From a virus: DNA of 39,538 nt. This document shows, piece after piece, positions 1 through 39,538 of this stretch. The position numbers were made by a program, and so were the translations under genes. The DNA is taken from positions 1 to 39,538 of the IMG/VR virus record IMGVR_UViG_3300008120_000301; one strand, given 5' to 3'. The notes under the pieces are model-generated. The model worked only from the letters and a program-made list of their open reading frames with translations. It was not told the origin of the DNA and made no database searches. Position 1 is the first letter of the stretch. Each line of letters starts with the position of its first letter.

Positions 1-114
1 CACAATTAGAGGACCAAATGACGATATGGACACCTCAAGATGCAGACTCACCCGACAGGCTTGATGCAATGGTTCAGGCTTTTAGCGACTTGCTTGGAAA
101 AACTAGCGTTAGTC
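1..114. repeat. Terminal direct repeat, left copy
   Basis: Bases 1-114 are identical to 39425-39538. They lie inside the terminase large subunit gene, and reading across the junction restores one uninterrupted frame. This is what an assembler leaves when it closes a circular or circularly permuted genome, so the repeat is probably an assembly overlap rather than a physical phage terminus. The unit genome is then 39,424 bp. Confidence 0.97.
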
Positions 115-236
115 ATTACTTCAACAGTATCGCTAATTTCTGCAGTAAATGCGCTTTGCCATTTCCTAAATCGTTAAGCCTTTGCCCCAAGTGCGGAAGC
201 GCTATCATTGCACCAACTCAGGCGGTGGGAGCATAA
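1..236 (+). CDS. terL: Terminase large subunit, C-terminal end (continues from 38239)
   Basis: This is the 3' end of the gene that begins at 38239 and runs off the right end; joining both parts gives a 473-residue protein. The piece holds the end of the RuvC-like nuclease domain, including the SPDRLDA segment whose second Asp (about D417) is the expected last metal ligand. After it comes an added tail with two cysteine pairs, FCSKC and LCPKC (Cys codons from 141 to 197), which looks like a zinc ribbon and is not a standard part of TerL. The stop at 234-236 overlaps the next start as TAATG. Confidence 0.93.
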   Translation, partial: QLEDQMTIWTPQDADSPDRLDAMVQAFSDLLGKTSVSHYFNSIANFCSKCALPFPKSLSLCPKCGSAIIAPTQAVGA

Positions 237-784
237 TGGCTGTTACTTACAATACAACGATGGACCAAGGCGCAGATTGGTACATAACTTTTATTTACAA
301 GCAACCTGCCGAAATCACAAATGTTTCAGGCAATGGAACTACAGTCACATTCACCGCAGTAAACGGATTCACAGTCGGACAAACCGTGAGCATTGATGGC
401 ATTTTGCCGCCTGTCTATAACTTGCAAAATGTTCAGGTAGCCACAGCAACAGGCTCACAATTCACAGTCACAAATCCTGCAGTGGGCATTTATGTATCAG
501 GTGGAATCGCCACAAGCCCAGTAAATGTAACTGGATATAGCGCAGAACTACAGTTGCGTTCTTTGCCATCTGACCCAACACCTGCTTTGACCTTAACAAG
601 TCAGGCAGGAGAAATCACTGTTACGGGTCTTTCAGGTCAATTTGATGTACATGCAACAGCGGCACAAACAAGAGCCATTGATGAAGGAACTTATTACTAC
701 GATATAGAGATTACATCTCAACCAGGTATTGTTACCCGTCTAGCGCAAGGTCAAGTTGTCGTAACTCCTGAGGTGACACGATGA
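236..784 (+). CDS. Fibre/baseplate-like protein with an inserted beta domain
   Basis: 182 residues. The start at 236 is chosen over an upstream in-frame ATG at 182 because it overlaps the terL stop and is preceded by GGTGGGAG. The outer parts (residues 1-25 and about 93-182) resemble the Ig-like BppU-type domain of phage tail and baseplate proteins: MDQGADWYITFIYK at the front, then VTGYSAELQLRS and an EGTYYYDIEI strand. Residues about 26-92 are a Thr/Val-rich segment (VSGNGTTVTFTAVNGFTVGQ) seen as a mobile beta module in environmental phage structural proteins; it appears to be inserted between two strands. It overlaps the next gene by ATGA. A structural role is likely, the exact role unknown. 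Confidence 0.7.
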   Translation: MAVTYNTTMDQGADWYITFIYKQPAEITNVSGNGTTVTFTAVNGFTVGQTVSIDGILPPVYNLQNVQVATATGSQFTVTNPAVGIYVSGGIATSPVNVTGYSAELQLRSLPSDPTPALTLTSQAGEITVTGLSGQFDVHATAAQTRAIDEGTYYYDIEITSQPGIVTRLAQGQVVVTPEVTR

Positions 785-1062
785 GTGAAGATGCAATTAT
801 TATCAAACCCGTAACACCAATCGTAGAAATCACCGCCCCTGGACCACAAGGTGTAAGCGCGGCAGGTCAAATCTTTTATGTACATACCCAAGCGACCCCG
901 GCGGCAATTTGGACAATTAACCATAATCTAAACGGACAACCAACCGCAGTAGTTCTTGATTCCGCAGGAACGCAATGCGAGGGAACTTTCAGTTATCCTA
1001 GTGTCAATCAGATGGTCATAACTTTTAGTTCAGCCTTTACTGGTACTGCGTACATCATTTAG
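781..1062 (+). CDS. Small fibre-tip-like structural protein
   Basis: 93 residues, translationally coupled by ATGA to the previous gene. The body has the pattern W-x-I-x-HNLN-x-x-P-x-VVLDSAG followed by alternating hydrophobic strands and a final FTGTAYII. The same kind of sheet (ISHNLGTKDVIVSVYD) ends the next gene product, and it is typical of C-terminal domains of phage tail-fibre proteins. No enzymatic motif is visible. Probably an accessory fibre or virion surface protein acting with its neighbours; it could also be a capsid decoration protein. Confidence 0.6.
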   Translation: MSEDAIIIKPVTPIVEITAPGPQGVSAAGQIFYVHTQATPAAIWTINHNLNGQPTAVVLDSAGTQCEGTFSYPSVNQMVITFSSAFTGTAYII

Positions 1063-1074
1063 GAGTAGATGACA

Positions 1075-2517
1075 ATGGCAAGAAAGTTTCTCGTATCTAT
1101 AGACCTCAACAAGAATGAGTTGCAGAACGCAGTCATTCAGAATTTAGGCACAAACCCAGGCACACCTGTTGCTGGTCAGATTTACTACAACACATCTGAC
1201 AACAGCATTTATTTTTATGATGGTACGACATGGGTAGATGTACTCAATCAGTCAGAGGTCAAGTACGGAACATTTGCCGCACGCCCTGCCGCTGGTGAAG
1301 CCGGACTTCTATATTTTGCAACAGACCAACAGATTCTTTATTTTGATGATGGTGCAACATGGGCGCAGGTTTCTAACTTTGGCACTGTAACTGCACAAAC
1401 AACTTATGGCGCATCAAGTGGCAACGGTTCTTCAAACAACTACGCACGCGCAGACCACACTCACGGTACTCCATCATTATCAAACGCCACACCTACAACA
1501 TTGGCAGTGGGTGGCTCTGCTTCTGCAGGTACTGGAACTGCTCCATCACGCGAGGACCACGCACACGCAATGCCTTCATTTGGCGGCGTAACTGCAGAAC
1601 AAACATTTGGAGCCGCGAGCGCAAACGGAACAAGCACAAGCATTGCACGCGCTGACCACCAACATGGAACTCCTACACATGACAACGCGGCACATGCTTC
1701 AATCAATCTTTCTGCACTTGCCGCACCAACTGCCGATGTATCTATTGGCAATTACAAACTTACAAATGTAGCCACACCAACACAATCAACAGATGCCGCA
1801 AACAAGGGTTATGTTGATGCCGCTGTTGAAGGTTTGACTTGGAAAGCCGCCGCTAACTTATTCTCAACAGTTAATGAAGCGCTAACAGGCAACACAGGCA
1901 CATTGAACATTGATACTTATGGCGCACTGACTTCTGCAGACAGCGGATACAGAATTGTTCTTACAGGTCAGAGCGATGACACTGAAGATGGTATCTATGT
2001 CTATAGCGACAACGGAACCACCTACACCCTGACCCGCGCCGCAGATGCAAGCACCTTTGCAGAACTAGAAGGCGCAACAATCTACATTCTTGAAGGAACC
2101 ACAAAGGCTGGAACCTCTTGGACACAGAGCAATCATTACCTAACCTCTTTTGCAGGTCAGACATGGGTGCAATTAGCAGGCCCTGGCGTATTCACTGAGG
2201 GCAACGGTATTGACATCACTTCCAATGTCATCAGCGCTGTTGCTGGTACTGGTATCACCGTCACAAGCGGTGGAATCAACATTGACACTGCAACCGTAGT
2301 AACTAAGTACGCGGCAAATGTCGGTGATGGCTCAAACACCTCTTACACAATCAGCCACAATCTTGGAACAAAAGATGTGATTGTTTCTGTCTATGACAAC
2401 TCAAGCCCTTACGCTGAAGTTATTTGCGATGTGCAACATACAAGCACAACTGCTATAACACTCCTATTCTCTGTTGCTCCAACAAGCAATCAATACAGAG
2501 TTGTAGTCCACGCCTAA
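1075..2517 (+). CDS. Tail fibre protein with HxH trimer motifs
   Basis: 480 residues. ATG 1075 is preferred over ATG 1069 because AGGAG at 1061-1065 is 9 bases away rather than 3. Residues 33-100 carry two copies of a YYNTSDxxIYFYDGTTW-type module. Residues 124-200 hold three DHxH motifs (H128/H130, H162/H164, H195/H197) in Gly/Ala/Ser-rich repeats; HxH motifs bind metal on the axis of trimeric fibre needles such as T4 long and short tail fibres. Then comes STDAANKGYVDAAVEGLTWK, a common fibre element, and a C-terminal sheet with ISHNLG. It lies between terL and the portal gene, away from the main tail module. Host-recognition or head-fibre role inferred. Confidence 0.82.
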   Translation: MARKFLVSIDLNKNELQNAVIQNLGTNPGTPVAGQIYYNTSDNSIYFYDGTTWVDVLNQSEVKYGTFAARPAAGEAGLLYFATDQQILYFDDGATWAQVSNFGTVTAQTTYGASSGNGSSNNYARADHTHGTPSLSNATPTTLAVGGSASAGTGTAPSREDHAHAMPSFGGVTAEQTFGAASANGTSTSIARADHQHGTPTHDNAAHASINLSALAAPTADVSIGNYKLTNVATPTQSTDAANKGYVDAAVEGLTWKAAANLFSTVNEALTGNTGTLNIDTYGALTSADSGYRIVLTGQSDDTEDGIYVYSDNGTTYTLTRAADASTFAELEGATIYILEGTTKAGTSWTQSNHYLTSFAGQTWVQLAGPGVFTEGNGIDITSNVISAVAGTGITVTSGGINIDTATVVTKYAANVGDGSNTSYTISHNLGTKDVIVSVYDNSSPYAEVICDVQHTSTTAITLLFSVAPTSNQYRVVVHA

Positions 2518-2556
2518 AAAACCGCCCGTAGTACAAGGGGCTAAAAGGAGATACAC

Positions 2557-4431
2557 ATGGGTCTGCGTGACCGTATCGCAAGAGTAATCGCCACAGGCGA
2601 TGTGGAGAAAGCACCGCGTTTACCTGCGGGTTCTGTCACCATGACTGAAGCAGAAATGCGCAATCAGGCTGACGCTTTAACCATGCGCCAAACTTACGGA
2701 AACTCTGTCGCACTGCCACGCGCTCCATTCTCTGCACAAGTTCCTTTTGGTCCTGGATTGCCAATCACACCAGGTGCAATCAATCCACTACAGGACAACG
2801 GGCGACCACAACCACGCCGCTATGAATATCAAGTAGCGCAAAACATCAATGTAACTGAAACACGCCTTGTTCCTTTCAAGACTTTACGCGCCGCCGCAGA
2901 CCAAATTGACATCTTGCGCCGATGCTTAGAAGTAACCAAAAACAAAATGGTTGGTTTGGATTGGGATATTGTTTTGGGCAACGATGCTTCTGAAAAGATT
3001 GTTTCTGAATCAGGCGGCGACCATGTACGCGCCATGGCTCGCGCCCGTGAAAAGTACACAGATGAAATCGCTCGTTTGCGTGAGTTTTGGGAATCACCCG
3101 ATAAGGCAAACGGATTACTTTGGAACGATTGGCTAAACATTGCTCTTGAGGACATTCTTGTAATTGACGCTTGGGCTGTATATCCACAACCAACAGTAGG
3201 CGGCGATTTATACGGTCTGCAGATTCTTGATGGCTCTACAATCAAGCCTCTGATTGATGATAGAGGCATGCGCCCAATGCCACCAAATGCGGCGTATCAG
3301 CAAATCCTTTACGGATTCCCTCGCTCTGAATTCAGTGCAACAGATGAGGACCCAAAGGCAGACGGAGAATTTACCAGTGACCAACTTGCTTACATGGTGC
3401 GTAACCGTAGGAGCATTAGCGTTTACGGCTTTAGCCCTGTGGAGCGCGCATTACCTTTGGCAGACATTTACTTACGCAGACAACAATGGCTTAGAGCAGA
3501 ATACACAGACGGAGTGTTGCCTGAACTCATGTTCACAACAGACGAAGATTGGGGAACAAACCCTGACCTGTTGCGAGCCTATGAAAATATCCTCAATGAC
3601 GACCTTGCCGGACAAACAGAACAGCGTAAGCGCGCTCGCTTGCTTCCTAAAGGCCTTTCACCGATAGTAAATGAAGGTTATGGCGAGAAGTTCAAAGACA
3701 CTCTTGATGATTATTTGATTACCTCAATCTGTGGACACTTTGGCGTACAACCAAGTGAAATCGGATTCTCTGCAAAGGGCGGATTAGGCGGAAAAGGTTT
3801 TGAAGAAGCCCGCGCTGAAAACGCAGAAGCAATCGGTATCGCACCTCTTGCAACATGGGTTAGCAAGATGATTTCAAATCTTTCTTACACATATCTAGGT
3901 ATGCCGCGTGAACTTGAGTTCCGCCTCATGACTAGCAAGCGCATGGATAATGAATCTAGCGCAAGGAAGGCGGATATTGAAGTAAAGAGCGCAGGCAAAA
4001 CAATCAATGAACGCCGCTCTGAACTTGGTCTGCCCCTACTAGATACACCTCAAGCAGATATGCCAATGCTTGTTGCTGGTTCTGACATCTTCTTGTTTTC
4101 ACCTGAAGGAATCATCAACGCAAAAGAAGTTACATCTGCACCAACACTAGAAGGTCCTGATGCCACACCGACCACACCCACTACTCCTAATACCGCTGAT
4201 GAAAAGCCTGAAGAAATCTCCCCTGAAGAAGCGTCAGAAGTGGAAGAAGAAGTTGATGCGGAAACTAGGGCTGAAGTAAAATCATTTTTGAAATGGGCCG
4301 CAAAAGGAAAGCGCGCACGACTATTTGAATTCAAGAGCCTAGACCCGATTGTTGGTGAAGCGCTGAACCGTTGTGCATTTGACGGCGATTTAGAAACCGC
4401 AAGAGCGCTCGCTAAAGCGTATCTCACATGA
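2557..4431 (+). CDS. Portal protein
   Basis: 624 residues, preceded by AAAGGAGA. The protein would form the dodecameric channel at one capsid vertex for DNA packaging. Supporting features are the position between terminase and MuF genes, the size, and portal-like segments: AADQIDILRRCLEVTKNKMVGLDWDI near residue 115, a FGVQPSEIGFSAKGGLGG segment near 400 (the usual 'G.pp..lG' region), and a Pro/Thr/Glu-rich, very acidic tail from about 525. The last 50 residues are an added basic helical segment. The stop overlaps the MuF start by ATGA. Siphovirus/actinophage-type portal. Confidence 0.9.
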   Translation: MGLRDRIARVIATGDVEKAPRLPAGSVTMTEAEMRNQADALTMRQTYGNSVALPRAPFSAQVPFGPGLPITPGAINPLQDNGRPQPRRYEYQVAQNINVTETRLVPFKTLRAAADQIDILRRCLEVTKNKMVGLDWDIVLGNDASEKIVSESGGDHVRAMARAREKYTDEIARLREFWESPDKANGLLWNDWLNIALEDILVIDAWAVYPQPTVGGDLYGLQILDGSTIKPLIDDRGMRPMPPNAAYQQILYGFPRSEFSATDEDPKADGEFTSDQLAYMVRNRRSISVYGFSPVERALPLADIYLRRQQWLRAEYTDGVLPELMFTTDEDWGTNPDLLRAYENILNDDLAGQTEQRKRARLLPKGLSPIVNEGYGEKFKDTLDDYLITSICGHFGVQPSEIGFSAKGGLGGKGFEEARAENAEAIGIAPLATWVSKMISNLSYTYLGMPRELEFRLMTSKRMDNESSARKADIEVKSAGKTINERRSELGLPLLDTPQADMPMLVAGSDIFLFSPEGIINAKEVTSAPTLEGPDATPTTPTTPNTADEKPEEISPEEASEVEEEVDAETRAEVKSFLKWAAKGKRARLFEFKSLDPIVGEALNRCAFDGDLETARALAKAYLT

Positions 4432-6767
4432 CTTGGGAGCGCGCATTAGAGGCAGATGCGCGTTTAGCGGCTAAGAACGCATTACTTGTAAGAGCCGCTC
4501 TACGACAACAATTTGATGCAGAGCGTGCGTATCAGGGTTATTTATCTACGACCCCTGATTTAACTTTGCCATTGCCACAACAGCGGGCAAGAGCAAGAGC
4601 GTGGGCAATCATCAACATACGCCCTAACTTAGAACCGCTCAAAGCAGTTGTAGAAAAGATGTGGGGTCAGGCGTATTTACTTGGGGAACTCGCCGCTAAT
4701 GAAGCGATAGAAGAAGCAAAAGAAGCATTAAAACTAGATACGCAAAGCGTTATTGATTGGTCTAAATGGAAACCAGGCGATGAGGCGCAATCAATCCTTA
4801 TCAGACGACCAGGCGCATTGAAGTTATTACAGTCGCAAGGTGGATTTACCTGGAAAGGCTTTTCTGATACAACTCTGAACGATATTGGTAATGCGATTGG
4901 TGAGGCGATTCATCTTGGTTTAGATGCTAAGCGCTCAGCCAAAAACATTATGAATCATGTGGCAAGCCCTGCACGCGCTTTGACTATTGCCATTACAGAG
5001 CAGAACCGCGCTATCTCACAGGCTACACAAACCCGTTACCGTCAAGCAGGACTAACACAAATGGAATGGCTTGTGTTTGACCCATGCAAGATTTGTGCGC
5101 AGAATGAAGGACAAGTTGTAGATATTGGGCGACTATTTGCATCAGGCGATATGCGACCACCTGCACACCCAAACTGCCGATGCGCTTTGGCTCCTGTCAT
5201 TCCCGGATTTGATGAGCCGCTACCGGGAGCAACAGTCATTAGCGCACCAACTCCGCCACCAGTGGGCATACCTGATTTACCAACACCTGTAGAAGAAGCA
5301 CCAGTGCGCGTTATTGCAACGGGAGAATTTGTACCTGGTCAATGGGGAGTATTGACACAAGCCGAAAGAAAACAAAGAGTTCTTGATAAATACATCAAGT
5401 TAAATCCAAGTCAGGACCCTAAGTTACTTGAGGAATTTCTTGATAGAGGCGTAGTCATTCCCAAGGCTGATGTCATGCTTGTGAAGAAGGGCATTGTGTA
5501 TCAGAACGGACCTATTGAGGTGCAGTTCTATAGTGCAGGCGCAAATGTGTCAGATAAATTGCAAAAACAATTACTAAAAGATGTAGAACAATTACAGATA
5601 TTGAATCCGCGCCAAAAGATGACTATTCATGTTGCTTCTAATGCAGGTAATGCCTACGGTAGTGCTTTGTTAGGTGATGCGCAGATTTGGCTCAAGCCAT
5701 CAACAGTACAAATGGAATTACCAAACAGAGCAGAGATAGGCCACAAGATGCCTGTTATTGCCGAAGTATCAGGCAGACGCTACACGCTCGCGCACGAATG
5801 GGGTCACACGCTTGATGAAGGTGGCTCATTTACGCGCACCGAATCAATCCAAAACGCAACAACCAAAAAACTTATTGAGGAATACAAGAAAGAATTTGAA
5901 GGTAAGGCGTTTGCATCAAGATACTCAGGAGAAAACACAAAAGAGTTCTACGCTGAAATGTTTGCTGAGTATTTCCTAAGCAATGGACAAACAACCAACC
6001 CGCTTGTGCAGGCCATGGCTAAAGAATTTCTATGGAAGGCTCCTGCCGCGCCTGTTGTAAGCACACCTGCGGTAGTCGCTCCGACCTATGTAGCCGCCAA
6101 AAACAAGTTTGATTTCTTCACTAAAGAGAAGTCAAATACCTTTTACGCGGTCAAAGAAAATGGCGAGATTGATTACGGTTCATACAACCGAAATGGTCAG
6201 AATCTGTATTTGAAGAACATTTTGCAAGCACAAGGATTCAATGGCAAACCTAAAGTTGTGAACGCTGAGGAATTCAAGAAATATGTTATGCAGGGTTCAG
6301 TTCCTCTTTATCGTGGCATTGCAGGTGAATCACCTGAAAAGGTAAACGAATACATCAAGCAGTTATTTGAAGGCGAGGACCCTTTTGTTGGAAAAGGCAT
6401 GTTTGGTGACGGCACTTATTACACAAACAAAAAGCAAATAGGTTTGAAATTTGCCAAAGAGGACAGAGAAGGTAAGGCGATTCCTTTTGGAGAAGTTACA
6501 CAAGCGGTCATAAGCCCTGAAGCAAAGATAATTGACCAAGAAGATTTAGGCAGATTGATGCGTAAATGGTATGACGATGTACCTGACCATTACGATTGGG
6601 CGCAAGATTTCAATGGCGATTATTCAGTTTTTGCCGCCGCAAATGGATATGACGCAATCCGCATACGCAATCCGCGTACCAGTTGGAACCCTGATGACCC
6701 TGCAGTAGATGGGGATTACTACATAATCTTGAATCGCACAGCCCTAATAGTGAAGGAGATGCCATGA
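4428..6767 (+). CDS. MuF head morphogenesis protein fused to zincin-like and ADP-ribosyltransferase-like domains
   Basis: 779 residues. Residues 1-257 are a Mu F/SPP1 gp7-type minor head protein, ending in the classic FDPCKIC...PPAHPNCRC signature (C220, C223, C250, C252). These proteins bind the portal and sit inside the head. After a Pro-rich linker (260-295), residues about 300-535 form a second domain with HEWGHTLD (H456, E457, H460) and downstream ENTKEFYAEMFAEYF, as in gluzincin/anthrax-lethal-factor-like metallopeptidases. A second linker (538-556) leads to residues 560-779 with LYRG (R629), GMFGDGTYYT (658-666), GYDAIRI (740-746) and YYIILNRTALIV, matching bacterial and phage ADP-ribosyltransferase toxin folds. 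I see no clear ExE pair, so catalysis is uncertain. Toxin-tipped MuF proteins are known as a polymorphic class; the double fusion is notable. Confidence 0.88.
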   Translation: MTWERALEADARLAAKNALLVRAALRQQFDAERAYQGYLSTTPDLTLPLPQQRARARAWAIINIRPNLEPLKAVVEKMWGQAYLLGELAANEAIEEAKEALKLDTQSVIDWSKWKPGDEAQSILIRRPGALKLLQSQGGFTWKGFSDTTLNDIGNAIGEAIHLGLDAKRSAKNIMNHVASPARALTIAITEQNRAISQATQTRYRQAGLTQMEWLVFDPCKICAQNEGQVVDIGRLFASGDMRPPAHPNCRCALAPVIPGFDEPLPGATVISAPTPPPVGIPDLPTPVEEAPVRVIATGEFVPGQWGVLTQAERKQRVLDKYIKLNPSQDPKLLEEFLDRGVVIPKADVMLVKKGIVYQNGPIEVQFYSAGANVSDKLQKQLLKDVEQLQILNPRQKMTIHVASNAGNAYGSALLGDAQIWLKPSTVQMELPNRAEIGHKMPVIAEVSGRRYTLAHEWGHTLDEGGSFTRTESIQNATTKKLIEEYKKEFEGKAFASRYSGENTKEFYAEMFAEYFLSNGQTTNPLVQAMAKEFLWKAPAAPVVSTPAVVAPTYVAAKNKFDFFTKEKSNTFYAVKENGEIDYGSYNRNGQNLYLKNILQAQGFNGKPKVVNAEEFKKYVMQGSVPLYRGIAGESPEKVNEYIKQLFEGEDPFVGKGMFGDGTYYTNKKQIGLKFAKEDREGKAIPFGEVTQAVISPEAKIIDQEDLGRLMRKWYDDVPDHYDWAQDFNGDYSVFAAANGYDAIRIRNPRTSWNPDDPAVDGDYYIILNRTALIVKEMP

Positions 6768-6970
6768 ACAGCGTAATGATTTCCCGCAGAGTAGGAGCGT
6801 TGCAAGGCTTTTTAAGCAGGCGCGCAATGAGCGATTTAGTCACAGCCTTAAACAACACTAAAGATTACGAATCGCTACCTGAGATGTATAAGCGTTGGTT
6901 AGTAGATGAAAACAATGTGCCTACTAATTACTTATCAGATTCAGCCAAAAAAGTGAGGGCAGGTAAATAA
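6764..6970 (+). CDS. Small hypothetical protein downstream of the MuF fusion
   Basis: 68 residues, coupled to the MuF gene by an ATGA overlap and preceded by AAGGAG. It is basic at the N-terminus (ISRRVGALQGFLSRRAMSDL), helical in appearance, and has no cysteines or membrane segment. No family recognised. Position between MuF and capsid protease suggests a head-associated role; an antidote to the MuF effector domains is a speculative alternative suggested only by the coupling. Confidence 0.65.
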   Translation: MNSVMISRRVGALQGFLSRRAMSDLVTALNNTKDYESLPEMYKRWLVDENNVPTNYLSDSAKKVRAGK

Positions 6971-7149
6971 TGGCAAAAGAAGATTGCACAGACAAGATTG
7001 ATTGGGCCTCGCAAACATTACAGTCAGTCTTTGATGCCGCTGATTTTGGAGTGGTAGAGGCGCAGATTGAATTGGAGAAACGCCGCAAGGCTATGCAAAA
7101 ATTAGGTACAGTTACACCAAAGTTTTCTGTTATAGAAGATGAGGATTAA
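6970..7149 (+). CDS. Small acidic hypothetical protein
   Basis: 59 residues, ATG overlapping the previous stop as TAATG and ending one base before the next ATG, so it fills the gap exactly. Composition is acidic with a central helix (VVEAQIELEKRRKAMQKLG) and an EDED C-terminus; there is one cysteine near the start. It is not recognisable. The tight packing into the head operon is the main evidence that it is real. Confidence 0.6.
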   Translation: MAKEDCTDKIDWASQTLQSVFDAADFGVVEAQIELEKRRKAMQKLGTVTPKFSVIEDED

Positions 7150-9216
7150 ATGGCTGATGGTTTTGTAGCCCCGCAATCTGTACGCAATAACGCCCGCAGA
7201 GGCTTAGAATTACGCAAGAAGCATGGGCGCGGCGGTACAGCGGTAGGCATTGCCAGGGCTAGAGATATTGCTAACGGAAGCGCGTTATCTCTCTCAACCA
7301 TCAAGCGCATGAATTCTTTTTTTGCCCGTCACGAAGTGGACAAAAAAGGCAAAGATTGGAACAACGCTTCTGCACCATCTAACGGAAAGATTGCGTGGCT
7401 CTTATGGGGCGGCGATTCCGGGTGGTCGTGGGCAAAGAGCATTATTAGACAACAAGAAAATAAGGAGAAATCAACCATGGCTAATCTGACTACACAATTC
7501 TTTGGGATTGAGAAGGCGGATAAGAACTCAGATGGAACTCTTACTGTGTACGGTAAAGCCACAGATGATTCCCTAGACATTGACCAACAGATTTGTGATT
7601 CAGATTGGTTGAAGCGCGCAATGCCACACTGGTTTAAGACTGGTGGCAATATCCGCGAGCAACACAGCAACATTGCCGCAGGCGTTGCTAAAGAATATGA
7701 AGTAAAAGAAGATGGGCATTACATTACAGCCCTAGTTGTGGACCCTGTATCTGTTAAGAAAGTTGAGAACGGAGTCCTAAAAGGTTTCTCAATCGGCATC
7801 AAAAACCCACGCGTTACCCGCGACAAGAGCGCTATGAATGGTCGCATCATTGACGGTCAGATTGTTGAAGTATCTCTTGTGGACCGCCCCGCCAATCCAA
7901 ACTGCCAGTTGGTTCTTGCTAAATCCGCAGGTGCAGATGACACCGTAATTCAAGTAGAAGAATTGATTGAAAAAGAAGAAAAGAAGCCAAATTACGAAAA
8001 TATGTTACGCGGTGGCGGAAAGAGCGAGCCTGCAGATAAAGACCTATATGCCGCTGTAGTCCGTGATGCCAAAGCAAAGTTTGATGTTTACCCAAGCGCT
8101 GTAGCAAATGCTTGGGTGGTCCGTGAGTACAAGAAGCGCGGAGGAACTTACAAAAAGAAATCCGAAAAAAGTGCTAATAGTTTAGAATTATCAGACATGA
8201 CCGAAAGGGAAGCCATGAACATACTCGCTGAAGATGTTATTGAACTATCTAAGGCTTACGCTGGTGGCGACCTCTTGAAGTTTGATAAGAAAACTTATGA
8301 TTCTGCACGACAAGCATTAGCACAACTAATTGCGATTGAAGCAGAAGAATTAGGCGATGGCCACAATGAAGAAGCCTCGCTCTCTCACCTATTAGCCGCA
8401 GTTCATCACCTATTTGCATGGTATGCAGGTGAGGAAGCAGAAGGAGAAGTAATGGAAGAAGTAATTGAAGAAAAGGCCGCGCACGAAAAAGAAATGAAGC
8501 CTAAGAAAGGCGAGAAGCGCGCTGACTTTATGAAGCGTTGCAAAGAAGCAGGCATGGGCGATGATGACGCTGTTAAGTGTTGGGATAAATACATGGCGGC
8601 AGATTCTGACAAGCCTGTAGAAGCAGAGAAGTCTGCAGAGATTTCAAAGTGCCTTGAGTGCGGTTGCAATCAACCAGGCACTGACCACGGTTTAACTGTT
8701 ACCAATGATTTTGCAAATGTTGCAAAACCATCACATGTAACAACCGCAGAAATGTACACACCGGACCAAACACCTAAGTCTGCAGAAGCAGATGCTGTAG
8801 AAGAAAAGGCTGACGAAGCCGCTCCTGCAGATACTGATGCACCTGCAGAAGAAGATGTAAAAGAAGAAGTTTCTACTGATGAAAAAGCAGTAGATGTTGA
8901 AGCCATAGTAGAGGAAGCAATCAAGAGCGCAACACAGAAAATCAAATCTGACATTGCAGAACTCATGTCGGCAAAAGAGGCCGCAGAGTCAAAGGCAAGT
9001 CGTTTGGAAACTGAGTTGGCTGAGGCTAAATCTCTCGCAGTGGCTGGTGGCCCAAAGCGCACTGCAAAACCAGTGAGCGAAACCAGTAATGATTTACTGA
9101 CAAAAGCCGCCGCATATAACGCGAAAGCACAAGCAACAACCGACCCAACACTTGCAAAAGGCTATGCGACATTAGCAAAGGAATTCCTTGCTAAAGCGAC
9201 TGCCGAAAGCAAGTAA
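7150..9216 (+). CDS. Composite capsid maturation protease with N-terminal module and scaffold-like tail
   Basis: 688 residues, several modules. Residues 1-100 are a domain common in actinophage head regions (NNARRGLELRKKHGRGGT ... FFARHEVDKKGKDW ... AWLLWGGDSGWSWA). Residues 110-258 are an HK97-type prohead protease: His in QHSN (H172), the LKGFSIG serine motif (S214), and EVSLVDRPANPNC (240-252). Residues about 282-340 resemble a DUF5872-like module (FDVYPSAVANAWVVREYKKRGG). Then come helical segments, a CLECGCNQPG cysteine cluster (501-506), a highly acidic stretch (545-590), a coiled coil (590-635) and an Ala/Lys-rich end, as expected of a scaffold released during maturation. An internal ATG at 7477 has its own strong ribosome site. 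The separate MCP follows. Confidence 0.87.
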   Translation: MADGFVAPQSVRNNARRGLELRKKHGRGGTAVGIARARDIANGSALSLSTIKRMNSFFARHEVDKKGKDWNNASAPSNGKIAWLLWGGDSGWSWAKSIIRQQENKEKSTMANLTTQFFGIEKADKNSDGTLTVYGKATDDSLDIDQQICDSDWLKRAMPHWFKTGGNIREQHSNIAAGVAKEYEVKEDGHYITALVVDPVSVKKVENGVLKGFSIGIKNPRVTRDKSAMNGRIIDGQIVEVSLVDRPANPNCQLVLAKSAGADDTVIQVEELIEKEEKKPNYENMLRGGGKSEPADKDLYAAVVRDAKAKFDVYPSAVANAWVVREYKKRGGTYKKKSEKSANSLELSDMTEREAMNILAEDVIELSKAYAGGDLLKFDKKTYDSARQALAQLIAIEAEELGDGHNEEASLSHLLAAVHHLFAWYAGEEAEGEVMEEVIEEKAAHEKEMKPKKGEKRADFMKRCKEAGMGDDDAVKCWDKYMAADSDKPVEAEKSAEISKCLECGCNQPGTDHGLTVTNDFANVAKPSHVTTAEMYTPDQTPKSAEADAVEEKADEAAPADTDAPAEEDVKEEVSTDEKAVDVEAIVEEAIKSATQKIKSDIAELMSAKEAAESKASRLETELAEAKSLAVAGGPKRTAKPVSETSNDLLTKAAAYNAKAQATTDPTLAKGYATLAKEFLAKATAESK
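7461..7479 (+). promoter_or_regulatory. Internal ribosome-binding site and start in the protease gene
   Basis: TAAGGAG at 7461-7467 sits 9 bases before an in-frame ATG at 7477-7479. Initiation there would give a 579-residue protein beginning MANLTTQFFGIEKADK, exactly at the boundary between the N-terminal module and the protease domain. This suggests two products from one gene, one with and one without the first 109 residues. Confidence 0.7.
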
Positions 9217-9243
9217 AACCAAACAACGAAAGGAAATCCGAAA

Positions 9244-10914
9244 ATGGCTGAAATGCCACGCGCAACGGACCTATTTGGTGATGTATCACCAGTAGAAGCC
9301 GCTCAGCGTCATGAGGAATACCTTGCAACACTAGATAAGTCACTTAGCAATGTAAGCACCGTTCCTGGTGTTGCACCTAAGGCTGACCCAGTGTCTGCAT
9401 TGGAAGCACTTGCATCAAACAAGTCGCTTGCTCCTGATGCAATGAGTGGCCTTCAGAACGCTCTTGCCGCACAAAGAATGGCGATGCAAGACATTCAGAA
9501 GGAAATCACAACCACCTCTCCACTATCAACATCATTCGCGGCGTTTGATTTGGACGCACCTGCAAAGATGCTTACCCCACGCCCAACACCTCTCCGCAAC
9601 AGAATCCCTCGTAAGAAGGGTGTCGGTACTTCACACCGTGTCAAGAGAATTCTTGGTTACACAGGTACAGGTACTGGCGGAGTTGGAAACATTTGGCCAG
9701 GAGTCACACAAAGCACAACAAACTCTTTTGGCTCACTCTCACTAGAGCGTGGACCACAGATTTCTTATGCCGCTGATGACTTAGTGTTGCCATACAACTC
9801 TTACTCACTATCAGATAGCGTTACATTTGATGCTAACTTCTCAGGCCTTGGATACCAGGACCTACGCCAGTTGTCATCAACCTCAACACTTTATGCAACA
9901 ATGTTGATGGAAGAAAGAATGATGCTATTCGCAAGAGGAACCGCATCAGGTTACTCAGGCGCACTTGCACAGGTAACAGGCGTTAGCGCCGCATCACCTG
10001 TAGCCGCAACAGGACAAACAGCACTTGCATCAGGAACCTACTTTGCAGTTGTAACTGCAGACGCAGGTGTTTCTGCAAACGGCTTTGGTGAGTCCATTGC
10101 ATCAGCAATCGTTACTGAAACCGTAAACACAGGTGATGTTCTTGAACTAACCTGGACCGCTGTTACTGGCGCACTTGGTTACAACATTTATGTTGGTACA
10201 ACCACTGGCCTTGCAAACCTCACCTATCAGGGAACTGTTAAGGGTGCAACAAAGGCTGTTATCAACGGTGCAGGCACAACCTCACTACTTGCTAACAACT
10301 TTGCACTTACAACAACAGGAGCCGCCGCATCACGCGCAACTGCAGATACCTCTGCTTATGCAACTGGTTATGACGGAATTCTTCCAACTGTGTTGAACCC
10401 TGCAATCTCAGGTGCAATCAACAACATCAACAGCACATTCAGCACTGCTAACCCAGGCGTTGAATTCCAAAATGTCTTTGCAACTATGTACTCAAATGTA
10501 AAGGCTGACCCTGACCTAGTTCTTCTAAATGGTAATGACCGTAAGCAACTCTCTGATGCAATCAAGAGTGGCTCAACCGCTAACTACCGTTTGACAATCC
10601 AAGAGCCAGGAAAAGACGGCGTTACATACGGTTCCATTGTTACTGGACTACAGAACGAAGTAACAGGTAAGGCTGTGGACCTAATGGTTCACCCATGGTT
10701 AAACCAGGGTGTAGCCCCAGTCCTATCCTTCACCTTGCCAATTCCTGATACTGAGGTATCAGATGTATGGGCAAACTTCATGGTTCAGGATTACATGGGT
10801 ATTCAGTGGCCAGTCGTACAGTTCTCATACGACTTCTCCACATACTTCCGTGGAACCTTCTTCTGCACCGCTCCTGCATGGAATGGTGTAGTAAACGGAA
10901 TCATTCCTGCATAA
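9244..10914 (+). CDS. Major capsid protein, HK97 fold, with an inserted Ig/FnIII-like domain
   Basis: 556 residues, preceded by GAAAGGAAA. Position after the protease and before connector genes fits the major capsid protein. Residues 1-95 are a helical N-arm; residues 100-240 include an HK97-like region (RVKRILGYTGTGTGG, YAADDLVLPYNSYSLSDSV, TLYATMLMEERMMLFARGTA). Residues about 243-358 look like an Ig/FnIII-type beta domain (SGTYFAVVTADAGVSANGFG, LELTWTAVTGALGYNIYVGTT) inserted before the capsid chain resumes at TADTSAYATGYDGILPTVLN; such insertions decorate capsid exteriors. The C-terminal half continues with VKADPDLVLLNGNDRKQLSDA and a beta-rich end. A strong hairpin follows. Confidence 0.9.
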   Translation: MAEMPRATDLFGDVSPVEAAQRHEEYLATLDKSLSNVSTVPGVAPKADPVSALEALASNKSLAPDAMSGLQNALAAQRMAMQDIQKEITTTSPLSTSFAAFDLDAPAKMLTPRPTPLRNRIPRKKGVGTSHRVKRILGYTGTGTGGVGNIWPGVTQSTTNSFGSLSLERGPQISYAADDLVLPYNSYSLSDSVTFDANFSGLGYQDLRQLSSTSTLYATMLMEERMMLFARGTASGYSGALAQVTGVSAASPVAATGQTALASGTYFAVVTADAGVSANGFGESIASAIVTETVNTGDVLELTWTAVTGALGYNIYVGTTTGLANLTYQGTVKGATKAVINGAGTTSLLANNFALTTTGAAASRATADTSAYATGYDGILPTVLNPAISGAINNINSTFSTANPGVEFQNVFATMYSNVKADPDLVLLNGNDRKQLSDAIKSGSTANYRLTIQEPGKDGVTYGSIVTGLQNEVTGKAVDLMVHPWLNQGVAPVLSFTLPIPDTEVSDVWANFMVQDYMGIQWPVVQFSYDFSTYFRGTFFCTAPAWNGVVNGIIPA

Positions 10915-10929
10915 CAACTAAATAGTTAG

Positions 10930-10966
10930 GAGAGAGCGCGGCATATTTGAAAAGTCGCGCTCTCTC
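10930..10966 (+). terminator. Stem-loop after the major capsid gene
   Basis: A perfect 11-bp inverted repeat: GAGAGAGCGCG (10930-10940) and CGCGCTCTCTC (10956-10966) with a 15-base loop. Only TT follows, so it may be a partial terminator or a 3' stabiliser that raises capsid mRNA over downstream genes. The next ribosome site (AGGAGG) follows 10 bases later. Confidence 0.75.
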
Positions 10967-10985
10967 TTAATAACAGGAGGCAAAA

Positions 10986-11261
10986 ATGGGAAGATTTGTA
11001 GCACCTGACAGGGGCGTAAGAGAAACCGTTATTGGCGGCAGAGAATACAGACCCGACAAATCAGGTTTATACAATGTAGAAAACAAAAGTCACGCAGAAG
11101 CAATGAAGCGTGAAGGTTTTTTTGAGGCATCATTAAATCCTTATGCTCATGGCGACAGACAGCGAGGATTTACTTGCGTACAATGTGGCTTTGATGGTTG
11201 GTTCCGCAAATGTGGGCGCTGTGGACATGAAGCCACAGACACACAGCGAGATGGAGAATAA
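10986..11261 (+). CDS. Small head-region protein with C-terminal zinc ribbon
   Basis: 91 residues, start ATG after ACAGGAGGCAAAA. The first 60 residues are mostly basic with no recognised fold (VRETVIGGREYRPDKSGLYNVE, then SHAEAMKREGFFEAS). Residues about 63-85 contain TCVQCGFDGWFRKCGRCGHEA, a four-cysteine zinc ribbon. Small proteins of this layout occur just after the capsid gene in actinophages and are presumed to be head accessory proteins. It ends two bases before the connector start. Confidence 0.7.
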   Translation: MGRFVAPDRGVRETVIGGREYRPDKSGLYNVENKSHAEAMKREGFFEASLNPYAHGDRQRGFTCVQCGFDGWFRKCGRCGHEATDTQRDGE

Positions 11262-11263
11262 CA

Positions 11264-12145
11264 ATGGCAGTGGGCGTAACACCGCAAACAGGCTACAACG
11301 AACAACCTTACATAACAGTAGCCGAATACAAAAACGCCCCGACCTCGCTTGATTACAACAACTTAGTTGTAGGCGGCAATCAGAACGCACAAGATGCAGA
11401 GTTAGCCCGCGTAATCTTACGCGCAACCTCATATCTAAATGAGTATCTCAATCAAGATTTGCACGCAGAATCTGTAACAGAAACACAGCGCGTGCGCATG
11501 AGCGGTGAAGGTTATATCTTCCTACACCCAAACAAAAACCCAATTATTTCTTTATCAAATTTCCAATGGGGTACAAGTCCTAACAACTTGCAGACCCTGA
11601 ATGACCCATCACAATGCTGGTTTGAAACACAACAAATTGTTATTCCGTTGAGCCAAATCAACACAACCTATACATCACAAGGCCCGCTTGCATTTGGCTC
11701 CTACGGTCCACGCGTACCTTTATTTACCAAATACACTTACATTGCAGGATATGTAAACACGACCTGCACAGGTTCCGCAGGCGCTTCTACCCTGACTGTT
11801 TTCAATGCCGCTGGAATCTTGCCCGGTGAAACCTACAGAATCATTGATGGCGCTAATGCCGAATTAGTTACGGTGGCAAGCAATTACACCTATGGTTCAT
11901 TATCAGTTCCATTAACCGCACCTTTGGCTTATGCACATACAGGAGCGGGCTTCAGCAATATGCCATTCGCAATCAAAGAAGCAACAATTTTGATGACTAG
12001 CGCATTTATCAAACAGCGCGGTGATGCGTCTATGACCATGAATCTAACGACACAACCAACCGTAAACATTGGCAACAATCAACGCTATGCAGGTGAGGTT
12101 GCTTTGGCGCTTGATATGGTCAGCCTCTATCGCAGGATTCGCTAA
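11264..12145 (+). CDS. Head-tail connector protein
   Basis: 293 residues. The N-terminal half has the look of HK97 gp6-type adaptors: ITVAEYKNAPTSLDY, then the helix DAELARVILRATSYLNEYLNQDLHAES. The rest is beta-rich with a conserved-looking YTYIAGYVNT and a C-terminal helix after PTVNIGNNQRYAGEVALALDMVSLYRRIR. Such proteins form the ring beneath the portal. Position after the capsid gene and before the neck/tail genes supports this. Its stop overlaps the next ATG by one base. Confidence 0.75.
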   Translation: MAVGVTPQTGYNEQPYITVAEYKNAPTSLDYNNLVVGGNQNAQDAELARVILRATSYLNEYLNQDLHAESVTETQRVRMSGEGYIFLHPNKNPIISLSNFQWGTSPNNLQTLNDPSQCWFETQQIVIPLSQINTTYTSQGPLAFGSYGPRVPLFTKYTYIAGYVNTTCTGSAGASTLTVFNAAGILPGETYRIIDGANAELVTVASNYTYGSLSVPLTAPLAYAHTGAGFSNMPFAIKEATILMTSAFIKQRGDASMTMNLTTQPTVNIGNNQRYAGEVALALDMVSLYRRIR

Positions 12146-12633
12146 TGGGAGGCCGCGTAGGGGTACGGGATACGCTGGCAAAATTCATCAGCAACCCACC
12201 GATAGAAAATCTGAATCAGGTTTTCACATCATTTCCAAAGCGCATCAACTTTCAGATAAACGCTTTGCCTGGACAAATGACCCGTTCCGCTTGCGTGGTA
12301 TTTATTGCGCAAGAAAGGGAGAACCGTTTGGCAATCGGCGGCGCACACAATGGTTGGAAGCGTGTTGATTACACCGTAATTCTTCAACTATATGTTCACT
12401 CACTGCACCCTGAATCAGAATATGCAATGAGTGATTTTGATATTCTCATAGACAACATCAAAGAACGGTTACGCAGTGACCATAACTTTGGCGACTCTAC
12501 GGGAGTTCTAGTTTGGCAAGGTGCTGAACCCGTCATTATTGGTCGTTATGGAGAACCATCAACAGCCAAAGAAGGCGCTACAGACATCTTTGCTGAGTTA
12601 GAATTTGAAGTGACAGAGATGATTCAAGCATAA
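12145..12633 (+). CDS. Neck / tail terminator-like protein
   Basis: 162 residues, ATG overlapping the previous stop (TAATG). The segment WKRVDYTVILQLYVHS followed by DFDILIDNIKERLRSDHNFG and a final strand FAELEFEVTEMIQA matches the alpha/beta layout of siphovirus tail-terminator or neck proteins. It lies between the connector and the tail tube, where such a protein is expected. Which neck ring it forms cannot be decided from sequence alone. Confidence 0.6.
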   Translation: MGGRVGVRDTLAKFISNPPIENLNQVFTSFPKRINFQINALPGQMTRSACVVFIAQERENRLAIGGAHNGWKRVDYTVILQLYVHSLHPESEYAMSDFDILIDNIKERLRSDHNFGDSTGVLVWQGAEPVIIGRYGEPSTAKEGATDIFAELEFEVTEMIQA

Positions 12634-12642
12634 GGAGCATGA

Positions 12643-12834
12643 ATGAAACTCACATATAAAGGAACTGAGGAACGCGTGTTTCCCGCGCTTGGAATCGTCA
12701 AACCAGGCGACACAGTTGATGCGCCTGAAGGTTTTAGCCACCCTGACTTTGTTGCAGGTGGCGCGGCAAAACCAGTAGCACCAACACCAACAACAACCCC
12801 GTCTGCCGCGTCAGACAAGAAATCAGGAGAGTGA
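12643..12834 (+). CDS. Small virion-module protein
   Basis: 63 residues, ATG 5 bases after AAGGAG. The first 38 residues form a small beta domain (MKLTYKGTEERVFPALGIVKPGDTV in outline, then FSHPDFV), a type frequent in phage neck regions; the remainder is a Pro/Thr/Ala tail that is probably disordered. Function unknown; located directly before the tail tube gene. Confidence 0.65.
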   Translation: MKLTYKGTEERVFPALGIVKPGDTVDAPEGFSHPDFVAGGAAKPVAPTPTTTPSAASDKKSGE

Positions 12835-12838
12835 ATAA

Positions 12839-13825
12839 ATGGCATTACAAGCATCGGTACGCTCTTACCTTGGTATTGCTAAAGAAGTTACCAAAGGTAC
12901 ACCAGTAGCGGCAACGGATTTTATCCCAGTCGCTAAAGACGCACTAAAACCACAAGACATTATTGACCCGCTCTATGACCAAGGGCTACGCGGTTCCAAT
13001 GTTTTGAATTACAACTATATCCCTGGTCGCACACGCTCAACATTTGATTTTGGCGGCGCAGTATTTGCTGACACAATCGGTTACGCGCTCGCAGGCATCA
13101 TGGGTTCTGTTTCAACATCAGGAGCAAGCGCACCTTACACACACACTGTTTCATTGCTTAACAGCACAACAAGCGGTGCAGATGCACAGCCAATCTCTTA
13201 CACACTTACAGATTTCTATGCTGTAAATGTCCGTCAGTATCCTGGTTGCCAGTTCTCTGATTTCTCTTTGCGTTTCAACGCAGATGGAATGTTGGAGTAC
13301 GACACAAAGACAACAGGTTGGGCATCAGCAACAACATCTGACCCAACACCATCATTCAGCACAGTTCTCCCAACACCAGTTTGGCGCGGCGCTGTAAGCA
13401 TTGGCGGTTCAACTGTTGCAACTGCAATGACAGGCAACATTGATATGACTCGCCCTGTAACACCAGTGTACGGAATCAGCACAACTCAGAATCCTTACAA
13501 CATCTTCCTTGGACCTTTGGAAGTAACTGGAAAGATTACATTCCTAATGGAAGCAGATACAGAATTGACCCGCTTCCTAAACAACTCACAGCCTGCGATT
13601 GTTCTTAACTGGAACTATGGCTCAGGCGCATCAGAACTACAACTACAGGCGACAATCACAAAGGGCGCATACACAGCCGCAGTGATTGAGCGCGGTGAGG
13701 ATTTTGTACAAGTCACTATTGACCTAAATGCACAATCCAACACAACTGATGCAGGTTCAACTGGTGGATTTTCACCGATTGAATGGGTATTGAAGAACGC
13801 AAAGGCTTCAGGAACCTACGCATAA
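12839..13825 (+). CDS. Major tail tube protein
   Basis: 328 residues, with AGGAGA upstream. It opens with SYLGIAKEVTKGTPVAATDFIPV, the typical start of siphovirus tail tube proteins, followed by GRTRSTFDFGGAVFADTIGYALAGIMG and a beta-rich body (VTGKITFLMEADTELTRFLNN, ELQLQATITKGAYTAAVIERGED). It polymerises around the tape measure to form the tail. The gene is followed by a strong hairpin and then the tail-assembly chaperones, the standard order. Confidence 0.9.
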   Translation: MALQASVRSYLGIAKEVTKGTPVAATDFIPVAKDALKPQDIIDPLYDQGLRGSNVLNYNYIPGRTRSTFDFGGAVFADTIGYALAGIMGSVSTSGASAPYTHTVSLLNSTTSGADAQPISYTLTDFYAVNVRQYPGCQFSDFSLRFNADGMLEYDTKTTGWASATTSDPTPSFSTVLPTPVWRGAVSIGGSTVATAMTGNIDMTRPVTPVYGISTTQNPYNIFLGPLEVTGKITFLMEADTELTRFLNNSQPAIVLNWNYGSGASELQLQATITKGAYTAAVIERGEDFVQVTIDLNAQSNTTDAGSTGGFSPIEWVLKNAKASGTYA

Positions 13826-13835
13826 CATAGACTCA

Positions 13836-13894
13836 GAACAGGGGCGATTTGGTTGATAACGGTACGCCTTCCCCGTTATCCCGCGCCCCTGTTC
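13836..13894 (+). terminator. Long two-part stem-loop after the tail tube gene
   Basis: Outer stem GAACAGGGGCG (13836-13846) pairs with CGCCCCTGTTC (13884-13894); inside it GATAACGG (13855-13862) pairs with CCGTTATC (13873-13880) around a 10-base loop. Both stems are perfect, separated by an internal loop. There is no T-run, so it may reduce read-through or protect the upstream mRNA rather than end transcription fully. Confidence 0.78.
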
Positions 13895-13934
13895 CTCTGT
13901 AAGATAGGTAGGAAGGCACAACAACGGAGGCAAT

Positions 13935-14288
13935 ATGTCTAAAAAAGTAACACTTCCATCAGGCGCAACAGTCACACTAAAAGACGCTTCAAAGATTCGC
14001 TACGGTGACAGAAAGCGTTTGTACAAGAGCATTGATATTGAAGGCTCTGATTTAACTCGCGCAATGGCTATGAATGATGCACTAATTACAATGCTAATTG
14101 AGGAATGGTCTTTGACTGCTCCTGTTCCTGCAATCAAAGCAGACAGCATTGATGAATTAGAAATTGCAGATTATGACGCGTTAGTAGAACACACAAAGGA
14201 AGCGCAAAAGGCTCTGTTCCCTAATTTGGCTGATACGCCTGAAAACGAGGCAGACCCAAAAGCGCCTACAGAAGCCTCCAACGCTTAA
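13935..14288 (+). CDS. Tail assembly chaperone, short form (G-like)
   Basis: 117 residues, preceded by AACGGAGGCAAT. Begins with a small beta segment (VTLPSGATVTLKDASKIRYGDRKRLYKSI) and continues as acidic helices, as in gpG-like chaperones that coat the tape measure protein before tube assembly. The gene ends at TAA 14286-14288 in frame 0. A slippery heptamer at 14255-14261 diverts some ribosomes into the -1 frame to make the longer G-T form. Confidence 0.85.
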   Translation: MSKKVTLPSGATVTLKDASKIRYGDRKRLYKSIDIEGSDLTRAMAMNDALITMLIEEWSLTAPVPAIKADSIDELEIADYDALVEHTKEAQKALFPNLADTPENEADPKAPTEASNA

Positions 14289-14488
14289 AATGGTTAATGC
14301 AGGGTGGCGAGCGCCATGAAGCGTTTGATTATCCTGATGAGTATTGGACTTACTATGTCTTTGCAGACAAGTTTGGTTGGACACCTGAACAGGTAGATAA
14401 CTTGCCAGGACCAACGGCAGATTGGTTGTTATCCATTACAGCCCTAGCAGAAGAAGTGAAGGCAGAGAGGTTGGATAATCAGTTATGA
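13935..14488 (+). CDS. Tail assembly chaperone, frameshifted long form (G-T-like)
   Basis: Produced by a -1 shift at C CCA AAA (14255-14261). The first 109 residues are shared with the short form; the remaining 75 are read from 14261 to the stop at 14486-14488, for 184 residues in total. The -1 frame carries the well-known T-domain look: LKWLMQGGERHEAFDYPDEY then WTPEQVDNLPGPTADWLLSI. The downstream part also holds an ATG at 14297 but no good ribosome site, so it is best read as an extension. Its stop overlaps the next start by ATGA. Confidence 0.85.
14255..14261 (+). promoter_or_regulatory. Programmed -1 ribosomal frameshift site
   Basis: CCCAAAA fits the canonical X XXY YYZ rule in the frame of the upstream gene (C | CCA | AAA). 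The shifted frame is open from before the site to 14488 and encodes the T-domain of the tail chaperone. Position near the end of the short form is as in other siphoviruses. Confidence 0.85.
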
Positions 14489-14889
14489 CTGCACGCATAA
14501 CAATTACCAACCTTTCTGATGTCCTTGCCGGATTTCAAGCAACAGAAGATAAGATTGAATTGGCGGTGCAATACGCCATTTCTATGACAGGTTTGGCAGT
14601 AGAGCGACAAGCAAAAGTAAATGCTTCAGGCCGCCCCGGACCTAATGTACAAACAGGTAATCTGCGTAGAAGTATTACAACATCTGCGGTCAATAAAGGT
14701 TTTGACGGTATGTATTCTGTTGAAGTTAGCGCAACAATGGTTTATGCCAGGGCTGTTGAACTTGGACACCCAAGATGGAAACCAGGCGTAAAATATCCAT
14801 ACTTAGGACCTGCGGCAAGCAACTTGCAATCCAATGGAACTTTGGCAAGAGTATTTACTACCAATTTGGCTTCTAGGTTGAGGGGATAA
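14485..14889 (+). CDS. HK97 gp10-like head-tail/tail completion protein
   Basis: 134 residues, coupled by ATGA. The order helix (DKIELAVQYAISMTGLAVERQAKVNAS), TGNLRRSI, then VYARAVELGHPRWKPGVKYPYLGPA is the signature of the HK97-gp10 family of tail completion proteins. In most siphoviruses this gene lies before the tail tube; here it sits between the tail chaperones and the tape measure, a displaced position. Confidence 0.75.
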   Translation: MTARITITNLSDVLAGFQATEDKIELAVQYAISMTGLAVERQAKVNASGRPGPNVQTGNLRRSITTSAVNKGFDGMYSVEVSATMVYARAVELGHPRWKPGVKYPYLGPAASNLQSNGTLARVFTTNLASRLRG

Positions 14890-14890
14890 C

Positions 14891-17800
14891 ATGGCTGATA
14901 TTCCACCAATCCTGGTACAGATACAGGCTGATGTTGCGCAACTTAAATCAGGTTTAGCCCAGGCAGAAGCCTCGCTGAAGAATCTTGATGGCAGTGTAGA
15001 AAAAACCAACAGCGTATTTGATGGCTTTGGGTCAAAACTAAAAGGCCTTGCCGCAACTATTGGTGTTACTTTTGCCGCTGGTACAGTTGTAAATTTTTTC
15101 AGACAATCTATAGCCGCCGCAGTTGAAGCAGAACAAGCACAAACTCGTTTACGCGAGATTCTTTTAACGACAGGCGGAGCAACTAAAGCACAAGTAGCGG
15201 CTCTTAATGCACAGGCTGAAGCATTATCAAAAGTGGGCGTTGCTTCTAAAGAGAACATCACTGTTACGCAATCTCAATTAGCAACATTTGATTTGCAAGG
15301 TAAGACTATTAGCAAACTTACTCCTGCAATCTTGGATTATGTAACGGCAGAAAAAGGCGCTACTGCATCATCTGAAGATTACAAGCAAATGACTAACGGA
15401 TTAGCACAAGCCTTGAATGGTAATTTTGCGGCTCTTACCCGTGTGGGTTTTGTGCTTGATGAAGATACAAAGAAAAAGATTTCTAACGGTTCTGAATCTG
15501 AGCGTGCCGCCGCGATTGTAGAAGTCCTCAATAGCACCTATGAGGATTTCAATAAAACTCTGTTGAATACGCCTGAAGGTCGTATGATTAAACTCAAGCA
15601 AGAGTTTGGAGATTTGCAACAAGAAATAGGTTCTGCTTTATTACCTGCTTTTATGAAATTTACAGATTTTTTGCGTAACACTGTATTTCCAACATTAGAA
15701 AAAATTGTAAAGTTTGTAAAAGATAACATTACGGAAATCAAAGTATTTATTGGTGTTCTTGGTGCAGGCGCTATTGCTTGGGGTATTTATACCGCCGCAG
15801 TAAAGCGTGCAGAGATTGCGCAGAAATTATTGAATATAGCGCAGAAGGCTAACCCTATAGGAGTGCTTATTACCGCTGTGGCTTTACTAGCCGCAGGCCT
15901 TGTTAAATTATGGAAAAACTCTGAAACATTCCGTACTGTTGTAATTTCTGTAGCGAAAGCGGCGCTTACTGCTTTTGCAAGCATCATTCCTATTGTCGCC
16001 AAAGTATATGAAGCGATTGCAAAAATAGTTACAGGCCCAATGCGCTTGTTCTTGGGTGCATTATCTAAACTGCCTGGTGTTGGTAAATATGCAAAAGGCG
16101 GCTTGGATTTAATCAATAAAGGCCTTGATGGTATTTCTGATTTAGGTGACAAGGCCGCTAAAAAAGCAAATGAATTATCAAAGAGCCTAGACAACTTAGC
16201 AAAGCAAGGCAAAAAAGCCGGAGAAGAAACAGAGAAGGCAGGCAAAAAGGCTAAAGATGTTTGGGCTGGTTCTAAAGACCCTAAAGGCGAGATGTCTAAA
16301 GAAGAAACCAAACGCCTTGAAAAAATTACCGCGCTACGCAAAAAAGAGGCTGATGTATTAGACGCATGGCGTGAGGCTCAGGCAGATGCAGAAAAAGATG
16401 CCGCTGATGCCGCTTTAGCCCGTGATGAAAAAATTGCAGATGCGAAAGAAAAATTTGCTGAGCGTAAGGCTGAGATTGAAGAACGCTATCGTGAACAGAT
16501 TGCTGATGCTGAGGAACGCTATGCAGAGGCTAAGGCTGATGCTGAAAAGCGTCAGAGAGATGCAGATGAAGCGGCACGCAAGAAGCACGCTCAAGCCATT
16601 TTGGATATTAACGCGACTTTCAATCGCAAAGAAATAGAACTAAAGAACGCTTACAACGATAAGGTTAAAAGCCTTGAGATGGCGGCTGAGGCAAAGCGTC
16701 AAGAGATTGCAAAACAGGGTGCGGAAAAACTGGCTGACATTGTAGAAAAGAGCCGCGAGCGCCTACGCAGTGCATGGCAAAAAGGCACTGAGTTCAGCCT
16801 AAGCGATTTGTTTGACACCGCTAAAGATAAAGGATTAGACATTGTTGCGACCCTTAAAGCGCAACTGAGCAGAACGCAAGATTTTCAAAAACAATTAGGA
16901 ACATTAGCGGGCAAAGGTTATACACAAACATTTATTGAGCAGATTGCTTCCGCTGGTCCTGAGGCTGGCATGGAAATGCTCCGACAAATTCAAGAGTTAT
17001 CTCCTGAGCAACAAAAAGAATTACAAACAATGTACATGGCGCTTGAGGACATCACAGAAGGCGGCATGAATAAGATTGCTGAAACGCTCTCTACTAGCAC
17101 CAGTTTTGCAACCGCTGAATTAGCGGAGATGTACAGCGACACACAAAAAGAAATTGCAACAGCGCTCGCCGCTGTCAATGCTGACTTAAAAACCAATTTG
17201 GCTGAAGCACAAAAAGATTATGAAGCGGCTACCGCTGAAGCAAAGCGCATACAATCAGAATCACTTGCTGAGGCTGATAAAGCCCTCAAAGACGCATTGG
17301 CTGAATCAAAGAAAGACCTTGAAGATGCCATAGCGGAGGCAGACAAGACATTAGCAAAGGCCAGGGTAGAGGCCAAAAAGCAAATGGATAAGGCCTTAGA
17401 AGAAGCGCAAAAGGCTTTGAATGATGCCATTGAAGATGCTATGAAAGCCTTTGAAAAGGCTATTGATGCAATCAATGAGCGTATGGCTAAGAAACTTGAT
17501 GATTTACAAAAGAAGATTGCAGAGATTGCGGCGGCTCTCAAAGCATTGGGAGAGGCTTCATCTGTAACCTTGCCTAAGAGTTATGCAGTAGCAACACCAG
17601 TTACAACGGTAAAGCCTGAGGTTTATGGCGGCGGCGTAACAGTTACAACATCACCAACATTGGCAACCACTGCGGCTAAATATGACAAGACAGAAGAAGA
17701 AATAATCACAGCGGCGGCAAAGGCGGCTGTTGCGGCTGTAGGCGGCGTAGGTAATGTGACAATCAATGGTGTCAATCTGACTGACCCTGAAGGAACCGCA

Positions 17801-17923
17801 CAGGCACTTGTATCTGTTGTCAAATATGGTCAGACAGTACAAGTAGCAACTACAACAAAGTCAGGTGTGCAATTAACGGGATTGAACGCATATCGCGCAG
17901 GTATTAGAATGACGGCGGAATAA
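14891..17923 (+). CDS. Tail tape measure protein
   Basis: 1010 residues, the longest gene. It follows the chaperones and precedes Dit. The N-terminal region reads like a tape measure (VQIQADVAQLKSGLAQAEAS), residues about 285-385 contain hydrophobic helices (GVLGAGAIAWGIYTAAV, IGVLITAVALLAAGLVKLW, VVISVAKAALTAFASIIPIV) that could cross a membrane, and two long Ala/Lys/Glu-rich coiled coils lie at about 475-620 and 755-880. The C-terminal 120 residues are Gly/Val/Thr-rich. At about 1.5 angstrom per residue the tail would be near 150 nm. No embedded peptidase motif noticed. Confidence 0.92.
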   Translation: MADIPPILVQIQADVAQLKSGLAQAEASLKNLDGSVEKTNSVFDGFGSKLKGLAATIGVTFAAGTVVNFFRQSIAAAVEAEQAQTRLREILLTTGGATKAQVAALNAQAEALSKVGVASKENITVTQSQLATFDLQGKTISKLTPAILDYVTAEKGATASSEDYKQMTNGLAQALNGNFAALTRVGFVLDEDTKKKISNGSESERAAAIVEVLNSTYEDFNKTLLNTPEGRMIKLKQEFGDLQQEIGSALLPAFMKFTDFLRNTVFPTLEKIVKFVKDNITEIKVFIGVLGAGAIAWGIYTAAVKRAEIAQKLLNIAQKANPIGVLITAVALLAAGLVKLWKNSETFRTVVISVAKAALTAFASIIPIVAKVYEAIAKIVTGPMRLFLGALSKLPGVGKYAKGGLDLINKGLDGISDLGDKAAKKANELSKSLDNLAKQGKKAGEETEKAGKKAKDVWAGSKDPKGEMSKEETKRLEKITALRKKEADVLDAWREAQADAEKDAADAALARDEKIADAKEKFAERKAEIEERYREQIADAEERYAEAKADAEKRQRDADEAARKKHAQAILDINATFNRKEIELKNAYNDKVKSLEMAAEAKRQEIAKQGAEKLADIVEKSRERLRSAWQKGTEFSLSDLFDTAKDKGLDIVATLKAQLSRTQDFQKQLGTLAGKGYTQTFIEQIASAGPEAGMEMLRQIQELSPEQQKELQTMYMALEDITEGGMNKIAETLSTSTSFATAELAEMYSDTQKEIATALAAVNADLKTNLAEAQKDYEAATAEAKRIQSESLAEADKALKDALAESKKDLEDAIAEADKTLAKARVEAKKQMDKALEEAQKALNDAIEDAMKAFEKAIDAINERMAKKLDDLQKKIAEIAAALKALGEASSVTLPKSYAVATPVTTVKPEVYGGGVTVTTSPTLATTAAKYDKTEEEIITAAAKAAVAAVGGVGNVTINGVNLTDPEGTAQALVSVVKYGQTVQVATTTKSGVQLTGLNAYRAGIRMTAE

Positions 17924-17924
17924 G

Positions 17925-18788
17925 ATGCCACAAGTAATCCAAAATTATTCATTTTCATTCAACGGGCAAGTATTTGGCGGCGCAGGCTCGCCTTATCAAA
18001 TTCTTTCTGTAGATGGATTAGAAGGTTTGCCAGGTATCCGCAATCAAGATGATAACCGTGGTTATGCAGATGGCATGTTCACAGGTCGTGATTTTCTAGG
18101 TGGCAGATATATTACGATGAGCCTAAACATTACAGGCACATCTACAGCGAGCGCTCAAGAGAATTTTAATATCTTGCAACGCGCTCTATTGCCACAGACT
18201 AGCGGCACAACTCCTTTATATTTTATGCTTGCACAAGGCGAGATGGAGCAAGAAATTAACGCCCGTGTGCGTGCTTTACGCTCTACAGTCAATCCTAATT
18301 ACACCTACGGTTTGATTATTGCTCAGGTTGATTTCTTCTGTCCTGACCCACGCTATTATGATTCAAATGTTCAGACCGCAACATTGCTTTATTCAGTGCC
18401 TTCAGGTCGTATCTATAACCGCACCTATAACCTTGTTTACGGTGGCGGCTCAGGAACACTGACCACAACCATTGCAAATAATGGGTGGACAGATACTTAC
18501 CCAACCATCACAATCAACGGACCCATCACCAACCCTGAGGTTGGTAACGCAACCCAAGGCGCACAACTTTTATTCAATGTCACTCTTAGCAGTTCTGATG
18601 AATTTGTAATTGATTTGTACAATAAATTGATTACATTGAATGGACAACCTGCCCGTAATACTTTAATCTCAGGCGGGTCGGAATGGTTTTCAGCACAACC
18701 AGGAAACAACTCCTTCTACTTCACTGGTGTTGGAACTCTCGCAGGAACAACACAGGCTGTCGTAGAATGGCAGTCTGCATACATTTAG
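17925..18788 (+). CDS. Distal tail protein (Dit)
   Basis: 287 residues directly after the tape measure. N-terminal belt-like domain (YSFSFNGQVFGGAGSPYQILSV, GLPGIRNQDDNRGYADGMF, GRYITMSLNITGT) and IIAQVDFFCPDPRYYD in the middle are typical of siphovirus Dit proteins; the last 120 residues form a galectin-like beta domain (TITINGPITNPEVGN, FVIDLYNKLITLNGQ). It would form the hexameric hub that links tube and tip. The next gene starts 8 bases after its stop. Confidence 0.85.
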   Translation: MPQVIQNYSFSFNGQVFGGAGSPYQILSVDGLEGLPGIRNQDDNRGYADGMFTGRDFLGGRYITMSLNITGTSTASAQENFNILQRALLPQTSGTTPLYFMLAQGEMEQEINARVRALRSTVNPNYTYGLIIAQVDFFCPDPRYYDSNVQTATLLYSVPSGRIYNRTYNLVYGGGSGTLTTTIANNGWTDTYPTITINGPITNPEVGNATQGAQLLFNVTLSSSDEFVIDLYNKLITLNGQPARNTLISGGSEWFSAQPGNNSFYFTGVGTLAGTTQAVVEWQSAYI

Positions 18789-18796
18789 GAGCATAA

Positions 18797-19621
18797 ATGG
18801 CACTACGCACCCCGCCCTCATGGTTACAAAACGGCTCGCACCCTGCCGAAAATGACCGCCTTTCAATGCAGGCTATTTTTGCTACCACAGGCATTATTGG
18901 TTCATCTTCTTTAGCAGTAAGCGCTAACTCTCCTGCAGGTATGTCTGTAGTTGTTGCATCAGGTTGGGCGGCGATTGTTGGAACAACGCAAGCAAATATG
19001 GGCGTTTACACGGTTTACAACGATGCAAGCACAACATTAACAATCACAACTGCAGACCCGACAAATCCGCGTATTGACCGGATTGTGGCTACAGTGCAAG
19101 ATGCTTATTACTCAGGTGCATATAACGATGTTATTTTTCAAGTAGTTGCGGGAACTCCTGCAGGTTCTCCTACAGCGCCTGCAACTCCTGCCAATTCAAT
19201 TTCTTTAGCAACTGTTGCAGTGGGCGCGGCGGTAACACAAATCAATTCAGGAAACATTACAGATACAAGAACTGCAGTAACAACAAATCTACCTGCTCTA
19301 CCAAACACGGCAACTAATGCGCAGACAGGCACTACCTACACAACAGTATTGAGCGATAGCGCTAAATTAGTTACGCTATCTAATGCTTCTCCTGTAACTG
19401 TAACGATTCCTTTGAATTCAAGCGTTGCATATCCTGTTGGTACAGAAATAACTTTTGCTCGTTATGGAGTAGGTACAGTAACTATTCAGGGTGCGGGAGG
19501 CGTAACCTTGGTATCTACTGCGGCTACTGCGGCACAACCAACATTACGCGCTCAGTATTCATCAGCAACAGCAATACAAACAAGCACTGATAATTGGCTC
19601 GTTGTTGGAGATATTGCATGA
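18797..19621 (+). CDS. Tail tip / receptor-binding protein with shared C-terminal domain
   Basis: 274 residues with AGGAGC upstream. Residues 1-115 include LRTPPSWLQNGSHPAENDRL and VVVASGWAAIVGTTQANMGVY, an appendage domain repeatedly found just after Dit in actinophages. A Pro/Ala-rich linker follows, then a beta domain (about 180-274) ending in LRAQYSSATAIQTSTDNWLVVGDIA. The same C-terminal domain, ending LRTRYSSATCIKLSANNWVVVGDIA, recurs in the gene at 19869, so the two are paralogous at this end. Its stop overlaps the next start. Confidence 0.75.
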   Translation: MALRTPPSWLQNGSHPAENDRLSMQAIFATTGIIGSSSLAVSANSPAGMSVVVASGWAAIVGTTQANMGVYTVYNDASTTLTITTADPTNPRIDRIVATVQDAYYSGAYNDVIFQVVAGTPAGSPTAPATPANSISLATVAVGAAVTQINSGNITDTRTAVTTNLPALPNTATNAQTGTTYTTVLSDSAKLVTLSNASPVTVTIPLNSSVAYPVGTEITFARYGVGTVTIQGAGGVTLVSTAATAAQPTLRAQYSSATAIQTSTDNWLVVGDIA

Positions 19622-19869
19622 GTCGTTTAGCCTTAACACCTACAAATGTTCCGGCGAGCGCAACGGATATAAACACGCCTTCATTGCGCACAGGCGATTT
19701 GTATTACAACACAAGTGACGGATTAAAAGTTTATGATGGAAGCGCATGGGTAACAGTCAGCCCTGCGGTAACAAACATTGACGGTGGAGTGTTTGATAGC
19801 ATTGCACCGTACAACGGTGGCGACCCCACGACCACAGCAACGCAGTCCTTTGATGGAGGTACACCTTAA
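19618..19869 (+). CDS. Small fibre-associated protein with YYNTSDGLKVYDG module
   Basis: 83 residues, start ATG 19618 coupled to the previous stop by ATGA; an upstream in-frame ATG at 19594 lies inside the previous gene and is not needed. It is built around LRTGDLYYNTSDGLKVYDGSAWV, the same small module found twice in the fibre gene at 1075 and in the gene at 24604. The rest is Gly/Thr-rich. Probably a tail-tip component. TAATG overlap with the next gene. Confidence 0.7.
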   Translation: MSRLALTPTNVPASATDINTPSLRTGDLYYNTSDGLKVYDGSAWVTVSPAVTNIDGGVFDSIAPYNGGDPTTTATQSFDGGTP

Positions 19870-20849
19870 TGTCAGTCGTTACACAAATTCAGATTCGCAG
19901 GGGTACAGCCGCTCAGTGGACATCTGCTAACCCTGTACTTGCGTCAGGAGAGTTTGGCTTTGAAACCGATACGGGTAAAGCAAAAATTGGCAATGGTGTT
20001 ACTGCTTGGAACTCTTTGGCTTATAGCATCACTGGTGTTACTGGTGATATTGAAGGCGTTACTGCTGGAACTGGTCTTAGCGGTGGCGGTACTTCAGGAA
20101 CCGTAACTCTTTCTATTGATACTGCAACAACCGTAGATTTGAACACAGGTCAGACACTGACAAATAAAACAATCAGCGGTACGAGCAACACACTTTCTAA
20201 CATTAGCAATTCATCATTAACAAATTCTGCAATCACAATCAATGGCACATCTGTTGCTCTTGGTGATTCTATTTCTGTCGGTGATATTACAAGCGTAACT
20301 GCAGGCACTGGATTAAGCGGTGGCGGAACATCAGGTGATGTAACCGTTTCTCTTTCTACTCCCGTATCTGCGGCAAATGGTGGAACAGGTCTTACATCTC
20401 TCGGAAGCGGTGTTGCAACTTGGTTAGGCACACCATCTTCAGCAAATCTTGCTTTTGCAGTAACAGATGAAACAGGTTCAGGCTCTCTTGTATTTGGCAC
20501 AAGTCCTACATTGAGTGACCCGAAAATTAACTTAACTATTGATGCAGAAACCGCATCTTATACAGCGGTGCTTGCTAATAATAGTCAAGTAGTGACCATG
20601 AATGTTGGTTCTGCAAATACATTCTCAATTCCAACAGACGCTTCTGTAGATTTTCCTGTAGGAACTCAAATCACAGTTATTCAGATTGGCGCAGGCCAAA
20701 CAACAATTCAGGCTGTAACCCCTGCGACAACAACAATTAACTCAACGGGAGCAACAGCAACAGCGCCAAAACTACGCACTCGCTATTCTTCTGCAACTTG
20801 TATCAAACTTTCTGCTAACAACTGGGTAGTGGTAGGAGATATTGCCTAA
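19869..20849 (+). CDS. Tail fibre protein with Mtd-type N-terminus
   Basis: 326 residues. The N-terminus TQIQIRRGTAAQWTSANPVL...GEFGFETDTGKAKIGNG...AWNSL is the attachment domain seen in major tropism determinant-type and many other phage fibres. Two copies of VTAGTGLSGGGTSGxVT (about residues 66 and 142) flank a coiled repeat region (LTNKTISGTSNTLSNISNSS). Residues about 230-326 are the domain shared with the gene at 18797. No diversity-generating template repeat or reverse transcriptase was found nearby. Receptor binding is the likely role. Confidence 0.8.
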   Translation: MSVVTQIQIRRGTAAQWTSANPVLASGEFGFETDTGKAKIGNGVTAWNSLAYSITGVTGDIEGVTAGTGLSGGGTSGTVTLSIDTATTVDLNTGQTLTNKTISGTSNTLSNISNSSLTNSAITINGTSVALGDSISVGDITSVTAGTGLSGGGTSGDVTVSLSTPVSAANGGTGLTSLGSGVATWLGTPSSANLAFAVTDETGSGSLVFGTSPTLSDPKINLTIDAETASYTAVLANNSQVVTMNVGSANTFSIPTDASVDFPVGTQITVIQIGAGQTTIQAVTPATTTINSTGATATAPKLRTRYSSATCIKLSANNWVVVGDIA

Positions 20850-22237
20850 TGCCTATTATTGGAGTTATCGGTTCTTCAGGTGACAGAAATGTTCCTGATG
20901 CACCCACTATTGGAACAGCGACCAATGTTGGTACAGGTCGCGCATACAATAATGGTCGCGCAGATGTAACCTTCACCGCACCTGTTTATACAGGCGGAAC
21001 TCCAATTACAGGCTACACAGTTACATCTTCACCAGGCGGATTTACAGGAACAGGCGCATCATCTCCCGTTTCTGTTACAGGTTTGCAATCAGGTGTTGCT
21101 TATACATTCACAGTAACTGCTTCAAATGCAGTTGGTACTTCTGCACCGTCAGCGGCATCAAACAGCATCACCGCAACCACAGTTCCACAAGCACCTACAG
21201 TTACTGCGACTGATGTTGGAACTGGTCGTGCATACAATAACGGCGCGGCTACTGTCACAATCACGGGTGGAGCAACAGGCGGTTCTGCAATTACTTCCTA
21301 TGCCGCCACTTCCTCACCAGGCAGTTTCTCATCATCAGGTGCTTCACCTCTTACTGTTACAGGCTTGGCTTCTAACACTGCTTACACATTCAGCGTCACC
21401 GCAACCAATGCAAACGGAACCTCTGCCGCAACTGTTTCTAACTCAATAACCGCAACCACTGTTCCACAAGCACCTACCATTGGAACTGCCACTGATTTGG
21501 GAACTGGTACGAGTGTTTCTGTGGCCTTTACTGGTAATGCAACTGGTGGCAAAGCAATTTCAACATACACGGCAACTTCTAGCCCAGGTTCAATAACAGG
21601 CACAGGCGGCTCAAGCCCAATTACCGTTAGCGGCTTAACCGCTGGAACGGCTTACACTTTCACAGTCACGGCCACAAACGCCAACGGAACTTCTGCGGCT
21701 TCTGCGGCTTCAAACAGCGTAACGCCTGCTGTTCCTACATCATACGAAAGTATTGCATCGTTTACTGGTGACAATTCAACATCAACTGTTACTTTTAATT
21801 CCATTCCAGGAACATATAAACACCTACAAATCCGTGTATCTGCACAGATGATTTCAGGCCAGTATTCAAACCCAACAGTGCGATTCAATAATGATAGCGG
21901 TACAAATTACAAATATGTGTATATTGATGGTTACGGAACTACTGAATGGGTTGGCAACAGCACAACCAATACTTCATGGTATTTATTTGGAAGTAATAAT
22001 TACAACATGGGTCCTTTAGCACCAAGCGTATTTATCATAGATTTGATTGATTACGCATCAACTTCAAAATTGAAATCGGCCAAATCTATTGGCGGCGTTG
22101 AACAACCTTCTAATGGTTTTGTTTCATTACAATCATGCCTTTATACAAGTACAAGCGCAATTAGCCGAATTGATATACAAGCCAGTTCCGGCTTTGCAAC
22201 TGGTTCAACTATTGCTTTATACGGAATTAAGGGATAA
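20849..22237 (+). CDS. FnIII-repeat tail protein with jelly-roll-like C-terminal domain
   Basis: 462 residues, one-base overlap with the previous stop. Residues 14-295 are three tandem fibronectin type III domains, each with AYTFTVTATNANGTSA-type strands, joined by TTVPQAPT linkers. Residues about 298-462 form a beta domain starting YESIASFTGDNSTSTVTFNSIPGTYKHLQIRV and ending TGSTIALYGIKG; the same domain stands alone as the next two genes. The DNA coding the linkers is repeated nearly exactly, which would favour domain gain or loss. Likely a display or adhesion protein on the tail tip. Confidence 0.82.
   Translation: MPIIGVIGSSGDRNVPDAPTIGTATNVGTGRAYNNGRADVTFTAPVYTGGTPITGYTVTSSPGGFTGTGASSPVSVTGLQSGVAYTFTVTASNAVGTSAPSAASNSITATTVPQAPTVTATDVGTGRAYNNGAATVTITGGATGGSAITSYAATSSPGSFSSSGASPLTVTGLASNTAYTFSVTATNANGTSAATVSNSITATTVPQAPTIGTATDLGTGTSVSVAFTGNATGGKAISTYTATSSPGSITGTGGSSPITVSGLTAGTAYTFTVTATNANGTSAASAASNSVTPAVPTSYESIASFTGDNSTSTVTFNSIPGTYKHLQIRVSAQMISGQYSNPTVRFNNDSGTNYKYVYIDGYGTTEWVGNSTTNTSWYLFGSNNYNMGPLAPSVFIIDLIDYASTSKLKSAKSIGGVEQPSNGFVSLQSCLYTSTSAISRIDIQASSGFATGSTIALYGIKG
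21171..21477 (+). repeat. Near-identical linker repeats in the FnIII gene
   Basis: Bases 21171-21198 and 21450-21477 are the same in 27 of 28 positions (both read CCGCAACCAC, then TTCCACAAGCACCTAC) and are 279 bases, exactly 93 codons or one FnIII domain, apart. They encode the TTVPQAPT linker. A third, more diverged copy of the domain start (GGTCGCGCATACAATAA-like) lies near 20937 and 21224. Confidence 0.75.
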
Positions 22238-22240
22238 TCC

Positions 22241-22741
22241 ATGCCAACAACTTATGAACCAATAGCAACATCAACATTTAATAATACTTTTTCAACTATT
22301 TCATTTACTTCTATACCATCATCTTATACAGATTTAAGAATTGTTGTATGCGGTAACGGAGCGTCAGTTTCCGGAATTGGCGTGACGCTGAACAGTTTAG
22401 CAACAAACATTTATTCATTTACGGAATTATCTGGTAATGGCACTACGGTTGATGCGTACCGTCTTGCGCCTACAAATCAATGGTATTTGAATTACGCTAC
22501 GGGTGAACTAAGAAGTACAAGGCCCATGATGTTTACAATGGATTTGTTATCTTATACAAGTTCAAGAAACAAAAGTGCGATTTTTACTATGGCTATGGAT
22601 TACAACAATCCAGGTTGGTCATCAATTAAAACTGCTATGGCACAAACTACAGCCGCTATTACAAGCATACAAATTGCTGCGACTTCGGGAATTAATTGGA
22701 ATGTAGGGCGAGCCACTTTGTATGGAATTTTAAGGGCGTAG
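22241..22741 (+). CDS. Stand-alone receptor-binding-type domain, copy 2
   Basis: 166 residues. It begins TTYEPIATSTFNNTFSTISFTSIPSSYTDLRIVV and ends VGRATLYGILRA, aligning by eye with the C-terminal domain of the FnIII gene and with the next gene. No FnIII part. Codon use is more A/T-rich than in the structural genes before it. Start ATG lies 3 bases after the previous stop, with AAGGGATAA upstream. Probably one of a set of interchangeable tail-tip binding domains. Confidence 0.75.
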   Translation: MPTTYEPIATSTFNNTFSTISFTSIPSSYTDLRIVVCGNGASVSGIGVTLNSLATNIYSFTELSGNGTTVDAYRLAPTNQWYLNYATGELRSTRPMMFTMDLLSYTSSRNKSAIFTMAMDYNNPGWSSIKTAMAQTTAAITSIQIAATSGINWNVGRATLYGILRA

Positions 22742-22750
22742 GAGATACAA

Positions 22751-23266
22751 ATGCCAACAACTTATGTGAACATATCAACGCAAACCTTAGGTTCAACTGT
22801 TGCTTCAGTGACTTTTTCCGCTATACCGCAAACTTACACAGATTTAGAATTGCGTATGTCGTTAAGGTCAAGCACCGGCGGCACTGCTTTTTCATCTCTG
22901 CAACCGACTTTTAATGGTGCTACATCAACTTATTCAGCGAATTATTTTGAAGGCAATAACGCAACTGCATTTGCAGGGTCTTTTAACAATCAATCATTTT
23001 TTAGGACTGATGCAAATTACGCAGGCATTTCTACAGTTGCTAATGATTTTAGTATTCACGAAATATACATTCCAAATTATACATTAACTACAAATAAAAC
23101 AATAATGTGGTTTGACGCTGTTAATGATAACAACACAACTCAAAAAGTGTTAGGAACAGCGGGCATATTTATTGACACAAATGCTTTAACATCTATCACC
23201 TTGACTGGGCAATTCAACTTTGTTGCTGGTTCAACATTTTATTTATACGGTATAAAGAACTCATAA
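22751..23266 (+). CDS. Stand-alone receptor-binding-type domain, copy 3
   Basis: 171 residues, AGGAGAT upstream. Same layout: TTYVNISTQTLGSTVASVTFSAIPQTYTDLELRM at the start and FVAGSTFYLYGIKNS at the end. The middle is diverged from copy 2, as expected if the loops contact different receptors. Third member of the paralogous family at 20849-23266. Confidence 0.75.
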   Translation: MPTTYVNISTQTLGSTVASVTFSAIPQTYTDLELRMSLRSSTGGTAFSSLQPTFNGATSTYSANYFEGNNATAFAGSFNNQSFFRTDANYAGISTVANDFSIHEIYIPNYTLTTNKTIMWFDAVNDNNTTQKVLGTAGIFIDTNALTSITLTGQFNFVAGSTFYLYGIKNS

Positions 23267-23275
23267 GGAGAAACA

Positions 23276-23512
23276 ATGACAGACACACCTAGTAAAGTAA
23301 TTATCAACTGCGAAACAGGTGAACAAGAGATTGTTCCTCTGACCGCAGAAGAAATCGCACAAGCAGAAGCAGACCAAGCCGCATTAGCAGAGCGTCAAGC
23401 CGCGTTAGAAGCAGAAGCACAAGCCAAAGCGGAAGCCAAAGCCGCCGCTCTTGCTAAACTAGCCGCGCTTGGACTTACAGAAGAAGAAGCCGCCGCGCTC
23501 GCTGGCAACTAA
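23276..23512 (+). CDS. Small Ala/Glu-rich coiled-coil tail-region protein
   Basis: 78 residues, AAGGAGAAAC upstream. It starts VIINCETGEQEIVPLTAEEIAQAEAD, a pattern shared with small proteins beside fibre genes in many phages, and continues as an Ala/Glu/Lys coiled coil ending LGLTEEEAAALAGN. Could be a fibre assembly chaperone or a structural linker; the family function is not established as far as I know. Confidence 0.65.
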   Translation: MTDTPSKVIINCETGEQEIVPLTAEEIAQAEADQAALAERQAALEAEAQAKAEAKAAALAKLAALGLTEEEAAALAGN

Positions 23513-23530
23513 TTATGGAAGGGGTCGGTA

Positions 23531-24595
23531 ATGACTACCACCTATCGGTATCTATTTGCCGACCTCTTAACCAATGAAATCCTCGCCGAATTACCTTTGA
23601 CGGGCGTAAGTTTTACTCAACAGTTAAACCAATCAGGAACGCTCAATGGGCATGTGCTTTTATCTGCCCTTCAATCAGCACAATTCAATGTAAATGCCGC
23701 AACCATTCCTGGTCGTTCTGCAATCTATGTGGACCGTAATGGTGCATTGATTTGGGGCGGTGTTATTTGGAATCGCACTTACAACAGCGCTGAGCAGATT
23801 CTGAACATTACAGCCCGTGAGTTTGAATCTTATTTTGAGCGCCGCCGCATATCCACAACAGAAAATTTTGTTAATACAGACCAATTAGTTATTGCACGCA
23901 CCTTGATTGATGATGCGCAATTAGTGCCAAACGGTGACATAGGCGTAATCACCGGGTCAGAAACATCAGGCGTTTTGATTGACCGCGTTTATTACGATTA
24001 TGAATTGAAAAATGTTTATCAGGCTATTCAAGACCTATCGCGTCAAGAAGATGGTTTTGATTTTCTTATTGATGTTGCTTATGACAATGTGACAGATGAA
24101 CCAAAGAAAACTTTGGTGCTTGCTTATCCCCGCTCAGGCGTAATCTATGACATCAACGACCCGGAAGCATTGGTATTTATATTTCCTGCAGGCAACATAG
24201 TTGAGTATAATACAATCTTTGCATTGGGTGCGGGTACTAACGAGGGCAAGTTAATCTCAATCGCTGAGGACACAACCAAATTGACCGATGGCTGGCCAGT
24301 GCTTGAAGATGTGGCTAACTATTCAGATGTAACAGATTCAACGGTTCTTGATGAATTATCACTAGGTCAGGTGCTTGCGGTTTCTTATCCACCGACCACC
24401 GTAAAAATTGTTGTGCCTGCCTACATTCCACCAACCTTAAATGATTACAACATTGGCGATGATGCGCGTTTAATTATCACTGATGAAAGATTCCCTGGAA
24501 CTCTTGATGCCATTTACCGAATTGTTGCGCTGAATGTGCAACCTGGCGAAGATGGCCCTGAACGCGTTACGCTTACCCTGACAGCGAGCGAATAG
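23531..24595 (+). CDS. Minor tail protein, Gp37-like baseplate hub
   Basis: 354 residues with GAAGGGGTCGG upstream. The features FADLLTNEILAELPLTGVSFTQQLNQSGTLNGHV, then YVDRNGALIWGGVIWNRTYNS and LNITAREFESYFERR, followed by DLSRQEDGFDFLIDVAYD, are typical of the actinophage minor tail/ReqiPepy6 Gp37-like hub proteins. Such proteins cap the tail tip and may assist membrane penetration. In most actinophages it directly follows Dit; here about 4.7 kb of receptor-binding genes have been placed between. Confidence 0.82.
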   Translation: MTTTYRYLFADLLTNEILAELPLTGVSFTQQLNQSGTLNGHVLLSALQSAQFNVNAATIPGRSAIYVDRNGALIWGGVIWNRTYNSAEQILNITAREFESYFERRRISTTENFVNTDQLVIARTLIDDAQLVPNGDIGVITGSETSGVLIDRVYYDYELKNVYQAIQDLSRQEDGFDFLIDVAYDNVTDEPKKTLVLAYPRSGVIYDINDPEALVFIFPAGNIVEYNTIFALGAGTNEGKLISIAEDTTKLTDGWPVLEDVANYSDVTDSTVLDELSLGQVLAVSYPPTTVKIVVPAYIPPTLNDYNIGDDARLIITDERFPGTLDAIYRIVALNVQPGEDGPERVTLTLTASE

Positions 24596-24603
24596 AGGCG
24601 GTC

Positions 24604-25230
24604 ATGGCATACATCAATCAACCTTTTGACCTTCACAGATTCTTCAAAGATATTGACCAACGCTTGCAGAAGTTAGAAACAGCCCAACGCTTAACCGCAC
24701 CAAATGTTGATTTTGCAACCAATACCCCAACTAATCCGCGTGTGGGTGATATGTTCTATGACACTGACGCTGATTTACTCAAGTATTGGAACGGTACGCA
24801 ATGGGTAGAAATTGCTGACAATAATTTATCTCCAACCATAATTTCTGTAAATCCTGTTCTAAAAACTACCAACAGCAACATTGTTTACACAGGCAATCCT
24901 GTAACTGTTGAAGGCGAGCGCGTGGGCAAAATGCTCACCGCTTATGCCGAAATCTTAGGCACAACCGTAACAAATTGGGGAACTGGTCAAATTTATTTTA
25001 CGCTTCCTGCAGGCTTCCCAACTTTTGAACACGATGTTGTTGCGCCCGGTTATATCTCAGATAATGGTAATACTTACACAATCTTTGGCATTTTGGCGCA
25101 AGGTTCTTCTGATATGTATTTATGGTCGCCCACATCTAATGGTGGCTCAGACATTGTGGACCATAATTCTCCAACAGTCTTAGACTCAGGTTCTAAGTTA
25201 ATTCTAAACGGCGTAGCAATAATCTTGTAA
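24604..25230 (+). CDS. Minor tail protein with coiled-coil start
   Basis: 208 residues, GAGGCGG upstream. An N-terminal helix (LHRFFKDIDQRLQKLETAQRL) probably trimerises, a YYNT-like module follows (RVGDMFYDTDADLLKYWNGTQW), and residues 80-208 form a beta-rich head. This layout is common for small trimeric proteins at the tail tip. Last structural gene before the lysis cassette. Confidence 0.7.
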   Translation: MAYINQPFDLHRFFKDIDQRLQKLETAQRLTAPNVDFATNTPTNPRVGDMFYDTDADLLKYWNGTQWVEIADNNLSPTIISVNPVLKTTNSNIVYTGNPVTVEGERVGKMLTAYAEILGTTVTNWGTGQIYFTLPAGFPTFEHDVVAPGYISDNGNTYTIFGILAQGSSDMYLWSPTSNGGSDIVDHNSPTVLDSGSKLILNGVAIIL

Positions 25231-25231
25231 C

Positions 25232-25251
25232 TGTTATCATTTGGCGCTATG
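25232..25251 (+). promoter_or_regulatory. Candidate extended -10 promoter for the lysis cassette (leaderless)
   Basis: TGTTATCAT at 25232-25240 is a TG-n-TATCAT extended -10 element, 8 bases before the ATG at 25249. No clear -35 and no ribosome site lie in front of that ATG. Transcription would start at or within a base or two of the start codon, giving a leaderless mRNA. The same geometry occurs before terS. Confidence 0.45.
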
Positions 25252-25467
25252 AGTATTGAAGAATGGGTAGGGGTAACGGTAGGAATTACCACCCTAGTTG
25301 GTGCGTTTGCTATTAGCGTGCGACACTTAGTTAAATACTATTTGGCAGAACTAAAGCCGAATGGTGGCTCAAGCATCAAAGATAAAGTGAAAGACATAGA
25401 CGAGAAGGTGAACAAATTAGAACAGAGGATAGACGAGATATACCGCCTATTGGTGGAGAGGGCCTAA
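25249..25467 (+). CDS. Holin-like small membrane protein
   Basis: 72 residues. One membrane segment (VGVTVGITTLVGAFAISVRHLV, about residues 7-28), then a charged coiled coil (IKDKVKDIDEKVNKLEQRIDEIYRLL). Short proteins with one membrane span plus a coiled coil precede the endolysin in many Gram-positive phages and act as holins or holin-like factors. The endolysin reading frame is already open within its last codons. Confidence 0.65.
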   Translation: MSIEEWVGVTVGITTLVGAFAISVRHLVKYYLAELKPNGGSSIKDKVKDIDEKVNKLEQRIDEIYRLLVERA

Positions 25468-25499
25468 GAGAACTTATTGTTTGGCACGCTAAACAAGAG

Positions 25500-25934
25500 T
25501 TGCAATATGAAGAAGGCTTAAACAACGACACCAAATACGGTAAATGGTATGGTCTGAATCATCAGCCTTGGTGCGCTATGTTTGTATCTTGGATTTATTA
25601 CAAAGTAGGCGCAAGCAAAAAAATTGCGGCAAGTGGTTCCAAAGGTTTTGCATCATGCGATGCCGGATTAAAATGGTTAACCGCTAAAGATAAATTAGTA
25701 CCAATAGGACAAGCACAAGCAGGCGACATAGCATTTTTTCAGTTTGATAATGATGCTCAGCCCGACCATGTGGGCATTGTGGTCAAAAATGTAAAGGGTC
25801 ATTTGATTTGTATTGAAGGCAATACAAGCCCTAACAAGAAAGGCAGTCAAAGCAACGGTGGAGGCGTGTATCGTAAGAAGCGCCCGTACTCAGTTGTTAT
25901 GGCTGTGGCGCGCCCGATAAAGGAGAAAGTATGA
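25500..25934 (+). CDS. Endolysin, CHAP-type peptidase/amidase
   Basis: 144 residues if started at TTG 25500. The CHAP signature is clear: QPWCAMFVSWIYY (Cys25), PDHVGIV (His90) and IEGNTS (Glu106/Asn108). It cleaves peptidoglycan peptide bonds at the end of infection. Homology appears to start earlier: the open frame upstream reads GLRELIVWHAKQELQYEEG, as in the first helix of related endolysins, yet it contains no ATG or GTG back to the stop at 25383-25385. Start could be ATT 25476, TTG 25500, or a fusion by frameshift with the holin gene. No cell-wall-binding domain is present. Confidence 0.85.
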   Translation: MQYEEGLNNDTKYGKWYGLNHQPWCAMFVSWIYYKVGASKKIAASGSKGFASCDAGLKWLTAKDKLVPIGQAQAGDIAFFQFDNDAQPDHVGIVVKNVKGHLICIEGNTSPNKKGSQSNGGGVYRKKRPYSVVMAVARPIKEKV

Positions 25935-26194
25935 AGAAACTAAGCGACAAAGATAAGTTGATGCTGAAAAGCGCGGCTCGTCACTTTGTATTAGTAGCAC
26001 TACCAGTATGGCAAGTAAGCAATGGCGATGTGAAAGCATTTGCCTACGGATTGGCGGCGGCTATTATTGGCCCTGCAATTCGCGGCATTGATAAGAACGA
26101 CCCTGCATTTGGCAAGGTTGCAGATTGGGCAGAAGTAGAAATCAAAAAAATTGCAAAAGCATCTGTAAAGAAAGCGCCTAAGAAAAAGGCATAG
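25931..26194 (+). CDS. Holin-like membrane protein
   Basis: 87 residues, ATG overlapping the endolysin stop (ATGA), AAGGAGA upstream. It has a hydrophobic centre (FVLVALPVWQVSNGDVKAFAYGLAAAIIGPAI) which could form one or two membrane segments, and a Lys-rich C-terminus (VKKAPKKKA). Proteins of this kind follow the lysin in actinophages. It is either the true holin or a partner of the one at 25249. Confidence 0.65.
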   Translation: MKKLSDKDKLMLKSAARHFVLVALPVWQVSNGDVKAFAYGLAAAIIGPAIRGIDKNDPAFGKVADWAEVEIKKIAKASVKKAPKKKA

Positions 26195-26195
26195 G

Positions 26196-26215
26196 TTTCC
26201 CGCCTCCATGGGAAA
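26196..26215 (+). terminator. Short stem-loop at the end of the late operon
   Basis: TTTCCC (26196-26201) pairs with GGGAAA (26210-26215) around an 8-base loop, two bases after the last late stop codon. A second small dyad, GAGCA (26224-26228) and TGCTC (26240-26244), follows. Neither has a T-run. The pair marks the boundary between lysis genes and the next operon. Confidence 0.45.
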
Positions 26216-26246
26216 GCACTCCTGAGCAAGAGTCTAAACTGCTCAT

Positions 26247-26261
26247 TTACACTTTGTGTTA
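26247..26261 (+). promoter_or_regulatory. Operator-like dyad ahead of the early gene block
   Basis: TTACAC-TTT-GTGTTA: the inner ACAC/GTGT arms are perfectly symmetric (26249-26259). It resembles TTACACTTTTGCGTAA at 31914-31929, also just upstream of a gene start. Both contain TACACT, which fits the TAnnnT form of a -10 box, but no good -35 is visible, so operator or promoter cannot be separated. Confidence 0.35.
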
Positions 26262-26282
26262 GGATTTGCGGCGGAGGTGGGT

Positions 26283-26522
26283 ATGAGTTTAGAAAAAGCA
26301 TTAACAGAACTAGCCAATAAACAAAAAATGTATAGTGAATTTTGCGCATATCAAATGATGCTTAATGCAATGCCCGAAAAAGATAGAAAAGCATTAGATG
26401 AAGCGTGGGCAAAAGGTTATTCAGCAAACATTGTTGTAAAGGCGTTGCGACAAGAAGGATATAAAGCAACAGCCGAATCAATTAGAAATCATCAACGAGG
26501 TATGTGCAGATGTCAAAAGTAG
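26283..26522 (+). CDS. Small HTH-like protein
   Basis: 79 residues; ATG 26283 chosen because GGAGG lies at 26273-26277, although an in-frame GTG is available at 26256. The C-terminal half (GYSANIVVKALRQEGYKATAESIRNHQRGMCRC) reads like a helix-turn-helix in which the last helix carries a His/Cys pair, a type seen in small actinophage DNA-binding proteins. First gene after the late operon. Regulatory function inferred. Confidence 0.6.
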   Translation: MSLEKALTELANKQKMYSEFCAYQMMLNAMPEKDRKALDEAWAKGYSANIVVKALRQEGYKATAESIRNHQRGMCRCQK

Positions 26523-26755
26523 ATGATGTCCTATCTAATCGTGAAGATGAATATGGCGATGCGTTAGAAAACTTTGAAACCATTGGCAAGATATGGGGCG
26601 CGCTTTTAGGCATTGACCCAATTAGACCATGGGAAGTTGCATTGATGATGGATAGCCTTAAAACTGTGCGACTATTCAAGAACCCTACACATGAAGATAG
26701 TTGGTTAGATAAACAAGGCTACATCTACCACGGACATGACATAGTGACCCGATGA
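26510..26755 (+). CDS. DUF6378-like phage protein
   Basis: 81 residues from ATG 26510 (GAGG upstream; a GTG at 26504 is also in frame). The pattern NREDEYGDALENFETIGKIWGALLG...PWEVALMMDSLKTVRLFKNPTHEDSWLDKQGYI is typical of a widespread family of small phage proteins (DUF6378) of unknown biochemistry, often beside nucleotide and DNA metabolism genes. It overlaps the preceding gene by 13 bases and the next by ATGA. Confidence 0.7.
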   Translation: MSKVDDVLSNREDEYGDALENFETIGKIWGALLGIDPIRPWEVALMMDSLKTVRLFKNPTHEDSWLDKQGYIYHGHDIVTR

Positions 26756-27789
26756 GCCTTGAAGATAGTCTAAAAAATCTACCTGAAGGCGTTGAATCTG
26801 AAGATGTAAAAGAATTACGCAATGCGCTGTTCCGTATGCAAAAACAACTTATCAAAGCCAAAACCAAAACAGAAGATTTGGTAGAAGCAACACATCAAGC
26901 CGCCTATGATGCAATGCTTGCCATGGGGCCTATAAAACCTGTCATGGAACCAAAGGTGGCAAAAGGTGGCAAAGGTAAGCCTGAAGTAGCGCTGTGGCAC
27001 ATGACAGATTGGCAGGGCGCAAAGAAAACAAATTCCTATAATTCTGAAGTAATGCGCAGGCGTGTAATGGAGTTTGCAGAAAAGGCTGTACGCATCACTG
27101 AAATACAAAGAGCAGACCACCCGGTAAAAGAGTGTTACATACTTTTTGGCGGCGATATGGTTGAAGGTTTATTTAATTTCCCAGGACAAGCATTTGAAAT
27201 TGATGCCACACTATTTGAGCAATATGTAAATGTAAGCAGACTTTGCGTAGATGTCGTGCGTTATGCGCTCGCACACTATGACAAAGTTACGGTAGTTCCT
27301 GAATGGGGTAATCATGGGCGTATTGGAAGCAAAAGAGATAATGTTCCTCGTTCTGACAACTTTGACCGTATGTGTTATGAATTGGCACGCCAGTTACTTG
27401 CAGGAGAGAAGCGCCTTACCTGGCAAGAATGTCCTGATGACATTCAGAGGGTGCAAATCGGAGAGTATCGCGCACTCGTTATTCATGGTGATGAGGTTGG
27501 TCGTAATGGTTTTGCATCTCCATCAACGATTGTCCAACACATCAATAGATGGCGCAGTGGCTCTTACCCATGGGAATTCAGAGATGTCTATATTGGTCAT
27601 TACCACACCCATGCAGAATGGGCGCTTGCAAATGGATTGGGCAGTGTTTACCAAACTGGTTCTACCGAATCAGACAACCGTTATGCAGGTGTCATGCTCG
27701 CCGCGACTGCGACACCAAGTCAAAGATTGCATTTCATTGACCCAATAAAAGGGCGTGTGACTGCAGGATACAAAGTATGGTTGGATTAA
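26752..27789 (+). CDS. Metallophosphoesterase, DNA exonuclease-like
   Basis: 345 residues. A helical N-terminus (1-75) precedes a calcineurin-type phosphoesterase core: TDWQ (D86), GGDMVEG (133-139), GNHGR (186-190), IHGDE (H245) and GHYHTH (282-287). The set of Asp/Asn/His motifs matches Mre11/SbcD-like two-metal enzymes, although the first motif is DWQ rather than DxH. Such phage enzymes probably process DNA ends. In the same block lie Erf-like, Cas4-like and RusA proteins, a coherent recombination set. Confidence 0.8.
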   Translation: MSLEDSLKNLPEGVESEDVKELRNALFRMQKQLIKAKTKTEDLVEATHQAAYDAMLAMGPIKPVMEPKVAKGGKGKPEVALWHMTDWQGAKKTNSYNSEVMRRRVMEFAEKAVRITEIQRADHPVKECYILFGGDMVEGLFNFPGQAFEIDATLFEQYVNVSRLCVDVVRYALAHYDKVTVVPEWGNHGRIGSKRDNVPRSDNFDRMCYELARQLLAGEKRLTWQECPDDIQRVQIGEYRALVIHGDEVGRNGFASPSTIVQHINRWRSGSYPWEFRDVYIGHYHTHAEWALANGLGSVYQTGSTESDNRYAGVMLAATATPSQRLHFIDPIKGRVTAGYKVWLD

Positions 27790-27941
27790 ACTGCCGCCAC
27801 ATTTACGAGGATATAGGCGAAATTATTTGCCCTGATTGCGGGCGTGATACGCACGAAACCGATTGGGCATTTCAACACGCTTTGCACGCTGATTGGATAA
27901 CTAGCGGTAAAGCAAGCAAACAAGGTTGGTGGAGTATTTAG
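27777..27941 (+). CDS. Small zinc-knuckle protein
   Basis: 54 residues, ATG inside the last codons of the previous gene in another frame. It holds NCRHIYED...ICPDCGRDTHETDWAFQHALHADW, with C-x-H, C-x2-C and downstream histidines, fitting a small zinc-binding fold. Trp-rich C-terminus. Unknown function; similar tiny CxxC proteins recur through this region. Confidence 0.6.
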   Translation: MVGLNCRHIYEDIGEIICPDCGRDTHETDWAFQHALHADWITSGKASKQGWWSI

Positions 27942-27945
27942 AAAC

Positions 27946-27971
27946 CCAGGTTATCCCAAGCATCTACCTGG
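27946..27971. terminator. Stem-loop between convergent genes
   Basis: CCAGGT (27946-27951) and ACCTGG (27966-27971) form a 6-bp stem with a 14-base loop. It lies between the plus-strand zinc-knuckle gene and the 3' end of the only minus-strand gene, where a bidirectional terminator would be expected. Weak by itself. Confidence 0.35.
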
Positions 27972-28010
27972 TCATCTAGTGACGGGTAGTTTTCCTTGGT
28001 GCAATCGCCA

Positions 28011-28202
28011 TCATTCTTCATCTTCTAAATCAAAGTCCTCTGACCGAATATCCATACCACTGTTTTTGCAGTAGTCCATAGTTGCGATAAAACTGGTCAT
28101 AGCCCGATTGGTTAAATCCTGCATCATGTCGGGATATTGAAAGTCAGCCTCCACCTCAATGATGAGATTGAAAAGGCTAATGTGAACTCTTGCTTGTGCC
28201 AT
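28011..28202 (-). CDS. Small acidic protein, the only minus-strand gene
   Basis: 63 residues, reading leftwards from ATG at 28202. A G-rich sequence (AGGGGG on the coding strand) sits 5 bases before the start. The N-terminus alternates hydrophobic residues (ARVHISLFNLIIEVEADF), and the C-terminus is very acidic (SEDFDLEDEE). No family recognised. An isolated opposite-strand gene at an operon boundary is often regulatory in phages, but nothing in the sequence proves this. Confidence 0.6.
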   Translation of the reverse strand: MAQARVHISLFNLIIEVEADFQYPDMMQDLTNRAMTSFIATMDYCKNSGMDIRSEDFDLEDEE

Positions 28203-28204
28203 GA

Positions 28205-28220
28205 GGACCCCCTGGACCCC
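28205..28220. repeat. GGACCCC direct repeat
   Basis: Two copies of GGACCCC (28205-28211 and 28214-28220) separated by CT lie immediately upstream of the minus-strand gene and overlap its ribosome site. The interval 28203-28348 has no gene; it holds this repeat, a candidate promoter and a hairpin. Confidence 0.55.
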
Positions 28221-28271
28221 CGATTATTGCACTGGTTATGAATAATTTTTCCGACACGCCGCTTTGGGGTA

Positions 28272-28299
28272 TTCCGTAATGTCAGTGAGTCGGTATAAG
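28272..28299 (+). promoter_or_regulatory. Candidate promoter of the recombination/replication operon
   Basis: TATAAG at 28294-28299 with TTCCGT at 28272-28277, 16 bases upstream. The -35 is poor. It lies 50 bases before the Erf-like gene in the only sizeable non-coding interval of the region. Confidence 0.3.
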
Positions 28300-28313
28300 G
28301 TCTGCCTACCCAT

Positions 28314-28327
28314 GGGGCGACTGCCCC
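28314..28327 (+). ncRNA. Small GC-rich 5'-leader hairpin
   Basis: GGGGC (28314-28318), loop GACT, GCCCC (28323-28327). It begins 20 bases after the start of the TATAAG box and so would lie near the 5' end of the transcript, like the two promoter-linked hairpins at 32621 and 32875. Confidence 0.4.
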
Positions 28328-28348
28328 CCGACAGAAAGAAGGCAAAGA

Positions 28349-28921
28349 ATGGCATTTGATTTATCCCACTACGAAACCGTAGCGGAAAGATTACAACGGG
28401 CCTTAAATGACCACCCTGATTTGCGATTGATTACAGAGATTGTGGACATTGCGCGTGACCCGCAAACAAACCGACCATTGCAATATGTAATCAAAGCATC
28501 TTTATATTACGGTGATGTTTTGAAGGCTGTTGATTACGCTGAAGAAATGGTGGGCAGTAGCCACATCAACAAAACTAGCGCCCTTGAAAACGCCTCTACA
28601 AGCGCCGCAGGGCGTGCATTAAGCCTTGCGGGTTATATGGGTACAGACCCCAACACAAAGAAACCTGTACGCCCTACAAAGCAAGATATGGAGAAAGCAG
28701 AACGCGTTAAAGATGTAACTGCCGCGCCCGTAATTCTTGCGCCAAAAGTTACAGAGCAACAATATGCAGAGGCAGAAACAGCGATTGCATTGGCTGACAC
28801 TGCCGCTTCATTAGACGCATTGAAAAAAATCTACAACCAATACGCAACACTCAAAGACATCAAAGTAAACGGAACAACATTGTTGGACACCGTGAATAAG
28901 AAGAAAAGAGAGTTTGTATGA
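28349..28921 (+). CDS. Erf-like / ssDNA-binding recombination protein
   Basis: 190 residues. The N-terminal 95 residues follow the pattern of actinophage Erf-like or single-strand DNA-binding proteins: LNDHPDLRLITEIVDIARD, YVIKASLYYGD, and the hallmark INKTSALENASTSAAGRALSLAGYMG. The C-terminal half is a helical, Ala-rich region. Expected role is annealing of DNA single strands during recombination-dependent replication. It is the first gene of the plus-strand block and overlaps the next by ATGA. Confidence 0.68.
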   Translation: MAFDLSHYETVAERLQRALNDHPDLRLITEIVDIARDPQTNRPLQYVIKASLYYGDVLKAVDYAEEMVGSSHINKTSALENASTSAAGRALSLAGYMGTDPNTKKPVRPTKQDMEKAERVKDVTAAPVILAPKVTEQQYAEAETAIALADTAASLDALKKIYNQYATLKDIKVNGTTLLDTVNKKKREFV

Positions 28922-29196
28922 GCGACAAACAAAAGAAATTTGTACCGTCTGCCGGATATATCGTGAGCGTGCATCAGAACGCTTTAGGTATCCGCGCTGT
29001 TGCGAAAGAACTTGATGTATTTCCTGAAGCCCTGGCAGAAGCGCTAGAGCGTGCAGGCTTTCAAATGGTTGCTGACCCGTTTGATTTATCAGCCGATGCT
29101 GGCAAGTTAATTAAACGACAAAATGAATTACAAAATCAGGGATTACATGTTGTGAAGGAGAGCGATGGCTCAGATAGTAACTCCGCAACAGATTGA
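28918..29196 (+). CDS. Small hypothetical protein, helical
   Basis: 92 residues, ATGA-coupled. The centre (ALGIRAVAKELDVFPEALAEALERAGFQMV) reads like a helical DNA-binding or protein-interaction bundle, possibly HTH-like; the C-terminus is Ser/Asp/Asn-rich. No family recognised. It overlaps the next gene by 32 bases. Confidence 0.55.
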   Translation: MSDKQKKFVPSAGYIVSVHQNALGIRAVAKELDVFPEALAEALERAGFQMVADPFDLSADAGKLIKRQNELQNQGLHVVKESDGSDSNSATD

Positions 29197-29530
29197 GGCT
29201 CGTCTTTATGCGCTGTCCAAAGAGATTGACGCGGCGCATGAAGAACTCAATAAATGCGAATCCGAATATCACTTGAAGAAGGCTGAGTATGAAGTTTCTA
29301 TGGCGCGTAGCCGCATGACTTATGCCAGTAAATCTTCACCCACTGGAAAGAATTACACAATTCAAGAGCGTGATGATTTGGCACTTTTGGATAATGAGAA
29401 TCTGCATTTTGATGTGAACATCATTGAAGCGAAGGTGAAGGCGGCGCGTAATAACTCCGCACGAATCAGAGTGCAGGTGGATTTAACTAGAAGCATGAGC
29501 GCTTCAGTCAGAACGAGCATGGACTTATGA
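29165..29530 (+). CDS. Coiled-coil protein of the recombination block
   Basis: 121 residues, AAGGAG 5 bases upstream. Nearly all helix, with heptad-like pattern (IEARLYALSKEIDAAHEELNKCESEYHLKKAEYEVSMARSRM) and a C-terminal helix (VKAARNNSARIRVQVDLTRSM). Proteins of this appearance accompany Erf-like proteins in actinophages; UvsY-like mediator activity is a possible but unproved reading. Confidence 0.55.
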   Translation: MAQIVTPQQIEARLYALSKEIDAAHEELNKCESEYHLKKAEYEVSMARSRMTYASKSSPTGKNYTIQERDDLALLDNENLHFDVNIIEAKVKAARNNSARIRVQVDLTRSMSASVRTSMDL

Positions 29531-29697
29531 CAACACTTTTAGCGGTTGTGCTGGCCTACCTGATTGGTTTTTGGTGGGGCAAACGCGTTGGGATTGCTTA
29601 CGCGATGACTCGTATGCAAGACATCATTGAGGAAATGCAACAAATAGAAGCCTTCTTCAAAGGCAAGAAAAAACAATGGAATGAGGACAATCTGTGA
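29527..29697 (+). CDS. Small single-span membrane protein
   Basis: 56 residues, ATGA-coupled to the previous stop. The N-terminus is a membrane span (TTLLAVVLAYLIGFWWGKRVGI) and the rest is an amphipathic, charged cytoplasmic helix with a Lys-rich patch (FKGKKKQW). Unknown; could anchor replication or recombination proteins to the membrane. Stop overlaps the GTG start of the nuclease gene. Confidence 0.6.
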   Translation: MTTLLAVVLAYLIGFWWGKRVGIAYAMTRMQDIIEEMQQIEAFFKGKKKQWNEDNL

Positions 29698-30362
29698 TTG
29701 ATTTACAAGATATGGTTGTGAAGTCGTTGCGCGGATATGACTCAAGCCGCTCACGCTCTACACAAGTAGAAGTTGGGCCATCATCATTGGGCGGGTGTTC
29801 TCGCCGCGTGTGGCACGACCTAAAGCAAACGCAAAAACTCAATCAAACCGAAACCTTGGGAGCAATCCTAGGAACATTTATTCACTCAGGAATGGAAAAG
29901 GCTATGCAACGCCTGGACCCTTTTGGAGATAACTTTCTGATTGAGATTGAATTGAATCACCCTGAAATCAAAGGTCACTGCGATTTATTTATTAAAGACC
30001 TTGGGTTAGTGGTTGATTTCAAGACCAAAACCAAAAGCAGTATGCGCTATCTTGGAAAAGACCAGGAGCAATGGCAGATACAGGTTTATGGTTGGTTACT
30101 AGAACAACAGGGCTACGATGTTAAAGGCGTGGCATTAGTTGGAATTCCCCGTGATGGCAAGATGACAGATATAAAAATTTGGCAAGATGATTACAAACCG
30201 CATGTTGCAGAAGAAGCGTTGCAATGGCTACGCAATCTAAAGCAATGGGCGGCAACAGATGATGCGCCTCCACAGCCGCAACTCAATGTTTCATTTTGCA
30301 AAGATTACTGCCCATACTTTGACCCGTCAGGAGAAATCGGTTGCCCCAGTACGATGAAATAG
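29694..30362 (+). CDS. Cas4/RecB-like PD-(D/E)XK exonuclease with iron-sulfur cysteines
   Basis: 222 residues from GTG 29694. Cas4-like order: GPSSLGGCSRRVW with C35; FIHSGME (H64); GHCDLFI (D97); VVDFKTK (D108, K110); QIQVYGW (Q129); and a C-terminal cluster FCKDYCPYFD...GCPS (C202, C206, C217). The four cysteines would hold a 4Fe-4S cluster and the Asp/Lys residues a nuclease metal site. No Cas1/Cas2 or CRISPR array is present, so a role in DNA end processing with the Erf-like protein is more likely than spacer acquisition. Confidence 0.8.
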   Translation: MIDLQDMVVKSLRGYDSSRSRSTQVEVGPSSLGGCSRRVWHDLKQTQKLNQTETLGAILGTFIHSGMEKAMQRLDPFGDNFLIEIELNHPEIKGHCDLFIKDLGLVVDFKTKTKSSMRYLGKDQEQWQIQVYGWLLEQQGYDVKGVALVGIPRDGKMTDIKIWQDDYKPHVAEEALQWLRNLKQWAATDDAPPQPQLNVSFCKDYCPYFDPSGEIGCPSTMK

Positions 30363-30682
30363 ATTGGGAAAAAGCCGCCTGTAGAGGCTCAATCTATACA
30401 GACATTTTCTACAATGTAGAAGAAGAACGCAGTATTTTGGCATACGAATACATCAACGCATTGCGCACGATTTGTTTAGCGTGTCCGATATGGAAAGAGT
30501 GCCTGACCTACGCCATGGAACATGAGGACTATGGCGTATGGGGCGGCATGACAAGCATTGAGCGTTTTTCTTTCCGCAATCCTAAGAAGTATCCGAATCA
30601 ACAAAGGCGAGCGCTGTTTGCATTTGAAGAAGCGGGTATCAATTATGTAGAGATTATGGAGTGTGTCCGTGGAACCGATTAG
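30341..30682 (+). CDS. whiB: WhiB-family iron-sulfur transcription factor
   Basis: 113 residues from TTG 30341, with AGGAG (30329-30333) 7 bases upstream. WhiB signature: four cysteines, C14 (AACRG), C45 and C48 (ICLAC), C54 (KEC), followed by GVWGG (65-69) and TSIER. WhiB-like proteins bind the primary sigma factor and are found only in Actinobacteria and their phages, which fixes the host phylum. Mycobacteriophage TM4 WhiB is known to repress host whiB2. The basic C-terminus (NPKKYPNQQRR) may contact DNA. Overlaps the nuclease gene by 22 bases. Confidence 0.9.
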   Translation: MPQYDEIDWEKAACRGSIYTDIFYNVEEERSILAYEYINALRTICLACPIWKECLTYAMEHEDYGVWGGMTSIERFSFRNPKKYPNQQRRALFAFEEAGINYVEIMECVRGTD

Positions 30683-31118
30683 ACAGGTACAAGGCGACAC
30701 AAATAAGGAACAAAGAGTTGCAAACTTTATTGCACAAAAAATGCCATGGTCTTTGTTTCCTACACCCAAGTTTTACTTTACTGATTACCACATCAATCGC
30801 AGGCACGATAACGGGCGTGAAAATTACATTGGTGATTTAGAAATCAAATGGTTGAACTCACCAAGCACCGCGCCCGCAATCTTTCCTTACAACAAATTAC
30901 AAATGATGATGGCAGTGCCTGTTTACACAGATACGCCGGAAAGTTATCACCGGATTTGTTTCCGTTTCACTGATGGTCTTATGATTCTGCCCGCTAAGGC
31001 GCTGATGCGCCTACAACCGACAGTGCATACCCGCAGAGATACTAATGAAACTGACATGGTGGTTTGGGTAAAGGTTGATGAGTTTATTAGTTATTTAAGA
31101 CCGTATGTGGTCCACTAG
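30663..31118 (+). CDS. Possible PD-(D/E)XK endonuclease-like protein
   Basis: 151 residues from GTG 30663, overlapping whiB by 20 bases. The segment YIGDLEIKWLNS has the D-x-E-x-K spacing of PD-(D/E)XK nucleases, preceded by FTDYHINRRHDNGREN and followed by PYNKLQMMMAV. The rest is an alpha/beta fold with a strand FRFTDGLMILPAKAL. Evidence is limited to the motif; a non-enzymatic DNA-binding role remains possible. Confidence 0.5.
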   Translation: MSVEPIRQVQGDTNKEQRVANFIAQKMPWSLFPTPKFYFTDYHINRRHDNGRENYIGDLEIKWLNSPSTAPAIFPYNKLQMMMAVPVYTDTPESYHRICFRFTDGLMILPAKALMRLQPTVHTRRDTNETDMVVWVKVDEFISYLRPYVVH

Positions 31119-31126
31119 GAGGCATT

Positions 31127-31900
31127 GTGAGCATTATCCGTTCACCAAGAGTTGAATCAAATTTCAGTGTTATCTCTAATTCCGTCATCAGAGATACAAG
31201 ATTGAGTTACCGCGCTCGCGGTATCTTGTTAGACATCTTGAGCCGCCCGGATAATTGGCGCGTGTCTGCAGATTCCTTAGCAAGAACGGGCTGTGAAGGT
31301 CGCCATGCGATTTTGTCAGCCCTAAAGGAATTGCGTGAAGTTGGATATATGCGCACAGAAAAATTGCGCAAAGATAATGGGCAATTTGAAACCGTCAGCA
31401 TTGTTTACGATACGCCGAAATATGAGGCCACCGGAGTGCAAAAACCGGATTCCGGTTATCCGGAGTCGGAAAACCGCACTCCTTTAGAAGTACTATCTAA
31501 GAAGAACTTAGATACAAACCTGTTTGATGAATTTTGGAAGGCATACCCAAGAAAGGTTGGAAAGCAAGCGGCAGAAAAAGCCTATGCAAAAGCGGCAAAG
31601 ACAACTGAAGAAAATGTAATTATTGCAGGGGCAAGAAGATACGCAGATGACCCTAACCGTGTAGATGCTTTCACCGCACACCCAACAACCTGGTTGAACG
31701 CAGGGCGTTGGAATGATGAACCACTACCGGAGCGCATACTGACCGGAGATGAGAAGCGAGCAAAAGAATTACAGATTGCAGAGGAACGCCGCCGCCGCGA
31801 TATTGAAGAAACATTACGGTGGCAACAACAAGTGGAAGAACAAAAGCAAAAGGCAGTACCGATGCCGGAAGATGTGAAAAAACTATTACGGTCACTTTGA
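31127..31900 (+). CDS. Replication initiation-type protein with N-terminal winged helix
   Basis: 257 residues from GTG 31127, with AGGAGG at 31117-31122. Residues 1-95 are a helix-turn-helix/winged-helix domain of the phage replication protein type: VISNSVIRDTRLSYRARGILLDILSRPDNW...GRHAILSALKELREVGYM. A Pro/Glu-rich linker (100-128) is encoded by a run of inverted repeats. Residues 131-185 contain FDEFWKAYPRKVGKQAAEKAYAKA...HPTTWLNAGRW, a domain frequent in phage replication proteins. A charged coiled coil ends the protein. Expected to bind the origin and recruit host helicase. Confidence 0.72.
   Translation: MSIIRSPRVESNFSVISNSVIRDTRLSYRARGILLDILSRPDNWRVSADSLARTGCEGRHAILSALKELREVGYMRTEKLRKDNGQFETVSIVYDTPKYEATGVQKPDSGYPESENRTPLEVLSKKNLDTNLFDEFWKAYPRKVGKQAAEKAYAKAAKTTEENVIIAGARRYADDPNRVDAFTAHPTTWLNAGRWNDEPLPERILTGDEKRAKELQIAEERRRRDIEETLRWQQQVEEQKQKAVPMPEDVKKLLRSL
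31431..31482 (+). other. Inverted-repeat cluster inside the replication gene, candidate origin
   Basis: AACCGGA-T-TCCGGTT (31443-31457) is a 15-base dyad. It is flanked by CCGGA at 31431-31435 and 31460-31464, and by outer arms GGAGTGC (31433-31439) and GCACTCC (31476-31482). The cluster codes for the flexible linker between the DNA-binding and C-terminal domains, the same place lambda ori occupies within gene O. Additional CCGGA copies lie on both sides. Confidence 0.45.
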
Positions 31901-31912
31901 TTACGAATAACT

Positions 31913-31936
31913 GTTACACTTTTGCGTAACGGTTAC
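31913..31936 (+). promoter_or_regulatory. Operator-like GTTAC repeats
   Basis: GTTAC (31913-31917), GTAAC (31926-31930) and GTTAC (31932-31936): the last two form an 11-base palindrome and the first two a hairpin-like dyad. They fill the 51-base gap before the gene at 31952. TTACACTTT here matches the dyad at 26247. Confidence 0.45.
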
Positions 31937-31951
31937 AGTGATAGGAGTAAC

Positions 31952-32143
31952 ATGGCAACGCTAGTTATTACAAAAGCAAGTAACATGCAATGCGGCGACA
32001 AAATAATGCAAAACAATAAAGTTTTTGAAGTGCAAAGTATTGATGGACCTGACCACACAGGAACTTATGATTTGCATGTTAAAGATGAACGCGGCAGAGA
32101 TAGATTTGTTATTGTGCAAGATTTAGTTACAATAATTATGTGA
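31952..32143 (+). CDS. Small beta-rich hypothetical protein
   Basis: 63 residues from ATG 31952 (AGGAG 6 bases upstream; a TTG at 31922 is also in frame). Sequence pattern CGDKIMQNNKVFEVQSIDGP...YDLHVKDERGRDRFVIVQDLVTI suggests a small SH3-like beta barrel. No known family. Its stop overlaps the GTG of rusA. Confidence 0.6.
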   Translation: MATLVITKASNMQCGDKIMQNNKVFEVQSIDGPDHTGTYDLHVKDERGRDRFVIVQDLVTIIM

Positions 32144-32529
32144 TAAATTTTTTTGTTGATGGCTTACCTGTTCCACAAGGGAGCATGAAAGTTATCAACG
32201 GCAGAGTCATTCATAACAAAGGCTCTGAACTTGCGGCATGGCGTAGCGCTGTTGCATTAACTGCAAGACAGTTTGGCGCTCGCCCATTAACCGACCCCAT
32301 TGAAATCCGAATTAAGTTCTATATGCCCAAGCCGCGCACTGTCAAGCGGCAATATCCCTCAGTTGCTCCTGACCTTGATAAATTGATTAGAGCGGTCCTA
32401 GACGGCCTAACAGCCATCGCCTATGTAGATGATGGCCAGGTGGTCCTAATCGCCGCTGAGAAGGCCTACGGAGAGCGTATAGGGGCAGAAATAACCGTAG
32501 GGGCATACGGATTAGAACAAATGTTCTAA
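32140..32529 (+). CDS. rusA: RusA-like Holliday junction resolvase
   Basis: 129 residues from GTG 32140. RusA hallmarks: LPVPQGSMKVINGRVIH at the start, FYMPKPRTVKRQYPSVAPDLDKLIRAVLDGLT (with the conserved D-x-D-K), and AYVDDGQVVLIAAEKAYG. The aspartates form the metal site that cuts four-way junctions; it would resolve recombination intermediates before packaging. Fits with the Erf-like and Cas4-like proteins upstream. Confidence 0.87.
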   Translation: MINFFVDGLPVPQGSMKVINGRVIHNKGSELAAWRSAVALTARQFGARPLTDPIEIRIKFYMPKPRTVKRQYPSVAPDLDKLIRAVLDGLTAIAYVDDGQVVLIAAEKAYGERIGAEITVGAYGLEQMF

Positions 32530-32582
32530 AAGACATAACCAGTCATACCTGCAAGACACGCTTAAAAAAGTTGCACAAATAG

Positions 32583-32611
32583 TTGCAAAAACTTTAACAC
32601 AGGACTATCTT
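32583..32611 (+). promoter_or_regulatory. Promoter P1, sigma-70 type
   Basis: TTGCAA (32583-32588), 17-base spacer, TATCTT (32606-32611). It lies in the 125-base gap after rusA. A second TTGCA copy (32571) precedes it by 12 bases. The same promoter layout recurs exactly 254 bases downstream as P2. Confidence 0.72.
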
Positions 32612-32644
32612 TCTCTTATCGGTTCAAAAGAACCCCAAGAGAAA
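32610..32644 (+). ncRNA. Leader hairpin linked to P1
   Basis: GGTTC (32621-32625), loop AAAA, GAACC (32630-32634), followed by CCAA. An outer arm pair TTTCTCTT (32610-32617) and AAGAGAAA (32637-32644) extends it at DNA level, but the left arm overlaps the -10. The inner stem starts 15 bases after the first base of the -10, so it would be almost at the mRNA 5' end. Confidence 0.65.
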
Positions 32645-32654
32645 GGCAAGACAG

Positions 32655-32804
32655 ATGACAAGCAAGACAGTAACACTAGATGCAAATGAAGCATCAATCC
32701 TCGCAGTTTTAGCAAAGCAATATGTGATTGACAATGACGCAGATTTGACCGAAAACAATAAGTTTTATTGGAACCTGCTCATCACAAAACTAGCGGCTCT
32801 ATAA
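32655..32804 (+). CDS. Small hypothetical protein driven by P1
   Basis: 49 residues, ATG 32655, weak ribosome site (AAAGG about 10 bases upstream). Sequence includes TLDANEASILAVLAKQYVIDNDADLTENN and LLITKLAAL; helical, no cysteines, no membrane segment. No family recognised. It is the sole gene between two matched promoter-hairpin modules. Confidence 0.6.
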   Translation: MTSKTVTLDANEASILAVLAKQYVIDNDADLTENNKFYWNLLITKLAAL

Positions 32805-32836
32805 ACAACACGCCGAAAAAAATTTAATAAAAATAC

Positions 32837-32865
32837 TTGCAAAATCTTCCCCAAAAGACCATAAT
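32837..32865 (+). promoter_or_regulatory. Promoter P2, sigma-70 type
   Basis: TTGCAA (32837-32842), 17-base spacer, CATAAT (32860-32865). The first 12 bases TTGCAAAATCTT differ from P1 only at one position. Spacing to its hairpin (15 bases from the -10 start) is identical to P1. Confidence 0.75.
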
Positions 32866-32874
32866 TATCTCAAC

Positions 32875-32889
32875 GGGTCATAAAGACCC
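32875..32889 (+). ncRNA. Leader hairpin linked to P2
   Basis: GGGTC (32875-32879), loop ATAAA, GACCC (32885-32889), followed by CAA. Compared with the P1 hairpin, the third pair is G-C instead of T-A: both bases changed, preserving the stem. Context CGG-k-TC...GA-m-CCCCAA is conserved in both. Confidence 0.68.
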
Positions 32890-32909
32890 CAACAACATGG
32901 AGGCAACAA

Positions 32910-33263
32910 ATGACAGTAGCAACAGAAGTTACAACCGAATACAAGACATTTACCTGGCAAGCAGTACGCAAGTTGGCTGAGGAAATTGGAGTTCCTTTCT
33001 ACTCAAACTCTAGTTTCTCAACAGACAAAGGTATTGGTCTAAAAGCAGACCGTTACAATCCTGAGCGCATCAATGTTGCTGGTTGGGAGCGCAGTTTCAG
33101 CGAAATCAATGAGTACATGAGCCACAAGATTCAGCGTCTTTCCAAAGAAAACTTCATGTTGAAGTTGCAGGTTTGGGCGCTAACAAACAATGTCAAATAT
33201 GAAGTTGTTGAAACCAACGGTTTCTATCACAAGCATCAATATCTAATGATTGAGAAGGCATAG
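32910..33263 (+). CDS. Hypothetical protein driven by P2
   Basis: 117 residues, ATG 32910 with GGAGGCAACAA directly before it. The sequence contains FTWQAVRKLAEEIGVPFYSNSSFSTDKG, RYNPERINVAGWERSFSEINEYM and a central helix. No family recognised. Being first behind a strong promoter-hairpin module suggests high early or middle expression, which in phages often marks host-takeover proteins. It ends with a TAG overlapping the GTG of the next tiny gene. Confidence 0.65.
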   Translation: MTVATEVTTEYKTFTWQAVRKLAEEIGVPFYSNSSFSTDKGIGLKADRYNPERINVAGWERSFSEINEYMSHKIQRLSKENFMLKLQVWALTNNVKYEVVETNGFYHKHQYLMIEKA

Positions 33264-33364
33264 TGGCTAGTTGCGGAATTTGCGGAGGCAAGATTGGCCG
33301 CACAATCGTCAAACATGGCGAGATATGTACAAACGACAAACCAACCAAGGAGGCAACAAAATGA
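33263..33364 (+). CDS. 33-residue zinc-knuckle microprotein
   Basis: GTG 33263 overlaps the previous stop and its TGA overlaps the next ATG. The sequence begins MASCGICGGKIGRTIVKHGEIC: C-x2-C plus a later His/Cys pair. The last codons double as the ribosome site of the next gene. Short, so moderately uncertain, but both overlaps and the cysteine pattern speak for it. Confidence 0.5.
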   Translation: MASCGICGGKIGRTIVKHGEICTNDKPTKEATK

Positions 33365-33558
33365 ATTACAAAATCAGATGCGTTACAGGTTCTAAGTACG
33401 AATTATGGATAACAGTAAATGAGCGTTATTCACAAGTTTTTACTTTCAACAGCAGACGCGAAGCATCACGCGCTATGGAAGAAGCAATAGAAGCAGATAA
33501 AAAATGGCCAATAAATTTTGCACAACATATTCAACAACAAATGGAGGCAACAAAATGA
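33361..33558 (+). CDS. Small hypothetical protein
   Basis: 65 residues, ATG 33361 after GGAGGCAACAAA. Compact beta-alpha layout: YKIRCVTGSKYELWITVNERYSQVFTFNSRREASRAMEEAIE. An alternative in-frame upstream start at 33271 would overlap the zinc-knuckle gene and is not favoured. No family recognised. Its last codons again contain the next gene's ribosome site. Confidence 0.65.
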   Translation: MNYKIRCVTGSKYELWITVNERYSQVFTFNSRREASRAMEEAIEADKKWPINFAQHIQQQMEATK

Positions 33559-33677
33559 CAACACCAATACTGCAATGCAAGATGTGTTACGGAAAGGGCT
33601 ACATTAGTTACACAGATGATGACGCGTGCGATGTAGTTCCATGTGATTGCACAATCCCAGTGGAGGTCAAACGATGA
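33555..33677 (+). CDS. 40-residue DnaJ-type zinc-finger microprotein
   Basis: ATG 33555 overlaps the previous stop (ATGA) and follows GGAGGCAACAAA. Contains CKMCYGKGYI, the C-x2-C-x-G-x-G repeat unit of DnaJ zinc fingers, and a second pair VPCDC. One such pair set can hold one zinc. Function unknown. Confidence 0.6.
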   Translation: MTTPILQCKMCYGKGYISYTDDDACDVVPCDCTIPVEVKR

Positions 33678-33829
33678 AGCATTGTGTTTTGTGCCTAATC
33701 AATAACACCTTTTATGGCATACAACATCAGAATGGCAACGCCATCTGCATGGAGTGCGCTTTAGTAATCAAGAACGCGCACATCAAAGTTAGAGAATTTC
33801 CCTACGAAGAAGCGGAGGCAACGGTATGA
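33674..33829 (+). CDS. 51-residue zinc-binding microprotein
   Basis: ATG 33674 overlaps the previous stop (ATGA), GGAGG 8 bases upstream. Two pairs, CVLC and CMEC, separated by 25 residues, form a plausible zinc finger (KHCVLCLINNTFYG, AICMECALVIKNAH). C-terminal acidic tail. A longer upstream in-frame start at 33647 exists but would overlap the previous gene more. Confidence 0.6.
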   Translation: MKHCVLCLINNTFYGIQHQNGNAICMECALVIKNAHIKVREFPYEEAEATV

Positions 33830-34005
33830 AGTTCAAGATTGAACTAGAGATTGAATACAACAACTTTTCAATCCCTGAAGGCAAGGCAAAGTCCATGGTG
33901 AACGGTATGCAACGCGAGCAAGCACAATGGGCTGTAGAAGATGCACTGAAGATTGCGGGGTTTAATCCTGTAACGCTATCAATCTACAAGAGTCGCAATG
34001 CTTGA
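33826..34005 (+). CDS. Small hypothetical protein
   Basis: 59 residues, ATG 33826 after GGAGGCAACGGT and overlapping the previous stop. KFKIELEIEYNNFSIPEGKAKSMV then a helix (AQWAVEDALKIAG) and a strand; a small alpha/beta domain, no cysteines. Not recognised. Confidence 0.58.
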   Translation: MKFKIELEIEYNNFSIPEGKAKSMVNGMQREQAQWAVEDALKIAGFNPVTLSIYKSRNA

Positions 34006-34177
34006 GCCATTTGACGACAGGCCGCGCTGTATATGGTGTGGCTCCTTTGGCGGAACAGCAAACAGGCTTATGATTCACATGGCAGAAAACAGATTGGACA
34101 CCATGATTGCAGAGTGCGACTGGTGTTGGAGCAATGATTACTACAGAAGGAAGGCGGCAAATGGCAAAGGCAACTAG
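33998..34177 (+). CDS. 59-residue zinc-binding protein
   Basis: ATG 33998 lies inside the last codons of the previous gene. Pairs CIWC and CDWC are separated by 32 residues (RCIWCGSFGG, ECDWCW). Such Trp-containing C-x2-C pairs point to a treble-clef-like zinc fold. It overlaps the next gene by 17 bases. Unknown role. Confidence 0.58.
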   Translation: MLEPFDDRPRCIWCGSFGGTANRLMIHMAENRLDTMIAECDWCWSNDYYRRKAANGKGN

Positions 34178-34328
34178 AACATGGAGGCTGACACGCAGAG
34201 GGCGATTTGTTGTAGCGCTCGCAACGCTGTTGTTGGTTTCCTGGTTATTCAACATTACAACTCCTGATGAGTGCAAAGTGCCAATAGGCGAGATGTCACA
34301 GTTCTGCGTTGATTTCTTGTATCCGTGA
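34161..34328 (+). CDS. Small single-span membrane protein
   Basis: 55 residues, ATG 34161 with AAGGCGG upstream. Very basic N-terminus (AKATRTWRLTRRGR), one membrane span (FVVALATLLLVSWLF), then an outside-facing tail with two cysteines (DECKVP, QFCVDF). The positive-inside rule puts the C-terminus outside. Possible surface or superinfection role, unproved. Confidence 0.6.
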   Translation: MAKATRTWRLTRRGRFVVALATLLLVSWLFNITTPDECKVPIGEMSQFCVDFLYP

Positions 34329-34339
34329 AAGGAAAGCAA

Positions 34340-34984
34340 ATGAAAAAGTTTTTACCGCTGGCGTTGGCGCTGGCATTTATTACACCTGCACAAGCAAATG
34401 AGATACCCGGAACCCGTGTATCAGGCCAGGGCGCTGTTTGCGCTGAGGGTCAGGGCAAAGCGCTAGAAATCAATGCGACCACAAAAGAAGAATGGAGTTA
34501 TTGCATTGAGATTGTGCGCCCACCTGCACCCACAGTTCAGCAAGTAGAAACAAAAGCCAAAGACCAAGTGGCGCAAACAATTACAAATAAAAATGCACAA
34601 GATGCGCCTACCGTAACTGCAGAAACAACAGTGACTGCAGAACCAAAACCAATCACAGAAGAACTATTTAAGGTTGAAGTCAATGCGACAACACAAGTAG
34701 AAACAATTACGGCCTTGAGTGTTGTGGAGAAAGAAGAAATATCAAAATTGCGTGCAGTATCTGAAGCACGAAGCACTGCAAAAGATTCTGCAACTGCGCA
34801 AGCACAAGCCGATAAAGGCACTGAATACTGCGTAAATTGGTCTGCACAAGGTCAATCAGGTACAGAGTGCGCTCTAGAGCCAATCCCTGCAAGTGAAGAA
34901 GAAGTCCAAGATTGGTGGGAGATATTCATAGCCACATTCCCGGATTGGTATGGCATGTTGTCTGTCAATTATTGGAATTGGTAA
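34340..34984 (+). CDS. Secreted cysteine-containing protein
   Basis: 214 residues from ATG 34340 (AAAGGAAA upstream; a GTG at 34325 is in frame). It has a clean signal peptide, KKFLPLALALAFITPAQA with cleavage expected after the AQA (about residue 19). The mature part holds four cysteines (AVCAEG, YCIEI, YCVNW, ECALE) that could form two disulfides, a Thr/Val/Glu-rich middle, and an aromatic C-terminus (DWWEIFIATFPDWYGML). Unknown family. An exported phage protein outside the lysis cassette could alter the cell surface, exclude other phages or act on neighbours. Confidence 0.68.
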   Translation: MKKFLPLALALAFITPAQANEIPGTRVSGQGAVCAEGQGKALEINATTKEEWSYCIEIVRPPAPTVQQVETKAKDQVAQTITNKNAQDAPTVTAETTVTAEPKPITEELFKVEVNATTQVETITALSVVEKEEISKLRAVSEARSTAKDSATAQAQADKGTEYCVNWSAQGQSGTECALEPIPASEEEVQDWWEIFIATFPDWYGMLSVNYWNW

Positions 34985-35037
34985 ACATTATGGAAATAAA
35001 AGTAACAGAAACAATACAAAAAACATGGAGGCTAAAA

Positions 35038-35250
35038 ATGGAAGAAGCAATTTATACAGTCGTAGTAATTACCGATGGCGCAAAAGAGTGGGCAAATAAT
35101 TACGACAATGCCCTTGATGCAGTCAATTCATACAATAGATTCATTGACCATGGCACATGCGTACATGAGCGTGTTGTCAGCCTGGTTGAACCTAGCGGGA
35201 AATACCACACCAAAATCTTCTTAAATCCGGCAGGTTTGGCTATACACTAA
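35038..35250 (+). CDS. Small hypothetical protein
   Basis: 70 residues, ATG 35038 with GGAGG 9 bases upstream; an in-frame ATG at 34990 would add 16 residues. Sequence AIYTVVVITDGAKEWANNYDNALDAVNSYNRFIDHG...ERVVSLVEPSGKYHTKIFLN is a small alpha/beta domain. No family recognised. Confidence 0.58.
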   Translation: MEEAIYTVVVITDGAKEWANNYDNALDAVNSYNRFIDHGTCVHERVVSLVEPSGKYHTKIFLNPAGLAIH

Positions 35251-35284
35251 TGCTGTCCAAAAAATAACCTGAAAGGGGTAAATT

Positions 35285-35377
35285 ATGGATAACAAGATAA
35301 CTAGATGTAATTGCGGCGCATGGAAAGTAGTTGATGCGCCTTGCGGAGTCTGCGCCAAACTGGAGGTCAGGGGCTAG
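35285..35377 (+). CDS. 30-residue zinc-knuckle microprotein
   Basis: ATG 35285 with AAAGGGG upstream. Contains RCNCGAWK and PCGVCAK, two cysteine pairs within 16 residues. It overlaps the beginning of the transglycosylase frame. Very short, so only moderately supported; it fits the series of tiny CxxC proteins in this block. Confidence 0.45.
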   Translation: MDNKITRCNCGAWKVVDAPCGVCAKLEVRG

Positions 35378-35823
35378 TAGTTACAGCCCTAAGACAAGCA
35401 CTCTTAGTAGCCCTTATCGGGGTTGGGCTTGTCATTCCTCACGCAGATGCTCATGCGCCAGTAATGACGGACAAACAAAAGCGGCAAATGGTTGTCAAAA
35501 ACATGGAGCCGAAAGAGTTTGCTCGTTACCTGGTGAATCAGCGCTGGAACAATTCTCAATCACAGTTTGGCTGTTTGGCTCAACTATGGGGTAAAGAATC
35601 GGCATGGAACTACAAAGCCAAATCTCCTACCCATGATTATGGAATCCCACAGCGTCACATGAAGCACAACACCGCGCAACAAATCAAAGACTTTATGAAG
35701 GACCACAAGGTGCAAATCCGTTGGGGTCTAAATTACATAGAGCATAGATACGAAAGCCCATGCGGTGCATTAAAATCGTGGCTATCAAGAGCGGATAAAA
35801 ACGGTAGAGGTGGTTGGTACTAA
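35341..35823 (+). CDS. Exported lytic transglycosylase-like protein
   Basis: 160 residues if started at TTG 35341; the start is uncertain because no ATG or GTG precedes the export signal. Residues 14-38 are a signal/membrane segment (ALRQALLVALIGVGLVIPHADA). The mature part has FGCLAQLWGKESAWNYKAKSPTHDYGIPQ, the actinobacterial transglycosylase pattern with catalytic Glu86 in GKESAW, and a C-terminal ESPCGALKSW. It would cut glycan strands from outside the membrane. As it is far from the lysis cassette, it may act at infection or aid wall remodelling; virion incorporation is an alternative. Confidence 0.72.
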   Translation: MRSLRQTGGQGLVVTALRQALLVALIGVGLVIPHADAHAPVMTDKQKRQMVVKNMEPKEFARYLVNQRWNNSQSQFGCLAQLWGKESAWNYKAKSPTHDYGIPQRHMKHNTAQQIKDFMKDHKVQIRWGLNYIEHRYESPCGALKSWLSRADKNGRGGWY

Positions 35824-35906
35824 TGTCCATAATCTTTCCTAATCATTGGGAGCCTATAAGCCCTAACATTGACCCTGAAGAATGGGTTGAAGATGATGAG
35901 GAATAA
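35823..35906 (+). CDS. 27-residue acidic microprotein
   Basis: ATG 35823 overlaps the previous stop as TAATG, and its TAA directly precedes the TTG of the HNH gene. The C-terminal half is strongly acidic (DPEEWVEDDEE). Its last codons supply the ribosome site for the next gene, so it might be only a coupling peptide. Confidence 0.4.
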   Translation: MSIIFPNHWEPISPNIDPEEWVEDDEE

Positions 35907-36239
35907 TTGGACAAAAAAGTTGTAAAAATTGTTGAAGAAAGAGCGGGCGATTACTGCGAAGTTTGCGGTAGGCCCGCTTTACCTTCTATGGCACTGCATC
36001 ACCGAAAGTTGCGAAGCAGAGGCGGCAAAGACACGCCCAGTAATTTAATTCGCATACATCACGGCTGTCATAACTTACGCACTGATAGTATCCACCTGAA
36101 TCCTGAAAGAGCATCACAAAAAGGTTGGATTGTTGGTTCATGGCAAGAACCATACGATGTTCCTTTTTCTCGCCCTGATGGTTCAATCGTATTACTACAA
36201 GATGACGGCACAGTAAGTGTTCTCATGGAAGGTGACTAA
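35907..36239 (+). CDS. HNH endonuclease
   Basis: 110 residues from TTG 35907 with GAGG 6 bases upstream. HNH/zinc-finger pattern: YCEVCG at 17-22, MALHHRKLRSRGG around 30, NLIRIHHGCHN near 48-57. The first 60 residues form the nuclease; the remainder is a beta-rich tail. HNH proteins often assist terminase cleavage in phages, and in circular order this gene is only about 1.6 kb upstream of terS. Confidence 0.8.
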   Translation: MDKKVVKIVEERAGDYCEVCGRPALPSMALHHRKLRSRGGKDTPSNLIRIHHGCHNLRTDSIHLNPERASQKGWIVGSWQEPYDVPFSRPDGSIVLLQDDGTVSVLMEGD

Positions 36240-36607
36240 TGGAAATCAGAGTAAGAGGGCGGTTGGGTAACGACCCCGAATTAAAAACAGTTGGAGCAGA
36301 TAACTTACAGTTAGTGAATTTCTCACTAGCACATACACCGCGTTCTAAGAAAAATGGCGAATGGGTAGATGGCGAAACGAATTGGTATCGCGTAGTGCGA
36401 TTTGGTTCAGGCGCAGAAGCAATCGCTCAAACAGTTAAAAAAGGCGATGAAGTAATTGTTATCGGAACAATGAAACTAAATAATTACACGGACAAAAACG
36501 GTGTAGAAAAAACACAAATGGAAATCACTGCATCAGAGATTGGTGTGGTTCCTAAGATTGCAAGAAACAAACCACAATCAAATGATGGAGGGCTAGAGCC
36601 ATGGTAG
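36239..36607 (+). CDS. ssb: Single-stranded DNA-binding protein
   Basis: 122 residues, ATG overlapping the HNH stop. OB-fold SSB pattern: IRVRGRLGNDPELKTV, LVNFSLAHTPR, TNWYRVVRFGSGAEAIAQTVKKGDEVIVIGTM, then MEITASEIGVV. The C-terminal tail is short and ends GGLEPW rather than the bacterial DDDIPF, so contacts with host partners may differ. It protects replication intermediates and likely works with the Erf-like protein. Confidence 0.85.
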   Translation: MEIRVRGRLGNDPELKTVGADNLQLVNFSLAHTPRSKKNGEWVDGETNWYRVVRFGSGAEAIAQTVKKGDEVIVIGTMKLNNYTDKNGVEKTQMEITASEIGVVPKIARNKPQSNDGGLEPW

Positions 36608-36786
36608 AAGAAAACTTAGTAAGCGCCGCAGAAGCCGCAGAAATCTTGGGCATCAAGATGAATAACCTGCGTCAGATTCAGCACCGCAAAACACTTGTAT
36701 GGGTGCAGAAGGCTGGTCGTAATGTTTATTACAAGCGTGAAGATGTAATGAATTACAAGGCAAAGCGTGACGCTCGCAATGGCTGA
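36601..36786 (+). CDS. Small MerR/excisionase-like HTH protein
   Basis: 61 residues; ATG overlaps the end of ssb, GGAGG upstream. VSAAEAAEILGIKMNNLRQIQHRKTLVWVQKAGRNVYYKREDVMNY has the winged helix-turn-helix layout of excisionase/MerR-type DNA-binding proteins. With no integrase in the window, a transcriptional regulator is the better guess. It overlaps the next gene by 8 bases. Confidence 0.68.
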   Translation: MVEENLVSAAEAAEILGIKMNNLRQIQHRKTLVWVQKAGRNVYYKREDVMNYKAKRDARNG

Positions 36787-36958
36787 ATTAGAAAACTTAC
36801 AAAAGATGTTGCGCTCATTAGAAGTGCAGGCGCGACAAAAAGTAATACAAGAGATTCAAGCATTTGCAGGCGATTATCACCATCACATCAACGGGCGTGA
36901 TGTTGTAATTGTTGAGCAGTTGCTTGATTTCTTACAAGATATTCCGGACCAGGGATAG
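36779..36958 (+). CDS. Small helical hypothetical protein
   Basis: 59 residues from ATG 36779 (a GTG at 36767 is in frame but lies inside the HTH gene). Contains a helix AELENLQKMLRSLEVQARQKVIQEIQ, then DYHHHINGRDVVIVEQLLDFLQ. Not recognised. Followed by two tandem hairpins. Confidence 0.55.
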   Translation: MAELENLQKMLRSLEVQARQKVIQEIQAFAGDYHHHINGRDVVIVEQLLDFLQDIPDQG

Positions 36959-36963
36959 AGCCT

Positions 36964-36997
36964 GCTTATTGTTGTTTTCTCGTTTCCAACAATAAGC
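36964..36997 (+). terminator. Stem-loop terminator-like element
   Basis: Perfect 11-bp inverted repeat GCTTATTGTTG (36964-36974) and CAACAATAAGC (36987-36997), with a 12-base loop. It begins 5 bases after the preceding stop codon. No T-run follows. Confidence 0.68.
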
Positions 36998-37010
36998 AAC
37001 GGAACCACTG

Positions 37011-37036
37011 GCACCGTGTGGCGCTCGCTACGGTGC
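37011..37036 (+). ncRNA. Second stem-loop in the 36959-37055 gap
   Basis: GCACCGT (37011-37017) and ACGGTGC (37030-37036) form a perfect 7-bp stem with a 12-base loop, 13 bases after the first hairpin and 19 bases before the next start codon. It could be part of a leader regulating the following gene or a small structured RNA. Confidence 0.5.
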
Positions 37037-37055
37037 ATCAAATTTAGGAGCAGTA

Positions 37056-37208
37056 ATGATTCAAGATGACCCTGAAGTAGCAATAGCGCTGACATTGTTG
37101 GGCGAAAGATTACGCGCAAAAGGAAAAGAAGCCTTAGCGTTTAAGATTGAAAATCTTATTGAATTACTTACAGAAGAACTTGAGGCAGACAAAAAGAAAA
37201 AACCCTAA
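37056..37208 (+). CDS. 50-residue hypothetical protein
   Basis: ATG 37056, TAGGAG 5 bases upstream. All-helical, charged: DDPEVAIALTLLGERLRAKGKE, then a helix and a Lys-rich end (DKKKKP). Not recognised. Its stop codon overlaps a TAATAT -10-like sequence. Confidence 0.58.
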   Translation: MIQDDPEVAIALTLLGERLRAKGKEALAFKIENLIELLTEELEADKKKKP

Positions 37209-37211
37209 TAT
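37181..37211 (+). promoter_or_regulatory. Candidate leaderless promoter before the gene at 37218
   Basis: TAATAT (37206-37211) ends 6 bases before ATG 37218, with TTGAGG (37181-37186) 19 bases upstream. There is no ribosome site in front of this ATG, so transcription from the A of the start codon would be fitting. Confidence 0.4.
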
Positions 37212-37217
37212 CGGGTC

Positions 37218-37412
37218 ATGTCACTAGCGATAACAGAAGATGTCACTCTTGCAGACATTGATGAGGCTATCAAGCACATCTATGGCATGTTAAAGACTGA
37301 TGAGTACGGTAATCGCATGGATTGGCGCAAAAAAGAATTACTACAAAAGAGCATTGACGATTTGCTTGATGCGCGCATTTCTTTAGCGCAAGGAGAGAAG
37401 GTATTTGACTGA
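37218..37412 (+). CDS. 64-residue hypothetical protein
   Basis: Helical protein: VTLADIDEAIKHIYGMLKTDEYGNRMDWRKKELLQKSIDDLLDARISLAQGE. No ribosome site precedes the ATG, but a -10-like TAATAT does. Small two-helix proteins of this look occur in actinophage accessory regions; function unknown. TGATG overlap with the next gene. Confidence 0.6.
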   Translation: MSLAITEDVTLADIDEAIKHIYGMLKTDEYGNRMDWRKKELLQKSIDDLLDARISLAQGEKVFD

Positions 37413-37564
37413 TGCGGTACTACCGTTGTTTCTTATGTATCGGACAACCAACATTTCCCGTATCGGACAAAAAAGACTCCTTCAAAGAATCTCAGATACA
37501 TTACATGACCTATCATTTCAAAGGAGAAACAAATGCCACGCAAGAGCGCAAAACAAATAGTTGA
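37412..37564 (+). CDS. 50-residue zinc-finger-like protein
   Basis: ATG 37412 overlaps the previous stop (TGATG). Starts MRYYRCFLC and later has IHYMTYHF, giving a C-x2-C...H-x4-H arrangement typical of a small zinc finger. Its end overlaps the next gene by 32 bases. Two GTATCGGACAA repeats lie in its coding sequence. Confidence 0.5.
   Translation: MRYYRCFLCIGQPTFPVSDKKDSFKESQIHYMTYHFKGETNATQERKTNS
37437..37470 (+). repeat. GTATCGGACAA direct repeat
   Basis: Exact 11-base copies at 37437-37447 and 37460-37470, 23 bases apart. They are out of step with codons (23 is not a multiple of 3), so protein repetition does not explain them. Possible protein-binding sites. Confidence 0.6.
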
Positions 37565-37718
37565 TGATGTAATTGAAAAAGTAGAAAAAGAATTACCAAA
37601 AAAGAAAGCCGCGCCAAAAATAGAAGAACCACAAGAGGCTGTTGAGCATAACCGCCTATGTATGACCATTGTTGTACCCGGAAGCGCTTGTAACTGCCCC
37701 GCATCATTACAGAAGTAA
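37533..37718 (+). CDS. Small Lys-rich hypothetical protein
   Basis: 61 residues, AAAGGAGAAACA upstream. Basic/acidic helical N-terminus (KQIVDDVIEKVEKELPKKKAAPKIEEP) and a short end with three cysteines (LCMTIV, ACNCPA), possibly another small zinc-binding motif with the His at position 39. Last gene before the strong terminator. Confidence 0.6.
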   Translation: MPRKSAKQIVDDVIEKVEKELPKKKAAPKIEEPQEAVEHNRLCMTIVVPGSACNCPASLQK

Positions 37719-37720
37719 AT

Positions 37721-37771
37721 AAATAAAGCCCTTAGTTGCACTCCCCATCTTGGGAACTAAGGGCCTTATTT
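37721..37771. terminator. Strong bidirectional terminator before the late operon
   Basis: AAATAAAGCCCTTAGTT (37721-37737) pairs with AACTAAGGGCCTTATTT (37755-37771) over 17 positions with one A-C mismatch. The loop is 17 bases. A-rich and T-rich flanks fit termination in both directions. It separates the early/middle genes from the terminase operon. Confidence 0.88.
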
Positions 37772-37809
37772 ATCTCTGAGTCCGAATCAGTAGTGTCGGA
37801 AATTTAACA

Positions 37810-37844
37810 CTGTACAAAAGTAATCTCAATCTGTACAGAAGTTA
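37810..37844 (+). promoter_or_regulatory. Operator-like 21-bp direct repeats upstream of the late promoter
   Basis: CTGTACAAAAGTAA (37810-37823) and CTGTACAGAAGTTA (37831-37844), each holding the palindrome TGTACA, are 21 bases apart, two turns of the helix. They end 7 bases before the candidate -35. An activator or repressor dimer pair on one DNA face is a natural reading. A separate dyad TCCGA (37781-37785) / TCGGA (37796-37800) lies further upstream. Confidence 0.62.
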
Positions 37845-37851
37845 GTTCAAC

Positions 37852-37880
37852 TTGATTTACCATAATTTGTGTCATAATTT
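37852..37880 (+). promoter_or_regulatory. Late promoter for the terminase operon
   Basis: TTGATT (37852-37857), 17-base spacer, TAATTT (37875-37880). Overlapping it is TGTCATAAT (37870-37878), an extended -10 form with the same distance to ATG as the one at 25232. Transcription would start at about 37887, the A of the terS ATG, so the mRNA would be leaderless. Confidence 0.65.
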
Positions 37881-37886
37881 ATGTAT

Positions 37887-38402
37887 ATGGCATTAGACAA
37901 AGACGGATTGGCTCAGTTAAAGCGCGAGAACCGCGCACTTGAGTTACGCCATCAACACGGTATGACTTTTGCCGCTATCGCTCAAGAATTAGGTTACGCA
38001 ACAACTGCAGGCGCACACCAGGCATATCGCAGAGCATTGAAGCGCGTTGAGATTGCAGAGCCTGAAGAATACTTAAAGGCTGACCTTGAGCGCCTAGATG
38101 AGATGACACAGGTTTATTGGCAATCAGCATTACAAGGCAATCTAAGAAGCGCAGACATGGTGTTACGCATTATGCAAAAGCGCGCAGATTTCTTGGGCCT
38201 AGATGCACCAAAGAAAGTACAAGCGGAGGTTGTGAACTATGACGGACATGGAAGCCTTGATGCGGAAGTTACAAACCTCGCCCGAATTATTGACTACATT
38301 GAAGGCGTTGCCGCAGACATCACAACCCTCCCTGAACAGCAAGATACGAGCGAGCAGAATAATTTGGCAAAGACTGGCAAGAAAAGAGCAATTACCTCCT
38401 GA
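37887..38402 (+). CDS. terS: Terminase small subunit
   Basis: 171 residues. ATG 37887 is preferred over ATG 37881 since the latter would lie upstream of the predicted transcript start; no ribosome site precedes either. The N-terminal domain is helix-turn-helix (LELRHQHGMTFAAIAQELGYATTAGAHQAYRRALKRV), followed by helices for oligomerisation (ADLERLDEMTQVYWQSALQGNLRSADMVLRIMQKRADFLGLDA), as in TerS DNA-recognition subunits. The last 164 bases overlap terL in another frame. Confidence 0.83.
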   Translation: MALDKDGLAQLKRENRALELRHQHGMTFAAIAQELGYATTAGAHQAYRRALKRVEIAEPEEYLKADLERLDEMTQVYWQSALQGNLRSADMVLRIMQKRADFLGLDAPKKVQAEVVNYDGHGSLDAEVTNLARIIDYIEGVAADITTLPEQQDTSEQNNLAKTGKKRAITS

Positions 38403-39538
38403 CGGAGATTGGAACATTTGGCTTTACCTTGCAGGTCGTGGAGCAGGCAAAACAAGAACAGCCGCCGAATGGTTAGCATGGGAAGCGATAGAAAATCCGG
38501 ATACAAGATGGGCAATCGTTGCGCCCACATTCTCTGACGCAAGAGATACATGTGCTGAAGGTGAATCAGGAATCATTAACATTCTCAATCGTTACAACGC
38601 GCTGTCACATTACAACCGCAGTAATGGTGAAATAGAACTAATCAACGGGAGCAAAATAAAATTATTCTCTGCAGACCAACCTGACAGATTCCGTGGACCG
38701 CAACACCATGGCGCATGGTGCGATGAGTTAGCCGCCTATCGTTACGAAGATGCGTGGCATCAGTTGCAATTTGGATTGCGATTGGGCAAGAAGCCTCGCA
38801 TTGTTGTGACCACAACCCCAAGGCCTACACCCCTGATTAGAACGCTCTCAGGGCGCGCTGACGGGTCTGTAGCCATCACAAGAGGCTCAACCTTTGACAA
38901 TGCGAAGAACCTCGCCCCAAGCGCTCTACTGGAACTACAGGCCCGATATAACGGAACCCGATTGGGAAGGCAGGAACTGTACGGAGAAATCCTTGAGGAC
39001 CAAGAAGGCGCATTGTGGACCCGTGGATTGATTGACAGAAACCGCGTCAATGAACGCCCACCATTATCAAGAATCGTTGTAAGCATTGACCCCGCTGTAA
39101 CTAATACACAGGCAAGCGATGAAACAGGAATCGTTGTTGCTGGTTGTGATACTGGCGGTCATGGTTATGTTCTTTATGATGGTTCAATGAAAGGCTCACC
39201 GTTGGAGTGGGCGCAAAAAGCAGTGCAACTTTTTGACGAATACAAAGCGGATTCATTACTTGTTGAGGTGAATCAGGGCGGCGATATGGTTAGTGCAGTT
39301 TTGAAGCAGGTCAGAGTAAGTTTGCCAATCAGAGAAATCAGAGCGCATGTTGGTAAAAAGTTACGCGCTGAACCTGTGGCGGCTATGTATGAGCAGGGGC
39401 GTGTGCATCATGTTGGACACTTCCCACAATTAGAGGACCAAATGACGATATGGACACCTCAAGATGCAGACTCACCCGACAGGCTTGATGCAATGGTTCA
39501 GGCTTTTAGCGACTTGCTTGGAAAAACTAGCGTTAGTC
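38239..39538 (+). CDS. terL: Terminase large subunit, N-terminal 433 residues (continues at position 1)
   Basis: Packaging ATPase-nuclease. ATG 38239 has GGAGG (38225-38229) 9 bases upstream, and the frame is closed by TGA at 38233. Walker A GRGAGKT (residues 66-72), Walker B AWCDEL (D162, E163), coupling motif TTTPRP (191-196), then RuvC-like nuclease acids VSIDPAV (D284) and LVEVN (E343). The line LPPDGDWNIWLYLAGRGAGKTR is typical of TerL. The gene runs off the right end and finishes at 236. The first 164 bases overlap terS, an unusually long overlap. Confidence 0.95.
   Translation, partial: MTDMEALMRKLQTSPELLTTLKALPQTSQPSLNSKIRASRIIWQRLARKEQLPPDGDWNIWLYLAGRGAGKTRTAAEWLAWEAIENPDTRWAIVAPTFSDARDTCAEGESGIINILNRYNALSHYNRSNGEIELINGSKIKLFSADQPDRFRGPQHHGAWCDELAAYRYEDAWHQLQFGLRLGKKPRIVVTTTPRPTPLIRTLSGRADGSVAITRGSTFDNAKNLAPSALLELQARYNGTRLGRQELYGEILEDQEGALWTRGLIDRNRVNERPPLSRIVVSIDPAVTNTQASDETGIVVAGCDTGGHGYVLYDGSMKGSPLEWAQKAVQLFDEYKADSLLVEVNQGGDMVSAVLKQVRVSLPIREIRAHVGKKLRAEPVAAMYEQGRVHHVGHFPQLEDQMTIWTPQDADSPDRLDAMVQAFSDLLGKTSVS
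39425..39538. repeat. Terminal direct repeat, right copy
   Basis: Identical to bases 1-114. It encodes terL codons from about residue 396 to 433 and joins seamlessly to the continuation at base 115. Confidence 0.97.

Follow-up and report, generated by a model that had tools for sequence, protein, structure and literature searches.

P1 and P2, two promoters in the window (the whole 39,538-bp IMG/VR virus record analysed here, GC content 44.7%), are on balance best regarded as promoter-leader modules whose transcripts begin with a hairpin, and the one directly behind the rusA-like gene (P1; site A in related genomes) may in addition lock the translation of read-through RNA. This reading is supported by the conservation, the covariation and the geometry of the module, by an outer complementarity that is specific to site A, and by the predicted masking of the SD. 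The features involved are listed in Table 1.

Table 1. Positions of the module elements, neighbouring genes and a further hairpin in the window.
Feature	Position	Strand	Basis and details
28314 hairpin, GGGGC-GACT-GCCCC	28314..28327	+	35 nt before ATG 28349; kept in relatives L006-L009, L011, L013, L017
WhiB-like gene	30341..30682	+	PF02467 at 30368-30565, E 1.4e-14
rusA-like Holliday-junction resolvase gene	32140..32529	+	Pfam PF05866, E 7.5e-16; PHROG 140
P1 −35 hexamer, TTGCAA	32583..32588	+	sequence
P1 −10 hexamer, TATCTT	32606..32611	+	sequence; start predicted at about A32618 from the usual spacing
P1 outer stem, 5′ arm, UCUUUCUCUU	32608..32617	+	fold, arm-swap test; between −10 and predicted +1
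P1 inner hairpin, GGTTC-AAAA-GAACC	32621..32634	+	sequence, fold, covariation at orthologous sites
P1 outer stem, 3′ arm, AAGAGAAAGG	32637..32646	+	fold; holds SD AAAGG 32642-32646
49-aa gene behind P1	32655..32804	+	translation
P2 −35 hexamer, TTGCAA	32837..32842	+	sequence, promoter scan
P2 −10 hexamer, CATAAT	32860..32865	+	sequence, promoter scan; start predicted at about A32872
P2 inner hairpin, GGGTC-ATAAA-GACCC	32875..32889	+	fold; outer stem absent
117-aa gene behind P2	32910..33263	+	ORF list; SD GGAGG 32899-32903

The WhiB-like gene of the window is also present in all 22 related records tested and, among 14 control genomes, only in Corynebacterium glutamicum, which makes an actinobacterial host very probable. 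Cultured 'Ca. Planktophila' phages, whose size and GC content equal those of the window, encode WhiB too (PMC10202952). The rusA-like gene is the conserved upstream neighbour of P1 and the likely source of read-through RNA, and a scan of the + strand listed no terminator-like sites between the two. The 49-aa gene behind P1 gave no match in Pfam and PHROG searches, the 117-aa gene behind P2 has relatives at 93% and 50% identity, and neither was assigned to a known family. Near-identical DNA was not found when a phage collection was searched with the window. Elsewhere in the window, the exonuclease encoded at 26752-27789 is closest to that of Actinomycetia phage DSL-LC01, a 129-kb lake phage (46% at the amino acid level), a likeness that links small with large freshwater actinophages. 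The region 37881-38402 received the PHROG 645 name 'RNase E', which may be misleading; in Pfam it shows only a weak similarity to helix-turn-helix/sigma region 4.

Direct reading of the sequence confirms the twin −35/−10/hairpin units of the preliminary description, offset by 254 bp, together with the 17-bp spacers and the 15 bp from the start of the −10 hexamer to the stem at both P1 and P2. The shared spacing extends as far as the 5′ arm of the hairpin and ends there, since the loops comprise 4 nt in P1 and 5 nt in P2. The inner hairpins begin 3 nt after the predicted +1 and fold with −5.8 kcal/mol (P1) and −8.1 kcal/mol (P2), the latter value being the same in long and short RNA. When both strands of the window are scanned, the full pattern, consisting of a TTG, a spacer of 16-18 bp, a −10 element, a hairpin 15-17 nt from the start of the −10, an SD and a start codon, is satisfied only by P1 and P2; first-order Markov sequences gave 0.00 matches per strand, rising to 0.4 once the requirement for a −35 element was dropped. 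The exactness of the 254-bp offset, to which weight had been given earlier, is not supported as a meaningful feature. In relatives the distance between P1 and P2 amounts to 499, 515, 358, 354, 521, 512, 621, 362 and 374 bp, because the intervening genes differ, and this spread of 354-621 bp in close relatives rules out a 254-bp periodicity. A terminator reading was likewise rejected: intrinsic terminators combine a GC-rich hairpin with a U tract, whereas the hairpins of P1 and P2 are followed by CCAAGAG and CAACAAC, respectively, and are absent from the + strand terminator scan. An Rfam search of the window returned no family above its gathering score, the best match at the module site being an insignificant one to tmRNA (7.7 bits vs 47).

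Two overlapping RusA-based searches of viral contigs, yielding 22 and then 80 loci, provided 84 loci for examination, and a promoter with a hairpin was found behind rusA in every one of them (82 by script and two, L124 and L133, by eye). Site A comprises 71 distinct leaders and 20 distinct inner stems, all of them Watson-Crick paired in a search that admitted Watson-Crick pairs only, G-U pairs being outside its reach. The stems, 4-8 in length, include GGTTC, GGTCC, GGATC, GGGTC, GGGGC, GGGAG, GGGGG, GGGAAA and GAGAGCC, as well as GCCC and GCCCCA with reversed polarity. No letters of stem or loop are conserved across lineages; the loops are mostly of 3-6 nt, frequently A-rich, and include GNRA loops (GAAA, GGAA). 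The start codon, in some leaders a GTG or TTG chosen by the script, lies mostly 27-37 nt from the start of the stem with a peak at 33, and, of 30 representative leaders, 22 have a TTG with a spacer of 17 or 18.

Loops of 4 and 5 nt could not be placed in one register by MAFFT, and covariation was therefore counted by script and within one equal-length clade (A6). In this clade the inner stem is 100% paired, two pairs have changed on both sides, and the covariation is 0.234 vs 0.118 for shuffled alignments, with none of 500 shuffles reaching the observed value. The paired change first noticed between the stems of P1 and P2 is thus genuine covariation of a promoter-tied hairpin, and it extends to 20 stems at the orthologous site. 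A broken stem behind a kept promoter, proposed beforehand as the refuting case, was sought in the related loci and not encountered. Mapped onto the RusA tree, the stem labels show at least 33 changes, some of them separating rows whose RusA is identical, so that whole modules have probably been exchanged rather than 33 point changes having arisen independently. In an all-against-all comparison the genes behind site A form many unrelated groups; judged from these sequences, the module belongs to the locus rather than to the gene behind it. In L020 (5380-5440) and L019 a tandem repeat of CCGTAATCTAT, 17 bp apart, runs across the −35/−10 spacer (CCGTAATCTATCTACCGTAATCTATTCC), so that one promoter contains two −10-like elements.

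The module has a marked strand preference: 447 kb of relatives contain 67 matches at site A, 35 further matches in forward orientation and none in reverse, with 2 in Markov sequence. Full records hold 1-3 model matches each, which rules out many genome-wide copies. A general promoter feature of the host type is not supported either, as 400 kb from two small actinobacterial genomes (GC 46.5% and 42.5% in the first stretches) show no enrichment of the module: 10 matches were obtained vs 4 in Markov sequence, one of the 10 with a −35 and none resembling intergenic promoters. In Gordonia phage Vendetta and Arthrobacter phage Zucker, the nearest named phages by RusA, rusA is located in a tight operon that leaves no gap for the module, and Actinomycetia phage DSL-LC01 gave no match to R1, a model tuned to one lineage.

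The hairpin at 28314, suggested earlier as a possible third member, is kept in relatives, likewise at 35 nt from the ATG, but its promoter spacing differs: it is separated by at least 18 nt from any −10-like site, a clear TTG −35 is absent, and it was not matched when the window was scanned with model R1. The region 28011-28349 is a divergent intergenic region, with a minus-strand gene at 28202-28011 and a plus-strand gene at 28349. The leader of the minus-strand gene has GGGGGTCCAGGGGGTCC immediately before the ATG; in relative L009 the same leader reads GGGGT-CCAGGAGG-ACCCC-ATG, the SD occupying the loop of the hairpin.

In addition to the inner hairpin, P1 possesses an outer stem that was overlooked in the preliminary description and that alters the mechanistic reading. 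It consists of ten pairs, one of which is a wobble, and outer and inner stems together fold with −16.8 kcal/mol (z −4.6), a value that no shuffle equals. Across 26 representatives the summed longest helix of the outer arms is 122; 5000 swaps, in which arms were exchanged between lineages with their composition preserved, averaged 92 and never exceeded 119. The excess is gone when the arm is taken at least 12 nt further upstream, and it is not found at the other promoter-hairpin sites (own 2.57 vs swapped 2.98, p 0.99), to which P2 belongs. Strong outer arms (at least 6 pairs) are observed in 8 of the 26 representatives and typically end 3-5 nt before the inner stem, while the other 18 show fewer than 6 contiguous pairs. 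Because the register of the outer repeat adjoins the predicted +1 and the SD, an RNA rather than a DNA-only reading is favoured.

The consequence for the SD was evaluated from predicted pairing probabilities. At P1 the SD region is predicted to be unpaired with a probability of 0.99 when the transcript is local, but of 0.00 in the read-through RNA. For the representatives the predicted values are 0.60 in the local transcript, 0.21 in the read-through RNA and 0.32 in read-through RNA with swapped arms; comparing local with read-through RNA alone is unfair because the longer RNA has more pairing partners, and the comparison of own with swapped arms within the read-through RNA gives p 0.01. Contrary cases are L136, L086, L008 and L077, in which swapped arms hide the SD at least as well as the own arms.

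In the mechanism that we propose, a sigma-70-type promoter would start a transcript in which a short stable hairpin begins within 3-5 nt; the SD comes next, and the start codon lies about 33 nt downstream of the beginning of the stem. As the outermost 5′ element of the mRNA, the hairpin would likely shield this end from decay and insulate the ribosome site. At site A, the first promoter after the rusA operon, the strand from −10 to +1, predicted to stay untranscribed, is also complementary to the SD region; therefore, RNA reading through from rusA would fold into a long hairpin in which the SD is hidden. RNA started at P1 would not contain the 5′ arm, leaving the SD exposed and the gene translated, while RNA from P2 would form the inner hairpin only, with no outer-arm lock. 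We infer the start point, the read-through and the effects on stability and translation from the arrangement of these elements. The genes behind site A are exchanged while module and geometry stay constant, so that the module resembles a portable expression cassette, one that may tie translation to its own promoter.

The universal presence of the inner hairpin, including at P2 and at sites without an outer arm, together with the 18 weakly paired representatives, would also suit a simpler explanation, in which the inner 5′-terminal hairpin alone matters as a stabiliser or RBS insulator and the outer complementarity arises incidentally, from discriminators rich in pyrimidines meeting SD regions rich in purines. 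We consider this unlikely, though it deserves serious weight: none of the composition-preserving swaps reaches the pairing of the own arms, several arms depart from plain purine/pyrimidine tracts (TAATCTGT/ACAGATTA, TGGTCTA/TAGACCA), and the excess is confined to site A and to the segment adjoining +1. A start upstream of the outer arm, with the long hairpin present in every transcript and opened by some factor, would agree with long-range complementarity being what selection apparently keeps at site A. To this arrangement we attach the lowest probability of all, since a TTG-17/18-NANNNT promoter should begin its transcript immediately downstream of the arm, and the position at which strong arms typically end, shortly before the inner stem, also argues against it.

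The inverted repeats might instead serve as DNA operators to which a repressor of the phage or the host binds over +1, as their perfect Watson-Crick symmetry near +1 would allow; in cluster K mycobacteriophages the ESAS combines a SigA-like promoter with an inverted repeat for which a repressor role has been suggested (PMC11373665). The occurrence of 20 stems at one site and of two different stems within the window genome makes such operators highly improbable, and the arms of ESAS hold a consensus sequence, unlike the site-A stems. The flips in stem polarity, the loops of 3-6 nt and the GNRA loops point to RNA rather than to a DNA operator. Among the roles proposed earlier for a 5′-end hairpin, protection of the transcript and the blocking or timing of ribosome loading fit the data. 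The binding of one specific phage protein or host RNase to the RNA has in its favour the fixed position relative to promoter and SD and the frequency of A-rich loops, but it fits poorly because stem, loop and purine/pyrimidine polarity vary, with letters that differ across lineages and stem lengths of 4-8, and its chances are put as low as those of the operators. The partner of the hairpin may be a reader of structure only, e.g., an RNase III-type enzyme.

Freshwater actinobacteria, 'Ca. Nanopelagicales' among them, belong to the most abundant bacteria of lakes, and to our knowledge almost nothing is known about gene control in their phages. If P1 and P2 are promoter-leader modules as proposed above, the conserved leader allows promoters, start sites and start codons to be predicted in dozens of uncultured phages, and the module marks a hotspot of gene exchange. 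As a tentative generalisation, phages of freshwater actinobacteria could use a sequence-free leader cassette, defined by geometry and pairing only, through which genes recombined behind rusA are translated solely from their own promoter; the −10/discriminator DNA would double as the antisense arm to the SD, and the 5′ hairpin would protect the productive mRNA.

Several known systems share parts of this organization. The early-promoter/stem-loop cassettes (PeSL) of T-even phages, reportedly described by Arbiol et al. 2010 as intergenic and tied to small-gene exchange, likewise combine an intergenic promoter and a stem-loop with the exchange of small genes. The PeSL stem-loop is said to be terminator-like, whereas the hairpins described here have no U tract and are located at the 5′ end of the transcript. 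In the E. coli ompA and papA and the T7 gene 10 leaders, 5′-terminal stem-loops stabilise the mRNA, and 5′-end hairpins in other bacteria protect against 5′-end-dependent decay and isolate the ribosome site. References on the ompA and papA leaders are given in PMC3997798. Like these stem-loops, the hairpins of P1 and P2 are upstream of the SD, and they are predicted to lie at or within a few nucleotides of the 5′ end. Stabilisation has been shown for ompA, papA and T7 gene 10, which form no repeated phage promoter cassette, while here it is inferred.

The SAS/ESAS elements of cluster K mycobacteriophages are intergenic and contain a SigA-like promoter with 17-18 bp spacing and an inverted repeat shortly upstream of the start codon (PMC3203893, PMC11373665). 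The present modules resemble them in occurring in an actinophage, in joining a promoter to an inverted repeat and in lying in the non-structural half of the genome. In ESAS, however, the arms of a conserved repeat overlap the −35 and −10 elements, while in the P1/P2 module the hairpin begins after the −10 and its letters vary, so that both layout and letters differ. The ESAS of L169 and L170 (Adephagia, Anaya) is a long and nearly perfect palindrome whose left arm contains the TTGACA −35 and whose right arm contains the −10, so that the promoter itself extends across the inverted repeat.

A mechanistic parallel is provided by phage T4, where the longer transcripts of genes e, soc, 49 and I-TevI fold the SD/AUG into a helix that hides it (PMC3014915). 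In gene e, late promoters start inside the 5′ strand of this helix, and transcripts lacking the strand are translated well, while the read-through RNA with its hidden SD yields 100-fold less lysozyme (PMC3014915). At P1 the SD is predicted to be paired in the long RNA, as in gene e; the sequence puts the −10/discriminator within the arm and the predicted +1 after it, so that local transcripts would lack this strand. P2 and the other sites outside site A have no outer arm and do not share this putative lock. The T4 leaders depend on T4 late promoters and gene-specific structures, whereas here a sigma-70-type promoter is combined with a separate inner hairpin at the 5′ end, and a single module of strongly covarying sequence is reused with exchanged genes. 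The T4 principle, in which the arm of a hairpin that hides the SD contains the promoter, would thereby be generalised to a portable cassette.
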